A stretch of 64,000 nucleotides of DNA, taken from NCBI GenBank assembly GCA_030425195.1, contig JAUIAV010000002.1, positions 124,001 to 188,000 on the forward strand. Direction: 5' to 3'. Source of the stretch: Gammaproteobacteria bacterium (lineage in GTDB: Bacteria; Pseudomonadota; Gammaproteobacteria; Pseudomonadales; Azotimanducaceae). Numbering within the stretch: the first letter of the stretch is position 1; every line of letters begins with the position of its first letter. The notes under the pieces were generated by a model. The model was not told the origin of the DNA. It ran no database searches and worked only from the letters and a program-made list of their open reading frames with translations. A program made the position numbers and the translations under genes. Below, one piece after another: positions 1-64,000 of the stretch.

Positions 1-165
1 CTCTGTGTGCTCACGGACGGTGTCCCCCGCTTTGCCCGGCTGCTGGAGCAGAAGCCGCCGGAAGGTGCGGTGATGACCTATGCCTCGCGCTTCATCGCCA
101 CCATGAGCGACCTGCTGACCATTCACCGGTTCCTGGACGAGCTGGAGCGGCAGGTGCGCCTGTAG
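1..165 (+). CDS. C-terminal fragment of an unidentified protein (5' truncated by window edge)
   Basis: Frame 1 is open from base 1 to TAG at 163-165 (...LLTIHRFLDELERQVRL*). Confidence 0.5.
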   Translation, partial: LCVLTDGVPRFARLLEQKPPEGAVMTYASRFIATMSDLLTIHRFLDELERQVRL

Positions 166-180
166 GCGGCCCTGGCCCGG

Positions 181-1464
181 TCACGGAATGGCGTCCTCCC
201 GGTTCGGCAGCCGCACCAGAATGCTGATGCAGCCGGCCAGCACGAAGGCCACGGCCCAGACCTGAAAGGCCGAGGTGTAGGTGCCGGTCTGGTCGGCGAT
301 GTAGCCGGTGATCAGCACCCAGAAGGTGGCCGGCGCCAGGAAGAACGACAGCAGTCCGTTCACGCGGGAGAACTTCGCCACGCCGAACAGCCGCGAAATG
401 AGCACGGAACGCACGGGCACCATACCCCCGAAACCCAGTCCGAACAGGCCCGCGGCCAGCGTGATCCAGAGATAGTTCTGGCTGAGCAGGAAAATGAGCG
501 TGGACGTGAGATAGGCGGTCACGCCGCACATTACCGTCAGCTTCGCGTTCAGATGATCCATCATCCAGCCCCAGACCAGCTTGCCGCCGATGGCGAAGGC
601 CCCGGCCACGCCGAGCAGGTAGGAGGCATCGTAGAGATCGTAGCCGAGCTCGGTGGTCATATAGGTAGGCAGATGGGTGATCATGGCACTGTACACCCCG
701 TTCATGAGCCCGAAGGTGATCACCACACTCCAGAAGGCTTTCGAGGAGAGGAACTCCCGGTAGATGCGGAGCCCGGAAGCGGTGCCGGGTGCGTCCTGTG
801 CCGGTGCATCGCGTGCAGCGGCCGGCGGCGGTGCCGGGTCACCGTCCGGGTGCTGGCCAACGTCCGAAGGTGCCTGCTTCACCACGGCGAGCGTGAGGGG
901 AATCACGAAGGCGACGATGATGGCCGCGTAAGCCGTGTAGGTCCCGCGCCAGCCCAGATTCTCAGAGAGCCAGGTCACCACGGTGGGCATGACCACGCCG
1001 GCAACGGAGATGCCCATGATGGCGATGCCGAGCGCCATGCCCCGGTTGCGGGTGAACCAGTTCACCATGAGTTTCGTCTGGGCGAGCGGACCCACGCCCG
1101 TCCAGCCGAGCCCCTGAAACAGGACCAGGATGCCGAGAAACGCGGCGAAGTGTCCGGCGGTGCCGAGGAGCAGATAGCCCGTGGCGAGCCAGAGGGCGGC
1201 GACAGTGATGACGCGCCTGACGGGAAATCGATCCAGGCAGTAGCCGGTCAGGGGGGCGACGCAGCTGCCGGCGAAGAGTGTCAGACTGACAGCCAGGGAA
1301 ATCCGAGTCTTGTCCATGGCGAACTCCTCCATCCACAGGGGAAAGAAGATCCCGCGGGAGTGGAGGAAGAAGCTGGATGCCAGAAAGCCCATGGTGAAGG
1401 CGTAGACGGCCAGGTTGTAGCCGTAGAATCTGCGGGGCGATCCGGAGCTCGTGATGACGGTCAT
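181..1464 (-). CDS. MFS transporter (monocarboxylate/oxalate-formate antiporter-like)
   Basis: About 12 hydrophobic segments; N-terminus MTVITSSGSPRRFYGYNLAVYAFTMGF is typical of this MFS group. ATG at 1464. Confidence 0.85.
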   Translation of the reverse strand: MTVITSSGSPRRFYGYNLAVYAFTMGFLASSFFLHSRGIFFPLWMEEFAMDKTRISLAVSLTLFAGSCVAPLTGYCLDRFPVRRVITVAALWLATGYLLLGTAGHFAAFLGILVLFQGLGWTGVGPLAQTKLMVNWFTRNRGMALGIAIMGISVAGVVMPTVVTWLSENLGWRGTYTAYAAIIVAFVIPLTLAVVKQAPSDVGQHPDGDPAPPPAAARDAPAQDAPGTASGLRIYREFLSSKAFWSVVITFGLMNGVYSAMITHLPTYMTTELGYDLYDASYLLGVAGAFAIGGKLVWGWMMDHLNAKLTVMCGVTAYLTSTLIFLLSQNYLWITLAAGLFGLGFGGMVPVRSVLISRLFGVAKFSRVNGLLSFFLAPATFWVLITGYIADQTGTYTSAFQVWAVAFVLAGCISILVRLPNREDAIP

Positions 1465-1493
1465 TGCCCGGACCATACGCCAGGAGGCACGGA

Positions 1494-1910
1494 ATGACAC
1501 AGACAACGGACAGGATCGGGGACGCCAGCTACGTGAGCCTGGCGACTTTCCGGAAATCGGGCGCTGCCGTCCGGACACCGGTCTGGATGGCGCCGGCGAC
1601 CTCGCCGGACGGGCGCGCCTGCTTCTACGTTTTTTCTGCAGGACGGGCTGGCAAGGTCAAGCGGCTGAGACGCTCGAGCCGTGCAGAGGTGGCGGTCTGT
1701 GACGTCCGGGGTGGAGTCTCCGGTTCCTGGTATCCGGCGCAGGCCGTGCTCGTCGCGGATGCTGCGGAAATCGAACGGGCGCTGGCAGCGTTGCGACGGA
1801 AATACGGCTGGCAGATGTGGCTCGCGGATGCGGGTGCGAAGCTGACTGGCCGTTTCAGCCAGCGGGCCTATATCCGGGTCGAGATCCGGGACGAGATGAC
1901 CGGAGACTGA
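1494..1910 (+). CDS. PPOX-class (pyridoxamine 5'-phosphate oxidase-like, F420/FMN) protein
   Basis: MTQTTDRIGDASYVSLATFRKSGAAVRTPVWMA... split-barrel start; divergent from the MFS gene. Confidence 0.75.
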   Translation: MTQTTDRIGDASYVSLATFRKSGAAVRTPVWMAPATSPDGRACFYVFSAGRAGKVKRLRRSSRAEVAVCDVRGGVSGSWYPAQAVLVADAAEIERALAALRRKYGWQMWLADAGAKLTGRFSQRAYIRVEIRDEMTGD

Positions 1911-2135
1911 CCTGCCGGAACCGGCAAGGGCGGCGGTATTGCGGAGAATGAGCATCCGAGACCGACAAGAACAGAGACCGTCGCAGAATAACAAAACAGC
2001 AGTAACAACAGTGGCGGGTTGAGAAACTGGTCGTCGCGGGGCGCGGTTAAGCAGTACGCGCTCCGTGCCTTTCTGCGTGAATCAGAGTGATCGTGAATCA
2101 GAGCGCGCCTGACGCCGAGATCTCCGGGCGTCCGG

Positions 2136-3128
2136 TCACTCGTCGAGCCGCCTGTCGCCCGTGCCGCCGAGGTTCACCTCCAGCCGGAACCGGGCGCCGA
2201 GGGTAGTGTCGTAGTCCCGCTCTTCGGGCCAGAAGATGATGGGCCAGGCTTCCACATAGAACCAGGGTTTCCAGAACTGCTGGCGGTAGCGGATCTGAAC
2301 CTGATAGTGGTTGAAGTACTCCGCACCCGACGCTTCGATCTCGTCCTCGTCGAACGGTGAGTCCTCGATGGAGAGCTTCCGGTAGAGCACCTCGTAGGCA
2401 AGCTTCCGGATGTCGCTGAGCGAGTGGAAGATCGAGAACTTCTGTTCGATGTACGGATTCTTCTCGTTTTCCTCGAAGTACTGGAGCCGCGTCCGGGAAC
2501 GGAACAGCAGATCCTCCGTCAGACCCCGGTTGAAGTACTGGCGGAAATCGTTCCTGAACCCCGTCTTCGAGTAGTAGTAGAGACGGTTGGTGCTCTGTCC
2601 CACCCACTTGCCGGGCAGGTCGTACTCGGTGCCCAGGTTGATGCGGCCGAAGGGGTCCAGGTCGCCGCTCTTGATGCGCAGGCCGAGATCGAAGCTGTAT
2701 CCCCGTTTGGCGCTCTGTTTTCCGATCCAGCGAAGCGCGATATCGTTTTCCTGGTCATCCGGGGCCGCCTGGTCCACGTCAGCTCCCGGTTCATCGTTCA
2801 TTACCAGGCGCAGACGGTCGTTCAGCCCGGGCAGCACCAGATAGAGCTTCACCTTCGGAGTGACCTCCCAGCCGTGGTTCTGCACATAGTCCGTGTTCAG
2901 CCGCAGCCGGACGCGCGTCTTTCTATCTGTGAAGGTGGCGTGTTCTTCGTTGACGAAGAAGCTGTCGATACCACGGACAGTTTTCTGAACCAGGTTGTCC
3001 ATGGAGTCGTAGGAGCGGTCGACCATGTTGCGGTTTTCCGCCGGCAGACTGTCGCCATCGGCGTTTTCCCCCGCGAGAACTCCGGCTGGCAGCAGTAGAA
3101 GAAGGCTGATCAGAATGGGAACGAACAT
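2136..3128 (-). CDS. Exported protein of unknown function, possibly an outer-membrane beta-barrel
   Basis: Signal peptide MFVPILISLLLLLPAGVLAG; alternating aromatic/charged beta-strand-like sequence. Confidence 0.65.
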   Translation of the reverse strand: MFVPILISLLLLLPAGVLAGENADGDSLPAENRNMVDRSYDSMDNLVQKTVRGIDSFFVNEEHATFTDRKTRVRLRLNTDYVQNHGWEVTPKVKLYLVLPGLNDRLRLVMNDEPGADVDQAAPDDQENDIALRWIGKQSAKRGYSFDLGLRIKSGDLDPFGRINLGTEYDLPGKWVGQSTNRLYYYSKTGFRNDFRQYFNRGLTEDLLFRSRTRLQYFEENEKNPYIEQKFSIFHSLSDIRKLAYEVLYRKLSIEDSPFDEDEIEASGAEYFNHYQVQIRYRQQFWKPWFYVEAWPIIFWPEERDYDTTLGARFRLEVNLGGTGDRRLDE

Positions 3129-3244
3129 ACGCCTGCTCCCCGGAGAACCTCCAGAGGTTTCTCAGTAATTCGATCCAATCTAGCACCTTCATTCTCGGCT
3201 GTCCGCTGCTCCGATACACTGGACGTTCTCAGGAGGAAGGATGC

Positions 3245-4111
3245 ATGAGACTTCAACACAAAGTGGCCGTGGTGACGGGCGGTGCGAGCGGCATGGGCAG
3301 AGCGACGGTGGAACGCTTTCTGCTGGAAGGCGCACGGGTCGTGATCGCGGATTTCAACGAGGCAACCGGGCAGGCGCTGTTCGATGCGCTGGCGGAAGCA
3401 GGTTATGAGGAGTCCTGTTCGTTCATCAGGACGGACGTGGCGAAAGAGGCGGATGTGATCGCCATGCTCGAGCATGCCGAACGCGCCTTCGGCGGCCTGG
3501 ACGTGCTGTTCAACAACGCGGGCGTGGGCGGCGCCATCGGGCCGCTCACCGAAACACGTGTGGAGGACTGGGATTACACCTTCGATGTGCTTGCGAAGGG
3601 CGTCTTCCTGGGCATCAAGCATGGTGCCCGACTGATGCGGGCGGCAGGCCGGGGCGGGTCGATCATCAACACCGCCTCCATCGCCGGACTCTCCGGCGAC
3701 GGCGGACCGCTCGTCTACTCTGCAGCGAAATCGGCGGTGATCAGCCTCACCCAGTCCGCCGCGGTGGAACTCGCGCCGGACCGGATCCGGGTGAACGCCA
3801 TCTGTCCCGGATTCATCGTCACACCGCTGGCAGACGGCGGCGACCCGGAAGGCGCCCGCCGTGCCTTCGCCAAGGGCCAGCCCTGGCCCGACCATGGGCG
3901 CGGCGAGGACATCGCCGGTGCGGCGCTGTTCCTCGCCAGTGATGATGCAGCCTTCGTGACCGGTGAGAAGCTGATCGTGGACGGCGGTCTCACTGCTGCA
4001 GGGCCGGAGCTGTCGAAGAAATTTCCCCGGACCTCGGCCCGGGATTCGAAGTACAGCGGCGTCACCCGGGGCAGTACGGGCGAAGCGCCGGATCTGAGGA
4101 AGCTCAGATGA
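3245..4111 (+). CDS. SDR family NAD(P)-dependent oxidoreductase
   Basis: TGGASGMG cofactor motif, NNAG, YSAAK active-site motif, PGFIVTP. Confidence 0.9.
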   Translation: MRLQHKVAVVTGGASGMGRATVERFLLEGARVVIADFNEATGQALFDALAEAGYEESCSFIRTDVAKEADVIAMLEHAERAFGGLDVLFNNAGVGGAIGPLTETRVEDWDYTFDVLAKGVFLGIKHGARLMRAAGRGGSIINTASIAGLSGDGGPLVYSAAKSAVISLTQSAAVELAPDRIRVNAICPGFIVTPLADGGDPEGARRAFAKGQPWPDHGRGEDIAGAALFLASDDAAFVTGEKLIVDGGLTAAGPELSKKFPRTSARDSKYSGVTRGSTGEAPDLRKLR

Positions 4112-4893
4112 AGCTTGCCACCTGGAACGTCAATGGCATGAAGGCCCGGCTGGAGTTCATGCGTTTGTGGCTGGCCGACCGGGCACCGGACGTCGTGGGT
4201 CTGCAGGAACTCAAGCTGACCGACGACAGCTTTCCGCACGACGCGTTCGCCGAGCTCGGTTACCGGGCCCTCACCCATGGCCAGAAGAGCTGGAACGGCG
4301 TGGCCGTGCTGTCCAGGCTGCCCATGGAAGCGGTGCAGGTCGGGCTGCCCGGTCAGGAAGCCTTCGGATCGCGTCTGCTCACCGTGCGGATCGATGACGG
4401 CAGTGCGGACGGCCTCCAGTTCACCACCGTCTACTGCCCGAATGGCAAGACGCTGGAACATGCGGACTATCCCGCCAAGCTCGCGTGGTTCGACAGCCTG
4501 GCTGAGCATCTTGAAACCGCACTCGAACCGTCGAGCATCCTGTGTGGAGACTTCAACATCGTACCGGACCCGCTGGACAGCTGGATGGGAACCGATGGCG
4601 AAGGACGGCTGTTTCACACGGCCGCGGAACGGGCGCGGCTGAGCCGGATCAATGATCTCGGTCTCGCGGATCTGTTCCGGCACCGGAACCCCGATACACA
4701 GGCGTTCTCCTGGTGGGACTACCGCGGCGGTGCTTTCCACCGGAAGCAGGGACTGCGCATCGATCTGGTTCTCGGTACCGCGGACCTGGCGGCCAGGGTC
4801 ACCGAGGCCGGTACGGACCGGGATTACCGCAAGAAACAGGAAGGACTGACCGCGTCAGACCACGCCCCGGTCATCGTGGAGCTGGATGGCTGA
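4108..4893 (+). CDS. xth: Exodeoxyribonuclease III family protein (copy 1)
   Basis: MKLATWNVNGMKAR...LQELKL...GDFNIVPD...SDHAPVIVEL; ATGA overlap with the upstream SDR. Confidence 0.9.
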   Translation: MKLATWNVNGMKARLEFMRLWLADRAPDVVGLQELKLTDDSFPHDAFAELGYRALTHGQKSWNGVAVLSRLPMEAVQVGLPGQEAFGSRLLTVRIDDGSADGLQFTTVYCPNGKTLEHADYPAKLAWFDSLAEHLETALEPSSILCGDFNIVPDPLDSWMGTDGEGRLFHTAAERARLSRINDLGLADLFRHRNPDTQAFSWWDYRGGAFHRKQGLRIDLVLGTADLAARVTEAGTDRDYRKKQEGLTASDHAPVIVELDG

Positions 4894-4928
4894 GTCGCGG
4901 CGGCCCGGACCACTTCGATCGCCCGGAC

Positions 4929-5597
4929 TCACCACTGCTCGAAGTGGACGATGTCGTCCATGGCCTTTCTCGGCGCGGGTTTGAAGTCGGTGCCTTTCGT
5001 GTAGGCAACGGGAACCAGCGCGACCTGAGTGATCTGTTCGTAGGGAATGCCGAGAATTTCGGCGACCGCCCGCTCCTGCATCAGGTGAATGGTGGTCCAG
5101 CAGGTGCCGAGACCGCGGGCACGGGCGGCCAGCATGAAAGACCAGGCGGCGGGGATGATGGAGCCGAAGGCGCTGGCCTGGGCGACGTTGGCCATCTCGC
5201 CGGTCAGGCCGTCCGCGCGGCCCGAGATGCAGGGCATGAAGAAGACGGGCGCCTTCTCCATATTGTCTGCCAGATACTGGGCCGAGCTCATGACGCGCTC
5301 CTGGGTGGCTGCCATGTCGGGATCGTCCCCGTGCACGTTTGCGGCCGATGCGTCGCTGGCGGCGTAGACGTTGTTGAACAGACTCCGGTAGATGTCGGCA
5401 ATGGCCTTCCGTTTCCCGGGATCGGTGACGAACAGGAAGTGCCAGCCCTGGGCGTTGGAGCCGCTCGGGGCCTGCAGGGCCAGCTCCATGCACTCCATGA
5501 GCACTCCGCGTTCTACTGCCCGATCGAAGTCCATGCGTTTGCGCACGGCGCGGGTGGTGGAGAGGAGCTCGTCATTGGTCAGATTCAACTGGGTCAT
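4929..5597 (-). CDS. Nitroreductase family protein
   Basis: TTRAVRKRMDFDR...APSGSNAQGWHFLFVTD; ATG at 5597. Confidence 0.85.
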   Translation of the reverse strand: MTQLNLTNDELLSTTRAVRKRMDFDRAVERGVLMECMELALQAPSGSNAQGWHFLFVTDPGKRKAIADIYRSLFNNVYAASDASAANVHGDDPDMAATQERVMSSAQYLADNMEKAPVFFMPCISGRADGLTGEMANVAQASAFGSIIPAAWSFMLAARARGLGTCWTTIHLMQERAVAEILGIPYEQITQVALVPVAYTKGTDFKPAPRKAMDDIVHFEQW

Positions 5598-5763
5598 TGG
5601 TGGTCCCGCCCTGATTCGTGGAACTGGCACTTTACTGGGGTGTCTGTGTATTCGAAAGCACGACGGAATCGATCCCATGAGCGATGGATTGAGGCCGTTC
5701 GGCTTCTATGCTCCAATGGCGCCCCGGAAAAGCTGCAGTAAACAAAAAACCTAACAAATCTCT

Positions 5764-6783
5764 ATGCGCGATTACTTCATCCGCCGCGCGCTTCTGATCA
5801 TTCCGACCCTGTTGGGTATAACGATGCTGGTCTTCATGGTCACCCGGTTCGTGCCGGGAGGCCCTCTCGAACGCGCCATCATGGAGGCTCAGCAGGCGAA
5901 CATTGCGACTCAGAGTGTGCGCACCGCCGGTCAGGGCATGGCACTCTCCGAGGCGCAGCTGCAGCAGCTGAAGGAATACTACGGCTTCGACAGGCCCTGG
6001 TACGAAAGCTATGCGCTGTGGCTCGGCAAGGTGCTCAGGGGCGATCTGGGTACCAGCTACCGCTACAACGAACCGGTCTGGGATGTGATCAGCCAGCGCT
6101 TTCCGATCAGTCTGTTCTATGGGCTGGTGAGCCTGTTGATCACCTATCTGGTCTGCATACCCCTTGGTGTGGTGAAGGCCATCGGCCACCGGAGCACCAT
6201 GGACAACGTGACGTCGGTGCTGGTGTTCGCCGGTTATGCGGTACCGGGTTACGTGCTCGGTGCCCTGCTGCTGCTGTTCTTCGCGGTGGAGGTGGACTGG
6301 TTTCCGATGGGCGGATTCACCAGCTTCAATCACGACGAGCTCACACCCATGGGGAAGGTGCTCGACATCCTGCACCACGCCACCCTGCCGCTGATCTGCT
6401 ATCTGGTGGGCAGCTTCGCGGTGACCACCATGCTGATGAAGAACAATCTGATGGACAATCTGGCGGCCGATTACGTGCGCACGGCTGTCGCCAAAGGGGT
6501 GCCGTTCAGGAAAGCCGTGACCGGCCACGCGCTCAGAAACTCGCTGATTCCCATCGCCACCACCTTCGGGCAGAACATCACGCTGCTGGTGGGCGGCTCC
6601 TTCCTGATCGAAACCATCTTCGACATCGACGGTTTCGGGCTGCTCGGGCTGACGAGCATCTTCGATCGTGATTATCCGGTGGTGATGGGCATCGTTTTTC
6701 TGGCCAGCCTGCTGCTGCTGATCGGCAACATTCTGTCGGACATGCTCGTAGCCATGGTCGATCCCCGGGTCCGCTTCACCTGA
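5764..6783 (+). CDS. ABC transporter permease (DppB/YejB-like)
   Basis: MRDYFIRRALLIIPTLLGITMLVF... and the EAA loop typical of peptide/microcin-C permeases. Confidence 0.9.
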   Translation: MRDYFIRRALLIIPTLLGITMLVFMVTRFVPGGPLERAIMEAQQANIATQSVRTAGQGMALSEAQLQQLKEYYGFDRPWYESYALWLGKVLRGDLGTSYRYNEPVWDVISQRFPISLFYGLVSLLITYLVCIPLGVVKAIGHRSTMDNVTSVLVFAGYAVPGYVLGALLLLFFAVEVDWFPMGGFTSFNHDELTPMGKVLDILHHATLPLICYLVGSFAVTTMLMKNNLMDNLAADYVRTAVAKGVPFRKAVTGHALRNSLIPIATTFGQNITLLVGGSFLIETIFDIDGFGLLGLTSIFDRDYPVVMGIVFLASLLLLIGNILSDMLVAMVDPRVRFT

Positions 6784-7853
6784 TGCTGCGCCTGAATCCG
6801 CTCACAGTCAGGAAGCTGAAGCGGTTCCGGGAGATCCGGCGCGGCTACTACTCGGCCATACTGCTGGTGGCGCTGACGGGCCTGTCCCTGTTCGCCGAAC
6901 TGATGGTGAACGACAGGGCCATCATCGTCAGCTACGAGGGGCGCTGGTTCTTTCCCACCTACGCGGACGTGAAGCTCGGCGCCGAGTTCGGCCTCACGGG
7001 CACGGAAGCGGTCACCCCCGTGGACTACCGCGCCCTGCAGGCGCGCTTTGCGGGCACGGACAACTGGGTGCTCATGCCGGTGGTGCCCTGGGGGCCCTAT
7101 TTCAACGACACCACGGAAGGCGTGCTGAAGGCGCAGGCGCCGAACGCACAGAGGCGCCACTATCTGGGCACGGACAGCACCGGCCGGGACGTGCTGAGCC
7201 GTCTCGTCTACGGGTTCCGCACCGCCATCTTCTTCGCCATCGCCTTCACGGGGCTCACCTACATGATCGGCGTCAGCATCGGCTGTGCCATGGGATACTT
7301 CGGCGGCGTGTTCGATCTTCTGTTTCAGCGGATCATCGAAATCTGGTCGAACATCCCCTTTCTGTACATGGTGATCATCGTCTTCTCCGTGATCCCGGCG
7401 ACTTACGAGATCGGGACACGGATCGGCATTCTGCTGCTGATCATGGTGCTGTTCTCCTGGACCGGGCTCACCTACTACATGCGCACGGAGACCTACAAGG
7501 AGAAGGCGCGGGATTATACGGCCGCAGCACTCGTGCTCGGCGCCGGCACCACCCGGGTGATCTTCCGGCACATTCTCCCGAATACCATCGCCACCATGGT
7601 GACCTTCGTGCCTTTCACCGTGGTCAGTGCGATCACCGCCATCACCGCACTGGACTTTCTCGGCTGGGGGCTGCCGCCGCCCACCCCGAGTATCGGCGAG
7701 CTCCTCAAGCAGGGCACCGCCAATCTCACCACCGCTCCCTGGATCGTGACGTCCGCCTTCGTTGCGCTCGTTTTCATCCTGGCCGTGGTCACCTTCATCG
7801 GCGAGGCCGTCCGTGAGGCTTTCGATCCGCGCAAATTCACGCTCTATCGTTGA
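6783..7853 (+). CDS. ABC transporter permease (DppC/YejE-like)
   Basis: LGTDSTGRDVLSRLVYGFRTAIFF motif; immediately downstream of the first permease. Confidence 0.9.
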   Translation: MLRLNPLTVRKLKRFREIRRGYYSAILLVALTGLSLFAELMVNDRAIIVSYEGRWFFPTYADVKLGAEFGLTGTEAVTPVDYRALQARFAGTDNWVLMPVVPWGPYFNDTTEGVLKAQAPNAQRRHYLGTDSTGRDVLSRLVYGFRTAIFFAIAFTGLTYMIGVSIGCAMGYFGGVFDLLFQRIIEIWSNIPFLYMVIIVFSVIPATYEIGTRIGILLLIMVLFSWTGLTYYMRTETYKEKARDYTAAALVLGAGTTRVIFRHILPNTIATMVTFVPFTVVSAITAITALDFLGWGLPPPTPSIGELLKQGTANLTTAPWIVTSAFVALVFILAVVTFIGEAVREAFDPRKFTLYR

Positions 7854-7861
7854 GGTTCATC

Positions 7862-9982
7862 ATGTTCAGCAGTCAATCAACCTCTGAAGCTGTCCGCTTT
7901 CTGAAGATCTGTGCACTGACCCTGCTCGCCGCAGCCGTCGCCGGCTGCGGCGGGGGGGAGACCGCTTCCGAAACCGATGCGGCCGACGCTGCCGGTCGCG
8001 AGGAGCGGCAGGCCGCCATGCGCGCGCACATGCAGGCGCATTTCGACAGTTTTCATGCTCTGCCGCCTGCGGTCACAGAAGGCCTGGAGCGGGGCGAGAT
8101 CACCCAGGCCGAAGTGAACGAACGCATCGCGACGGGCGAGTTCGAGAAGTTCTTCCAGTTCAGAACCCCGGCGGACCTGCCGGAGGGACTGGTCTGGGAA
8201 GACGGCAGCGATCTGCCGGAAATCGGCAGCCCGGAGGCGAAGAAGGGCGGCACGCTGTACGGGAGCCTCGCCGACTTTCCGCGCACGCTGCGGCTGTTCG
8301 GACCGGATGCGAACGGCTCGTTCCGGCCCTGGATTCTCGACGACACCCGGATGTGGTTCGGACGCCGGCACCCGAACGACACGTCCATCGACGCGAACGG
8401 CAATTTCCGGTACCTGCCCGGGATCGCGAAAGCCTGGGCCATGGATCGTGAGAACCGGACCGTCTACGTGAAGATCGACCCCGAAGCCCGCTTCAGCGAC
8501 GGCGAACCCATCACATCCGACGATATGATGTTCAGCCTCTACTTCTGGCATCAGGATTTCATTCAGGCCCCCTGGTCGAACAACTTCTTCAAGCGGAACT
8601 TCACCAACATCACCCGCTACGACGACCACACGTTCAGCCTCACCCTGCCGGAAGCGAAGCCGAACATGATCGGTCGGGTCCTCGAGCTGGAGCCGCTGCC
8701 CGAGCATTTCTTCGCCGAGCTCGGCGAGGATTACGTGCAGCGCTACCAGTGGGAGTTCGTCCCCACCAGCGGCCCCTACGTTCTCGAGCCCGAGAACCTC
8801 AAAAAGGGGCGGTCCGTCACCCTGACCCGGAATCCCGACTGGTGGGCGAAGGACAAGAAGTTCTGGCGCTACCGCTACAACCCGGACCGTATTCATCTGA
8901 CGGTGATCCGGGACACGGCGAAGACGTTCGAAGCCTTCCGGAAGGGCGAGCTCAGCATGTTCGGTCTGGCACTGCCCGAGTACTTCTACGAGAAACTGCC
9001 GGCAACGGATCCTCTGGTCGCGGACGGATACGTCCATCGTGCCGTGTTCTACAACCAGATCCCCCGGCCTACCTACGGGCTCTGGATCAACAGCGACCGG
9101 CCGTATCTGAACAACCGGGACGTGCGTGTGGGCATCAACTATGCCAGCAACTGGGACAAGGTCATTGCCGAATACTTCCGCGGTGATTACCTGCGTATGC
9201 GCACCACGGCGGACGGATACGGGGAGTTCACCCATCCGACCCTGCGCGCCCGGCCCTTCGACGTCGAGCGGGCACTGGAGCATTTTGCGAAAGCCGGATT
9301 CACCGAGCGGGATACGGACGGCGTGCTCATGAACGCCGCCGGCGACCGTCTCTCTTTCACGCTCTCCACGGGCTACGAGAATCTGAAGGACACCCTCACC
9401 ATTCTGCGCGAAGAAGCGCTGAAGGCAGGACTCGAGTTCCGGCTGGAAGTGCTCGACGGGACGGCTTCCTGGAAAAAAGTGCAGGAGAAGCAGCACGACA
9501 TCCATTTCTCCGCGTTCAACGTGGGCCCGGAGATGTATCCGCGCTACTGGGAGACCTATCACTCGGTGAACGCCTACGATGTGCCCTGGCTGCCGGACGG
9601 GAGCCCGAATCCCGACCGGAAGCTGAAGGCTCAGACCAACAATCTTCAGTCCATTGCCAATCCTGAGCTCGACCGGCGGATCGAAGCCTATCGGGCCAGT
9701 GACGACGTGGACGAGATGAAGCGCCTGGCGTTCGAGATGGAGGAGATCCTCTACGAGGACGGCTCCTTCGTCCCGGGATTCGTGATTCCCTTCATGCGCG
9801 GCGCCTACTGGCGCTGGGTGAAGTTTCCCGAGGACTTCAACGTCAAGCTCGCGCGTTCGCTCGGCGAGTACTTCCTCTACTGGATCGAGGACGACGTCCG
9901 CGAGGAAACCATGAACAGCCGGCGCAGCGGCGAGACCTATCCGGCGGTCGATGCGGTGTACGACCAGTACAGGGAAGAATAG
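7862..9982 (+). CDS. Family 5 extracellular solute-binding lipoprotein
   Basis: Lipobox LAAAVAGC; long SBP_bac_5-like protein (KGGTLYGSLADFPRTLRLFGPDANGSF...). A TTG at 7850 is an alternative start. Confidence 0.85.
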   Translation: MFSSQSTSEAVRFLKICALTLLAAAVAGCGGGETASETDAADAAGREERQAAMRAHMQAHFDSFHALPPAVTEGLERGEITQAEVNERIATGEFEKFFQFRTPADLPEGLVWEDGSDLPEIGSPEAKKGGTLYGSLADFPRTLRLFGPDANGSFRPWILDDTRMWFGRRHPNDTSIDANGNFRYLPGIAKAWAMDRENRTVYVKIDPEARFSDGEPITSDDMMFSLYFWHQDFIQAPWSNNFFKRNFTNITRYDDHTFSLTLPEAKPNMIGRVLELEPLPEHFFAELGEDYVQRYQWEFVPTSGPYVLEPENLKKGRSVTLTRNPDWWAKDKKFWRYRYNPDRIHLTVIRDTAKTFEAFRKGELSMFGLALPEYFYEKLPATDPLVADGYVHRAVFYNQIPRPTYGLWINSDRPYLNNRDVRVGINYASNWDKVIAEYFRGDYLRMRTTADGYGEFTHPTLRARPFDVERALEHFAKAGFTERDTDGVLMNAAGDRLSFTLSTGYENLKDTLTILREEALKAGLEFRLEVLDGTASWKKVQEKQHDIHFSAFNVGPEMYPRYWETYHSVNAYDVPWLPDGSPNPDRKLKAQTNNLQSIANPELDRRIEAYRASDDVDEMKRLAFEMEEILYEDGSFVPGFVIPFMRGAYWRWVKFPEDFNVKLARSLGEYFLYWIEDDVREETMNSRRSGETYPAVDAVYDQYREE

Positions 9983-9985
9983 GCC

Positions 9986-10969
9986 TTGAGCGACCCGCTA
10001 CTCACCGTGGAAGGTCTTGTCACCGCCTTCCAGACGGAAGAAGGCGAGATCCACGCCGTGGACGGCGTGAGCTTTACCGTGGGCCGCGGGCGCACGGTCG
10101 GGCTGGTCGGAGAATCCGGCTGCGGCAAGACGGTGACGGCACTTTCGATCATTCAGCTGCTGCCGCGCCCGGCGGCCAGTGTCCTCGCCGGTCGGATTCT
10201 CTTCGATGGTGAGGATCTGGTGTCGGCGTCACCCGAACGTCTGCACGAGGTGCGGGGTGACGGTATCGGAATGATCTTTCAGGAACCGATGACGGCTCTG
10301 AATCCCGTGCATCGGATCGGCCGCCAGATCACCGAGGCACTGAAGCTGCACCGGAACATGACGGATGCGGAGGCACTCGAGGCGGCCATCGGCATGCTGG
10401 ACAAGGTAGGCATTCCCAGCCCGGAGGTGCGTGTGAGCGAATACCCGCATCAGCTTTCCGGCGGTATGCGGCAGCGGGTGATGATCGCCATGGCGCTGAT
10501 CTGCGACCCGGCGCTGGTGATTGCGGACGAGCCGACCACGGCGCTGGACGTGACCATTCAGGCTCAGATCCTGGGGCTGCTGCAGGAGATGCAGGATCAG
10601 CTCGGAACCAGCATCATCATGATCACGCACGATCTCGGGGTGATCGCGGAGACCTGCGACGACGTGGTGGTCATGTACGCGGGCCGGGTCGCCGAGCAGG
10701 GAACGGTGGACGACGTTTTCAACCGGCCCCGCCACCCGTACACGCGTGGCCTGCTCGCATCGATTCCGCGTCTGACGACGCCCCGCAAGAGCCGTCTGGC
10801 CACCATCGAAGGCATGGTACCGGCGCTGACCGACATGCCGGCCGGATGCCGGTTCAACAACCGCTGTCCACATGCGGACGCACACTGTGTGGCCGACTAC
10901 CCGGACATCACGGATGCGGGAGACGGTCATCAGGTGGCCTGTCACTACTGGCGGGAGATTGCAGGCTGA
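9986..10969 (+). CDS. ABC transporter ATP-binding protein (DppD/OppD-like)
   Basis: Walker A GESGCGKT, signature LSGGMRQR, Walker [13 protein letters not shown], oligopeptide C-terminal Cys motif; TTG start. Confidence 0.9.
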
Positions 10970-11952
10970 TGTCCGGGAACCTGCTCGAAGTCAGGGACCT
11001 GAAGGTCCACTTTCCCGTCAAAGGTGGCGTTCTGCTTCGCGCAAAAGGCGCCAACAGGGCGGTGGACGGTGTGTCTCTGCATATCGGCCGCGGCGAGACC
11101 CTGGGCCTGGTAGGCGAATCCGGATGCGGTAAGTCGACGCTCGGCAAGGCGGTGGTACGTCTGCTCAAGCCCACGGCCGGTCAGATCCTGTTCGATGACA
11201 TCGACCTCACGGATCTCTCACGCCGGGAGATGAAGCCCGTACGGCGGGATGTGCAGATGATCTTCCAGGATCCCGCGGAAAGTCTGAACAGCCGCCTCAC
11301 CGTGGGCAGTCTGATCTCCGAGGCCTTTGAGATTCATGGCATCGGCGACCCTGTCTGGCGTCGGGAACGGGTAGCCCGGCTGCTGGCGCAGGTAGGACTG
11401 CCGGCATCGGCCGCGGACCGGTTCCCGTTCGAGTTCTCCGGCGGGCAGCGGCAGCGGATCGGCATCGCCCGGGCCATCGCTCTGGAGCCGAAGCTCGTGA
11501 TCTGCGATGAGCCGGTCTCTGCGCTGGATGTCTCCATCCAGAGCCAGATCCTGAATCTGCTGCTGGATCTGCAGGAGGAGATGGGCCTGTCCTATCTTTT
11601 CATCGCACACGATCTGGCGGTGGTGAAACACATCAGCGACCGCATCGCCATCATGTACCTGGGGCAGATCATGGAGACGGGCGGGGCGGACGAGATCTAC
11701 GAAACGCCAAGGCATCCCTACACCCGCGCCCTCATCGCGGCCATTCCCGAACCGGATCCCACCCGGCGCGGCCGGCCTAAGGTGGTGCTGGAAGGCGACG
11801 TGCCCAGCCCCATTCATCCGCCATCGGGCTGTGTCTTCCATACCCGCTGTTCATATGCTGAAGAACGCTGCCGGATCGAGAAGCCCGTGCTCCGGGATCT
11901 GATTGCGACCGACGGCGGCAGCCGACAGGTGGCCTGCCACTTCGACCTCTGA
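10969..11952 (+). CDS. ABC transporter ATP-binding protein (DppF/OppF-like)
   Basis: [38 protein letters not shown] at 10969. Confidence 0.9.
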
Positions 11953-12001
11953 CACCCGCGGTGGCAGAATGGCGGTCAGGCGCGGAGGAGGAGTTCGCCT
12001 C

Positions 12002-12610
12002 ATGATCGACAAAGCACAATCAGTGGCGCTGGCACCGAAACGACTGTCTCACCCCTGGCACGGGATCAATCCCGAAGCTCAGGAGGGCAGGCTGATCGCG
12101 TACGTGGAGAATACCCGTCATGATCAGATGAAACTCGAGGTGGATCTGCACACCGGCTATCTGAAGGTCGACTATCCGCTGCAGACGTCCGCACTCCCAC
12201 CCTTCGCGTACGGCTTCATTCCCAGAACGCTCTGCGGGCGCAGGCTGGCGGGCCTGAGTTCCAGCGCCCGGGGCGATCAGGCTCCGCTGGACATCTTCGT
12301 GGTCAGCGAGCACCCGATCCCCATGGCCGGCGTGCTGGTGGAAGTGCGCGTGGTTGGCGGCATCGGTGTGGAGGATTCGTCCTGCGTCGACGACAAGCTC
12401 ATCGGTCTGCTGCATCGGGACCCTTCGTTTGCCGGCCACGAGGACATCGACGACCTGCCGATCAGCATCGTGGAGCGCATATCGCATTTTCTGCAGCAAA
12501 CGGCGCTGGACGGCTCCACCCAGATCGGCATGCCGTTCGGCGCTAAGCGTGCGGGCGAAGTCCTCACGGCGGCTTTTGCCGACTACAAGGCCCGCTACGA
12601 GCAGGGCTGA
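12002..12610 (+). CDS. Family I inorganic pyrophosphatase-like protein
   Basis: HPWHGINPE...EVDLHTGYLKVDYPLQTSALPPFAYGFIPRT...; overall layout resembles inorganic pyrophosphatases. Confidence 0.7.
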   Translation: MIDKAQSVALAPKRLSHPWHGINPEAQEGRLIAYVENTRHDQMKLEVDLHTGYLKVDYPLQTSALPPFAYGFIPRTLCGRRLAGLSSSARGDQAPLDIFVVSEHPIPMAGVLVEVRVVGGIGVEDSSCVDDKLIGLLHRDPSFAGHEDIDDLPISIVERISHFLQQTALDGSTQIGMPFGAKRAGEVLTAAFADYKARYEQG

Positions 12611-12620
12611 CGGAACCGGC

Positions 12621-13847
12621 TCAGGCGGCCCTCGACTCCGCATCCGGTGTGAGGGCGGTGGCCCGCAGAAACAGGACCAGCGACAGCAGAGTCAGAACGG
12701 CGGCAGCCAGCCAGGGTGCACCAGGGAAATAGATGGGCGCGGTTGAGCCGGTGAAGGCGGCAAACAGCAGGGTCATGAAGGGGGGGCTGACGATGGAAGT
12801 CAGGCTCGACATGCTGCCGAGGCCGCCCTGCAGCTCGCCCTGTTCCGAGTCCGGGACCTGAACCGACATGATTCCCTGCATGGCCGGGGAAATGAATCCC
12901 TGAAGCGCGCCAAGGACGAGGAAGGGATAAATCATCCAGCCCTGGGTCACGAATGCATAGCCCAGAAAGGAGCCGATGCAGCAGGCGAAACCGATCATTC
13001 CGGCCCGCCTCGGGCCCAGTCTGGGCAGGACGATGCGCAGCAGGACGGCCTGGACCAGGACCATGAGGACGCCCACCACACCCAGTGAGTAGCCGATCTC
13101 CTTCGGCGACCAGTCGAAGCGCTCGATGGCAAAGAAGCTCCAGACGGCAGGCAGCGCGTGATGGCCGAGCTGGAAAAGCACATAGGCGCCGATCAGACCG
13201 AACACCACCGGATAGCGCTTCAGCGCGGTGAGCGCGCCGACGGGGTTGGCCCGGCCGAGCTCGAACGGGCGCCGCTTTTCCTTTGCCAGGGATTCCGGCA
13301 GCACCAGGAGGCCGTAGAGAAAGTTGGTGAAGGAGAGCGCGGCGGCGGCCAGAAATGGCATGCGGGTGCCGAACTCGCCGAGAAAGCCGCCGATCACCGG
13401 GCCGAGCACGAAACCCATGCCGAAAGCCGCGCCGATCAGGCCGAAGTTCTGAGCCCGCTTGTCCGGTTCGCTCACGTCGGCGATGTAGGCATTGCAGGTG
13501 GAGAAGGTGGAGGCGGCGGCACCGGCAATGATCCGGCCGATCAGCAGCCAGGCGAAAGTGGGTGCCCACCACATGATGAGATAGTCCACGCAGAGCACGG
13601 CCAGAGAGAGGAGAAGCACGGGCCGGCGTCCGAACCGGTCGGACAGGTTGCCGATCACCGGGGCCAGGAAGAACTGCATGGCCGCATAGGCGAACATGAG
13701 CAGGCCGCCGTAGCGGGCGGCGGACGAGATCCCCTCTCCGGTCACCTCCATGAGCAGCTGCGGCAGCACGGGCATGATGATGCCGAAACCGATGGAGTCG
13801 AGCAGGGCGGTGACGAAGATGAACGCCAGTGCGTACGCAGGCCTCAC
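12621..13847 (-). CDS. TetA-like MFS transporter
   Basis: [32 protein letters not shown]...[17 protein letters not shown] at 13847 preceded by AAGGA. ORF extends to an ATG at 13889. Confidence 0.85.
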
Positions 13848-13971
13848 CGGTGAGTTCCTTTCACGATGGTCTCCTCTCTCGGCCGCCACTCTAGCATCCG
13901 CGGTGCCCGTGTTCCCTTACAGGATTTCTGATAGCGTTGGAAAGGCGTCGGGGGACGTTGCTGAAGGGAGT

Positions 13972-14829
13972 ATGCGCATGGGCGCTGAACGGTCTGATTT
14001 TGCTGTAGACGGCATGCTGGTAGACCCGGCCGGCGTCTACTGGCGCGTGAACCGGGAGTCGTTTCTGCTGCTCGGCGGTGGTGCTGCGCTGCTGCTGCAG
14101 CTGGCTCATCCACTGGTGGCGGCCGGTGTTTCCGACCACAGCGGCTTCCGGGAAGAGCCCGTCCGGCGTCTGTACCGGACCATCCGGACCATGCAGGACA
14201 TCATCTACGAAAACCGGACCACGGCCCTGGAAGCGTCCCGGCGGGTCAAGCGCGTGCATGCGGCGGTGAAAGGAACGCTCAGGGAGGCGACGCCGGTATT
14301 TCCTGCCGGAACACCTTATCGTGCCAGCGACCCTGACCTGCTTCTGTGGGTCTACACGACGCTGCTCGCGACCGCGCTGACCACCTACGAGGAGTTCCTC
14401 CCGCCACTGAACACACGGGAACAGGAGCAGTTCTACCAGGAATCCAAGGCGGTCGCCCGGGTGCTGGGTCTGAAAGAGAGCGAGCTGCCGCCGAACTTCA
14501 CGGCGTTCCAGAACTACTTCAACGACATGATCAGCGGACCGATACTCTCGTTGACACCGACCGCAAGGGCACTGGCTGAAAACGTGATCCATCCCCCCAT
14601 CTCCTGGTTCCCTCGGGTAGCCGGAGATGCGCTGTCGGTGGCCACGGCGGCGCTGCTCCCGGGACAGATCCGGGACCTCTACGGCCTGCGCTGGGGACCC
14701 AGACGGCGTTTCGCCTGGCGGTTGCTGCGCCGGTCTCTGAAAGAAACGCTCCCGTTCATGCCTAACGTGGTGCGGGCCGGCCGGCACGCGCGGCGGGGTG
14801 AACGCCGGGCCCGGATGGCGGTGGCCTGA
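13972..14829 (+). CDS. Oxygenase MpaB family protein (DUF2236)
   Basis: GGGAALLLQLAHPLVAAGVSDHSGF...RLYRTIRTM. Confidence 0.85.
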   Translation: MRMGAERSDFAVDGMLVDPAGVYWRVNRESFLLLGGGAALLLQLAHPLVAAGVSDHSGFREEPVRRLYRTIRTMQDIIYENRTTALEASRRVKRVHAAVKGTLREATPVFPAGTPYRASDPDLLLWVYTTLLATALTTYEEFLPPLNTREQEQFYQESKAVARVLGLKESELPPNFTAFQNYFNDMISGPILSLTPTARALAENVIHPPISWFPRVAGDALSVATAALLPGQIRDLYGLRWGPRRRFAWRLLRRSLKETLPFMPNVVRAGRHARRGERRARMAVA

Positions 14830-14832
14830 CGG

Positions 14833-15606
14833 ATGTCGGGGACGGACGCGGAGGCGCTTGCGCGACGGGTCATGTTCCTCGTCCACCGGGATCTGCCGCG
14901 GGAAGGCCCGGGCAACCGGGAAAGCACGGCCCGGGCGCTGGCGATGGTGCCGGAAATCCCGGCGGCCGCAGAGGTTCTGGACATCGGCTGTGGACCGGGC
15001 AGGCAGACCCTCGATCTGGCCGCGCTGCTGCCTCGGGCGCGGGTGCTGGGCGTGGATGCCCATGCGGGCTTCGTCGAGGACGGGGTCCGCCGGGCGGCTC
15101 GCGCAGGTGTGTCGGACCGGGTCCGTTTCGCCGTCGGTGACATGCGGGCGCTGGACGTCGAGCCTGGCACCTTCGATCTGCTCTGGTGCGAGGGGGCCGC
15201 TTACATCATGGGTGTCGAGGCCGCGCTGGCGGCCTGGCGGCCTCTGCTCAAGGTTGGAGGCTGCCTGGCGTTCACGGACGCAGTCTGGCTGACGGACTCG
15301 GCGCCGCAGACCTTGAGGACATGGTGGCAGTCTGAGTATCCCGGTATGCGCACGCTCGAGAGCGGCCCTGTCCGGGTGACCGATGCGGGCTATGCGCTCT
15401 GCGGTCAGTTCGTGCTGCCGGAGGCCGCGTGGTGGGACGATTACTACAAGCCCATGGAGTCCCGCCTGGCGAGCCTCCGGGTGGAGATGGAAAGCGAGCC
15501 CGCAGCGCTCGCCGCGCTGGCCGAGCATCAGCGGGAGATCGACTACTACCGGCGCTGGTCGGATCACTACGGCTACCAGTTCGTCGTGGCACGCAGGATC
15601 GTCTGA
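14833..15606 (+). CDS. Class I SAM-dependent methyltransferase
   Basis: VLDIGCGPGRQTLDLA motif I, followed by motifs II/III. Confidence 0.85.
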   Translation: MSGTDAEALARRVMFLVHRDLPREGPGNRESTARALAMVPEIPAAAEVLDIGCGPGRQTLDLAALLPRARVLGVDAHAGFVEDGVRRAARAGVSDRVRFAVGDMRALDVEPGTFDLLWCEGAAYIMGVEAALAAWRPLLKVGGCLAFTDAVWLTDSAPQTLRTWWQSEYPGMRTLESGPVRVTDAGYALCGQFVLPEAAWWDDYYKPMESRLASLRVEMESEPAALAALAEHQREIDYYRRWSDHYGYQFVVARRIV

Positions 15607-15607
15607 G

Positions 15608-16384
15608 GTGCGGATCGTCAGCTGGAACGTGAACGGTCTGCGGGCCTGCGCGAAAAAAGGTTTCCTCGACGTGCTCGAAGCCAGCGGTGCGGACCTGATG
15701 CTGCTGCAGGAGGTGCGGGCGACCGTGGAACAGCTGCCGGACGCCGTACGCGCGCCCACGGGCTGGCACGCCGCGTTCGCGCCTGCCGAACGTCCCGGCT
15801 ACAGCGGTGTGGCCATCTACAGCAGGAGACCGCCCGATCGGGTGGCAACCAGCCTGGGTGAGGCCCGGTTCGACGTCGAAGGCCGGTTCATGACCGCGCA
15901 CTTCGGTCGCATGACCGTCGCCAGTGTCTATTTCCCCAAAGGCAGCGGCCGGGAGCGGGACAATTCCCGGGTGCCCTACAAGCTCGACTTCTATCGGGCC
16001 GTGTACGATCGGGTGCAGCGGCTGCGCAAGCGGGGGCCCGTGTACGTCGCCGGTGACTACAACACCGCGGTGGAGGCCATTGATCTGGCGAGGCCGAAGA
16101 CGAACACGAAATCCAGCGGCTTCCTGCCGGAAGAGCGGGAGGAGATGCGGCGCTGGTTCCGGGCCGGCTGGGTGGACGTGTTCCGCCGTCAGCATCCGGA
16201 TGAGCCCGGCCACTACACCTGGTGGCGGCAGTTCGGCGGTGCGCGGGAGAACAACGTGGGCTGGCGCATCGACTACGTGCTGGCGTCGCCTGGTGCCGCA
16301 AAGAAGGTGCAGGACGCGTTCATCTGGCCGGACGTCCCCGGTTCCGATCACTGTCCGGTCGGTGTGGATGTGGTGCTCGACTGA
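15608..16384 (+). CDS. xth: Exodeoxyribonuclease III family protein (copy 2)
   Basis: GTG start; VRIVSWNVNGLRACAKKGF...LLQEVR...GDYNTA...GWRIDYVLASPG...SDHCPVGVDV. Confidence 0.9.
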   Translation: MRIVSWNVNGLRACAKKGFLDVLEASGADLMLLQEVRATVEQLPDAVRAPTGWHAAFAPAERPGYSGVAIYSRRPPDRVATSLGEARFDVEGRFMTAHFGRMTVASVYFPKGSGRERDNSRVPYKLDFYRAVYDRVQRLRKRGPVYVAGDYNTAVEAIDLARPKTNTKSSGFLPEEREEMRRWFRAGWVDVFRRQHPDEPGHYTWWRQFGGARENNVGWRIDYVLASPGAAKKVQDAFIWPDVPGSDHCPVGVDVVLD

Positions 16385-16511
16385 ACGCTACAATGGGCAT
16401 CAAGACGCCCGCCGGGGGCGCGAAGGCGAGGCCGATTCGACCCCGAGTCGATAATGACGATGATGCACGACTGATCCGTTTCTGACCCTCAACCGGTTTG
16501 ACGGAGGACGT

Positions 16512-18149
16512 GTGCCTAACCTCATCTGCCGCGGTCTGTCGTTCACCTACGGCAGCAGCGAATCCACACTTTTTCATGAACTCGATCTGATCATCGACAC
16601 CCGCTGGCGGGCTGCGCTCGTCGGCGCGAACGGACGCGGCAAAACCACGCTGCTCCGGTTGCTGGCAGGGGAGCTGACCCCGGACCGGGGCGAGATCGAA
16701 CGCCCCGTCCGTACCCTGCGATTCTCGGATGCGGCGGATCCGGCACTCAGCGTCTGGGAGGCGGCCCGGGCCGTGGCCGGTCCGTTCCGGGCCTGGGAAC
16801 AGGAGATCGATCGGCTGCTCGCGCTCGGAGACGAGCCTGCGCTCGTCCGCTACGGTGAGCTGGAGAACCTGTATCGGACCCGGGGCGGGTATGAGATCGA
16901 CGTGCGCCTGGCGGTGGAGCTGTCTGCCCTCGACATGCCGGAGACCCTCTTCCAGCGCCCGCTGGGCAGTCTGTCCGGCGGCGAGCAGACCCGGTGCCTG
17001 CTGGCGGGACTTTTCGCTTCGACGGACGCCTACCCGCTGATCGATGAGCCCACCAATCACCTGGATCTCGCGGGCCGCCGCCTGCTGGCCGACTACCTGG
17101 CGTCGAAGCCCGGTTTCCTGCTGGTTTCGCATGACCGGGCCTTCCTGGATGCAGCCATCGACCACGTCATCGCGCTGAATCCGGACACGGTGGACGTGCA
17201 GCGTTCCGACTACAGCACCTGGCGGCGCGAGCATCTCGGTCGCCTGGAGGATCAGGCGCACGCGAACCGGCTGGCGCGGAAGGAGATCCGGCGGCTCGAG
17301 GACGCCGCCCGATCGAGGCGGGCGGGAGCCGAGGCCCGGGAGGCCGACAAGACGGCGCACGGCAGGCGGACCCTGCCTTCGGAACGCGGTGGCGACAGCG
17401 GTTTCATCGGGGCCCGGGCGGCGAGACAGATGAAACGGGCGCTGGCGGCCGAACGCCGGGCAGACCGGGCGGCGGACGTTCGGCGGGAGACACTCATCGA
17501 CATGGAAAAGCAGTATCCGCTCAGGGTCCCGGAGCCGCCGACGCCACCGCCGCGCCGGGAGCCGCTCATCCGGGCCAGCGCTTTGAGCGTGGGGTGGACG
17601 TCCGGTCTGTTCGAGCCGGTCAGCTTCGAGCTGCGTGCGGGGGAGCGTCTGGCTCTGCTGGGTGCCAATGGCAGCGGCAAAACCAGTCTGCTGGACCTGC
17701 TCACGGGTGAAAGCGGGCTCGTCCCAGCAGGAGACTGGCATCTCCACGGCAGGGTCCGGCTGTCGCGTGCCTGGCAGATTCCGCGCTGGCGCCGGGGTCT
17801 GCTCCGGACGCGTCTGGCGGACGCGGGGCTGGACGAGTCGTTCTTCCGGCAGGTGATGGCAGCACTCGGGGTGCGTGGCGAGGTGCTCGATGGCCCCCTG
17901 GAGCAGCTGTCTCAGGGCCAGCTCAAGAAGGTAGAGCTGGCCCGATCTCTGTGTACGCCGGCACACGTCTATCTCTGGGACGAGCCCCTGAACTATCTGG
18001 ACGTGGATGCCCGGGAGCGGATCGAAGCGGCTTTACTTGCCGCCGAGGCGGCCTTTATCTTCGTCGAGCATGACGCCGCTTTCGTCGATCGCCTGGCCAC
18101 CGGCCGGGTGACGCTGATACCGGCGCGTGAGGAAAACGGACCTGAATGA
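16512..18149 (+). CDS. ABC-F family ATPase, resembling Lsa/Vga-type ribosome-protection proteins
   Basis: Two NBDs (GANGRGKTTLL / GANGSGKTSLL), LSGGEQTR, LIDEPTNHLD, second Walker B LWDEPLNYLD; basic inter-domain linker; GTG start. Confidence 0.85.
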   Translation: MPNLICRGLSFTYGSSESTLFHELDLIIDTRWRAALVGANGRGKTTLLRLLAGELTPDRGEIERPVRTLRFSDAADPALSVWEAARAVAGPFRAWEQEIDRLLALGDEPALVRYGELENLYRTRGGYEIDVRLAVELSALDMPETLFQRPLGSLSGGEQTRCLLAGLFASTDAYPLIDEPTNHLDLAGRRLLADYLASKPGFLLVSHDRAFLDAAIDHVIALNPDTVDVQRSDYSTWRREHLGRLEDQAHANRLARKEIRRLEDAARSRRAGAEAREADKTAHGRRTLPSERGGDSGFIGARAARQMKRALAAERRADRAADVRRETLIDMEKQYPLRVPEPPTPPPRREPLIRASALSVGWTSGLFEPVSFELRAGERLALLGANGSGKTSLLDLLTGESGLVPAGDWHLHGRVRLSRAWQIPRWRRGLLRTRLADAGLDESFFRQVMAALGVRGEVLDGPLEQLSQGQLKKVELARSLCTPAHVYLWDEPLNYLDVDARERIEAALLAAEAAFIFVEHDAAFVDRLATGRVTLIPAREENGPE

Positions 18150-18162
18150 ACGGGAGCCTGAA

Positions 18163-18579
18163 ATGAGCAGGGAGCGCACGTTCGAGCTGGAACGGCTCGA
18201 TCATCTGGTGCTGCGGACGAATGACGCGGAACGTCTCATCGCGTTCTATCGCGGCCTCGGGTGTGAGGTCGTGCGCCGGGTGGCGCGGATGAATCTGACC
18301 CAGCTGGCCGCCGGCGCCTCCATGATCGACATCATCGGCACGGACGTGAGCGATACGGAGGCAGGGCGCAATCTGGATCATTTCGCCCTGAGGGTGGCGC
18401 CTTTCGATCGGGAAGCCATCCTCACCTTCTGCGAAACTCATGGGATACCCGCCGAAGCACCGGAGCCTCTGCTCCTGGGCGCGGACGGATATGGACCGGC
18501 CGTCTACATCGAAGATCCGGACGGTAACTGGGTGGAGCTCAAAGGACCGCCGGAAAAGCCGCGCCCGGATCAGTCCTGA
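18163..18579 (+). CDS. VOC (glyoxalase/bleomycin resistance) family protein
   Basis: LERLDHLVLRTNDAERLIAFYRGLGC...VYIEDPDGNWVELKGPP. Confidence 0.9.
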   Translation: MSRERTFELERLDHLVLRTNDAERLIAFYRGLGCEVVRRVARMNLTQLAAGASMIDIIGTDVSDTEAGRNLDHFALRVAPFDREAILTFCETHGIPAEAPEPLLLGADGYGPAVYIEDPDGNWVELKGPPEKPRPDQS

Positions 18580-19211
18580 TTCAGCTTCGCGAGTGCCTTC
18601 TCCCACCCGGTGCGGGTACGGGTGTCGATGGGCGCATCGAGAAAGCGCTCGAGCTCGCTGCGTGACAGCTTCCGATGCGCGGCCCGGAATACGTCGAGAA
18701 TGGTCACTTCGCCGGCGGCGGCGTCATCGAGCCGGAACGCTTCGCCGGCACACAGGCTGCCGGGCCGGATGACGCGGCAGTAGACGCCCGGACGCTCGGC
18801 CTGCATGAACTGCCGGGCGAATGCGGCGCTGCCCATCCGCTGCGCCAGCGTGTTGCACGGAATCCGCGGCGCGCAGGCCTCGAGAATCACGTGCTCGAAG
18901 ATCAGACGGGTACCGATGGCGATATCGGCTGCGGGCAGGCCCTCGAGTGTGAGGTTTTCGCCGAAAGCACCCCATGGCACGGCCCTGCCCAGCGACTCCG
19001 ACCACCATTCGTAGTCTTCGCTCCGGTACAGGTACACGGCCTGATCCGGGCCGCCGTGATGCCGGGTGTCGACGATGGTATCGCCCGAGAGTCCGAGCGC
19101 GCCGACTTCGACCGGGCCCATGACCGGAGTCTTGAAGATCCCGGTCTCGCCATCGAAGCTGGACCCCTTCAGGGCTGCTCTGTGGCCGACGTTTACCGAT
19201 TCGATCTGCAT
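18570..19211 (-). CDS. MOSC domain-containing protein (YiiM-like)
   Basis: DTRHHGGPDQAVYLY...GAFGENLTLEGL. Confidence 0.9.
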   Translation of the reverse strand: MQIESVNVGHRAALKGSSFDGETGIFKTPVMGPVEVGALGLSGDTIVDTRHHGGPDQAVYLYRSEDYEWWSESLGRAVPWGAFGENLTLEGLPAADIAIGTRLIFEHVILEACAPRIPCNTLAQRMGSAAFARQFMQAERPGVYCRVIRPGSLCAGEAFRLDDAAAGEVTILDVFRAAHRKLSRSELERFLDAPIDTRTRTGWEKALAKLNQD

Positions 19212-19227
19212 GATTCTGCGCGCCCGT

Positions 19228-20085
19228 TCAGATCAGCGTGACCGGATCCCCTTGCTTCACCGCCCCCGGCCTGGTGACAGAGGCGTAGACGCCGAGGTCC
19301 CCGCCGTTCTCCCTCACCAGGGTGCGCATGATCCCGGGATCCTTCGGCAGGTCGCCGAAACCGTGGGTCGTCATCACGCAGCGGGGGCAGTCCATGGTGA
19401 TCTCGAGCTCGGCACTCCCCACTCGCAACCCTCTGCCCACCCATGACCGTTCGGGATAGGGGGCATCGGACCCGGTTTCGATCAGCAGATTCGGCCGGAA
19501 TCGGGCCACCCGGAAGGCCTGGTCGGGTGCAGCTTCGGTCAGCGTCGCCAGTGACTCCGTCGTCATCACCAGCAGCGGGAAGGCGTCGAAATAGGTGCCC
19601 GGGGGCGATTCGAATTCCATCAGGAACTCGGGAAACCTGCTCACGTCGGGCAGAGGCTCGTCCGCCGTTCGGCCGAACACGCGGCGGAACTCGGCTTCCT
19701 GATCCTCGAGCACCGGCGCCCCGCGCCGGTAGTGGTCCAGCTGATCGGCGGGCAGCAGGGGCCAGACGGTGAGCGGGCTGCCCACCAGCGCGCTGAGCCG
19801 GGCCGGTGTCCCGGCGTCGCTGATGAGCGCCGTGGTGCCGTCCGGCAGGGAGATCTCCGCGGCGATGGAGCCCTCTTCCGGTGGATCGTCCGGATAGCGC
19901 GCCGAGCACTGCATCAGCTCGGGAAAACGCTTGCCACCGCGGATGCCGCCACGTTCCTCGTCCCGGACTGCCCAGGCCCGGTCGCCCGGCACGCCTCTGG
20001 GGCCGATCCGGAGTGCTTCGAGCGCCTCGCCACCCATGCTCTTCACGGGGTAACGGAACAGGCCGCGTATGGTACCGATGTTCAT
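19228..20085 (-). CDS. MOSC N-terminal beta-barrel/MOSC protein (YcbX-like)
   Basis: MNIGTIRGLFRYPVKSMGGEALEALRIGPRGVPGDRAWAV...RFRPNLLIE...CPRCVMTT. Confidence 0.9.
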   Translation of the reverse strand: MNIGTIRGLFRYPVKSMGGEALEALRIGPRGVPGDRAWAVRDEERGGIRGGKRFPELMQCSARYPDDPPEEGSIAAEISLPDGTTALISDAGTPARLSALVGSPLTVWPLLPADQLDHYRRGAPVLEDQEAEFRRVFGRTADEPLPDVSRFPEFLMEFESPPGTYFDAFPLLVMTTESLATLTEAAPDQAFRVARFRPNLLIETGSDAPYPERSWVGRGLRVGSAELEITMDCPRCVMTTHGFGDLPKDPGIMRTLVRENGGDLGVYASVTRPGAVKQGDPVTLI

Positions 20086-20231
20086 TTGCCTCTCCGATGG
20101 GTCCGGGAAAACGCAGTTTGGCACACCGCCTGCCAAAGCCCCAGGCACCTCCGCGTCTCTCCGGGTTTTCCAGGGGGGCGCGGGGTCAGGGCAGATGGTA
20201 ATGTCTTGCCGCCTGAATACGCCCGACTGAC

Positions 20232-23200
20232 ATGCTGAACCGGATCCTGACCCAAACCCTGGACGGGGGCCTGCCGCTGCTGCTCATGGCAGCGGCACTG
20301 CTGCTGGGGGCGTTCGCGCTCCTGGTCACACCCCGGGAGGAGGAGCCTCAGATCGTGGTGCCGAGCGCCGACGTGCTGATCGACGCCCCCGGCCTGTCGG
20401 CCCGGCAGGTGGAGCGACTGGTGGCGACACCGGTTGAGAAGCTCCTGGCCCAGATCGATGGCGTCGAGCACGTGTACTCCACCTCCTGGAGCGGTCGGGC
20501 CATGGTGAGCGTCAGCTTCTACGTGGGCGAAGACCGGGAAGACTCCCTGCTGAAGCTCTACAGCAAGATCTACTCGCACCAGGATCAGGTACCGGCTGCG
20601 GTCACCGGCTGGGTGGTGAAGCCGGTGGAGGTGGACGACGTGCCGATTCTCACGGCCACACTTCATGCCACGGCCCCGGAGATCGGCGGCTTCGAGCTCC
20701 GCCGCCTGGCCGAGGAAGTGGCTTCCCACCTGCAGAGCGTGCCGGAAACTAATCGTATCGAAGTGATCGGTGGGCATCCGCGGGAACTCTCCGTGACCCT
20801 GCAGCCCATCGCCATGGCGGGCCGGCTCACTAGTCTGGATGACGTGCTCATGGCCATCGAGCGTTCGAACGTGCGTACGTTGTCCGGCGGCGTCGATCAG
20901 CAGGGAGAGCGGATCCTGCTCGAGCTGGACAGCCGGATCGGGACCGCGACGGATCTTGAGAACCTGGTCGTGAACGTGGTGGACGGCGTTCCCGTGCGGC
21001 TGAAGGAAATCGCCGAGATCCGCGACGGATCCGCTGAGCCCGCGTACCATACCTGGCTCCGCTTCGCCGGAGAGCCCGAGAGCCGTCCCGCCGTGAACAT
21101 CGCCATTGCCAAACGGCGCGGGGCGAACGCCGTCACGGTTGCCGGCGATCTGCGCGAACGTATGGAGGTACTGGCCGCCAGCGTCTTTCCGGAAGGTGTG
21201 GCTTTCGAGATCACCCGCGATTACGGGGCCACGGCGAATCAGAAGATTTCGGATCTGATCGTGAGCCTGGGGGTGGCCATCGTCATCGTGGTGGCGCTGA
21301 TCGGGATCACGCTCGGCTGGCGGGCAGCACTGGTGGTGGCTCTGGCGGTGCCCGTCTGCTACGGCATCACTCTGATGCTGGGATTCGCGGCGGGGTACAC
21401 CATCAACCGGGTCACTCTCTTCGCCCTCATTCTGGCGCTCGGCCTGCTGGTGGACGATCCCATCACCGGGGTGGACAACATCGAGCGGCATCTGGGCCGC
21501 GGGGCGGATGCGGCGAAGTCGGTGATCGATGCGATTACCGAGATCCGGAACCCCCTCATCATGTCCACGATCGCCGTGGTCATCGTCTTCATTCCCATGA
21601 GTTTCATCACCGGCATGATGGGGCCGTACATGTCCCCCATGGCGTTCAACGTGCCGGTCGCCGTGATCACCAGCACGCTGGTGGCTTTCCTCGTCACGCC
21701 CTGGCTGGGTCTGAAGCTGCTCCGACCGGCGGCAGAAAACCGGGCGGACCTGCCGTTCGAGGCGCCTCCGGGTCTGTATGCCAGGCTGGCTGAGCCGCTG
21801 CTCACCCACCGGAAGCGTGCCATCGGTTTCCTGGTGACGCTCGCGGTGCTGTTCGTGGTCAGCGCGCTGATGCCGTTCCTGCGGGTGGTGCCGCTCAAGC
21901 TCCTGCCTTACGACAACAAGAACGAGTTCCAGATCGTCATCGACATGCCGGAGGGTACGACGCTCGAAGCAACGGATGCCCTGGCCGGCGACCTGGCCGC
22001 TTATCTGGCGGGCGTGGACGAGGTGCGGGCGATCAATGCTTTCGTGGGCACCCATGCCCCGATGGATTTCAACGGCATGATCCGACGCTACTACCATCGC
22101 AGCCGGACTCACGAAGGCGCGCTGCACGTGCTGCTGGCAGAGCGCCTCGCCCGGCCCGATCAGTCGCATGCGCTGATTCTCCGCCTGCGGCCGGCCCTGG
22201 AGGCGATCGCCGCCCGGCACGGCGGCAGCGCAAAGATCGTGGAGGTGCCGCCCGGCCCGCCGGTGATCGCAAGCATCGTGGCCGAGGTATACGGCAGTCC
22301 GACCACGCCCTACGACGTGCTCATCCAGGCCGCCAGGCGCACGGCAACACGGCTCGAGGCGGAACCGGGGGTGGTGGACGTGGACGTGAGTGCCGAGTCG
22401 GAAAGCCCACGCTGGGTGCTCCGACCCGATCAGGAAAAGGCCGCGCTCTCAGGCATCGGTCCGGACACCATGCGCCAGGCGCTGGATCTGCTCGCGGACG
22501 GCACCGTGGCCGGCTATGGCAGCGCGCCGGACGAAGCGGTCCCCCTGCCGATCCGTCTGAAGGTACCCTACGAGGACCGCGGAGCATTCGGTCAGCTGTT
22601 CATCAAGGGGCAGCCGGGCATCACCAAGCTGCGGGAGCGGGGATCCGTCACGGATGCGGCGACCCCGCTGGTCCCCATGTCCGAGCTGGTCGAGCGTCTC
22701 GAGCTGCCCGCGGAGCAGCCGATCTATCACAAGGATCTCAAGTCCGTCGCCTATGTCTTTGCGGAAGTCGCCGGCCGGGTCCCCGCGGCCGTCGTTTACG
22801 ACCTGGCTGCCGATCTCACCACCGATGGCGCTGTCGGTGACGCGTCCGGGAGGCCGCTGGCGGGGCGCACCTACTTCACTTCCGGCGGCGGGATACCCTG
22901 GGCGGTGCCGGAGGACGTGACCGTACGCTGGTCCGGGGAGGGTGAATGGAACATCACCATCCGGGTGTTCCGTGATCTGGGCATCGCCTTCGGTGTCGCG
23001 CTCGTCGGACTCTTTGCCGTCATCCGTCTGCAGACGGGCCTGACGTCTCTCACGTTCATCATCATGCTGGCCATACCGCTGACCGTCATCGGCATCATGC
23101 CCGGGTTCTGGTTTCTGAACATGCTCGCCGCCGGAGAGATCAACGGTTACTCGGACCCGGTGCTTTTCACCGCCACCGCCATGATCGGCATGATTGCCCT

Positions 23201-23531
23201 GGCGGGCATCGTGGTCCGCAACTCGCTCATTCTGGTGGAATTCGTAGAGCAGGCCCGCGAACGAGGCCAGGACGTTCATTCGGCGCTGCTCGAAGCCGGC
23301 CGGCTGCGGGCCAGGCCCGTGCTGCTGACCGCAGGAACGACGCTGCTCGGCAACCTGGTGATCACGCTGGACCCGATCTTCTCCGGGCTGGCCTGGGCCA
23401 TCATCTTCGGCGTCCTGGCCTCCACGGTGTTCACGCTGTTCGTGGTGCCCGTGGTCTATGCACTCGTTTACGGCGAAGCCCGAACGCCGCTGCACACAGA
23501 CAACCAAGGAGACCCCCATGAGCTGGCGTAG
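20232..23531 (+). CDS. RND efflux transporter permease (AcrB family)
   Basis: About 1,100 aa with two hydrophobic TM blocks; LALGLLVDDPITGVDNIERHL motif. Confidence 0.9.
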   Translation: MLNRILTQTLDGGLPLLLMAAALLLGAFALLVTPREEEPQIVVPSADVLIDAPGLSARQVERLVATPVEKLLAQIDGVEHVYSTSWSGRAMVSVSFYVGEDREDSLLKLYSKIYSHQDQVPAAVTGWVVKPVEVDDVPILTATLHATAPEIGGFELRRLAEEVASHLQSVPETNRIEVIGGHPRELSVTLQPIAMAGRLTSLDDVLMAIERSNVRTLSGGVDQQGERILLELDSRIGTATDLENLVVNVVDGVPVRLKEIAEIRDGSAEPAYHTWLRFAGEPESRPAVNIAIAKRRGANAVTVAGDLRERMEVLAASVFPEGVAFEITRDYGATANQKISDLIVSLGVAIVIVVALIGITLGWRAALVVALAVPVCYGITLMLGFAAGYTINRVTLFALILALGLLVDDPITGVDNIERHLGRGADAAKSVIDAITEIRNPLIMSTIAVVIVFIPMSFITGMMGPYMSPMAFNVPVAVITSTLVAFLVTPWLGLKLLRPAAENRADLPFEAPPGLYARLAEPLLTHRKRAIGFLVTLAVLFVVSALMPFLRVVPLKLLPYDNKNEFQIVIDMPEGTTLEATDALAGDLAAYLAGVDEVRAINAFVGTHAPMDFNGMIRRYYHRSRTHEGALHVLLAERLARPDQSHALILRLRPALEAIAARHGGSAKIVEVPPGPPVIASIVAEVYGSPTTPYDVLIQAARRTATRLEAEPGVVDVDVSAESESPRWVLRPDQEKAALSGIGPDTMRQALDLLADGTVAGYGSAPDEAVPLPIRLKVPYEDRGAFGQLFIKGQPGITKLRERGSVTDAATPLVPMSELVERLELPAEQPIYHKDLKSVAYVFAEVAGRVPAAVVYDLAADLTTDGAVGDASGRPLAGRTYFTSGGGIPWAVPEDVTVRWSGEGEWNITIRVFRDLGIAFGVALVGLFAVIRLQTGLTSLTFIIMLAIPLTVIGIMPGFWFLNMLAAGEINGYSDPVLFTATAMIGMIALAGIVVRNSLILVEFVEQARERGQDVHSALLEAGRLRARPVLLTAGTTLLGNLVITLDPIFSGLAWAIIFGVLASTVFTLFVVPVVYALVYGEARTPLHTDNQGDPHELA

Positions 23532-24570
23532 CTGGCTGCTGGCGCTCGCCGCCACGGCCTTTCTCATCCTGGTCATGGCGTATTTTTCCGGTGCGTTCAC
23601 CGAAAACGCCACGGTGAACGGCGTCGAGCGTGAACGGCTGGCCGGTGAGCGGGTGACGCTCTCCCTGGAAACCGTCCCCGTTGTAGAGCCGGTACCCGGT
23701 ACCGTGAGTGCCACGGACGAGACTCTGGTGGGTTCCCGCATTCTCGCGTCCATCACCCGCATGCACGTGCGCTCCGGCGACCGGGTGGAGCGGGGTGACC
23801 TGCTGGTAGAGTTCGACGACTCCGCTCAGCGCTCGGTGCTCGCACAGCGGCAGCAGGCCGAGGCGAGCTCGGCGGCCGCCTTCGAAGAGGCCGGACTGGC
23901 CCGGGACCGGGCCGTGAAACTGTTCGAGTCCGGCAATCTGTCCCGGGCGGACTACGACCGGGCGCTGACGGCCTACCGGGTGCAGGAGGCGGAGCTGGAA
24001 CGGGCGCGCCGGGCGGTGGCCGAGGCTCAGGCACAGCTGGACTATACGAAGATCACCGCACCCATCAGCGGCACCATCGTCGACCGGTTTGCGGAAGCTG
24101 GGGATACGGTCACCCCGGGTCAGGCGCTGCTGCGCCTGTTCAATCCCGGCCGGCTGCGCGTGGAGGCCCTGCTCCGCGAGTCTCTGATCAGCCGGGTGCA
24201 GCAGGGTCAGGTCCTCGGGGCACGGATCGGCGCTCTGGATCTCTCCGTGGAGGCGGTGGTCGAGGAAATCGTACCGACGGCGGATCCCGGCTCCCGCAGT
24301 TTCCTGATCAAAGCGCTGCTGCCCAAGCAGGCGGATCTCTATCCGGGCATGTTCGCACGGCTTGAGATACCCGTGGGAGAGCGTCCGCGTCTGGCGGTGC
24401 CGGAGGCGGCACTGATCCGAACCGGTCAGCTTCTGTTCGTCTACGTGGAGGACGATGCCGGCAACGCGATCCGGCGGACGGTGCGCACCGGAGCGGTGGA
24501 CGGCGGACGGGTGGAGGTGATCTCGGGGCTGACCGCCGGCGACATGGTCATCGTCCCCGACGATGGCTGA
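23518..24570 (+). CDS. RND efflux periplasmic adaptor (HlyD/MFP family)
   Basis: N-terminal TM, lipoyl halves, coiled coil, YTKITAPISGTIVDRFAEAGDTV. Confidence 0.9.
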   Translation: MSWRSWLLALAATAFLILVMAYFSGAFTENATVNGVERERLAGERVTLSLETVPVVEPVPGTVSATDETLVGSRILASITRMHVRSGDRVERGDLLVEFDDSAQRSVLAQRQQAEASSAAAFEEAGLARDRAVKLFESGNLSRADYDRALTAYRVQEAELERARRAVAEAQAQLDYTKITAPISGTIVDRFAEAGDTVTPGQALLRLFNPGRLRVEALLRESLISRVQQGQVLGARIGALDLSVEAVVEEIVPTADPGSRSFLIKALLPKQADLYPGMFARLEIPVGERPRLAVPEAALIRTGQLLFVYVEDDAGNAIRRTVRTGAVDGGRVEVISGLTAGDMVIVPDDG

Positions 24571-24640
24571 CGCCGGACGGCTGTTTCCTGCCGGATCGAC
24601 ATCTGGTTAGACTCGGGTGTCTGCAGGGGGGAGGATGCTC

Positions 24641-25996
24641 ATGGATGTGATCGAGCGGGTGCTGGAGCAGTCGGACGCTCTCGGTCTCACCCACGCGAAT
24701 CTCGGCCTGTTTGATACCAACGGGATCTTCCGCAGCAAGCGCTATGCGGTCCGGCATCTCAAGAAGTCGATGACGGAGGGCATTCCCTGGCTGGCGATCC
24801 CGTCCGGCCTCAGCCCCGCAGATGACACCATCGAAACCAATCCCTGGGCTCATCCGGACCGGGGATTCTCCGACGCGGTACTGCGCATGGATCCGGAGAG
24901 CTGCCGTGCCATGCCGTTCGACTCCGGCGGCGAAGGCCTGCTCCTGATCGGTGAGTTCGCGGGCGCGCTTGCTGACCGTTGTCCGAGAGCCCTGCTCGGC
25001 GCAGAGCTGGACCGGCTGGCCGGACTCGGATACGAGCTCTACGGCGGATTCGAGCTGGAAGGCGCCGTGCTCAGGGAAACGGCGCAGTCACTGCGTGAGC
25101 GCCGGGCGGACGACGTGGCGCTGCTGCCCGGCTGGGATCGTGTCTACTCCTTCGTCGACCAGACCGGTCAGGCCGGGTTCATCGACGCGCTGGCCGCGTC
25201 CTGCGAGACCATGGGACTGCCGCTGGATACGGTCCACGCGGAATACACCGACATGCTTGAAGCCGGTCTCACTCCCGCCAGTGGCGTGCGCATCGCCGAC
25301 AACGCCGGACTCTACAAAGCCGTCGCCAAGCTGGTGGCCGCCCGACACGATGCCTATGTGACCTTCATGGCAAGGCGCAGCGGCCGCGAGCAGGGCTGCG
25401 GTGCGCATATCAATGTGTCGCTCAGAGATTCCGCCAGCGGTGAAGGTCGTTTTCATGATGCGGACGCGGAGCACAGGCTCACCGATGCGGCCAGACAGTT
25501 CATCGGCGGACTCCTGAGGTATCTGCCGGAGCTGTTTCTGCTGCTGGCACCCAACGTGAACTCCTACAAACGGTTCGTGCCGGGCATCTTCACGCCGCTG
25601 AACAACAGCTGGTCGATCAACAACCGCACGGTCGCGCTCCGGGTCAGCAACGCCACGCCTGCGGCCACCCGGGTGGAGGTCCGGCCGGCAGGCGCCGATG
25701 TCTGTCCGCATCTGTCGCTGCTCGCGGTCTGTCTGGCCGGACGGCTCGGACTCGAGGAGAAGATCGAACCGCCGCCGCCGCTGACGGGTAACGGCTGGGC
25801 GGCGGCAGACACGGGCTCGACACCGCTGCCGCTGGAATTCGGTGCGGCCATCGACGCCTTCGAGGGCTCGGAGGTGGCGCGCACCCATCTGGGCGAAGGA
25901 TTCGTGAGCGATTTCGTCGGAGACCGGAGGTGGCAGCTCGATGCGTTCGCCCGCACGGTCACGGACTGGGAAATCCGGACCTTCGGTAATCTCTGA
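24641..25996 (+). CDS. Glutamine synthetase family protein
   Basis: GCGAHINVSL (GS ATP/Glu site variant) and NVNSYKRFVPGIFTPLNNSWSINNRTVALRV. ATG at 24635 is an alternative start. Confidence 0.85.
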   Translation: MDVIERVLEQSDALGLTHANLGLFDTNGIFRSKRYAVRHLKKSMTEGIPWLAIPSGLSPADDTIETNPWAHPDRGFSDAVLRMDPESCRAMPFDSGGEGLLLIGEFAGALADRCPRALLGAELDRLAGLGYELYGGFELEGAVLRETAQSLRERRADDVALLPGWDRVYSFVDQTGQAGFIDALAASCETMGLPLDTVHAEYTDMLEAGLTPASGVRIADNAGLYKAVAKLVAARHDAYVTFMARRSGREQGCGAHINVSLRDSASGEGRFHDADAEHRLTDAARQFIGGLLRYLPELFLLLAPNVNSYKRFVPGIFTPLNNSWSINNRTVALRVSNATPAATRVEVRPAGADVCPHLSLLAVCLAGRLGLEEKIEPPPPLTGNGWAAADTGSTPLPLEFGAAIDAFEGSEVARTHLGEGFVSDFVGDRRWQLDAFARTVTDWEIRTFGNL

Positions 25997-26003
25997 GGAC
26001 GCC

Positions 26004-27044
26004 ATGACCGACGACCGATGGCTGAAGCCCACCGCTGCTTGTCAGGGTACCGAGCCGCTCACGGATGAGCAGATCGCCTCCTGGCGCGAGGCGGGCTGGA
26101 CGTTCGTGCGGGGGATATTCGAGAACGCGCTCATCGAGCGGCTCCGGCAGGCGGCGGCGGAGCGGTTTCCTCTGCCGGATACCGAGGCGGCCGAAGCGAC
26201 AGCGGATTTCGGCAGCGATCTGGTCTTTCCGAGCACCCTGGAGGGGCTGAATGAGCTGACCCTGCATCCGCGCCTGCTGGCCTCGGTGGCGGCCCTGCTG
26301 GGCATGGAGATCACTGACATCCGCCTCAGTCAGTCCGACCTGTGGCCCAAGTACGGCCGCCGGGAAAAGTCCGCGGGTGCGCTGGACAACATGGATCAGC
26401 GGATTCACGTGGACTACCCCAACCATACGCTGGCCCATCCCACCGAGTGGCATCGTCCTGAAGCGGTGGAGATGATCGTCTACCTCTCGCACCTGGACGA
26501 GTGCGGCGGCCCCACCGCGGTGGTTCCCCGCGCGGGCGAGGGGGATCCGGCCTACCGGTGGCCCATCGTCGACAGTCCTGGGATCGGTGCGCTGGACTAT
26601 GTCAACGACCGGGAACGGGCGGAGGCCTATTTTGCCCGCGAGCGCCCGGAGCTTGCAGACTGGCGCGCCGGGCTCTACGCCCGGGAGCGGTATGCGGCTT
26701 TCGAGCCCGGGGACGTGCTGTTCTACCGGCATGACACCTGGCATCGGGGTACGCCGATGAAACCCGGCGCGCTGCGGCTGGTGCAGAACCTGACGTTCCG
26801 CCGCGCCGATTGCGAATGGATCAGCACGCTGCACACGGGCTGGGCGTGGAAGGCCTATCGCCGGGACAAGTACCTGGAGCGGCTGATCAGCCGGGCCAGC
26901 CTGGAACAGCGTGCGGTGCTCGGGTTTCCGCAACCGGGTAACGCCTACTGGACTGAGGCGACCATCGCCGCGGTGGAAGCCAGACACGGTGTCTTCGGCA
27001 TGGACGTGACACCTTATCGAACGGCGCTGACGCGGGAGACGTAA
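26004..27044 (+). CDS. Phytanoyl-CoA dioxygenase (PhyH) family protein
   Basis: HVDYPNHTL (HxD) and YRHDTWHRGTPMKPGALRLVQNLTF (distal His/Arg). Confidence 0.8.
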   Translation: MTDDRWLKPTAACQGTEPLTDEQIASWREAGWTFVRGIFENALIERLRQAAAERFPLPDTEAAEATADFGSDLVFPSTLEGLNELTLHPRLLASVAALLGMEITDIRLSQSDLWPKYGRREKSAGALDNMDQRIHVDYPNHTLAHPTEWHRPEAVEMIVYLSHLDECGGPTAVVPRAGEGDPAYRWPIVDSPGIGALDYVNDRERAEAYFARERPELADWRAGLYARERYAAFEPGDVLFYRHDTWHRGTPMKPGALRLVQNLTFRRADCEWISTLHTGWAWKAYRRDKYLERLISRASLEQRAVLGFPQPGNAYWTEATIAAVEARHGVFGMDVTPYRTALTRET

Positions 27045-27059
27045 GGGGAGGAGAGGCTC

Positions 27060-27986
27060 ATGGGTATGCTCATCGACGGCCGGTGGCACAGCGAAGACCG
27101 GCCCCGCAACGGCACGGGCGGCGAGTTCGTCCGGCCGGAATCACCATTCCGGGCGGCCATCGGCGACCCGGCGTTTCCCGCCCAGGCCGGCCGTTATCAT
27201 CTGTTCGTGAATGCCGGCTGTCCCTGGGCCTACCGGACGATCCTCTACCGCAGGCTCAAGGGACTCGAAGACATCGTCAGCCTGTCGTTCACGCTGTCCG
27301 CTGCCGGCCCCGAAGGCTGGACGTTCGGTGACGTCCCGGAGGCAATCCTCGGGGCCCGGCATCTGCATCACGTCTACACGGCCGCCGATCCGGCATTCAC
27401 AGGACGCTGCACGGTGCCCGTGCTCTGGGACCTCGAAGCGGAAACCATCGTCAACAATGAATCCTCCGAGATCATCCGCATGCTGGATGCCGCCTTCGAC
27501 GGCTTTGACGGGGTGAATCCGCAGCGGTTCTACCCGGCGCACCGGGCCGAAGAGATCGATGCGCTGAACGAGTGGATCTACCCGGATGTGAACAACGGTG
27601 TTTACCGGTGCGGATTTGCCCGGTCTCAGACGGCCTATGACGAAGCCTTCGACAGGCTGTTCGCCGCCCTGGACCGCCTCGATGCCTTGCTTGCGACCCG
27701 GCGTTATCTCTGCGGCGAGGAGATCACGGAAGCGGACTGGCGGCTCTTCGCCACGCTGGTGCGTTTCGATCTGGCTTATCACGGTCAGTTCCGCTGCAAC
27801 CGGAATGCGCTCATCGATTTCGAGCACCTGTGGCCATACACGCGGGATCTGTATCAGCAGCCGGGCGTGGCCGACACGGTGGATGTTGAGGCCATCCGGG
27901 GCATCTACTATGGATCCCGACCGCCCGGCATTCTGCCGCGCGGCCCCAACCCGGACTTCACGGCGGCGCACCAGCGGGCAGGATGA
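27060..27986 (+). CDS. Glutathione S-transferase family protein (glutathionyl-hydroquinone reductase-like)
   Basis: NAGCPWAYRTILYRRLKGL (CPWA catalytic motif), VPVLWDLEAETIVNNESSEIIRML. Confidence 0.85.
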   Translation: MGMLIDGRWHSEDRPRNGTGGEFVRPESPFRAAIGDPAFPAQAGRYHLFVNAGCPWAYRTILYRRLKGLEDIVSLSFTLSAAGPEGWTFGDVPEAILGARHLHHVYTAADPAFTGRCTVPVLWDLEAETIVNNESSEIIRMLDAAFDGFDGVNPQRFYPAHRAEEIDALNEWIYPDVNNGVYRCGFARSQTAYDEAFDRLFAALDRLDALLATRRYLCGEEITEADWRLFATLVRFDLAYHGQFRCNRNALIDFEHLWPYTRDLYQQPGVADTVDVEAIRGIYYGSRPPGILPRGPNPDFTAAHQRAG

Positions 27987-28124
27987 GGCGCCGGCGTCCT
28001 CCGGCTTGTGTGAACCTTGTAACGGGAAGCGCGGACGGCGTTGCGCTTCGCTTTCCGTGGCAGTAGAGTCTGCTTTGTAGATTAAAGTTCTTTACAGAAA
28101 CAGCCTTCAGGGTCAGTGCACGCC

Positions 28125-28703
28125 ATGCCCATCGATATTCAGAATCAGGCGGAAGACAATCTCCGGTTCATCCGCAGCGCCATGGAACGGGCGGAGCGGG
28201 TCTCTGCCGTCTCCGGCGCCGGTGCCATGGCGATGGGTGGGATCGCTGTGACTGCCATGGCGCTGAGTGCCGGCGTCGAGTCGCTGCACACGCGCCTGCT
28301 GATCTGGATCGCTACCGCTTTCCTGGCCGGAGGCGCCGGTGCAGCGGGCAGCTGGATCAAGGCGCGCAGAAACAATCTGTCCTTCTCGGGGGATCCGGGG
28401 CGGCGCTTTCTGCTCTGCCTCATCCCGGCTCTGCTGGTGGGCGTCGTGCTGACGGTATCGCTGCTGCCGACCCAGCAGGTCGGACTGCTCCCCGGGCTGT
28501 GGATGATGCTCTATGGTGCCGGCGTGCTGGCCGCCGGCACCTACGCGGCAGCGCCGGTGATGCACATGGGCGGCGCCTTCCTCGTTGCCGGCCTGTTCGC
28601 GCACGCGCTGCCCGAGCGCTGGTCGAACGTGCTGCTCGGCCTGGCGTTCGGCGGTCTGCATCTCTATTTCGGCTATCAGGTGTACAGACATCATGGCGGT
28701 TAA
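28125..28703 (+). CDS. Multi-pass membrane protein of unknown function
   Basis: About six hydrophobic helices; stop overlaps the start of the HTH gene. Confidence 0.75.
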   Translation: MPIDIQNQAEDNLRFIRSAMERAERVSAVSGAGAMAMGGIAVTAMALSAGVESLHTRLLIWIATAFLAGGAGAAGSWIKARRNNLSFSGDPGRRFLLCLIPALLVGVVLTVSLLPTQQVGLLPGLWMMLYGAGVLAAGTYAAAPVMHMGGAFLVAGLFAHALPERWSNVLLGLAFGGLHLYFGYQVYRHHGG

Positions 28704-29079
28704 GGCCTCAAAGGACAGCGATCCGGCGCCCAGCCGCAGCCGTTCGCTGCAGGCGATCTCCGGCTTCGTGGCTGACGACAAGGGTGGCGATTTTCACAAG
28801 CTGCTGAACGATCGGGTCAGGCTCGGCATTCTGTCGAGCCTGGCGGTCAGCGATCGGCTGTCGTTCAGCGAGTTGAAAAAGCTCCTGGAGGCCACTGACG
28901 GCAACCTCAGCGTACACGCGCGCAAGCTCGAAGACGCCGGATACGTGCGCTGCGAAAAGATGTTTGCGGACCGGCATCCGAAGACCGAGTACCGCATCAC
29001 GAAGGCGGGCCGGTCCGCCCTCGACAGATATCTCAAACACATGGAAGCCCTGATCCGGGTGACGAGCAGAGAACGATGA
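28693..29079 (+). CDS. Winged-helix transcriptional regulator
   Basis: LLNDRVRLGILSSLAVSDRLSFSELKKLLEATDGNLSVHARKLEDAGYV...TEYRITKAGRSALDRYL. Confidence 0.85.
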   Translation: MAVKASKDSDPAPSRSRSLQAISGFVADDKGGDFHKLLNDRVRLGILSSLAVSDRLSFSELKKLLEATDGNLSVHARKLEDAGYVRCEKMFADRHPKTEYRITKAGRSALDRYLKHMEALIRVTSRER

Positions 29080-29831
29080 CGACACATTCAGAAACCATTC
29101 GGGGTGCCGGGTATGCGAACCCGGCACCGGATTCAGCCCCTTTTTTGGCGAGCCACTTTAAAAAGCAAAGCTCTCCAAGACATGTAGCCATCATCATGGA
29201 TGGCAACCGGCGCTGGGCCCGGGCCCGGGGTCTGCCCGTCATCAGCGGTCATCGGCAGGGTGCGGCGGCCCTGGAGGCCCTGGTGCCTGCCATAGCACGA
29301 ACGGGTATTGAAATGGTCACGCTGTTCGGGTTTGCGGCCGCCAACTGGCAGCGGAGCCGATTCGAGGTAGATCATCTGCTGGAACTGCTAGAGACGAAGC
29401 TGACCGGGCTGACGCCCAGTTGCGTTCGTGAAGGCATTGCCGTCGAAGTGATCGGCAGGAAGGATCGACTGCCGCGCACGCTGCTGCAGGCCATCGAACG
29501 GGCCGTCTGTGCGACGGCCAACGGCCGGCGTCGGCTGCGGATCGCCTTTGACTACTCCTCCCGCGACCAGATTCTGACCGCCGCCCGGGCACTGCCTGCG
29601 GATGCGGAACCGGCCGATTTCGCTGCACGCCTGACAGGCTGCGATACGGCCGGGGAGGTCGACCTGCTCATCCGCACCGGACGGGAACAGCGCCTTTCCG
29701 ATTTCCTTCTCTGGGAATGCGCGTTCGCCGAGCTCTTTTTTCCTGATGTGCTCTGGCCGGATTTCGACGAGTCGGTGCTGGACCAGGCGCTGTGCTGGTA
29801 TGCCGGTCGGGAACGGAGGATGGGTCGATGA
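29076..29831 (+). CDS. uppS: Undecaprenyl/polyprenyl diphosphate synthase-like cis-prenyltransferase (divergent paralog)
   Basis: HVAIIMDGNRRWARARGLPVISGHRQGA; DLLIRTGREQRLSDFLLWECAFAELFFPDVLWPDF. Confidence 0.85.
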   Translation: MTTHSETIRGAGYANPAPDSAPFLASHFKKQSSPRHVAIIMDGNRRWARARGLPVISGHRQGAAALEALVPAIARTGIEMVTLFGFAAANWQRSRFEVDHLLELLETKLTGLTPSCVREGIAVEVIGRKDRLPRTLLQAIERAVCATANGRRRLRIAFDYSSRDQILTAARALPADAEPADFAARLTGCDTAGEVDLLIRTGREQRLSDFLLWECAFAELFFPDVLWPDFDESVLDQALCWYAGRERRMGR

Positions 29832-31150
29832 AGCTGGCCAATGCATCGGGCACCACCGCGCGGTTCGCCGTGATCGGCGTGCTCACACTCGCCATGTACA
29901 TCCCGCTCGCCATGGTGGATGGGGTCACCACCGAGAGGCAGCGTTACTTCGAGCGGACCATGGACGACGTGGCCAGCGCCTGGGGAGGCGAGCAGGCAGT
30001 CAGCGGCCCGTTTCTGGTGGTGCCGGAAGTGGTGCGGCGCCCGGCGAACGCCGATGGAGGAGGGCCGGAGACCTTCGTCACCCAGCGTGTCATATTGCCT
30101 TCCCGGCTGGCGCTGCAGGTGGATGTCCGGCATCAGATGCGCAGCCGGGCGCTCTACGAGGTACCCGTTTACACGGCACTACTCCGGGTGCAGGGGACGT
30201 TCCCGCCTCTGGACCAGAGTTCAGGCATCCCGACGGGTGCGCGCCTGGATCCGGACAATGCCCGGGTCGTGCTTGGTATCAGTCATACGCGGGCCATCAG
30301 CCGTGCGTCGGACTTCACTCTCGGCAGCGAGTCGTTGCGCTTCGAGTCCGGTACGGCGGCGGGCTGGCTGGGCAGCGGCATTCAGGCATCAGCCAGCGGC
30401 TACGACGGAACGCGTGCACAGGCCTTCGCCTTCGAGCTGGAACTCAAGGGCAGCCGTGCGCTCGGACTGACACCGGTCGGCGGTACGTCCGACATGCGGA
30501 TGACCTCCAGCTGGCCGCATCCCAGTTTTACCGGCCAGTATCTCCCCCGGGAGCAGACGGTCTCGGCGGATGGATTCACGGCGAGCTGGCAGGTGCACGA
30601 GCTGGCCAGAGATCTCCCCGCCAGCTGGCGGGTCAGTGATCAGACGGTCTCGACCGGGCAGATGCTGGCGTCCGTGCGGCTGTTCCAGCCGGTGACGGGC
30701 TATCGGGTGGTGGACCGGGCCATCAAGTACGGCGTGCTCTTCATCGCGCTGACCTTTCTCAGCTTCGTTTGCTTCGAGCTCACCGTCGGTCTGCGCTTTC
30801 ATCCGGTGCAGTACGGCGTGGTGGGCCTGGGCCTGGTGCTTTTCTATCTGGCTCTGCTGTCTCTGTCCGAGCATCTCTCCTTCGGTGTCGCCTATCTGGC
30901 AGCTACCGGGCTGCTCACGGCACTGATCGCCGGATACGTGCGCAGCATGACCGGCTCCTCCGGCCTGACCCTCTGGACGGCCGTGGTGGTGGCGGCACTC
31001 TACGGGGTGCTTTATGTGCTGCTGAAACTCGAAACCTACGCTCTGCTGGTGGGTACGGGCGTTCTGTTCCTGGGTCTCGGCGCGTTGATGTTCAGTACCC
31101 GCTCGATGGCGGAAACGCCGGGTCGGGGGGAGACATCAGGCCAGGTATGA
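29828..31150 (+). CDS. creD: Inner membrane protein CreD family
   Basis: N-terminal TM, large periplasmic region, LRFHPVQYGVVGLGLVLFYLALLSLSEHLSFGVAYL C-terminal TM block characteristic of CreD. Confidence 0.9.
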   Translation: MKLANASGTTARFAVIGVLTLAMYIPLAMVDGVTTERQRYFERTMDDVASAWGGEQAVSGPFLVVPEVVRRPANADGGGPETFVTQRVILPSRLALQVDVRHQMRSRALYEVPVYTALLRVQGTFPPLDQSSGIPTGARLDPDNARVVLGISHTRAISRASDFTLGSESLRFESGTAAGWLGSGIQASASGYDGTRAQAFAFELELKGSRALGLTPVGGTSDMRMTSSWPHPSFTGQYLPREQTVSADGFTASWQVHELARDLPASWRVSDQTVSTGQMLASVRLFQPVTGYRVVDRAIKYGVLFIALTFLSFVCFELTVGLRFHPVQYGVVGLGLVLFYLALLSLSEHLSFGVAYLAATGLLTALIAGYVRSMTGSSGLTLWTAVVVAALYGVLYVLLKLETYALLVGTGVLFLGLGALMFSTRSMAETPGRGETSGQV

Positions 31151-31741
31151 GGCCGGGTCGATGAGCTCGATTTCCAGCGCCTGCGGGTCCAGATCGGCGA
31201 TCAGCTCATCGAACAGGGACAGACGCTGCTCGAGCTGAGAAGCCGTTGTCCGCCCGGGCAGACATAGAGCGACATGATGGTGCCGTATCCAGATCTCCCG
31301 ATCCCGGCCGCTGCTGAGCCAGTCATGAATCGCCTCCGTCGTCCAGCGGCTGGTGCCGAGTGCGGAAGCGACGCGGCGAACGATGATCCGGCTGTTGGTC
31401 ACCAGTTCCACGTTCACGGTAGCGTCCACCGCGTCGTTGCCGCGGGTATCCCTGACTTCGAGCAGATAGCCCGGAAGCTCGATCCGGTCACCCGGACGGA
31501 TGAGGACGGATTCGTCCGGCTGCAGCAGTGTGCCGTTCAGATAGGTGGGGTTGCTGCCCTGGGCGATGAGCCGATAGCCGTCCGCCTCTTTGAAGACCTT
31601 GGCGTGCCGTCGGGAAATGTGGGAGGAATTCGGCAGGCAGAGATCGTTGGCGGGGTTTCTGCCGATACTGAAGGGCCAGCGGCGAACCCGCACATATTCG
31701 TAGTCGCCCCCCTGGTAAGACACGCCAAACTGCAGACTCAT
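31136..31741 (-). CDS. FHA domain-containing protein with uncharacterised C-terminal region
   Basis: FSIGRNPANDLCLPNSSHISRRHAKVFKEADGYRLIAQGSNPTYLNG is a canonical FHA core. Confidence 0.85.
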   Translation of the reverse strand: MSLQFGVSYQGGDYEYVRVRRWPFSIGRNPANDLCLPNSSHISRRHAKVFKEADGYRLIAQGSNPTYLNGTLLQPDESVLIRPGDRIELPGYLLEVRDTRGNDAVDATVNVELVTNSRIIVRRVASALGTSRWTTEAIHDWLSSGRDREIWIRHHHVALCLPGRTTASQLEQRLSLFDELIADLDPQALEIELIDPASYLA

Positions 31742-31860
31742 CGTCCTGGAAGACGGTTGCCGGGTCCGTCTACAAAATCCTTACAATTCAACCGTCGCAG
31801 AATAGCAGTGCGAAAAATGGAGATCATGAAACTTCCGTAATCCGCCAGGGACTGGGGAAA

Positions 31861-31903
31861 GGCAGAAAAACTGACACGACGGGCGGATGCCACGTCGTGT
31901 CGG
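31861..31903 (-). terminator. Putative Rho-independent terminator (minus strand)
   Basis: CTGACACGACG (31871-31881) / CGTCGTGTCGG (31893-31903) inverted repeat with inner GGC-GGAT-GCC; on the minus strand it is followed directly by TTTTT. Confidence 0.7.
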
Positions 31904-32078
31904 TTCTCCTCGGCTTCTGGGGGCAGGGAGAGGTGAGCACAGGTTCGTCTGGCCGGGTCTTCCGCCCGGTTACTCTGTCAGGGGTTCGGGAATGTTAGGG
32001 CGGTGCCGGGAGCGCCGCTTGTGGATAAGCTGTGAATTCCTGCTGCTTTCTGTCAGAACGCCGGAAAAAGCCGCACGG

Positions 32079-32555
32079 TCATTCCGGTTCGGTGCGCCGT
32101 GCGCTGAGAGTGCCGCTGTTGAAACCGAGCCAGTGCATGCGGCCCAGGTACCGGGCGTGCTCGATCTTGATGCAGCGGTCCACGATCACCTCCATGCCGC
32201 CGGTGAGCGCGATGTCGATCCCCTCCTCGCTGATCACGCCGAACTGGAGCCACAGAAAACGGGCGCCGATGGCGACGGCGTCGCGGGCGATATCGGGTAC
32301 CGCGGACGGATCCCGGAAGACGTCCACCACATCCACCTGCCCGGGCACCTCCGTGAGGCTCGGGTAGCTGCCCAGCCCGTAGATTTCGGACTCCCGAGGA
32401 TTGACGGGCACCACGTCGTAGTGGTGGCGCTTCAGGTAGAAACCCACGAAATTGCTGGCCCGGAGCTCATTACCCGACATGCCCACCACGGCGATGCGCT
32501 TTGCCTGCAGTGCCCGCTGGATCACGGCCGCGTCCTGATATTCCGCAAGATTCAT
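32079..32555 (-). CDS. CoA-binding protein (YccU-like)
   Basis: IAVVGMSGNELRASNFVGFYLKRHHYDVVPVNPRESEIYGLGSYPSL. Confidence 0.85.
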   Translation of the reverse strand: MNLAEYQDAAVIQRALQAKRIAVVGMSGNELRASNFVGFYLKRHHYDVVPVNPRESEIYGLGSYPSLTEVPGQVDVVDVFRDPSAVPDIARDAVAIGARFLWLQFGVISEEGIDIALTGGMEVIVDRCIKIEHARYLGRMHWLGFNSGTLSARRTEPE

Positions 32556-33859
32556 GTTTTTTCTCCCGCTGCCTGAAATCCCCGTTCCAGGTCCCAGATG
32601 AGATCGTCCGCATCCTCGATACCGATGGAAAGACGGATGGTGCCGGGCCCGATGCCCGCGGCTCTGAGCTCCCCGTCCGAAAGCTGCCGGTGGGTGGTGG
32701 TGGCAGGGTGGATGACCAGTGATTTGGCGTCACCGACGTTGGCCAGATGACTGAACAGGGTCAGGTTCTCGATGAACCGGACCCCGGCTTCCCGGCCGCC
32801 TCGAAGATCGAAACAGAAGACCGCCCCCGGGCCTTCGGGCAGGTATCTGGCCACCAGCGGTGCGTACGGGCTGTCGGCCAGGCCCGGATAGCTCACCGAA
32901 TCCACCAGAGGATTTCCGGCCAGAAATTCCGCCACCGTCCTGGCGTTCGCCACATGGGCCCGCATCCGCAGAGGCAGCGTCTCGAGCCCCTGCGCGAGCA
33001 GGAAGGCGTTGAACGGTGACAGCGCCGCGCCCAGGTCCCGGAGGGTCTCTGCCCGGAGCTTCATCAGGTAGCCGAAAGTCCCGAACGTTTCATGGAAGGC
33101 GAGCCCATGGTAGGCGGGCGAGGGCTCGGCGATCACCGGAAAGCGTCCGTTCGACCAGTCGAACCCGCCAGACTCGATCACCGCGCCGCCGAGACTGGTG
33201 CCGTGACCGCCGATGAACTTGGTGGCCGAGTAGACGACGATGTCGGCGCCCCAATCGAGGGGCCGGCAGAGGTAAGGCGTGGCGAAGGTGTTGTCCACCA
33301 TCAGCGGCGTATCGTGATCGTGGGCGATGGCGGCCACGGTCTCGATGTCCAGCACGTTGCCGCCGGGGTTGCCGATCGTCTCGGCGAACAGCAGCTTCGT
33401 GTTCTCCTGCAGACCGCTTCGCCATGCTTCCGGATCGTCCGGATTGACGAAAGTGAGCTCCACCGAGAGCTTCCGGAACAGGTGCTTCAGCTGGGTGACG
33501 GAGCCGCCGTAGAGCGCGCTGGAAGCCAGCACGTGATCACCCGGATTCAGCAGGGTGAAGAACGCGGCGGACTGTGCCGCCAGACCGCTGGCGAAAGCGA
33601 CCGCACCCACGCCGCCGTCCAGATTGGCCAGCCGTTCCTCGAAGGCGGCCACCGTCGGATTCATGATCCGGGCGTAGGTGTTTCCGTACTCCTGGAGATT
33701 GAAGTATGCGGCGGCTGCCTCGGAGTCTTCGAACACGTAGCTCGTGGTCTGAAAGATGGGCAGGGCCCGGGCGCCATTGCCCGGGTCCGGGCGGGCGCCG
33801 GCGTGCACGGCACGCGTATGGAAGCCGAAAGGCCGCTCTGCCCTGATCCGATCGCTCAT
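32552..33859 (-). CDS. O-acetylhomoserine aminocarboxypropyltransferase/cysteine synthase family (PLP-dependent sulfhydrylase)
   Basis: TRAVHAGARPDPGNGARALPIFQTTSYVFED; YSATKFIGGHG PLP lysine motif. Confidence 0.92.
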   Translation of the reverse strand: MSDRIRAERPFGFHTRAVHAGARPDPGNGARALPIFQTTSYVFEDSEAAAAYFNLQEYGNTYARIMNPTVAAFEERLANLDGGVGAVAFASGLAAQSAAFFTLLNPGDHVLASSALYGGSVTQLKHLFRKLSVELTFVNPDDPEAWRSGLQENTKLLFAETIGNPGGNVLDIETVAAIAHDHDTPLMVDNTFATPYLCRPLDWGADIVVYSATKFIGGHGTSLGGAVIESGGFDWSNGRFPVIAEPSPAYHGLAFHETFGTFGYLMKLRAETLRDLGAALSPFNAFLLAQGLETLPLRMRAHVANARTVAEFLAGNPLVDSVSYPGLADSPYAPLVARYLPEGPGAVFCFDLRGGREAGVRFIENLTLFSHLANVGDAKSLVIHPATTTHRQLSDGELRAAGIGPGTIRLSIGIEDADDLIWDLERGFQAAGEKT

Positions 33860-33935
33860 GATTTTCTCCCGGTCTGCATCCATCACGGACGGATGGTGGC
33901 GCCTCGACGGGCGGATGACAAACCGGTCTGCGAAG

Positions 33936-34670
33936 TCAGGCGCCGCGGCGTGCTCCGGGCACGAAGGCGGGAACCTCGGTCTGATAGCGCCGGTAGCGTG
34001 CACCCAGGCTCCGGACCAGATCCGCTTCCTCGAACTTCGTTGCGATCAGCACGTAGCCGGTCATGGTGATCGCCCACAGGAGCTGTCCCACTGTCATGTG
34101 CGGGGTCAGCCAGGGAACGAGCATCCAGCCGACGCTGATGGGATGTCGCACGAGCGCATACAGGTAGCGGGAAGCGAAGGGGACTTCCGACGGCGGTCTG
34201 CCATGGAGATGCTGCCAGGCCTGGTCCAGGCCGAAGAAACCCAGATGCCCGAAATGAAACGTGGACGCGAACATCAGTGTCCAGGTGAGGAGATAGCCGG
34301 TGATGAGTGCGGCCGAGAGCGCGGGGCCGTTCACCTGCCACACCGTTGCCGGGATGGGTTGCCAGCAGAGAACGAGAGCGGCCGTGAGTGCCGCGGTCAT
34401 GTACAGGTAGGTGGCCCGCTCGATGGGTTCGGGCACCCAGCGCGTCCACCACCGCTTGAACGAGGTGCGTGCCGTCAGAGAGTGATGAGCGCCGAACAGA
34501 GCCAGCAGGCCCACGTTGATGGGCACGGACAGCCAGCCGAAGCGGGGGGTGCCCGAGTTGATGGTGACCGGCACGGCGAAGTCGGCGAGAAAGCCCACCA
34601 GATAGGCGATGGTCGCAAGCCCGACCAGATAGCCGAGTGCGGCGTAGACGAAGAAAAACAAGCGCTTCAT
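33936..34670 (-). CDS. mddA: Methanethiol S-methyltransferase MddA-like (NnrU-related membrane protein)
   Basis: Multi-pass; LFGAHHSLTAR, SRYLYALVRHPISVGWMLVPWLTPHMT, KFEEADLVRSLGARYRRYQTEVPAFVP. Confidence 0.8.
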   Translation of the reverse strand: MKRLFFFVYAALGYLVGLATIAYLVGFLADFAVPVTINSGTPRFGWLSVPINVGLLALFGAHHSLTARTSFKRWWTRWVPEPIERATYLYMTAALTAALVLCWQPIPATVWQVNGPALSAALITGYLLTWTLMFASTFHFGHLGFFGLDQAWQHLHGRPPSEVPFASRYLYALVRHPISVGWMLVPWLTPHMTVGQLLWAITMTGYVLIATKFEEADLVRSLGARYRRYQTEVPAFVPGARRGA

Positions 34671-34692
34671 TTCAGAGTCTCCAGGATGATGA

Positions 34693-35787
34693 TCAGCCGG
34701 CAGGCGCGCGGTCGAGCCACTGACCGAGAACGCGCCGACTATGGTCGGGTGAGGCGGATTCGAGGAGGCGGTCTCTCAGCCTCCGCAGCGGCGGCCATTC
34801 GATGTGCGCAACCCTGCCCATGAGATGGGAGAGCCGGCGGACGCTGCGCAGACGCGCATCGCGCAGCTGTGCCAGCCGTCCTGCCGGCTCGGGCGTACCC
34901 TGCTGGAGCAGTCCGGTCAGGGCATGGGCATCCTCGATCCCCAGCGCCGCGCCCTGACCCAGGTTCGGCGTGAGCGCGTGGGCGGCATCGCCGATCAGCA
35001 CGACACGTCCACGGCCCCAGAAGACGGGGATATCGGTGAGTGGATGCTGCAGCCAGGACTGTCCGGATGAAAAACAGGCTGCGATGGACCGGCCCGTCCG
35101 CCCCATCGCCCGGATGGCGGCTTCGATCTCCGGCATCGGAAGCGCGCCGTCGTGCCGGCTCCGCACCCAGAACACGTAACTGCGCCCCGCATCGAGCGGC
35201 ACGATGCCCAGCCGATGACGCCCGGCGTGAATCTCCCGGGCGCTGTCGCCGCAGGGCCTGTCCTCGATCACCGTCCTTGAGCACCACTGTCGGCTCCGGC
35301 GAACGGCCGGCGTGCCGCAGAGGGTGGTGCGGATGCCGGAACCGATACCGTCGGCGCCGATGAGATGACTGGCCTGCACCACGATGCCCGAGCTCAGGCG
35401 GACCACGCACCCCGCCGGCTGATCCTGCCAGGCGGCGACGGAAGTGCCGAGGTGCAGGCGCGCCTCGTCGATCTGAGCGAGCAGAAACTTCTGCAGGTCA
35501 CCTCTGTGAATGCCCCGGGACCGGGTGGCCCGATCCAGCACCAGAGTGTGCAGATCGGGCCGGTCGGCGCTGCCGATGATCATCCGGTCAATGGGTGCGG
35601 AGACCGCCTCGATGTCCGCTTCGGGCAGTCTGTCGAGCACGGTCAGCGCGTTCCGCTGGAGCACGATTCCGGCGCCCACGGGTGCCAGCACGGGACTCTG
35701 CTCGATCAGGCGGTAGTCCAGGCCCTGCTGCTCCAGAAGACCTGCCAGCGTCAGGCCGGTGATGCCGGCGCCCTGGATGACGATCAT
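34693..35787 (-). CDS. FAD-dependent monooxygenase
   Basis: VIQGAGITGLTLAGLLEQQGLDYRLIEQ, LIGADGIGSGIR, VVLIGDAAHALTPNLGQGAALGIEDA. Confidence 0.9.
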   Translation of the reverse strand: MIVIQGAGITGLTLAGLLEQQGLDYRLIEQSPVLAPVGAGIVLQRNALTVLDRLPEADIEAVSAPIDRMIIGSADRPDLHTLVLDRATRSRGIHRGDLQKFLLAQIDEARLHLGTSVAAWQDQPAGCVVRLSSGIVVQASHLIGADGIGSGIRTTLCGTPAVRRSRQWCSRTVIEDRPCGDSAREIHAGRHRLGIVPLDAGRSYVFWVRSRHDGALPMPEIEAAIRAMGRTGRSIAACFSSGQSWLQHPLTDIPVFWGRGRVVLIGDAAHALTPNLGQGAALGIEDAHALTGLLQQGTPEPAGRLAQLRDARLRSVRRLSHLMGRVAHIEWPPLRRLRDRLLESASPDHSRRVLGQWLDRAPAG

Positions 35788-35826
35788 CGCTTCCGCACTT
35801 CCGTTCCGTTGAGTGAATGGGATCTA

Positions 35827-35898
35827 TGAGCATGCTCAATGAGCGTGCTCATTTAAGCGCATATCGGCCGCACGGTCAATTGATTGAGTGTGCTCAAT
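35827..35898. promoter_or_regulatory. Three TGAG-N4-CTCA inverted repeats in the monooxygenase/TetR intergenic region (putative TetR operators)
   Basis: TGAGCATGCTCA (35827-35838), ATGAGCGTGCTCAT (35839-35852), ATTGAGTGTGCTCAAT (35883-35898). Confidence 0.75.
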
Positions 35899-35938
35899 GA
35901 GTGCGCCATACTGGCCCGGCCTCATCAATAGGACAGCC

Positions 35939-36505
35939 ATGACGACCACACGCCAGCAGCAGAAAGCGGAAACCCGGCGCAGACTCATTGAGCAGGCAGC
36001 CGATCTGTTTGCCGAACACGGTTATGAAGGCACGACCACGCGGCAGATTGCGGAAAGCTGCGACGTCAGCATCGGCACCGTGTTCGCCCACTTTCCGAAC
36101 AAGCAGAAACTGCTGCAGGCGGTGCTCTTTGAAGGCGTGGAGCATTCGCTCAGCCGGGCGAGAGCGAAGCTCCATGGAAACGTCGACTTAGCGGAAGCGG
36201 CAGCCGTGTTCGCAGCCTCTCTGTTCCGGTTTTACGTGGAAAGACGGGAGCTGAGCCGGGAACTGCTCAAGCACAGCCTCTTCGACACCGCCGATTTCGC
36301 AGAGCAGCTGATGAGCTTCCGGGACGAGCTGCTTGCCTACCTCGAACGGTCCAAGGGTACCCGCGGGCGGGACGACCCGGTGGTGGTGGACGCGCTGCTC
36401 GGCCACTACTTCCTGATGCTGCTGAGTCTGCTGAACGACGAGCGCATGACCACGGCTCGAGCCGTGAGCCGGCTCAGGCGGATGAACGCGCTGGTGCTCG
36501 GCTGA
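35939..36505 (+). CDS. TetR/AcrR family transcriptional regulator
   Basis: RRRLIEQAADLFAEHGYEGTTTRQIAESCDVSIGTVFAHFPNKQKLL. Confidence 0.92.
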   Translation: MTTTRQQQKAETRRRLIEQAADLFAEHGYEGTTTRQIAESCDVSIGTVFAHFPNKQKLLQAVLFEGVEHSLSRARAKLHGNVDLAEAAAVFAASLFRFYVERRELSRELLKHSLFDTADFAEQLMSFRDELLAYLERSKGTRGRDDPVVVDALLGHYFLMLLSLLNDERMTTARAVSRLRRMNALVLG

Positions 36506-36708
36506 GAACTCAGGCGCACGCGGGGAGCCGGTTCAGATTCCGGTACCGGTCCAGACCCCGATCGACGAGCCCCGTATGGTCGTGCCCATCGCCTCCCGGT
36601 GGTGCGCCGACCTGCCCATCTGAACCGCTCCCGCTCCCCCTGCTGCTGCCGGTTTACAACGACGGGCCGGTTACGGTTCCATTGTGCTGCAGATTCAGGG
36701 AGATGGGG

Positions 36709-38616
36709 ATGAGCGTCAGAAACTGGCTGATGTCTGGATGTCTTGTCATGCTGACCGGGGGCTGTGGTCAGGATGATGCCGCGCAAGTACCGGGCGAGGC
36801 GAGCGGGCCGGAAGCGGCGCCGGCGGCGGCGGCGGACAGGTCTGATGCGGTGCGGACGAATCCGCTCAGGGACGTCTACTTCGGGGATACCCACATCCAC
36901 ACGGTCCTCTCCTTCGACGCCTTCCTGATGGGTACCCGGAACACGCCCGACGATGCTTACGAGTTCGCAAAGGGCAGAGCCATCGAGCATGCCTCCGGCT
37001 TCCGGATGCAGATGAAGAAGCCGCTGGATTTCCTGGCGGTGTCTGACCATGCGTTCTACCTCGGCATGATGCGAGAGATTTCGGAAGGCCGGATCCAGCA
37101 TGCGCTGTCAGAGGCGGTGAGAGGCGCGGTGGACCCGGCGGGTTCCCGGGCGGCCTTTACCGTCGCCATCGGCCATGTGGCGGACATCACCCGGGCGCGC
37201 GCGGAAGACCCGGCGGTGGTGGACGATCTCGACGACCGTGCGGTTGCCCGGTCCGCCTGGCGGGAGATCATCGAGGCCGCAGAGCGGCACAACGATCCCG
37301 GCACCTTCACCACCTTCATTGGCTATGAGTACACGGCCTCAGGCCTCGAATTCCAGAATCTGCACCGGAACGTGATCTTCAGAGGGTCCGAGGTGCCGAG
37401 CCAGCCGTTCGCGCGCCTGGACTCGATCAATCCTGAAGATCTCTGGGACTGGATGGACGCCAACCGGGAACGGGGTATGGAAGCCATTGCCATCCCGCAC
37501 AATTCCAACGGGTCGGACGGGTGGATGTTCCAGACCACCAACTGGGCCGGTGAACCCATCGACGCCGCCTACGCCGAACAGCGGATGCGCAACGAGCCGC
37601 TGGTGGAAAACACCCAGGTGAAAGGCACCTCGGACACTCACCCGCTGCTGTCGCCGAACGATGAATGGGCGGACTTCGAGCTGATGGAGCTCAGAGTTGC
37701 CAGCACGCTGCCGTCCCGGCCCGAGGGCAGCTATGTCCGCGAAGCCTACCTCAATGGTCTCCTGATGGAGGAGCGGGATGGCATCAACCCTTACCGGTTC
37801 GGCGTGATCGGCTCATCGGATACGCACAATGCGGCGGGCTCCTTCGAAGAGGACAACTACTGGAGCAAGACGGGCGTGCTGGATATCGAGCCGTTCCAGC
37901 GCGGCTCGGTACCGCTGCCGGATTCGCCGGCGGATGCGCCCGAGTATGCGCAGAGCACCGCCCGGTTCTGGGGTGCCTCGGGGCTTGCCGGTGTCTGGGC
38001 GGAATCGAATACCCGGGATGCCATCTTTGCTGCCTTCCGGCGCAAGGAGACGTTCAGCACCAGCGGCCCGCACATCCGCGTCCGCTTCTTCGGCGGCTTC
38101 GGCTTCGATGAGCAGGCCCTGATGGAGAATCCGGTGAGTCACGGATACGACCGGGGTGTGCCGATGGGCGGTGATCTCCCGGGCGCGGGAGAAGGTGCGC
38201 CAGGCTTCCTCGTCTGGGCGGAGCGTGATCCGGACAGCGCGCCGCTGGACCGGCTGCAGATCGTCAAGGGCTGGGTGGAGCATGGAGAGGCGCAGGAGCG
38301 GGTGTTCGACATCGCCTGCTCGGACGGCGCAACTCCGAACGCCCTGGATCACCGCTGCCCGGACAACGGCGCCACGGTGAATCTGGAAACCTGCGCGGTC
38401 CCGGAAGACAGAGGCGCCGGCCAGCTGCTGACTGTCTGGACGGATCCGGCGTTCAATCCGAATCAGCGCGCCTTCTACTACGTGCGCGTGCTGGAAAATC
38501 CGAAGTGCCGCTGGTCCACGTGGGATGCCGTCCGTGCCGGCGTGGCACCCAATCCGGACCTGCCTGCCACCATCCAGGACCGGGCCTGGACGTCGCCGAT
38601 CTGGTACCTTCCGTGA
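36709..38616 (+). CDS. DUF3604 domain-containing lipoprotein
   Basis: Lipobox LTGGC; VYFGDTHIHTVLSFDAFLMGTRNTPDDAYEFAKG, a DUF3604 (PHP-like) start. Confidence 0.9.
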   Translation: MSVRNWLMSGCLVMLTGGCGQDDAAQVPGEASGPEAAPAAAADRSDAVRTNPLRDVYFGDTHIHTVLSFDAFLMGTRNTPDDAYEFAKGRAIEHASGFRMQMKKPLDFLAVSDHAFYLGMMREISEGRIQHALSEAVRGAVDPAGSRAAFTVAIGHVADITRARAEDPAVVDDLDDRAVARSAWREIIEAAERHNDPGTFTTFIGYEYTASGLEFQNLHRNVIFRGSEVPSQPFARLDSINPEDLWDWMDANRERGMEAIAIPHNSNGSDGWMFQTTNWAGEPIDAAYAEQRMRNEPLVENTQVKGTSDTHPLLSPNDEWADFELMELRVASTLPSRPEGSYVREAYLNGLLMEERDGINPYRFGVIGSSDTHNAAGSFEEDNYWSKTGVLDIEPFQRGSVPLPDSPADAPEYAQSTARFWGASGLAGVWAESNTRDAIFAAFRRKETFSTSGPHIRVRFFGGFGFDEQALMENPVSHGYDRGVPMGGDLPGAGEGAPGFLVWAERDPDSAPLDRLQIVKGWVEHGEAQERVFDIACSDGATPNALDHRCPDNGATVNLETCAVPEDRGAGQLLTVWTDPAFNPNQRAFYYVRVLENPKCRWSTWDAVRAGVAPNPDLPATIQDRAWTSPIWYLP

Positions 38617-38640
38617 AGGTGCTTCTCGTTCTGCGCATCA

Positions 38641-39420
38641 TCAGGGGGTGAGCGGCCGGTAGCGGATGCTGCGGAAATCCACGGGATGGGATTCGCTCTG
38701 CAGCGCGATGTAGCCGTTCTCGAGCAGGCGCACGGTCGCTTCGCCCTTCTGATGTGCGGCGGGATCGCTGAGCCTCGGGCCGTCGTATTCCAGCACGACC
38801 TCGCCGTTCACCAGATGCGTGAACCTGCCGCTGCCTCTGACGATCACCTCGGCCCGGACCCAGTCATCTCCGGGGATGGTCGGCGAATTCGAGTTCAGAC
38901 AGTGGGGTGTATAGAGGCTGCCGCGGAACATCACGTCGGTTCCCGGCGTGCACAGATTGTTGGTGGGACGGGACCGGGTGTCGTTCAGGCCGCCCAGAAA
39001 CTGTGCCTCGATGGACACGGGAAAGTCCTGGTGCAGCGACATGGCGTCGGGCGGTTCGGCGTGGAGCATGACGCCGCTGTTGCGTTCCGCCCAGGCGGGT
39101 CCTCCAGCGGCCTGCTCGCCGACGAACCGGTATTCGACCACCAGATGGTAGTGATCCAGCAGCGCTTTCCAGAACAGGTGACCGAAGCGGCCGTCGAACT
39201 GCTCATAGGCGTCGTAGCGGACCTTGAGCAGCCCGTCCTCCACACGGAAGGTGCGGCCGTAGTTCTCACCGGCGGGATAGCCGGTGATCTTCGCCGTCCA
39301 GCCATCGAGGCTGCGTCCGTCGAACAGGTCGATCCAGCCGTCGTCGCCGGCGGCGATCGCCCGGCCGCAGACCAGCCCGAAGACCAGCCCGAAGAGTAGC
39401 GCTGGGAGATGTCTGCCCAT
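38641..39420 (-). CDS. DUF1080 (3-keto-disaccharide hydrolase-like) secreted protein
   Basis: Signal peptide; WIDLFDGRSLDGWTAKITGYPAGENYG...NSGVMLHAE. Confidence 0.88.
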   Translation of the reverse strand: MGRHLPALLFGLVFGLVCGRAIAAGDDGWIDLFDGRSLDGWTAKITGYPAGENYGRTFRVEDGLLKVRYDAYEQFDGRFGHLFWKALLDHYHLVVEYRFVGEQAAGGPAWAERNSGVMLHAEPPDAMSLHQDFPVSIEAQFLGGLNDTRSRPTNNLCTPGTDVMFRGSLYTPHCLNSNSPTIPGDDWVRAEVIVRGSGRFTHLVNGEVVLEYDGPRLSDPAAHQKGEATVRLLENGYIALQSESHPVDFRSIRYRPLTP

Positions 39421-39475
39421 GAGTGAATCCTATCGCGCTGAAGGCATCCTGTCGGGATCGGGTATATTTCCGATC

Positions 39476-41272
39476 ATGTCCGATCCCCAGCAGATTCTCG
39501 AGCAGACCTTCGGCTATACCGATTTCCGGGGGGCCCAGGAAGAGATCATCTCCGTGCTGATGTCGGGCGGCGACGCGCTCGTGCTCATGCCCACGGGCGG
39601 CGGAAAATCCCTGTGCTACCAGATCCCCAGTCTGGCGCGGGCGGGCTGCGGCATCGTGATCTCACCGCTCATCGCGCTGATGCAGGATCAGGTGGCCGCC
39701 CTCACGCAGCTCGGCATCCGCGCTGCCTTTCTGAACTCGACGCTGACGCGAAGCGAGGCGGAGGCGGTGGAAGCCGACCTCCTCACGGGGCGGCTCGACA
39801 TGCTCTACGTGGCGCCGGAGCGCCTGGTGCAGGAGAGCACGCTGGAACTTCTGGACGCCGCCGGAATCGCGCTCTTCGCCATCGACGAAGCGCACTGCGT
39901 CTCGCAGTGGGGGCACGACTTCAGGGTGGACTATCTGAAGCTGGCGGTGCTCGAGAACCGCTATCCCGATGTGCCCAGAATCGCACTCACCGCCACGGCG
40001 GACGAGCGAACCCGGGAGGAAATCAGCGAACGCCTGCATCTCGAAGGCGCGCGCCGGTTCGTCGCCGGTTTCGATCGGCCGAACATCCGTTACCGGATCG
40101 CCCTGAAGAACAACCCGCGAACACAGCTGGCGAGGTTTCTCGCGGACTACCGGGATGCCGCCGGGATCGTCTACTGCCTGTCACGGAAGAAAACCGAAGA
40201 TACGGCCGAGTGGCTGGTCGATCAGGGGTTCGATGCGCTTGCCTACCATGCCGGCCTGGATTCGGACGTCCGTGCAGCACGTCAGGCCCGCTTTCTCCGG
40301 GAGGAGGCGGTGATCATGGTAGCCACCATCGCCTTCGGCATGGGGATCGACAAGCCCGACGTGCGTTTCGTCGCTCACCTGGACATGCCGAAAACCGTGG
40401 AGGCCTATTATCAGGAAACCGGTCGGGCCGGACGGGATGGGGAGCCGGCGGAGGCCTGGATGGTCTACGGGCTCCAGGATGTGATCAAGCTCCGGCAGAT
40501 GATGGCGGCGTCCGAGGGATCGGAAGAACACAAACGGGCCGAGCAGCACCGGCTGAACGCCATGCTCGGCCTCTGTGAGGTAACGACGTGCCGGCGCCAG
40601 GCGCTGCTCCGCTACTTCGGCGAAGTTCTGCCGGCACCCTGTGGTAACTGTGACAACTGTCTGGACCCGGTGGAAACCTGGGATGGCACGGAAGCCGCTC
40701 AGATGGCGCTGTCGGCCGCTTACCGAACCGGGCAGCGGTTCGGCGTCAATCATCTCATCGATCTGCTTCGCGGCGAGCGGACGGAGAAGATCGTGCAGTT
40801 CCGCCACGATCGTCTGCCGACCTTCGGTGTCGGTGCAGGGGTGGATGCCGACCAGTGGCGTTCCGTGTTCCGGCAGCTGGTGGCACGCGGAAATCTGAGC
40901 GTCGCCGTGGACCGGTTCGGCGCTCTGTGCCTCGAGGAGAGCTGCCGGCCGATTCTTCGGGGCGAAGAGCACGTCGATCTGCGCAGGGACGTGAAGCGGC
41001 GGGCCGCGGCGAAACAGACGAAAACGCCGCTGCCGGCCGACATCGACGTGGCGCTCTGGGAAGCGCTCAGAGACTGCCGGCGCGAGTTTGCGGAAGCCCA
41101 GGGCGTGCCGCCCTACGTGGTGTTTCACGACCGGACGCTCAAGGAGATGTGTGCGCGGATGCCCACGGATCTCGAGGCAATGGCCGGAATCTCGGGCATC
41201 GGCGAGCGCAAGCTCGAAAAGTACGGTCCCGGGTTTCTCGAGGTGATAGAGCGTCATATGGCACAGGCCTGA
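39476..41272 (+). CDS. recQ: ATP-dependent DNA helicase RecQ
   Basis: FRGAQEEIISVLMSGGDALVLMPTGGGKSLCYQIP, DEAHCVSQWGHDFR, QETGRAGRDG, Zn-binding Cys cluster, HRDC-like end. Confidence 0.95.
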   Translation: MSDPQQILEQTFGYTDFRGAQEEIISVLMSGGDALVLMPTGGGKSLCYQIPSLARAGCGIVISPLIALMQDQVAALTQLGIRAAFLNSTLTRSEAEAVEADLLTGRLDMLYVAPERLVQESTLELLDAAGIALFAIDEAHCVSQWGHDFRVDYLKLAVLENRYPDVPRIALTATADERTREEISERLHLEGARRFVAGFDRPNIRYRIALKNNPRTQLARFLADYRDAAGIVYCLSRKKTEDTAEWLVDQGFDALAYHAGLDSDVRAARQARFLREEAVIMVATIAFGMGIDKPDVRFVAHLDMPKTVEAYYQETGRAGRDGEPAEAWMVYGLQDVIKLRQMMAASEGSEEHKRAEQHRLNAMLGLCEVTTCRRQALLRYFGEVLPAPCGNCDNCLDPVETWDGTEAAQMALSAAYRTGQRFGVNHLIDLLRGERTEKIVQFRHDRLPTFGVGAGVDADQWRSVFRQLVARGNLSVAVDRFGALCLEESCRPILRGEEHVDLRRDVKRRAAAKQTKTPLPADIDVALWEALRDCRREFAEAQGVPPYVVFHDRTLKEMCARMPTDLEAMAGISGIGERKLEKYGPGFLEVIERHMAQA

Positions 41273-41312
41273 TCGCAGGCACCGAACGCCTGGCCGGGCT
41301 GTGGTCTAATTA

Positions 41313-41345
41313 GGAAAGGCGAAACGGAAAGGCGAAACGGAAAGG
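41313..41345 (+). repeat. 13-bp tandem repeat (GGAAAGGCGAAAC x 2.5) overlapping a ribosome-binding site
   Basis: GGAAAGGCGAAAC at 41313-41325 and 41326-41338, partial GGAAAGG at 41339-41345; ATG at 41350. Confidence 0.9.
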
Positions 41346-41349
41346 ACCC

Positions 41350-41970
41350 ATGAGGTTATCACTGCGGAGAACCGCCCGTCGGATACCGCTGCTCACCCTT
41401 CTGATCGGATCAACCGGTCTGGCAGCTCCCCTGGGGGACTGGAAACCCGTCCGGGAAGTGGAAGGCGTCACGGTGGAAGCCCGGGGCACCGCATCCGGAT
41501 TCAACGAGCACCGTGGCAGCGCCAAGGTATGTACCCGGCTGGACGTGCTCGAGGCGCTGGTGGCGGACACGGAACGGTTCCCGGAGTGGTTGCCCTATAC
41601 GCGCGACGCGGAACTCCTCGAAGCCTCCGGCGATGAGGTCACCTACTATGTTCGCAGCACCACGCCCTGGCCGCTCAAGGACCGGGACATGGTCTACCGG
41701 GTCACTCGCGGGTCCGATGGCGGGGACGGTGTGCACCTGGAGCTGGTGGGGTTGCCGGATCATGAACCGGAACACCGGGGCGTGACCCGGATGCGTGAAG
41801 CCCGTGGCGAGTGGTGGTTCAGCGAAGCCGGTGACGGCCTGATGATCCGCTACCGGCTCTTCGTCGATCCGGGACCGGTCCCCGCGTTCGTTGCCAATGG
41901 CAGGCTGGCGTCGACGGTCGGACAGACGCTCGCCAACCTGGCCAGCCGGTATCCCTGCAGTCAGATCTGA
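41350..41970 (+). CDS. START domain-containing (lipid-binding) protein
   Basis: Signal peptide; VLEALVADTERFPEWLPYTRDAELLEAS...TTPWPLKDRDMVYRV. Confidence 0.85.
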   Translation: MRLSLRRTARRIPLLTLLIGSTGLAAPLGDWKPVREVEGVTVEARGTASGFNEHRGSAKVCTRLDVLEALVADTERFPEWLPYTRDAELLEASGDEVTYYVRSTTPWPLKDRDMVYRVTRGSDGGDGVHLELVGLPDHEPEHRGVTRMREARGEWWFSEAGDGLMIRYRLFVDPGPVPAFVANGRLASTVGQTLANLASRYPCSQI

Positions 41971-41973
41971 GGA

Positions 41974-43194
41974 TTGAGCTCGACGGGCGTCAATGCAGGC
42001 CTGCGCTGGTATCTGATCAGTACGGCCTGCTACCTGATGCCCGGCGGTATTCAGGGCGTGCTCTTCCCGTGGCTGGTCGCCGTCTTTCTGAACGAAACGC
42101 CGGAACGGGTGGGTCTGGCTCAGATGGCAAGCCAGCTGCCCATGCTGCTGCTCATCCTTCTGGGCGGACTGGTGGGCGATCGGGTGGATCAGCGTCGCTT
42201 CCTCATCCGGCTGCAGCTCGGGATGATGGCGCCGCCGCTCATCATGGCGGCCCTGCTCGGTGCCGGTCACGTGAGCTATGGACTGCTCATCGGCTGGGCC
42301 ATCGTCATCGGCAGCTTCGGCGCCTTCGCACAGCCGGCCCGGGATGCACTGCTCAACCGGGTCGCAGGCACGGAGATCCAGAAGGTGGTCACGCTGTCCA
42401 TCGGCGTGCAGTTCGGAATCCAGATTCTCGGCTTCGGGCTCGGTTCCACGGCAGATCATGTGGGTGCCCCCGTCCTGCTCGTGATCATGGCGCTGCTCAT
42501 GTTCGCGGCGTCACTTGCCACCCGACGCATCACGGAGATGGCGCCGCTGCCGGTGGCGACCCGCAGACACCCGCTCAGCGAAATCGGCGAAGGCCTCGGC
42601 ATCGCCTTCCGGTCCGAGGTCATCCGACCGGCCATCCTGCTCACCTTCGCCATCGGCATTTTCTTTGCCGGCACCTACATGGTGATCCTGCCGCTGATGG
42701 TGCGCGACCTCTATGCGGGGAGCGCGGGCGGCATCGCCGCCGTGTTCGCTGCCAACATGCTCGGCACCTGCACCACCATCGTCTGGCTGATCCGACGCGG
42801 CGGCGTAGCCAGACCCGGACGGGCCATGCTGATGAACGGGCTGATCAGCTGCGTGACCCTCTCGCTGCTGCATCTGCCGCTGCCGCAGTGGCTCTTCTAT
42901 CTGGTGGTCTACTGCTGGGGGCTCGGCGGCGGCATCAGCATGACCATGTCCCGCGCCGTGGTGCAGGAGGCTGCACCGGCAACTCACCGGGCGCGGATCA
43001 TGTCCGTCTATTCCCTCGGCATGATGGGCGGCATGCCCATCGGCAGCCTGCTGCTCGGCTGGTGCGTGGGCCAGCTCGGTGCCCGGGACGCGGTGCTCGT
43101 GCCGGTGGTGGGCATGGCCCTGGTGGTCTGCCTGCTGCTGCTCACCTCGAACCTCTGGAAGGTGGAGCGGCAGGCAGTGGACGTGTCCGGCTAG
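41974..43194 (+). CDS. MFS transporter
   Basis: About 12 TM segments; GGLVGDRVDQRRFLIRLQLGMM; TTG start. Confidence 0.85.
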   Translation: MSSTGVNAGLRWYLISTACYLMPGGIQGVLFPWLVAVFLNETPERVGLAQMASQLPMLLLILLGGLVGDRVDQRRFLIRLQLGMMAPPLIMAALLGAGHVSYGLLIGWAIVIGSFGAFAQPARDALLNRVAGTEIQKVVTLSIGVQFGIQILGFGLGSTADHVGAPVLLVIMALLMFAASLATRRITEMAPLPVATRRHPLSEIGEGLGIAFRSEVIRPAILLTFAIGIFFAGTYMVILPLMVRDLYAGSAGGIAAVFAANMLGTCTTIVWLIRRGGVARPGRAMLMNGLISCVTLSLLHLPLPQWLFYLVVYCWGLGGGISMTMSRAVVQEAAPATHRARIMSVYSLGMMGGMPIGSLLLGWCVGQLGARDAVLVPVVGMALVVCLLLLTSNLWKVERQAVDVSG

Positions 43195-43374
43195 GCATCA
43201 GCCTCAGTCACCTTCCTGATCCTCCCGCGTCTCGAACGCCGCACAACGCGCCGCCCCTCTTCCTCGAACCACGACAGTAAAAAAACCTGGCGGGTTTTCC
43301 TCGCGTTTCCGATCTACAGGACAGGGAAACAGCGTCTGTGCCGCCGGTGCAGACCAACGGCAGGGAGAACGTCG

Positions 43375-43950
43375 ATGAATCTGTATCTGAGGCTTTTACT
43401 GACCATGCTGGCTGCCTGGCGCTCACCGGCGCTCGGCCATGAAGAAACGAGCGAGCGCCGCTTCCGGGTCTGGCCTCATGACATCGACCTTTTCGGTCAC
43501 ATGAACAACGGGCGGTATCTGCAGATCATGGACGTCGCGCGTGCGGACTGGATGCTGCGCACGGGTGTCATTGATGCCATGCGCCGAAATCGCTGGGGGG
43601 CGGTGCTAGGTGGCGGGGTCGTCCGCTTCCGCCGTTCTCTGAAACCCATGCAGACATATCGGGTGAGAACCCGCCTCATCTGCTGGGACGAGCGATGGTT
43701 CTATCACGAACACACCTTCCTCAACGGCGCAGGCCACTGCGTGGCCGTAGGTATCACCCGGGCAGCTCTGCGCAGCGGTGGGAACTGGGTGGCCTCCCGG
43801 AGCGTCGTGCGGGCGGTGAGCGAGGGAGCGGTTTCTCCGCCCCTGCCGGCCTACCTGAAGGAACTGCTCGACGCGGAGGAAGCCATGTTCCGGGCGGGCG
43901 AAGAGACCCCGCGCCCGCTCGACGAAGTGACGATGGAGGTATGCCGATGA
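43375..43950 (+). CDS. Thioesterase family protein (4HBT/THEM6-like)
   Basis: RFRVWPHDIDLFGHMNNGRYLQIMDVARADWMLRTG. Confidence 0.8.
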   Translation: MNLYLRLLLTMLAAWRSPALGHEETSERRFRVWPHDIDLFGHMNNGRYLQIMDVARADWMLRTGVIDAMRRNRWGAVLGGGVVRFRRSLKPMQTYRVRTRLICWDERWFYHEHTFLNGAGHCVAVGITRAALRSGGNWVASRSVVRAVSEGAVSPPLPAYLKELLDAEEAMFRAGEETPRPLDEVTMEVCR

Positions 43951-46900
43951 ACGAGCACAAGCCTTTCCTGGCGGCATTCTTCCGGATGCTGATCGATGCA
44001 CCACGCATCACCATCGGCCTCGGGATGATGCTGATTCTGGTCAGCAGTTTCGGTCTGACCAGGCTCTACAAGGATACCTCTGTGGATGCTTTTATCCCGG
44101 CGGATCATCCGTCACTGCTTGCCAACGACCGAACAGCGGAGATCTTCGGCCTGACCGAGCCGATCGCGATTGCCGTCATGAGCCGGGATGGCCGTACCAT
44201 CTTCAATTCCGAAGCGCTTGCGCTCATTGCCATGCTCACGGAGGCGGTCGAGCAGCTGCCGAACGTCCGTTCAGACAAGGTGATCAGTCTGGCCACGGAG
44301 TCCTCCATCCGGGGTGATGAAGGCAGCCTGCTGGTGGAAGCCTACTACGAGCCCGGCATGAGCGAGCTCGAGGCCCGGGATGCAAGAGCCCGATGGCTCG
44401 ACATGCCGCCGCACGTGAACAGCCTGGTGGCCGAAGATGAATCCGGTGCCGTGATCATGGCGGAGCTGATCGATGCTGAAGCGTCAGCCGGAACCTACGA
44501 AGCGGTCCGGGAGCTCGTCGGTGCCCATGGCAGTCCGGATTACGAGTTGCTGGTGGCTGGTCCCGGCGCCGTCAGCGGTTATCTCTCGAGCTACATCGAC
44601 CGGGACGCGCGGGTGCTGCAGCCGGTCGTTTTCGTGCTGATCCTGGTTTTTCTGTATGTTGCCTTCCGCAGCGTCCGTGCCCTGGCCGGGCCGCTGCTGG
44701 TGGTCGCGGGCGCAGCGGGAGGTGCGCTCGGAATCATGGCCTGGCAGGACATTGCCTACTTCGCCATCACCAATGCGCTGCCGGTGATCCTGGTTGCCAT
44801 CTCAGTCGCAGACGCGATTCACGTACTTTCGGGTTACTACCGGCTCCGTGCCGGTCGTCCGCACATGCCGCGCAGGGAGGTGATCGTGCTGACGATGACG
44901 GAAATGAGCCGGCCGATTACGCTGACGACGCTCACTACCATGGCGGGGTTCGTGGGAATCGGGCTGGCATCCATCATGCCGCCCATAGAGTATTTCGCCT
45001 GGTTCGCCGCGCTCGGCGTTGCGCTGGCCTGGCTGTTCTCCATGGTGGTGCTGCCGCCGGCGATGATGGTTCTGAATCTCAGACCTTCGAAGGCCTTCAG
45101 CTCCTGGAGTGCGGACCGGCCGGATTATCTCGGTGCGTTGTTCGGCAGGATCGGCCTGCTGAGCGTACGCCATTCGGGACTCGTTCTCGGGGTGTTTGTC
45201 ATCCTGTTGGTCATGGCCGCGGTTGGTGCTTCGCAGCTTCGGGTGGACAGGTCGCAGGTCGAGAATTTCGCGCCCGATGAGCCCATCCGGATTGCCGACG
45301 AGCGCATCAACCGGACGTTTGCCGGCACCGCATTTCTGGACGTGATCGTCGAGACCGGAGCGGAAGGTGATCTGCTGGAGTCTGGCCGCATGAGCCGTAT
45401 CGCCGAGCTGCAGACTTTCATGGACGGCCTGCCGCATGTTTCCAAAACCCTCAGCATCGTGGACTATCTGAGTCTTCTGCATCGGGCGTTCGAGATGCTG
45501 CCTTCCGGTGAAGCCCGGCTGCTGCCGCACCCTGAAGGTGCGCTGGCGCAGTACATGCTCGTTTACGAAGCTGCCGGCGATCCGACGGACTTCGAGGAGG
45601 AGATCGCCCCAGATTATCGTACCGCGCTCTTGCGCGCCGTCCTGGATACGCCGCTTTACAGTGAAAGCGTTCCGGCCGTCGAAAGGCTGTCCGAGTACCT
45701 CTCCCGGCATCTCGACGACCGGCATCTTCGGGGGACCATAGCCGGTGATGTGAACGTCGCCTATCACTGGATGAGCCGGCTGGAAACCTCGCACTTCACG
45801 GGTGTGGGGCTGTCCCTGATTCTGGTGCTTCTGATGTCCATGATCGCGTTCCGTTCCATGGGAGCGGGCGTGGTGTCGGTGGTGCCGGTGGCGTTCACCG
45901 TGCTGCTGCTGTACGGCGTCATGGGCTACCTGGGCATCTACCTGGAACCTGCCACCAGTATGTTTGCTGCCATATCCGTAGGTGTTGGCGTGGATTTCGC
46001 CATTCATCTGGTGGACCGACTGCGACTGGCACTGAGGCAGAACGATGGCGACCACGAAGCAGCCGTGCGGCAGGCGATGCCGGGAACAGCCAGAGCCTGT
46101 TTCTTCAATGCGGCAGCGCTGGGTGTCGGATTTTCCGTGCTCCTGCTTAGCGGCCTGCCTACACTGCAGCGGTTCGGCGGCCTGGTCAGCATTGCTGCTC
46201 TGGGGAGTTTTCTGTGTGCTCTGTTCATCGTTCCCGCTCTCTATGCAGCGGCGCATCAGCTCACCCGCAGCCTGGCGGCCCGGGCAGGCGGTACTGCAGC
46301 GGTTCTGCTGCTGATGCTCGCCGGTGCCGGTTTTCCGGAGCGGGCAGCGGCGGTTGAGCCGCTCTCGGGGCTGGAAGTCGCCCAGCGTGTCGCTGAGCGG
46401 GAGGAAGGCCAGGCCGCCCGCCGGACGATCCGTATGACGTTGACGGATCGCAGAGGCCGCGTTCGTGAGCGCGAAGCCGTCGTGCTGAAATACAGTACGG
46501 AGCAGAGCCGGGCCACCCGCATAAGTTATCAGGCGCCGAAGTCAGTCAGGGGCGTCACCTTTCTCAGCCGGGATGCGAAGGACGTGGGCCGGGAGGAGCG
46601 CTGGCTCTATCTGCCCGCGACGAGGAAAGCCCGCCGAATTCCTGCGTCGGACCGCGGCGATTACTTCCTCGGCACGGACTTCACGTACGAGGATGTGCAG
46701 TCCGACCTCAAGTTCGATGTCGATGACTACCGCTTCGAGTACGTTTCCGGGCAGCGTCGGGATGGTGCGGAAGTGCATGAGATCCAGGGCCGGCCCGTCA
46801 CACCGGCGGCGGCCCGGGAGCTCGGCTATGGTCGATTTGAAGCGCGGGTGGACGGCGAAAGCTGGATGCCCATGGAAATCCGCTTCTTCGATCTCAAGGG

Positions 46901-47102
46901 GGCGCTGCTGAAGACGATCTTTGTCAGGGACGTGAGGCGCGTCGACGCCATATGGACCGCGCACGAGGTGGAGGCCGTCAATCATCAGACGGGCCACAGC
47001 ACGCGGTTCGACTACCACTCGGTAGCCTATCCGGACACCCTGCCGCCGGACTATTTCGATGCGGCGAGACTCGACCGCATGAACGTGGTGGGATCTCCAT
47101 GA
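43947..47102 (+). CDS. RND/MMPL superfamily transporter fused in frame to a LolA-like outer-membrane lipoprotein-sorting domain
   Basis: N-terminal about 760 aa: two TM blocks and RND loops (ISVADAIHVLSGYYRLR, ISVGVGVDFAIHLVDRLR). C-terminal about 250 aa: VEPLSGLEVAQRVAEREEGQ...TRISYQAPKSVRGVTFLSRD...RWLYLPATRKARRIPASDRGDYFLGTDFTYEDV, a LolA-like (PF17131-type) sequence. Confidence 0.85.
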   Translation: MNEHKPFLAAFFRMLIDAPRITIGLGMMLILVSSFGLTRLYKDTSVDAFIPADHPSLLANDRTAEIFGLTEPIAIAVMSRDGRTIFNSEALALIAMLTEAVEQLPNVRSDKVISLATESSIRGDEGSLLVEAYYEPGMSELEARDARARWLDMPPHVNSLVAEDESGAVIMAELIDAEASAGTYEAVRELVGAHGSPDYELLVAGPGAVSGYLSSYIDRDARVLQPVVFVLILVFLYVAFRSVRALAGPLLVVAGAAGGALGIMAWQDIAYFAITNALPVILVAISVADAIHVLSGYYRLRAGRPHMPRREVIVLTMTEMSRPITLTTLTTMAGFVGIGLASIMPPIEYFAWFAALGVALAWLFSMVVLPPAMMVLNLRPSKAFSSWSADRPDYLGALFGRIGLLSVRHSGLVLGVFVILLVMAAVGASQLRVDRSQVENFAPDEPIRIADERINRTFAGTAFLDVIVETGAEGDLLESGRMSRIAELQTFMDGLPHVSKTLSIVDYLSLLHRAFEMLPSGEARLLPHPEGALAQYMLVYEAAGDPTDFEEEIAPDYRTALLRAVLDTPLYSESVPAVERLSEYLSRHLDDRHLRGTIAGDVNVAYHWMSRLETSHFTGVGLSLILVLLMSMIAFRSMGAGVVSVVPVAFTVLLLYGVMGYLGIYLEPATSMFAAISVGVGVDFAIHLVDRLRLALRQNDGDHEAAVRQAMPGTARACFFNAAALGVGFSVLLLSGLPTLQRFGGLVSIAALGSFLCALFIVPALYAAAHQLTRSLAARAGGTAAVLLLMLAGAGFPERAAAVEPLSGLEVAQRVAEREEGQAARRTIRMTLTDRRGRVREREAVVLKYSTEQSRATRISYQAPKSVRGVTFLSRDAKDVGREERWLYLPATRKARRIPASDRGDYFLGTDFTYEDVQSDLKFDVDDYRFEYVSGQRRDGAEVHEIQGRPVTPAAARELGYGRFEARVDGESWMPMEIRFFDLKGALLKTIFVRDVRRVDAIWTAHEVEAVNHQTGHSTRFDYHSVAYPDTLPPDYFDAARLDRMNVVGSP

Positions 47103-48397
47103 TCCGGCTTGCCGTCATCGGCTCCATATGGGTGACAGGGCTGCTGGCCTGCCAGACCGCCCGATCGGAAACGTACCTCTCCATGCCGGTGCGGCTGAGC
47201 TATGGATACGCTCTGGTACCAGACAGGGATCTGGAGCAGAGCGTCCAGGCTGTCCCAAGGTTGGAGACGGAAGCGGATCGATATCGAGCGGCCGTTTCGG
47301 TACGGCTCGAAGGAGATGTTCTGGACCTGCTCGAACCGGGGAGCCCGGACTTCGACAACTACGTGAGTCCGAGCAGGCCCTGGCAACTGGGTACCTGGGG
47401 TCGCCTGGAGCTCCGGGACGCCTTCATCGAGCTGCCCTTTGCCCGCAATCGGGCGCGACTGGGCAAGCAGCAGATCGTCTGGGGCAACCTGGACGGGATC
47501 AAGGTGCTGGACGTGCTGAATCCGCAGCGCTTCCGTGAGTTCATTCTGGAGGATTTTGCAGATTCGAGGATCGGCACCTGGAGTCTTTACCTCGATCTGC
47601 TGTCCGGGCCCTGGCGGGCCGAGTTCGCTCTCATCCCGGACACGACGACGCACGAGCTGCCGGAAACGGACGCCTGGTTCGAACTGACCGCACCCCGCTT
47701 CCGATACGGTGCTGGTCCCGGCGATCCGGTCCCCCCACAGCAGTCTGTGCGGCCACAGATCAGAGACGGAACCGTAGCCGTCCGGATCAGTCGTGAGCTC
47801 TTTGGTGTGGATCTGGGGGTGGTGGCGTTGTCTGGCCTGGACTTCGAACCTCTGGGGCGCCTCTCGATGGAAGAGTCTGGCATCGTTCTGGAGCAATACC
47901 ATGAGCGACGGACGCTCTATGGTGTTCAGGCGGAAACCGGCGTTGGGGGGCTGGTATTCCGACTGGAAGCCAGCTATCAGCCCGACAGGATGTTCAACCT
48001 GCAGACGGCCGGCGGGCTCGAGACGAGCCGGCTGGCGCAGTGGCGGGTCGCTGCAGCCGCGGATGTGGATGGGCCTTTCGGGCTGTTTCTGAATCTCCAG
48101 TACCTTCACGATCAGGTTATGGCGGCGCCGGAGAGTCTGGTTCGACAGTCCATCGATCGCGTGCTCACCGTCTTCGTGCGCCGCACGTTCATGCGTGAGC
48201 GGCTGCTGGTGGAAGCACGCTGGTACGGCGAACTGAACGAGGACGACGGGATGGCTCGGGGTCGCCTGGAGTATGAGCTGAGTGCCAATACCCGGCTCGG
48301 ACTCTCAGTCGACGTTTTTTACGGTTCCCGGGAAGGCCTGTTCGGACAGTTCGAGTCCAGGGACAGGCTGAAGCTCTCGGTCAAGCACACCTTCTAG
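47099..48397 (+). CDS. Outer-membrane beta-barrel protein (DUF1302-like)
   Basis: Signal peptide; LGKQQIVWGNLDGIKVLDVLNPQRFREFILEDFADSRIGTWSL; C-terminal KLSVKHTF. Confidence 0.75.
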   Translation: MIRLAVIGSIWVTGLLACQTARSETYLSMPVRLSYGYALVPDRDLEQSVQAVPRLETEADRYRAAVSVRLEGDVLDLLEPGSPDFDNYVSPSRPWQLGTWGRLELRDAFIELPFARNRARLGKQQIVWGNLDGIKVLDVLNPQRFREFILEDFADSRIGTWSLYLDLLSGPWRAEFALIPDTTTHELPETDAWFELTAPRFRYGAGPGDPVPPQQSVRPQIRDGTVAVRISRELFGVDLGVVALSGLDFEPLGRLSMEESGIVLEQYHERRTLYGVQAETGVGGLVFRLEASYQPDRMFNLQTAGGLETSRLAQWRVAAAADVDGPFGLFLNLQYLHDQVMAAPESLVRQSIDRVLTVFVRRTFMRERLLVEARWYGELNEDDGMARGRLEYELSANTRLGLSVDVFYGSREGLFGQFESRDRLKLSVKHTF

Positions 48398-48534
48398 GCA
48401 GACGGGACCTCGATGATGGACAAGGCATCAGAAGATTCCCCGGATCCTGTCGCCGAGCAATTCTACCCGGGCGGCGGGATGGCGCTTTACAGAGGCATCG
48501 TGCGGGACGGCGGGAGCGGCCGCGGCTCCGTGCT

Positions 48535-49083
48535 TCAGCTGCTGTCGCGCATCAGTTCCGCGATCCGGGCGCGCGCGGCGGACCAGAAGCGTTCCGCGGA
48601 ACGTTCTGAGACCGCAAGGCTTTCGGCAGTCTCAGCGACGGTGAAACCGGCAAAGTAGCGGCATTCGAAAGCCTGGGCCAGTCTTGGATCCTCTGCTTCC
48701 AGCAGATCGAGGACCCGGTCCACCTCGATCAGAAACTCCGCGCTGGCCTGGGTCTCGTCCGCGACCCGTTCCTCATCCAGGCTGATGCCGTCGGCGCTGC
48801 GCTTTGCCGCAGCGGCATACCGGATCTCGTCGACGATGACGCGTCTCATGATGGTTGCCGCCAGTGCAAAGAACTGTTGCCGATCATCGGCACAGACCTG
48901 GCCGCCGCTGAGAAGCTTCACGAAGGTTTCGTTGACGAGGGTGGTAGCACCAAGCGCTGAGCCGCTGGACCTCCGTCGGGCCATCCCTTTCAGCTCCGGG
49001 TAGATGAGTCGGGTCAGATCATTTAGGGCACTCTGGTCTCCTTCCCGATAGGCATTCAGGAGGAGGGTGACTTCCGACGGCAT
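48535..49083 (-). CDS. ECF-type RNA polymerase sigma factor
   Basis: LLLNAYREGDQSALNDLTRLIYPELKGMARRR... region 2; AFECRYFAGFTVAETAESLAVSERSAERFWSAARARI region 4. Confidence 0.85.
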   Translation of the reverse strand: MPSEVTLLLNAYREGDQSALNDLTRLIYPELKGMARRRSSGSALGATTLVNETFVKLLSGGQVCADDRQQFFALAATIMRRVIVDEIRYAAAAKRSADGISLDEERVADETQASAEFLIEVDRVLDLLEAEDPRLAQAFECRYFAGFTVAETAESLAVSERSAERFWSAARARIAELMRDSS

Positions 49084-49145
49084 GGTTCCCTTTCGCTGAG
49101 TTGGAGAGCGGCAGAGATAGCACAGATCCGCAATGAAGGTAAAAC

Positions 49146-49739
49146 TCAGCCCAGCGACGCGTGAACCACCGTCGTCAGCAGCAGCCCGGCCATCAGAAAA
49201 TTGAACGTCTGCAGCCGTCGGCCGCTGGTGAGAAGGGGCTGGATCTGCCGACCCAGCAGGGTCCAGCAGCCGACGGAAGGCAGGTTGATCAGACCGAAAA
49301 CGAGCGCCACCCACAGGATGGCTTCCAGGCTGCGGCTGGGTGCATAGACGGTGACGGCGGTCAGGGCCATGGCCCAGCCTTTCGGATTGACCCACTGAAA
49401 CAGGGCCGCCTGCAGAAAAGTGAACGGCTTCCCGGCTGCCTGGCCGGGCTCCGGCGGTGCCGCGGTGGCGATCTTCCAGGCCAGATAGACCAGGTAGACG
49501 ATGCTCACGATCCGCAGGACGTCATAGCTCAACGGGAACGCGTCGAAGATCCCCACCAGACCGATACCCACCAGCGCGACCATGATGACGAAACCGATGC
49601 CGATGCCGAGCATATGTGGAACGGTCCGGCGGATGCCGAAGTTGGCCCCCGACGCCATCAGCATGAGGTTGTTCGGGCCCGGGGTGATGGAGCTCACCAG
49701 AGCGAACAGCGAGAAAGCGGTCAGCAGCTCCAGATCCAT
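49146..49739 (-). CDS. LysE family translocator
   Basis: SLFALVSSITPGPNNLMLMASGANFGIRRTVPHMLGIGIGF; ATG at 49739. Confidence 0.9.
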   Translation of the reverse strand: MDLELLTAFSLFALVSSITPGPNNLMLMASGANFGIRRTVPHMLGIGIGFVIMVALVGIGLVGIFDAFPLSYDVLRIVSIVYLVYLAWKIATAAPPEPGQAAGKPFTFLQAALFQWVNPKGWAMALTAVTVYAPSRSLEAILWVALVFGLINLPSVGCWTLLGRQIQPLLTSGRRLQTFNFLMAGLLLTTVVHASLG

Positions 49740-49841
49740 CGTCTTCGTCCGCCAGGTCAGTCGTAAAGAGGATGCAATTGTGCGCCGGGTTTCTGGTGTA
49801 GGATTGCAAATTGCTGTCTCGAGGGGCTCTGGAAGCAACAT

Positions 49842-50294
49842 ATGACGAAGTTAGATCGGATCAGTGAACGAATATTGCGTGAACTTTCCGGAGACGGTCG
49901 GATCACCAATACGGAGCTGGCAGACCGGGTAGGTCTGTCGCCGTCCGCCTGCCTGCGGCGTGTTCAGGAGCTGGAGCGCAGCGGTGTGATCCGCGGCTAC
50001 CGTGCCGTGCTGAATCCCGGGTCCGTGGGACGCGCCTTTGTGGCCTACGTGGCGGTGGGACTGTCCGATCACTCGAAAAAATCCCAGTCGGCCTTCGAGC
50101 GGGCCATGACCCGGGCTCCGGAAGTGCGGGAATGCCACAACATCACCGGCGCCATCGAGTATCTGCTGCGGGTGGAGGTGCCGGACCTGGGGGCCTACAA
50201 GGTTTTCCACACGGACGTGCTCGGGACGCTGCCTCAGGTGACGGCCATCACCTCCTATGTGGTGATGGACTCGCCCAAGGACGAGCGGGCCTGA
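49842..50294 (+). CDS. Lrp/AsnC family transcriptional regulator
   Basis: LDRISERILRELSGDGRITNTELADRVGLSPSACLRRVQELERSGVIRGYRAVLN. Confidence 0.93.
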   Translation: MTKLDRISERILRELSGDGRITNTELADRVGLSPSACLRRVQELERSGVIRGYRAVLNPGSVGRAFVAYVAVGLSDHSKKSQSAFERAMTRAPEVRECHNITGAIEYLLRVEVPDLGAYKVFHTDVLGTLPQVTAITSYVVMDSPKDERA

Positions 50295-50302
50295 TCAGGA
50301 CG

Positions 50303-53188
50303 CTACATGCCGAACCGGTAGCGGAGCTTGACCACGAAGAAATCGATCACCGGCTCGGTGAGGGCGTCGTAGAACAGATCGCCGAAGTCGTCGTCCAGGG
50401 TGTTGTCGGTCACGTTGCTCCCCCGGGTGTAGACGATGAAGAGGTCTGAGAGCGGCGCGATCTGCCAGCGGTAGCGCAGCTGCACCGTCATCCGGTTGAT
50501 CACGAAATCCCTCGAGCTGTCGCCTGCTCCCGGATCCACGGGCACCAGGTACCCGTCGCCGTCCTCAGGCAGAAACCAGCGCTGCTGCTCCTCGGCCTTG
50601 ATTCCTGCCCACTGCAGGCTCATGCGGAACTGCTGCCGCGCGGAGATGAACAGATCCATGCCGAGGCGGGGCTGGAAATCCTGGGCGGCGAAGGTGGTGA
50701 ACTGCCGGCCCGAGTAGTTGAGCAGCCAGCCGTCCCGGTCCATGTAGTTGAGGTCCAGATCGAAGGAGAAGCGATGATTGGGTTTCCAGGTCAGGCCCAG
50801 CGCGCCCATGACCGTCCAGCCCGAGAGTTCCTCCTGACGGGTACCCAGGCGGCCGCTGAAGCTCAGGGACTTGGAGGCATCGGTGCCGAAGGCCATGTCG
50901 AACACCCAGCGGTCGTCCACCCGATAGGAGCCGTTGCCTTCGCTCTCGAGATCGTCCCAGCGTTTCGGGAAGTAGTCGATCTCCGGGCGCAGCTCCAGCA
51001 GGTTCTTGAAGGTGAACTGCGGCCGCAGGAAGAAGCCGGTCCGGGTGGCTTCTCCGGCACTGTTCTCCCAGTAGGACGCGCTCATGTTGACGTCATAGCT
51101 GCGCAGGCGCTTCAGACCCTTCGACCGGGTGAAGCTGAAGCCGTAGTTGCCGCCGTAGTTGTCGTTGCGGCGAAGAAAACCCAGATCGTTGATGTCGAGC
51201 GTGTCGTCCTGCGCATCGAGACGCAGGGTGTGGACCATACCCTGGCGCTGGGTGTATTTGATGTCCAGCAGCCCGCCGTAGCCCCACTCTCTGTCCACGT
51301 CGCTGGCGAGCAGCTGGAGATCGGCCTGCAGCTTGCCGGAACGGTCCAGGAAGTGGGCATCGATGCCGTGCACGATGGCGTCGTACAGCTGAGTGCGGGT
51401 GAAGGTGCCGATGTAGCCCAGGGAGCGGCGGCTCCGGCCGACCTGCTCGTAGAGCACCCGGGCGACGCCGAAGTCCCGGCCGACGGCATCCAGCATCACC
51501 TCCTCGTCGTTCTCATCGTAGCCGCGCACCTCGGTGTCGTCCTCCACCGCGGCCATGGCGCCGTAGCGCAGTCCGCCGATCTGGCCCGTGGCTTTGACCG
51601 CACCGATCAGATCGGTGGGTTTCGAGAGCTCGTAACCCGGTACCTCCACATCGTCCGGGACGATCACGTCCGGTGAACCACCGATCCGCCGCGTGTTCAC
51701 CACCTGGGTGGGCTCCGGGTTGAACAGCATGGACGTGCGCCGGGAACCTGCGCCTCTCCCGCCTGTGCTGAAGGGCCGGGAACGGGGCGTGGTTTCGAAC
51801 ACCTCGTTCCCTTCGAGAAAGAACAGACGCTTCTCCGGGAAGTAGGTCTCGGTGGCGGTGAGGTTGATGACCACGTCGTCGGACTCGACCGCACCGAAGT
51901 CCGGATTCACGGTGGCGCTCATCTGCAGGTTGGTGGAAGGGCGCCAGAAGACGTCCACGCCTACGTTGGCCTCCGATTCGTCCTCGGCGATGTCGTGAGT
52001 GCCGGACACGTAGGGATAGAAATCCAGCTGTCGGCGTGGGGAGACGTCACCCAGATTCATGGGCTGCAGCGCGCTCATGAAGCGGGCGCCTGTCGGCGGC
52101 AGGTGCGGATAGCCGAAACGTTCGTCGATATAGCCCACCTGGCGGCTCGCATAGAGACCGATCTGGCGTTCTCCGCTGGTCGCCGGCATCGCCATCATGG
52201 ACCAGGGCAGAAACATCTCTGCCGACCAGCCGGTGTCCGTCACCGTGCTGCGCCCGTCCCAGGGTCCGTCCCATTCCCGCGAGTACTGGCGCTCCGGTGC
52301 GATCTTGCCGTCGCTGAGAGAGTCGCCCAGAGCGACGCTGAACCAGTAGCCGTAGATGCCGGCACCCGAAGTGTCGAGGGTGACGCTCACCGAGTCCCGG
52401 GAGAAGAAGTCGTCACGGGAGCTCATGCGCTCCATGAGCGTATCCCGGGGCTGCTCGGCGTACATGCCCACGTACAGGCCGCGCGGGGTGTAGAAGTAGC
52501 GCATGACCGTTCGATGTCTGGGCACCGCCAGCGTGTCCGGTTCCAGCACTCGCATGTCGTCGTACCCGGGTACTTTCGCCCACACGGCTTCGTCCAGCCG
52601 CCCATCCAGCCTGAAGCTGACGTCACTTTCCTCGAACCGTGGAACGACGATGGCCTGGCCCTGTGCAAGGCCCGCCGCGGTGAGGAGCAGACTGTCGGGC
52701 GCGGTGCCGGGCAGCGCGGGCGGAATCCCGGATACGGGATCTGCCGACGTTGCCGGTTCCCGCGCCGGGGCAGCGTCCGCCGCCGGCGGGGGGGCTGCGG
52801 CCGTTATTCCTGGAGACGGCTCTGCGGACGGAGACGCGCTCGCGGGAGCGGCCGCCGGCGGCGGTGCGATGACGGCCCTTTCGGCGAGAAACCAGCTGGA
52901 TTCGAAGCCGCCTGCCCGGGCTTTCTCGAGAAGGGCGCTGGCGTCCGCGTCGGTCAGCCCGGCTGGGCCGAGTACCCTCAGATACTGGGTGCCGTTCACG
53001 ACAGCGGGGACGATGCGCGTCTCGACGCCGAGCGCGCGATGGGCTGCATCTGCCCTCGTTCTGGCGTAGGTTTCCTGTATGAAGCTGCCAAAGACCACCG
53101 TCGCGGCCTGGGCGGTCGCGGTGACAAGCAGACTGGCCGCGGTCAGAAGCACAGCGACCGTCCGGAAGTGGGTAGGCTGTGTCGACAT
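50303..53188 (-). CDS. DUF5916-type outer-membrane protein with CBM9-like domain and N-terminal SPOR-like region
   Basis: Signal peptide; SPOR-like VVFGSFIQETYARTRADAAHRAL...YLRVLGPAGLTDADASALLEKARAGGFESSWFL; Pro/Ala linker; FRLDGRLDEAVWAKVPGYDDM; C-terminal barrel ending YRFGM. Confidence 0.8.
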   Translation of the reverse strand: MSTQPTHFRTVAVLLTAASLLVTATAQAATVVFGSFIQETYARTRADAAHRALGVETRIVPAVVNGTQYLRVLGPAGLTDADASALLEKARAGGFESSWFLAERAVIAPPPAAAPASASPSAEPSPGITAAAPPPAADAAPAREPATSADPVSGIPPALPGTAPDSLLLTAAGLAQGQAIVVPRFEESDVSFRLDGRLDEAVWAKVPGYDDMRVLEPDTLAVPRHRTVMRYFYTPRGLYVGMYAEQPRDTLMERMSSRDDFFSRDSVSVTLDTSGAGIYGYWFSVALGDSLSDGKIAPERQYSREWDGPWDGRSTVTDTGWSAEMFLPWSMMAMPATSGERQIGLYASRQVGYIDERFGYPHLPPTGARFMSALQPMNLGDVSPRRQLDFYPYVSGTHDIAEDESEANVGVDVFWRPSTNLQMSATVNPDFGAVESDDVVINLTATETYFPEKRLFFLEGNEVFETTPRSRPFSTGGRGAGSRRTSMLFNPEPTQVVNTRRIGGSPDVIVPDDVEVPGYELSKPTDLIGAVKATGQIGGLRYGAMAAVEDDTEVRGYDENDEEVMLDAVGRDFGVARVLYEQVGRSRRSLGYIGTFTRTQLYDAIVHGIDAHFLDRSGKLQADLQLLASDVDREWGYGGLLDIKYTQRQGMVHTLRLDAQDDTLDINDLGFLRRNDNYGGNYGFSFTRSKGLKRLRSYDVNMSASYWENSAGEATRTGFFLRPQFTFKNLLELRPEIDYFPKRWDDLESEGNGSYRVDDRWVFDMAFGTDASKSLSFSGRLGTRQEELSGWTVMGALGLTWKPNHRFSFDLDLNYMDRDGWLLNYSGRQFTTFAAQDFQPRLGMDLFISARQQFRMSLQWAGIKAEEQQRWFLPEDGDGYLVPVDPGAGDSSRDFVINRMTVQLRYRWQIAPLSDLFIVYTRGSNVTDNTLDDDFGDLFYDALTEPVIDFFVVKLRYRFGM

Positions 53189-53221
53189 GAAAGTTGATTA
53201 ATAAAGGTACATATAATAACC

Positions 53222-53246
53222 ATGCGTAGCAATGATGCTGACGCAT
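53222..53246. promoter_or_regulatory. Imperfect palindrome between DUF5916 gene and MarR gene (candidate operator)
   Basis: ATGCGTAGCA-ATGA-TGCTgACGCAT, a 10-bp inverted repeat with one inserted base, in an AT-rich intergenic region. Confidence 0.5.
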
Positions 53247-53265
53247 ACCGGAAAGAGGACGACGG

Positions 53266-53757
53266 GTGAATGCAAAGGCCACCGAACCGGAGGCGTCGGG
53301 TGACGTACCGGAGAGCGAGCAGGACGAGTCCCTCGGATTTCTGATTCACGAGGTCGCCAACGCCATCTCGCAGGCTTACAGTCGGGTGATGGCGCCGCTC
53401 GGATTGACCCGGCCGCAGGTCAGGGTGCTCATCTGGGTGGACTACAGCCCGGGCATCACCCAGACAGAGCTTTGTGAGCTGATCGGTACCAGCCCCATGG
53501 CGTTGACCGGACTCCTGGATCGGATGGAAGCCAAGAATCTGGTGAAGCGGGAAGAAAATCCGGCGGACCGCCGGGCCAAGCGCCTCTTCCTGACCGACGG
53601 CGCGCTGGCGCTGAAACCCGAGATGGAGAAGGTTGCCGCCGGGTTCCGGCAGATTGCCAGGGCGGGTCTCGATCCGGAGGACATCGCGACAGCACAGCGG
53701 GTGCTGAGTACCATGAAGGCCAACGTGGTCAGGGTCCGCAACGGGGAATGCGACTGA
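53266..53757 (+). CDS. MarR family transcriptional regulator
   Basis: LGLTRPQVRVLIWVDYSPGITQTELCELIGTSPMALTGLLDRMEAKNLVKREENPADRRAKRLFLTD. Confidence 0.92.
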   Translation: MNAKATEPEASGDVPESEQDESLGFLIHEVANAISQAYSRVMAPLGLTRPQVRVLIWVDYSPGITQTELCELIGTSPMALTGLLDRMEAKNLVKREENPADRRAKRLFLTDGALALKPEMEKVAAGFRQIARAGLDPEDIATAQRVLSTMKANVVRVRNGECD

Positions 53758-53783
53758 CGCCGGGGAACGACGAGGGGAAGCTT

Positions 53784-54587
53784 ATGGAACCGATCAGATA
53801 TGTGGATGCCCTGAACGAATACTACGGAGCGATGGGGAATCCCCCGTACCGCTGGACGGTGAATGAAAGCGCGCCGCTGTACCGCCCGGAGAAACCGCTG
53901 TCGGAATGCCGGGTGAGTCTGCTCACCTCGGGCGGTGTCTCCCAGTGTGCCATGCCGGCATTCAATCCGGATGCGCGCAATGACCATCGTCTGGATGCCA
54001 TTGCCCGCGATGCGGCGGCGGACGACTTTCAGATTCACGACAGCTACTACGACCACAGCGACGCGGACGCGGACGTCAACTGCGTTTTTCCGCTCGAACG
54101 GATTCGTGAGATGGCGGAGCGTGGTGAGATCGGCAGCCTGTCCGATCACTTCTGGAGCGGCTTCATGGGCCGTATCTACAACCGCAGCAAGGTGCTCGAG
54201 GACTCCGGCCCGGCCTTCGCCCGTGCGCTCGAAGACGAGCGCGTGGATATTCTTGTCGCAGCGCCGAGCTGACCCCTCGATCACCAGACCGTGGGTCTGG
54301 TCTGCCGTCTCCTGGAAGAGCGTGGCATCGCGACCACCTACGTGGCCACCGGGCGGGATCTCACCGCGCTGGTGAAACCGCCGCGGGCTCTGTTCGTGAA
54401 CCATCCGATGGGAAACAACTTCGGTCGTCCGGGGGACGTGGCCACCCAGACCGCCATCCTGCGCATGGCACTCGGTCTGATTCACAGTGCCGAAGAAGGC
54501 GGGGTGCTGGTCGACTACCCCACCGACTGGGACGAACCGTTCGAGTTTCTGCCAGGCGGCAACCGCAGTGCGGCGTCCGCGGGCTGA
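53784..54587 (+). CDS. Predicted selenoprotein of the GrdB/PrdB (glycine/sarcosine/betaine/D-proline reductase selenoprotein B) family; TGA 54270-54272 read as selenocysteine (U163 of 267 aa)
   Basis: ORF 53748-54272 and ORF 54291-54587 share one frame, separated only by TGA. Joined translation ...ERVDILVAAPS-U-PLDHQTVGLVCRLLEERGIATTYVATGRD...NHPMGNNFGRPGDVATQTAILRMALGLI reads as a continuous family member; candidate SECIS hairpin immediately 3' of the TGA. Confidence 0.88.
54283..54301 (+). promoter_or_regulatory. Candidate bacterial SECIS element
   Basis: ACCAGACC-GTG-GGTCTGGT perfect 8-bp inverted repeat beginning 10 nt after the in-frame TGA; small G/U-rich apical loop. Confidence 0.7.
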
Positions 54588-54593
54588 TGGGCG

Positions 54594-55496
54594 TCAGCGT
54601 CTGAGGATTTCCGGGGGCTCGTCCCGGTGGAATCCGTTGAAGGTTTGTGAGTTCCTGGGCTCCCCCGGCTGGAAGAGAAAGCTGCCCGCGCCGTTGTGAA
54701 TCCCGCCATCCACACGGAAATCGGCACCGGTGACGTAGGCGGCCATCTCAGACAGCAGGAACACGACCATGGCCGAGATTTCGGCCGCCGTGCCGTGGCG
54801 GGCAAGCGGCACCCGACGGGCGATGCCCACCAGCGCCTCCCAGTCCTCCTCCGGGTAGCGGTCGAGACCGGTGGTGGCGATGAATCCGGGGATCACGCAG
54901 TTCACCCGCACCCCTGAGCGCGCCCATTCCGTAGCGGCAGTGGCGGTGAAGTTCGAGAGTCCGGCCCGGGCGGCACCGTTGTGGCCCATGCCCGGCATAC
55001 CGCCTTCGTAGTCGGCGCCGATGTTGACGATGCTGCCGCCCCGTTGATGCATGCACTGGCGGTACAGCTCCCGGGCGGTGAGAAAATAGCTGGTGAGATT
55101 GTTGTGCAGAACCGCGTTCCAGCCGTTCAGGCTGAGGTCTTCGAGCCGGGCGGGAAACTGGCCGCCCGCGGCGTTGACCAGGCCGTCCACCGGGCCATGC
55201 TCCTCGAGGACCCGGGTGACCAGCGATATCACATCGGATTCGTCCCGGAGCTCCGCGGCATAGCATCCCACCGCGGTACCGCCGTCTTCCTGAATCTCCG
55301 CCTGCACCCGTTCGAGCTTCTCCTTCGTCCGGCCGGCGAGTACGACGGTTGCACCCAGGCTCGCCAGCTCGTGAGCGATACAGCGGCCCAGACCGCCGCC
55401 GCCGCCGGGAATGAAAACGGTCTGGCCTTCGAACAGACCGGGGCGGAATCCGGATGCATAACCCACGCTGCACTCCTCATCGAAAAAGCTCATCAT
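54594..55496 (-). CDS. SDR family oxidoreductase (2,4-dienoyl-CoA reductase-like)
   Basis: VFIPGGGGGLGRCIAHELASLGATVVLAGRT; C-terminal VTGADFRVDGGIHNG. Confidence 0.88.
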   Translation of the reverse strand: MMSFFDEECSVGYASGFRPGLFEGQTVFIPGGGGGLGRCIAHELASLGATVVLAGRTKEKLERVQAEIQEDGGTAVGCYAAELRDESDVISLVTRVLEEHGPVDGLVNAAGGQFPARLEDLSLNGWNAVLHNNLTSYFLTARELYRQCMHQRGGSIVNIGADYEGGMPGMGHNGAARAGLSNFTATAATEWARSGVRVNCVIPGFIATTGLDRYPEEDWEALVGIARRVPLARHGTAAEISAMVVFLLSEMAAYVTGADFRVDGGIHNGAGSFLFQPGEPRNSQTFNGFHRDEPPEILRR

Positions 55497-55522
55497 AAAC
55501 CCAGGTCACAGGGAGGATAGTG

Positions 55523-56539
55523 ATGAGTGATAAGAAGACCCGGCCGGATACCGTCCGGCTGCAGCGGATCAGCAAGGCGTTCTGGGAGTCGGCGGCGCTG
55601 ATGAGCGCTGTGGAGCTCGGCGTGTTCACGGCCATCGCCAACGGCAGTGACACCATCGATGCGGTGGCGGCAGCCGTGGACATCGAGCCGGTGAACGCGG
55701 AACGGCTGCTCACGGTGCTCACCGCCATGACGCTTTTAGACCGGTCAGGCGATACCTTCCGCAACGCCGCTGACGTCGACCGCTTCCTGGTCGAAGGTCG
55801 ACCCACCTATGCCGGTCCCTGGATGCTTTTCGGCAAACCCCGCTGGGACGGCTGGGGACATCTGACCGAACATCTGAAAGTCCGGGAGGAGGATCAGCGC
55901 CGACTCGGCATGTACGACGAGACGTTCACGGTGGAACGGGCCCGCGAATACCACGAGGCTACCTATTCCATCGGCATGGGCGCGGCCCGGCGCTTTCACC
56001 GGCAGGTGGATCTCAGCGGTCGGAAGAAGATCATGGATCTCGGTGGCGGATCGGGCTGCTACTGCATCGTCGCCGCAAACACCTATCCGGACATCCGGGG
56101 GGAAGTGCTGGACCTTGCACCGGTGGTGGTGGTCACACGGGAGTACGTGGCCGAGAACGGCGTTTCGGATCAGGTCAGCGCCAGCGCCTGCGATTTCACC
56201 AGCGACCCGCTGCCGACCGACGCGGACGTGGCGATCATGGCCTCCAATCTGCCCCAGTACAGCCGGGAGATCATCGGTGCCGTCGTTCAGCGCGTATACG
56301 ACGCGCTGCTGCCCGGCGGCGAATTCCATCTGGTGGGCGAGACCATCAACAGCGAGCGGACCGGACCTCTGGCACCGGCGCTCTGGGGATTGTCCGAGGC
56401 CGTCAGTCACTCCACGGGACTGGCCCACTCGGATGCCGACTGCGTGGGCTACCTGCAGGCGGCCGGATTCCAGGACGTGACGGTCAACGAATTCATTCCG
56501 GAGACACTGACGCGGATCACCGGCTTCAAGCCGGCCTGA
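55523..56539 (+). CDS. O-methyltransferase-like SAM-dependent methyltransferase
   Basis: N-terminal dimerisation-like wHTH (SAALMSAVELGVFTAIANGSDTIDAVAAAVDIE) and IMDLGGGSGCYCIVAANTYP. Confidence 0.88.
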   Translation: MSDKKTRPDTVRLQRISKAFWESAALMSAVELGVFTAIANGSDTIDAVAAAVDIEPVNAERLLTVLTAMTLLDRSGDTFRNAADVDRFLVEGRPTYAGPWMLFGKPRWDGWGHLTEHLKVREEDQRRLGMYDETFTVERAREYHEATYSIGMGAARRFHRQVDLSGRKKIMDLGGGSGCYCIVAANTYPDIRGEVLDLAPVVVVTREYVAENGVSDQVSASACDFTSDPLPTDADVAIMASNLPQYSREIIGAVVQRVYDALLPGGEFHLVGETINSERTGPLAPALWGLSEAVSHSTGLAHSDADCVGYLQAAGFQDVTVNEFIPETLTRITGFKPA

Positions 56540-56552
56540 TCGGGGAGGGGCG

Positions 56553-57008
56553 ATGGATCTGGAAGCACTGGCTGCGAGAATCACCCGGCTCGAGGACCTG
56601 GAAGCCATCAAGCAGCTCAAGGCCCGCTACTGCGAGATCTGCGATGACGATCATGATCCGGATCGGATCGTCCACATCTTCACGGAAGACGGTGTCTGGG
56701 AAGGCAGGGGCATCGGCCGGGCGGAAGGCCGCGAGGAGATCCGGGCGCTGTTCACCGGGTTTCAGTCGGCCATCCGGTTTTCCCAGCACATGACCATGAA
56801 TCCGATCATCGAGGTGGATGGAGACACCGCCAGAGGCACCTGGTATTTCTTCGGTCCGTTCACGATGGAGGCCGGCAACCAGGCGCTCTGGCAGGCCTGC
56901 CGCTATCACGAGACCTACCGGAAGGTGGACGGCCGGTGGCTGATCGCGACCCTCACGATCAGAGGACCCCGCATGGCCGCAGACTACGAGACTGGCTGGG
57001 CGCGCTGA
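56553..57008 (+). CDS. SnoaL-like/NTF2-fold nuclear transport factor 2 family protein
   Basis: LEDLEAIKQLKARYCEICDDDHDPDRIVHIFTEDGVWEGRGIGRAEGREEIRALF. Confidence 0.88.
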   Translation: MDLEALAARITRLEDLEAIKQLKARYCEICDDDHDPDRIVHIFTEDGVWEGRGIGRAEGREEIRALFTGFQSAIRFSQHMTMNPIIEVDGDTARGTWYFFGPFTMEAGNQALWQACRYHETYRKVDGRWLIATLTIRGPRMAADYETGWAR

Positions 57009-57050
57009 CGAGGTGGTTTAATTGCGGTGATCTCCTCCGGCCGAAAGCGC

Positions 57051-58037
57051 ATGAATGCGAGCCGACTACTCCACCGTGTCCCGGTTGCCGCTGCCGGCAT
57101 CCTGCTGCTTGCGGGCTGCGCCGGCACCGAATACCACTCGCCAGGCGCGAGCAGGGCGGACGTGGCGGAGATCCGGGAAGTGGTGAGCAGCACCACGCCG
57201 GAAAGCCGTGCCCTGAGTCTGGCCGAGGCGCAGGCGCTGGCCATGCCCATATTCAACGATATCGCCAATGACGCGGCGATGATCTGCAGAACCGTCTCCG
57301 AGGCCGACAGCTGCAGCGTGCCCGCGTTCGAGGTGGTGGATCTGGATCTGGTCAACGCCCGGGCCGGCTATGATCTTCAGAACGAACCGAAAATCACGCT
57401 CACCCGGGGTCTGATCGAATACCTGGAAGACCAGCCGGATGAGCTCGCCCTGGTGATCGGGCACGAATACGGGCACCTGATTGCCGCGCACGTGGGTGAG
57501 CGGCAGGCGCCCGGTGCGGGCGGGCAGAGCATTCTGTCCTCCGCGCTTTCGGCACTGGCAGCCGCGTCCATCGCCGTCGCCTCGGAAGGTCAGGTGCTCA
57601 TCAATCCTGCGAGCGTGGGGCCCACCTACAGCCAGTCTGAAATCGACGCCTACCTGCGGGACACCGCGGATCCTGAAGGCAACTACGACTGGTTCTCGAA
57701 CGCGCAGGAAATCGAAGCGGACTACATCGGCACCTACCTGGCCTGTCGGAGCGGTTTTGCGCCGAGCGGGGATGCGCTCATCGAGCTTGGCGCGCTGAGT
57801 CAGCGTGACGTGCTCACGCCCACCGAGAAGGAAGACCGGCGGCTGTCGTTTGCCTATTGGGACACGCATCCCTACAGCGCGCCGCGGGCTGCCCGCATAC
57901 AGGAGACCCTGGCGGAGATCGAGCTGGTCAGAAGCAAGGGTTACGTCCGCCCGCTGCCGCCACGGCTGATCCTGGAGATACAGGACAACAACGAAGCCTT
58001 CCACTCTCTCGAAGAGCTGGTGGCGCCGCTGCACTGA
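57051..58037 (+). CDS. M48 family metalloprotease (lipoprotein)
   Basis: Lipobox LLAGC; zinc motif HEYGHLIAAH. Confidence 0.9.
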   Translation: MNASRLLHRVPVAAAGILLLAGCAGTEYHSPGASRADVAEIREVVSSTTPESRALSLAEAQALAMPIFNDIANDAAMICRTVSEADSCSVPAFEVVDLDLVNARAGYDLQNEPKITLTRGLIEYLEDQPDELALVIGHEYGHLIAAHVGERQAPGAGGQSILSSALSALAAASIAVASEGQVLINPASVGPTYSQSEIDAYLRDTADPEGNYDWFSNAQEIEADYIGTYLACRSGFAPSGDALIELGALSQRDVLTPTEKEDRRLSFAYWDTHPYSAPRAARIQETLAEIELVRSKGYVRPLPPRLILEIQDNNEAFHSLEELVAPLH

Positions 58038-58062
58038 TTTCATCTGAAACGGGGATCCGCGA

Positions 58063-58779
58063 ATGATCGATCTGAACGAAACCGACGGCGTATTCACGCT
58101 GACCATGAGCGACGGTGAAAACCGCTGGAATACCGCGTTCGTCCGCGCTTTCGCTGAAGCGCTGGACGAAGTGGAATACTCCAAGGGCCCTGCCGCCCTC
58201 ATCACCGCCTCCGCGGATGCGAAATTCTTCTCCAACGGTCTGGACCTGGACTGGCTGTCGGCACAGGGAGAACATCGCGGTGGGGACCGCAGCGTGTTCG
58301 GAGAGGAGTTCATGGCCCTGATGGGCCGGATCATCACGTTCCCGCTGCCGACCATCGCCGCCATCAACGGCCACGCCTTCGGTGCCGGTCTCATGGTGGC
58401 GCTGTGCCATGACGTGCGGGTGATGCGCGAAGATCGCGGGTTTGCCTGCGCGAACGAGATGCAGATCGGATTCCGGATCCCCACACCCGAGCTTGCCCTG
58501 TTCCGGCACAAGCTGCCGGCGAACGCGTTTTTCGAAACCGTGCAGCTCTCCCGGCGCTGGACCGGGTCGGACGCGCTGGCCGCCGGTGTCGTACAGGCCA
58601 CGGCAGATCTCGAGAGCCTGCCGGCGGTGGCGCTGGAGCGGGCGAAAGCGCTCAAGCCGCTGGGGGCGAACCGCGAGCTTTACGGGGAACAGAAAGAGCG
58701 TCTGTTCGGTGAGAACGCCGTGCTGGACGGGCCCCACGGCGCGGCCCACATGCTGAAGCACTCGCCCGATTACCGGTAG
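58063..58779 (+). CDS. Enoyl-CoA hydratase/isomerase family protein
   Basis: ALITASADAKFFSNGLDLDWL...LPTIAAINGHAFGAGLMVALCHDVRVMREDRGFACANEMQIGF. Confidence 0.9.
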   Translation: MIDLNETDGVFTLTMSDGENRWNTAFVRAFAEALDEVEYSKGPAALITASADAKFFSNGLDLDWLSAQGEHRGGDRSVFGEEFMALMGRIITFPLPTIAAINGHAFGAGLMVALCHDVRVMREDRGFACANEMQIGFRIPTPELALFRHKLPANAFFETVQLSRRWTGSDALAAGVVQATADLESLPAVALERAKALKPLGANRELYGEQKERLFGENAVLDGPHGAAHMLKHSPDYR

Positions 58780-58781
58780 CT

Positions 58782-58976
58782 TCAGTCGTCCTCGCTTCTG
58801 ACGTTGACGGCGGGACCGTCCTCGGCCGCCGTCACGTCCATCACGATGGGACGGCAGCAGACCGAGCAGTCTTCCACGTATTCCTGATGATCCACGCTGA
58901 GATCAACGATGACCTCGATGATCTCGCCGCAGTACGGACAGTAGATGCGGGTCAGCTCACTGGTGAAGTCCGTCAT
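58782..58976 (-). CDS. CPXCG motif-containing cysteine-rich protein
   Basis: YCPYCGEIIEVIVDLSVDHQEYVEDCSVCCRPI. Confidence 0.9.
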   Translation of the reverse strand: MTDFTSELTRIYCPYCGEIIEVIVDLSVDHQEYVEDCSVCCRPIVMDVTAAEDGPAVNVRSEDD

Positions 58977-58978
58977 CG

Positions 58979-60640
58979 TTACGCCCGCTTGCCGGAAATT
59001 TCACTTAAGGTGGCGGTCGGAGTGATGGCTTCCGGGTCCAGCTTCAGATGCAGCAGAGCAGGCGTTCCCGCGCTGAGGGCGGCTTCGAGGGCCGGGCCGA
59101 ATGCTTCCGTGGTGGAGACAGTCGCACCATAGGCGCCGTATGCCCTGGCAAGGGCGGCAAAGTCCGGGTTGACGATGTCCGTGGCCACGGTGCGGTGTGG
59201 AAAACGCCGTTCCTGATGCATGCGGATGGTGCCGTACATGCCGTTGTCCACCACGAGAATGATGACGTTGACGCCGTACTGGGCGGCGGTGCCGAGCTCC
59301 TGACCGGTCATCTGAAAGCATCCGTCACCCGCCATGCAGATCACGGGTCGATCCGGGAAGCGGAGCTTGGCCGCGACGGCCGCCGGCATGCCGTAGCCCA
59401 TGGAGCCGGAGGTGGGGGCGAGCTGGGTGCCGTAGGCCCGGAAGCGGAAATACCGGTGTATCCAGGTGGCGTAGTTGCCGGCGCCGTTGGTGATGATGGC
59501 GTCGTCGGGCAGCATCGAGCGCAGCTGCCCGATCACCTGGCCCATCTGCAGGCCGCCCGGAATCACCGGCGGCTGACCGGACCAGGCCTCGAAGTCCGCA
59601 TGGACGGCCTCGAGATAGTCGGATCGATCCCGGGTGCCGGTCGAAGCGGTTTCCAGCGAAGGCTGCACGGCCTGCAGCAGCGTGACCGGATGGCACCGGA
59701 TCACCTGATCCGCGAACGGGAAACGATTGCCCTCGGATGCGTGCACGTGGATGAGCTTGTGTCCCGGCCGGGCCGTCTCGAGCAGAGTGTAGCCCTGGCT
59801 GGGGATCTCCGAGAAGCGGGTGCCCATGACGAGGACGAGATCGGCCGCTTCGATTCTGGCCCGCAGCGAAGGATTGAGGCCGATGCCGCAGTCACCCGCG
59901 TAGTTCGGGTGGTCGTGATCGAACAGTTGCTGTCGCCGGAAGGTGACGGCGACGGGAAGACCCAGAGCCTCGGAGAAGGTCCGGAGCGCCCGGACTCCAT
60001 CGGCCGTCCAGCCGCTGCCACCGGCCAGAACCATGGGTGTTTCTGCAGTCTCGAGGGCAGCCAGCAGCCTGCCGATTTCGTCAGCATCGGGTGCCGGGTT
60101 GAGCGGCGGCTGGATACGGATGGCAGACAGATCCGCGGGAAGATCGTCCTGCAGGTCTTCCGGCAGCGCGACGATCACCGGCCCGGGCCGGTCCGAGGCG
60201 GCAATGTGGAAAGCGGTGCTCACCACTTCTGCCGGGTCGTCTCCCGGCGCAAGCTGAAAAACCCGTTTCGCCATACCGCCGAAAAACTTCTGGTAGTCCA
60301 CCTCCTGGAAGGCACCGCGGCCGAGCATGTCCGTGCCGACCTGGCCGACGAACAGGACCAGTGGCGTGGCGTCCTGCTCGGCCACATGCACGCCGGCGCT
60401 GGCGTTGGTCGCACCCGGACCCCGGGTCACCAGGCAGACCCCTGGGCGGCCCGTCAGTTTCGCATCGGCTTCTGCCATCATGCAGGCGCCGCCTTCCTGA
60501 CGGGCAGCGATGGTGTCGATGCCGCTGTCCCGAAGCGCATCGAGCACATTCAGATAACTTTCGCCGGGGACGCAGAAAACACGATCCACCCCGTGAGCGA
60601 CCAGGGCGTTGACGAGTCGGGCAGCAGCGGTGGTGGGCAT
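58979..60640 (-). CDS. Thiamine pyrophosphate-binding (acetolactate synthase-like) enzyme
   Basis: GVDRVFCVPGESYLNVLDALRDS; GDGCFQMTGQELGTAAQYGVNVIILVVDNGMYGTIRMHQ TPP motif. Confidence 0.92.
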   Translation of the reverse strand: MPTTAAARLVNALVAHGVDRVFCVPGESYLNVLDALRDSGIDTIAARQEGGACMMAEADAKLTGRPGVCLVTRGPGATNASAGVHVAEQDATPLVLFVGQVGTDMLGRGAFQEVDYQKFFGGMAKRVFQLAPGDDPAEVVSTAFHIAASDRPGPVIVALPEDLQDDLPADLSAIRIQPPLNPAPDADEIGRLLAALETAETPMVLAGGSGWTADGVRALRTFSEALGLPVAVTFRRQQLFDHDHPNYAGDCGIGLNPSLRARIEAADLVLVMGTRFSEIPSQGYTLLETARPGHKLIHVHASEGNRFPFADQVIRCHPVTLLQAVQPSLETASTGTRDRSDYLEAVHADFEAWSGQPPVIPGGLQMGQVIGQLRSMLPDDAIITNGAGNYATWIHRYFRFRAYGTQLAPTSGSMGYGMPAAVAAKLRFPDRPVICMAGDGCFQMTGQELGTAAQYGVNVIILVVDNGMYGTIRMHQERRFPHRTVATDIVNPDFAALARAYGAYGATVSTTEAFGPALEAALSAGTPALLHLKLDPEAITPTATLSEISGKRA

Positions 60641-60701
60641 CGGCGTCCTTTGCTGTGAGGCTCTCAGGAAGAAGACGCCCATAGTAGCCGCTTGGCCGGG
60701 G

Positions 60702-60750
60702 AAAAAAGCAGGCCCTGACGCCCGTCGCTCAGGACAGCGCGGACAGGGCC
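60702..60750 (-). terminator. Hairpin plus T-tract on the minus strand, upstream of the TPP-enzyme start (terminator or attenuator)
   Basis: GGCCCTG (60711-60717) / CAGGGCC (60744-60750); on the minus strand the hairpin is followed by TGCTTTTTT. Confidence 0.6.
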
Positions 60751-60988
60751 GCAAAGTCCCGGCACCTTTGGGGAGGGGCCTGGCGTGCCGGAGCCGGGGG
60801 TGCCGGGGTGCCCCTAAGTCCATTTAAGTGGGTCATGCACGGAACGGGTCGCCGTGTGCTTCCCTCATGAGGGCCCCCAGCCGGATCAGCATAGTGTTCA
60901 CCGCCTGCGGGCGCGGTACAAAATCACACCAGACGGCGAAGGCTTCAGACCGGAACCGGATGCGACCGGAAACGACCGGTTTCCGTGC

Positions 60989-61696
60989 TCAGCCGAACTC
61001 GCAATCGGGCAGCAGCGCCTGGAGACGGTCCCGGTCGAGGACCCACAGGCGGGATTTGTCACGCCGGATCAGTCCGGAGTCGCGCAGCACGCCGTGAATG
61101 CGGGAGACGTTTTCACGGGTGGTGCCGACCCGGCTCGCCATGTCCCGGTCGGTGATGGTGACGGGGGCATCGACATCGGCTTCCGTGAGCCTGAGAAGCT
61201 CGAGATAGACGCGGCCGCGAACGTCGTAGGAATGATATTCGAACAGACGGCTGGTCAGGCGGCGATTCAGGCGCGCGAGCCGCTTGAGAATGATGAGACC
61301 GAACTCCGGCGCGGAGCCGGCAAGGTCGAGAAACGCCTGGGCGCTCAGACTGCCGAGAACGGATTCCTCCTCGGCGACCACGTTTGCGGAACGACGCTGC
61401 CCGTCCACGGCGGAGACTTCTCCGAACATCTCGCCGGCCGGCAGGATCTGGTAGGTGAGAGACCGGCCCGTGGATCCGACCAGCGATACACGAACGGCGC
61501 CGGAGATGATGATGTAGAAATCCCGGCTGGGGTCGTTGTGCCGGACGACGGTGGTCCCCTTCTCATAGCGGTGCGTCCTGAGAGCGCCGGCCAGGCGCCT
61601 GAGCACGGACTCCGGCAGCCCTGCGAGGGATTCGACCTGAGCCAGGGTCGTCGCTGCCACGCCCTGCTCGGCAGGCGGTGGGGTCGACTGCTTCAT
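60989..61696 (-). CDS. Crp/Fnr family transcriptional regulator
   Basis: cNMP-like domain (PAGEMFGEVSAVDGQRRSANVVAEEESVL) and HTH (TDRDMASRVGTTRENVSRIHGVLRDSGLI). Confidence 0.92.
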   Translation of the reverse strand: MKQSTPPPAEQGVAATTLAQVESLAGLPESVLRRLAGALRTHRYEKGTTVVRHNDPSRDFYIIISGAVRVSLVGSTGRSLTYQILPAGEMFGEVSAVDGQRRSANVVAEEESVLGSLSAQAFLDLAGSAPEFGLIILKRLARLNRRLTSRLFEYHSYDVRGRVYLELLRLTEADVDAPVTITDRDMASRVGTTRENVSRIHGVLRDSGLIRRDKSRLWVLDRDRLQALLPDCEFG

Positions 61697-61845
61697 GCCC
61701 TGTGCTCCGTGTGAGTTTCAGACCTAGGTAGCGGATTCTGCTCGAGAATTCAAACCACCCGCGTGGCTCTCCGGTACAAGATTGCACTTCATAACCCGGA
61801 GATCGGGCGCAGAATGGCACGCCCTAGCATTCGGGAATCGAGCCG

Positions 61846-62262
61846 ATGTCGCTGCCGGACCTGGCCATCATCAACTTCAGCGCTGTGTCCGAAGGAGCCG
61901 CGCGCCGCGCCATCCGCTCGGTCAACCGGCAGGTGGTGGACGATTTCCTGCCGATCTGGGGTTCCGGCTACTACTGCAGGCTGCACCGTCGCGCCGATGA
62001 GCATGACGGCCCGTCTCAGTCCGGAGCGCCGATGATCATCGAGCCGGATCCGATACCCGCCGAGGCGGCCATCTTTCTCGTGGACAGAGCCAGGATCAAC
62101 GCGGCCCTGAGCTACTGCTCGCTGAATGCGGCCGCGCTTCCCGTGGCCTTCGTGTTCACCGACGTGGGCGACTGGACGGTCACCCTCTCGCATGAGGTGC
62201 TGGAGCTGATCGTCGATTCCACCCTCGGCTACTTTCTCGCCGAGCAATCCGAGCGGGCCTGA
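61846..62262 (+). CDS. Small protein of unknown function containing a SHEVLELIVD motif
   Basis: LAIINFSAVSEGAARRAIRSVNRQVVDDFLPIWGSGY...GDWTVTLSHEVLELIVDSTLGYFLAEQSERA; resembles the N-terminal part of longer hypothetical proteins with an SHE(L/V)LEM motif. Confidence 0.6.
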   Translation: MSLPDLAIINFSAVSEGAARRAIRSVNRQVVDDFLPIWGSGYYCRLHRRADEHDGPSQSGAPMIIEPDPIPAEAAIFLVDRARINAALSYCSLNAAALPVAFVFTDVGDWTVTLSHEVLELIVDSTLGYFLAEQSERA

Positions 62263-62335
62263 ACGTTCGACGCTTGCGTCTCTGGAAGCCCTTCCACGAG
62301 ACTCTCTATCCGGAAAGCAGGGAGAGCAATCCACC

Positions 62336-64000
62336 GTGTCTGAGCCCGTGACCAGCAAGAGCCTCGCCGGCCCGTCCGAAATCTGCATGCTGATGCCCAT
62401 CAAGCCCGGATTCACGGATGCACTGGCGACACAGACCTACGAAGGCAGACTGGCCAGCTTCACCAAACTGTTCTCGGACCTCAGGGCGGTCAGCCGGGAG
62501 AGCCGGCTCAGCCGCCCGTTCTCGGACATCGTCGACCGTCTGGAGACAATCCATGGGGTCACCATCTCCATCATCGACGGCCGGCTGCTGCTCGCGGTGC
62601 ATTTCGACCGGCCCTGGGAGCCATACATCCGCATGGTCTGGGAGCAGCTGGGGCACATCTTCGATCTGATTCTGTGCAACTGTGAAGGGTATGTGGAAGC
62701 GCACCGTAACAACCTGGGCTTCGAGGCGTTCGCCGGCTGGATCCGCAGGTATCAGGTGGATACCGCCACCTTCTACATGAACAGTGCCCATACGGTGGAT
62801 GACGTCATCTACCTGGATCGTCTCGAGCGCCGTGTCCGTGCCGGCGAGACCGACCCGGTAACGCTCGCCCGTCTGAATCTCGAGACGCCACAGGCACAGG
62901 CGGCAGCCGTTCGCGCGTCGCTGACAGGCCCCGCGTACGTGGACTACCTCAAGCAGGGCGTGCAGGCCATCGCGGCCTTCCACGCGCTCACCTATCTCTA
63001 TCCCAAGGGCTCTCCGGATCACGATTATCTGCTGAGAGCGGCCCGTTCGGTGCTGCCGCCGGGCGAGTTCCCGCGGCGGGCGGACTGGCAGCCGACCCCG
63101 GAGAACCGTGCCGCGCTCGAGACCCTGCAGGGTGTCTTCTTCACGGAGCTGGACTGGTTCGAGAACTATCCGGAGAGCGGTGCCCGGCCGGCAGACCCGG
63201 AGATTCAGCTGCCCTTCGACCCGGACAATGTCCAGGGCGGCATCGCGGCGCCCTATGGGGCGAGCACGGGTCTCATGGCCCTGCTCGAAGTGAGGGATCC
63301 GGCCCGGGCACGGTGTTTCCTCGCCGGCTTTCTGCCGTCGGTGAGCTGGGGGGCTGCGGTACCGGCGGACGGCGACTGCGATCGTGTCTTCCGGAATATC
63401 GGTTTCACCGCGGGCGGGCTGGCCCGGCTCGGTCTTCCTGAATCCGAGCTCGTGAAGCTGCCGCCCGCCTTCCGCGAAGGCATGGCTGCCCGCGCAGGGC
63501 TGATTGGCGACCTCCGTTACAACCACCCGGATCACTGGACGCTGCCGGAGCGCAACTGGCCGCCCGGAGCCGACACGACGACGGATCAGCGGGTGAACGT
63601 CGAATCCGTGGATCTGGTGATACAGCTGCGTCGTATCGCCCCTGAGAGCCTGGACCGCACGACCATGGATCCCCGTCTGGTGGCCGAGCTCGAGGCACTT
63701 GCCGCGGACGCAGAGGAGGCGCTCTCTGTGCTGTCGGTCCAGCCGATGTATGCGCGCGGCGAACCGGATGCCCCCCGCGAGCACTTCGGTTTCCGGGATG
63801 GCATCAGCAATCCGCGGGTCGATCCGGACGATCCGGACGGCGAGGATGTGGTTCCGGCAGGCGACGTCTTTCTCGGCCAGCCGAACAGCCGGCAGGACCG
63901 CCATCCTGCCAGGTGGTCTGAGCCGCTGTTCAAGGAAGGCACTTTTCAGGTGATCCGCAAGCTCAGCCAGGACGTGGCGGGGCTGAATGCCGCAGTGACA
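62336..64000 (+). CDS. Dyp-type peroxidase family protein with long N-terminal region (3' truncated by window edge)
   Basis: Frame open from GTG 62336 to the window end; REHFGFRDGISNP carries the Dyp GxxDG motif. Confidence 0.8.
   Translation, partial: MSEPVTSKSLAGPSEICMLMPIKPGFTDALATQTYEGRLASFTKLFSDLRAVSRESRLSRPFSDIVDRLETIHGVTISIIDGRLLLAVHFDRPWEPYIRMVWEQLGHIFDLILCNCEGYVEAHRNNLGFEAFAGWIRRYQVDTATFYMNSAHTVDDVIYLDRLERRVRAGETDPVTLARLNLETPQAQAAAVRASLTGPAYVDYLKQGVQAIAAFHALTYLYPKGSPDHDYLLRAARSVLPPGEFPRRADWQPTPENRAALETLQGVFFTELDWFENYPESGARPADPEIQLPFDPDNVQGGIAAPYGASTGLMALLEVRDPARARCFLAGFLPSVSWGAAVPADGDCDRVFRNIGFTAGGLARLGLPESELVKLPPAFREGMAARAGLIGDLRYNHPDHWTLPERNWPPGADTTTDQRVNVESVDLVIQLRRIAPESLDRTTMDPRLVAELEALAADAEEALSVLSVQPMYARGEPDAPREHFGFRDGISNPRVDPDDPDGEDVVPAGDVFLGQPNSRQDRHPARWSEPLFKEGTFQVIRKLSQDVAGLNAAVT

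Follow-up and report, generated by a model that had tools for sequence, protein, structure and literature searches.

A protein with two MMPL domains and a LolA-like domain was reported in 2018 from Thalassolituus oleivorans (TOL_3187; PMC6304351). According to the accessible sections of that paper, TOL_3187 is up 42-fold during growth on n-C28, the adjacent porin TOL_3188 appears only then, and the authors see the system as helping alkane uptake rather than export; an internal signal peptide and possible processing are not considered in those sections. The likeness of TOL_3187 and TOL_3188 to our locus rests on this published description, and the relative that we aligned is from T. alkanivorans (L143): a fusion that is a full-length homolog of our protein (about 35% identity) and is followed by a DUF1302 barrel.

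A similar arrangement is found in the acinetin-505 operon of Acinetobacter baumannii (A1S_0116/A1S_0117), where an RND transporter and a LolA_like domain share one frame and a DUF1302-like barrel adjoins. The acinetin-505 lipopeptide is present in the medium, and inactivation of a1s_0116 impairs surface motility (PMC5376624, PMC7997844). Our match of this operon to the Acinetobacter locus that we retrieved relies on the order of the genes and the lengths of the proteins rather than on accession numbers. The Acinetobacter fusion (25% identity to ours) differs in having an extra N-terminal Polyketide_cyc2 (SRPBCC) domain and in sitting in an NRPS operon. With TOL_3187 already reported, the fused architecture is not new. 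Two contigs labelled as Acinetobacter phage (CAKLQF020000013.1 and CAKLQH020000009.1) carry the gene for the Acinetobacter RND-LolA exporter at 99% identity, probably as host DNA on mislabelled contigs.

The AmeABCD system of Castellaniella defragrans also combines an HAE3-type RND transporter (AmeD), a LolA-superfamily periplasmic protein (AmeB), and a DUF1302 barrel (AmeA), but its parts are all separate: AmeD is a 787-amino-acid RND protein without the fusion, the AmeB carrier belongs to DUF1329 rather than PF17131, and there is an additional periplasmic protein, AmeC (PMC6394551). We recognized no AmeC-like gene adjoining our unit in a search made without an AmeC profile. Deleting AmeABCD lowers tolerance of monoterpenes and raises the accumulation of dye (PMC6394551). 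By analogy, the theme shared by the Ame, TOL_3187, and acinetin systems may be that an RND pump, a LolA-fold carrier, and a barrel move hydrophobic or acylated small molecules outward.

A transporter and a LolA-like domain in one frame

The unit that we describe lies in a 64,000-nucleotide stretch of DNA (the window). Its features are:

43375-43950, + strand: 4HBT_2 thioesterase-like gene (PF13279, E 3.5e-26), with an ATGA overlap with the fusion ORF
43947-46235, + strand: RND/MMPL (HAE3-like) transporter part, amino acids 1-763, with 12 TM helices and 2 periplasmic loops (Pfam/NCBIfam, AlphaFold, Foldseek, invariant columns)
46236-46352, + strand: junction, amino acids 764-802, a predicted internal signal peptide (motif and conservation; low pLDDT and no helix)
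46353-47102, + strand: LolA_like domain (PF17131, E 8.1e-44; PDB 3bk5, 9tp6, 4z48), amino acids 803-1051, the predicted mature periplasmic carrier
47099-48397, + strand: DUF1302-family outer-membrane beta-barrel with its own signal peptide (PF06980, E 4.2e-9; AlphaFold barrel), with an ATGA overlap with the fusion ORF

The fusion ORF (43947-47102, + strand) is a single uninterrupted frame of 1051 amino acids with no internal stop, and both the transporter and the C-terminal PF17131 domain are encoded within it. ATG at 43941 is a second candidate start. The genes that overlap it on either side, the thioesterase at the 5' end and the barrel at the 3' end, are on the same strand.

Amino acids 1-763 are a complete MMPL/HAE3-type RND transporter. 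Pfam finds MMPL twice (E 4.9e-30), along with a Patched/sterol-sensing match, and the protein matches HAE3 (TIGR00921) at E 8e-53, which is nevertheless under the curated NCBIfam cut-off for that family. The AlphaFold model (mean pLDDT 86) has the 12 TM helices and two large periplasmic loops that are expected of the HAE3/MmpL type of the RND superfamily, and Foldseek matches it to MmpL4, MmpL5, MmpL3, NPC1L1, and HpnN in the PDB. The fold is shared with the lipid, siderophore, and hopanoid transporters MmpL3/4/5 and HpnN (probability 1.00, TMt up to about 0.8), but identity to these is only about 15% and they have no LolA-like domain. D289 and H292 in TM4 and D683 and H687 in TM10 are invariant; from the alignment of 40 homologs, D289 and D683 would be the acidic TM4 and TM10 residues expected for proton coupling.

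The PF17131 match spans amino acids 857-1044 (149.9 bits, against a cut-off of 30), the domain as a whole spans residues 806-1051, and about 249 amino acids follow the predicted cut. Its solved relatives with the LolA fold include 3bk5 (5e-31), 9tp6 (2e-29), and 4z48. We recognized no LolCDE gene adjoining the unit; the partner there is the RND pump. The same genome contains four further LolA_like matches (C36, C20, C3, and C21; L065-L068), none of which adjoins a homolog of the fusion's RND gene by BLAST.

The first-pass annotation of this DNA had described an in-frame fusion of parts that are usually separate neighbors, and had asked for a survey of fused and split versions and for a check of the junction for a frameshift. 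The survey bears out both descriptions. Among the top 80 relatives from named genomes, a sample that is biased toward fused forms because the query is itself fused, 71 have the same fusion, down to about 35% identity, and 9 are split. The fused loci include isolates of Luminiphilus, Marinobacter, Marinomonas, Thalassolituus, and Aestuariicella. Within the order, there are 16 fused loci in 15 genomes besides the window's own, and in about ten further loci the RND and LolA genes are adjacent but not fused. When 299 genomes were drawn evenly from the phylum, only the window's own PF17131 domain, among the matches listed, lay in a frame of over 600 amino acids, and the others stood alone. The fusion is rare overall and is concentrated in certain, mostly marine, lineages. 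An assembly or annotation artefact, in which a missed stop or a frameshift merges two neighboring genes, would fit with the existence of relatives whose genes are split, but we consider this extremely improbable: the in-frame fusion recurs in independent loci, isolates included, and codon-position GC is similar on both sides of the joint, so that coding bias is unbroken across it. The recurrence rules out a frameshift.

One very divergent RND-LolA fusion (L059:4304-7483; 23-25% identity) clusters with split forms in the tree of RND proteins and is perhaps an independent fusion.

A candidate signal peptide at the junction

The RND part ends on the cytoplasmic side after TM12, and the carrier must therefore cross the membrane once more to reach the periplasm. 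At the junction, a basic cytoplasmic stretch is followed by a hydrophobic core of about 15 amino acids (GTAAVLLLMLAGAGF) and then by an AAA cut site, with the predicted cut between A802 and V803. This order of basic stretch, hydrophobic core, and small residues is common to the fused junctions, and the conserved small residues at -3 and -1 complete what looks like an internal signal peptide with n-, h-, and c-regions. In the split forms, an ordinary N-terminal signal peptide is at the matching position. A similar joining principle is said to operate in the unrelated cytochrome b-c1 precursor FbcH of Bradyrhizobium japonicum, in which a membrane protein and a periplasmic protein are joined by an internal signal peptide; cleavage is reportedly experimental there, whereas it is predicted for our protein.

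We compared 72 junctions, which are phylogenetically non-independent, using a simple, hand-set cut-site score. In the same scan, [small]-x-A was found in 88% of fused junctions, 89% of split-LolA N-termini, and 83% of DUF1302 N-termini, compared to 44-58% after TM1 and TM7; for AxA, the corresponding frequencies were 56%, 50%, and 53%, compared to 10%. In a fixed, narrower window, AxA was present in 37/72 junctions and in 0-8/72 sequences after the transporter's in-to-out TM helices. If the scan was unrestricted, we observed 47 junctions with AxA, while the maximum from 500 composition-preserving shuffles was 41. The looser [small]xA motif often arises by chance in the alanine-rich linker (mean of 62/72 in the unrestricted shuffles). 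Because the unrestricted scan was significant for AxA and not for the looser motif, we used fixed windows and control helices instead, and we weighed AxA, position, and column conservation as the evidence for a cut site.

Conservation at the junction is concentrated on one residue. Median pairwise identity is 18% in the linker, against 47% in the RND part and 50% in the LolA part, and yet 66/72 sequences retain alanine at the predicted -1 position (A802), while the other six have no aligned -1 alanine. In the alignment of 40 sequences, this alanine is the sole residue from A764 to D834 that is at least 90% conserved. The Acinetobacter relative also has a predicted internal cut site (PKTSHA^DE). 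Overall, the junction probably behaves like an intact signal peptide, judging from these sequence features.

An internal in-frame start that would give a separate LolA product was considered and rejected: the only candidates are CTGs and one ATG (amino acid 790) within the hydrophobic core, with no sensible ribosome site.

We propose, as a fairly probable explanation, that the protein is a polyprotein: signal peptidase I would separate a soluble periplasmic carrier from an RND pump, and the two would act in export with the DUF1302 barrel. The ribosome would make the MmpL/HAE3-type transporter, whose C-terminus would run into a functional internal signal peptide and then into the LolA-like carrier. 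After TM12, the signal peptide would re-enter the membrane and export the carrier, and signal peptidase I would cut after A802. Two products are predicted, in a 1:1 ratio: a 12-TM, proton-driven (PMF) RND pump that keeps a short hydrophobic remnant as a tail, and a soluble, lipid-binding periplasmic carrier. Together these may pass hydrophobic or acyl compounds to the barrel, in an Ame-like export route.

The first-pass annotation had instead read the hydrophobic stretch as a former signal peptide that now serves as an uncleaved 13th TM helix, which would anchor the LolA-like domain to the pump and let it take cargo directly. Its placement of the domain on the periplasmic side holds with a tether or with cleavage, the hydrophobic run (median of 17-18 residues) suffices for a TM helix, and fusions often serve tethering. 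The length of the run alone does not show whether it is a signal peptide or a TM helix. However, a permanent anchor has no reason to keep a -1 alanine and AxA amid an unconserved linker, and the AlphaFold model has no helix at residues 775-806 (pLDDT < 50), with the caveat that AlphaFold often leaves even membrane-embedded linkers disordered. Also, forms with a free LolA protein interchange with fused ones: fused and split forms alternate on the RND tree, and well-supported branches force at least five changes. If the polyprotein is cut, then the mature products are identical either way, so easy interchange is expected. It is the combination of motif frequency, conservation of the -1 alanine, the lack of a modelled helix, the interchange of fused and split forms, and the Acinetobacter site that leads us to favor a cleaved polyprotein; we think that a tether is rather unlikely.

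A literature search found no published work on the processing of RND-LolA proteins, and within the literature that was searchable here, the conserved internal signal peptide appears to be the part not yet described. If cleavage does occur there, then the pump and the carrier would be stoichiometric partners, and the exact new N-terminus that is predicted could be searched for in existing proteomes.

The barrel, the direction of transport, and the cargo

As the first-pass annotation expected, the next gene encodes a barrel. The product of 47099-48397 belongs to DUF1302 (36.4 bits against a cut-off of 23.2) and its AlphaFold model is a beta-barrel (pLDDT 92.8); a profile search of the PDB with this protein gave nothing credible. 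It is the one DUF1302 gene that we found in the genome. Across the 80 loci, a barrel is directly downstream of the LolA part in nearly all of those whose contig extends that far. The window and these loci have the Ame-type set of adjacent genes for an HAE3 RND transporter, a LolA-superfamily carrier, and a DUF1302 barrel, and an export phenotype like that of Ame may be expected by analogy.

Alternatively, the system could work inward: the barrel and the carrier would help long-chain alkanes or lipids to enter the cell, and the RND protein would function in assembly or import. To our knowledge, RND proteins that share the MmpL/HpnN fold and whose substrates are known act as exporters, and Foldseek places our transporter with that fold, which argues against uptake. 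In favor of uptake, several hosts of the system are, by name, hydrocarbon degraders, and TOL_3187 and TOL_3188 are induced on n-C28; the accessible part of that paper suggests that they function in alkane passage (PMC6304351). However, induction by a substrate is also compatible with efflux of toxic or overflow products, the product of the acinetin operon occurs in the medium, and the loss of AmeABCD leads to sensitivity and higher accumulation of dye (PMC6394551). We consider uptake to be unlikely.

In its broader form, which we think is somewhat probable, our proposal covers a widespread class of RND transporters: each would be translated together with its periplasmic carrier as a polyprotein, an arrangement retained for their co-synthesis, and signal peptidase I would then separate the two at the conserved internal signal peptide. 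A DUF1302 barrel would complete a dedicated trans-envelope route for acyl lipids. Many marine gammaproteobacteria have the unit, as do some other lineages. With its coupled pump, soluble carrier, and barrel, it would be a compact and testable model for how hydrophobic cargo crosses the Gram-negative envelope via RND pumps without a TolC-type tunnel. Of the earlier suggestion of a trans-envelope lipid or lipoprotein transport system, the route for hydrophobic cargo stands; lipoproteins are unlikely as cargo; the known relatives handle terpenes, a lipopeptide, or alkane-related compounds.

The neighbors give some hints about cargo and control. A 4HBT thioesterase (50-58% identity) overlaps or adjoins the unit upstream in 7/80 loci and is a conserved neighbor in the query's own subclade, where this coupling suggests a cargo derived from fatty acyl groups. 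The thioesterase at 43375-43950 is a candidate source of cargo. A small MarR-type regulator is immediately upstream in 44/80 loci (L069-L148; one was checked by Pfam), an arrangement like that of ligand-induced efflux genes; the window does not have it.

Several other genes lie near the unit. An ECF sigma factor (PF07638; 48538-49395, - strand) is convergent with it and has a homolog near the unit in 7/80 loci. A SRPBCC/START-like lipid-binding protein (41350-41970) is encoded about 2 kb upstream and is not a conserved neighbor in the 80 loci; it is the Acinetobacter fusion that carries an SRPBCC domain at its own N-terminus. Also nearby are genes for a DUF3604 protein (36682-38616, E 9e-226) and for a secreted protein of the 3-keto-disaccharide hydrolase family (38641-39420).
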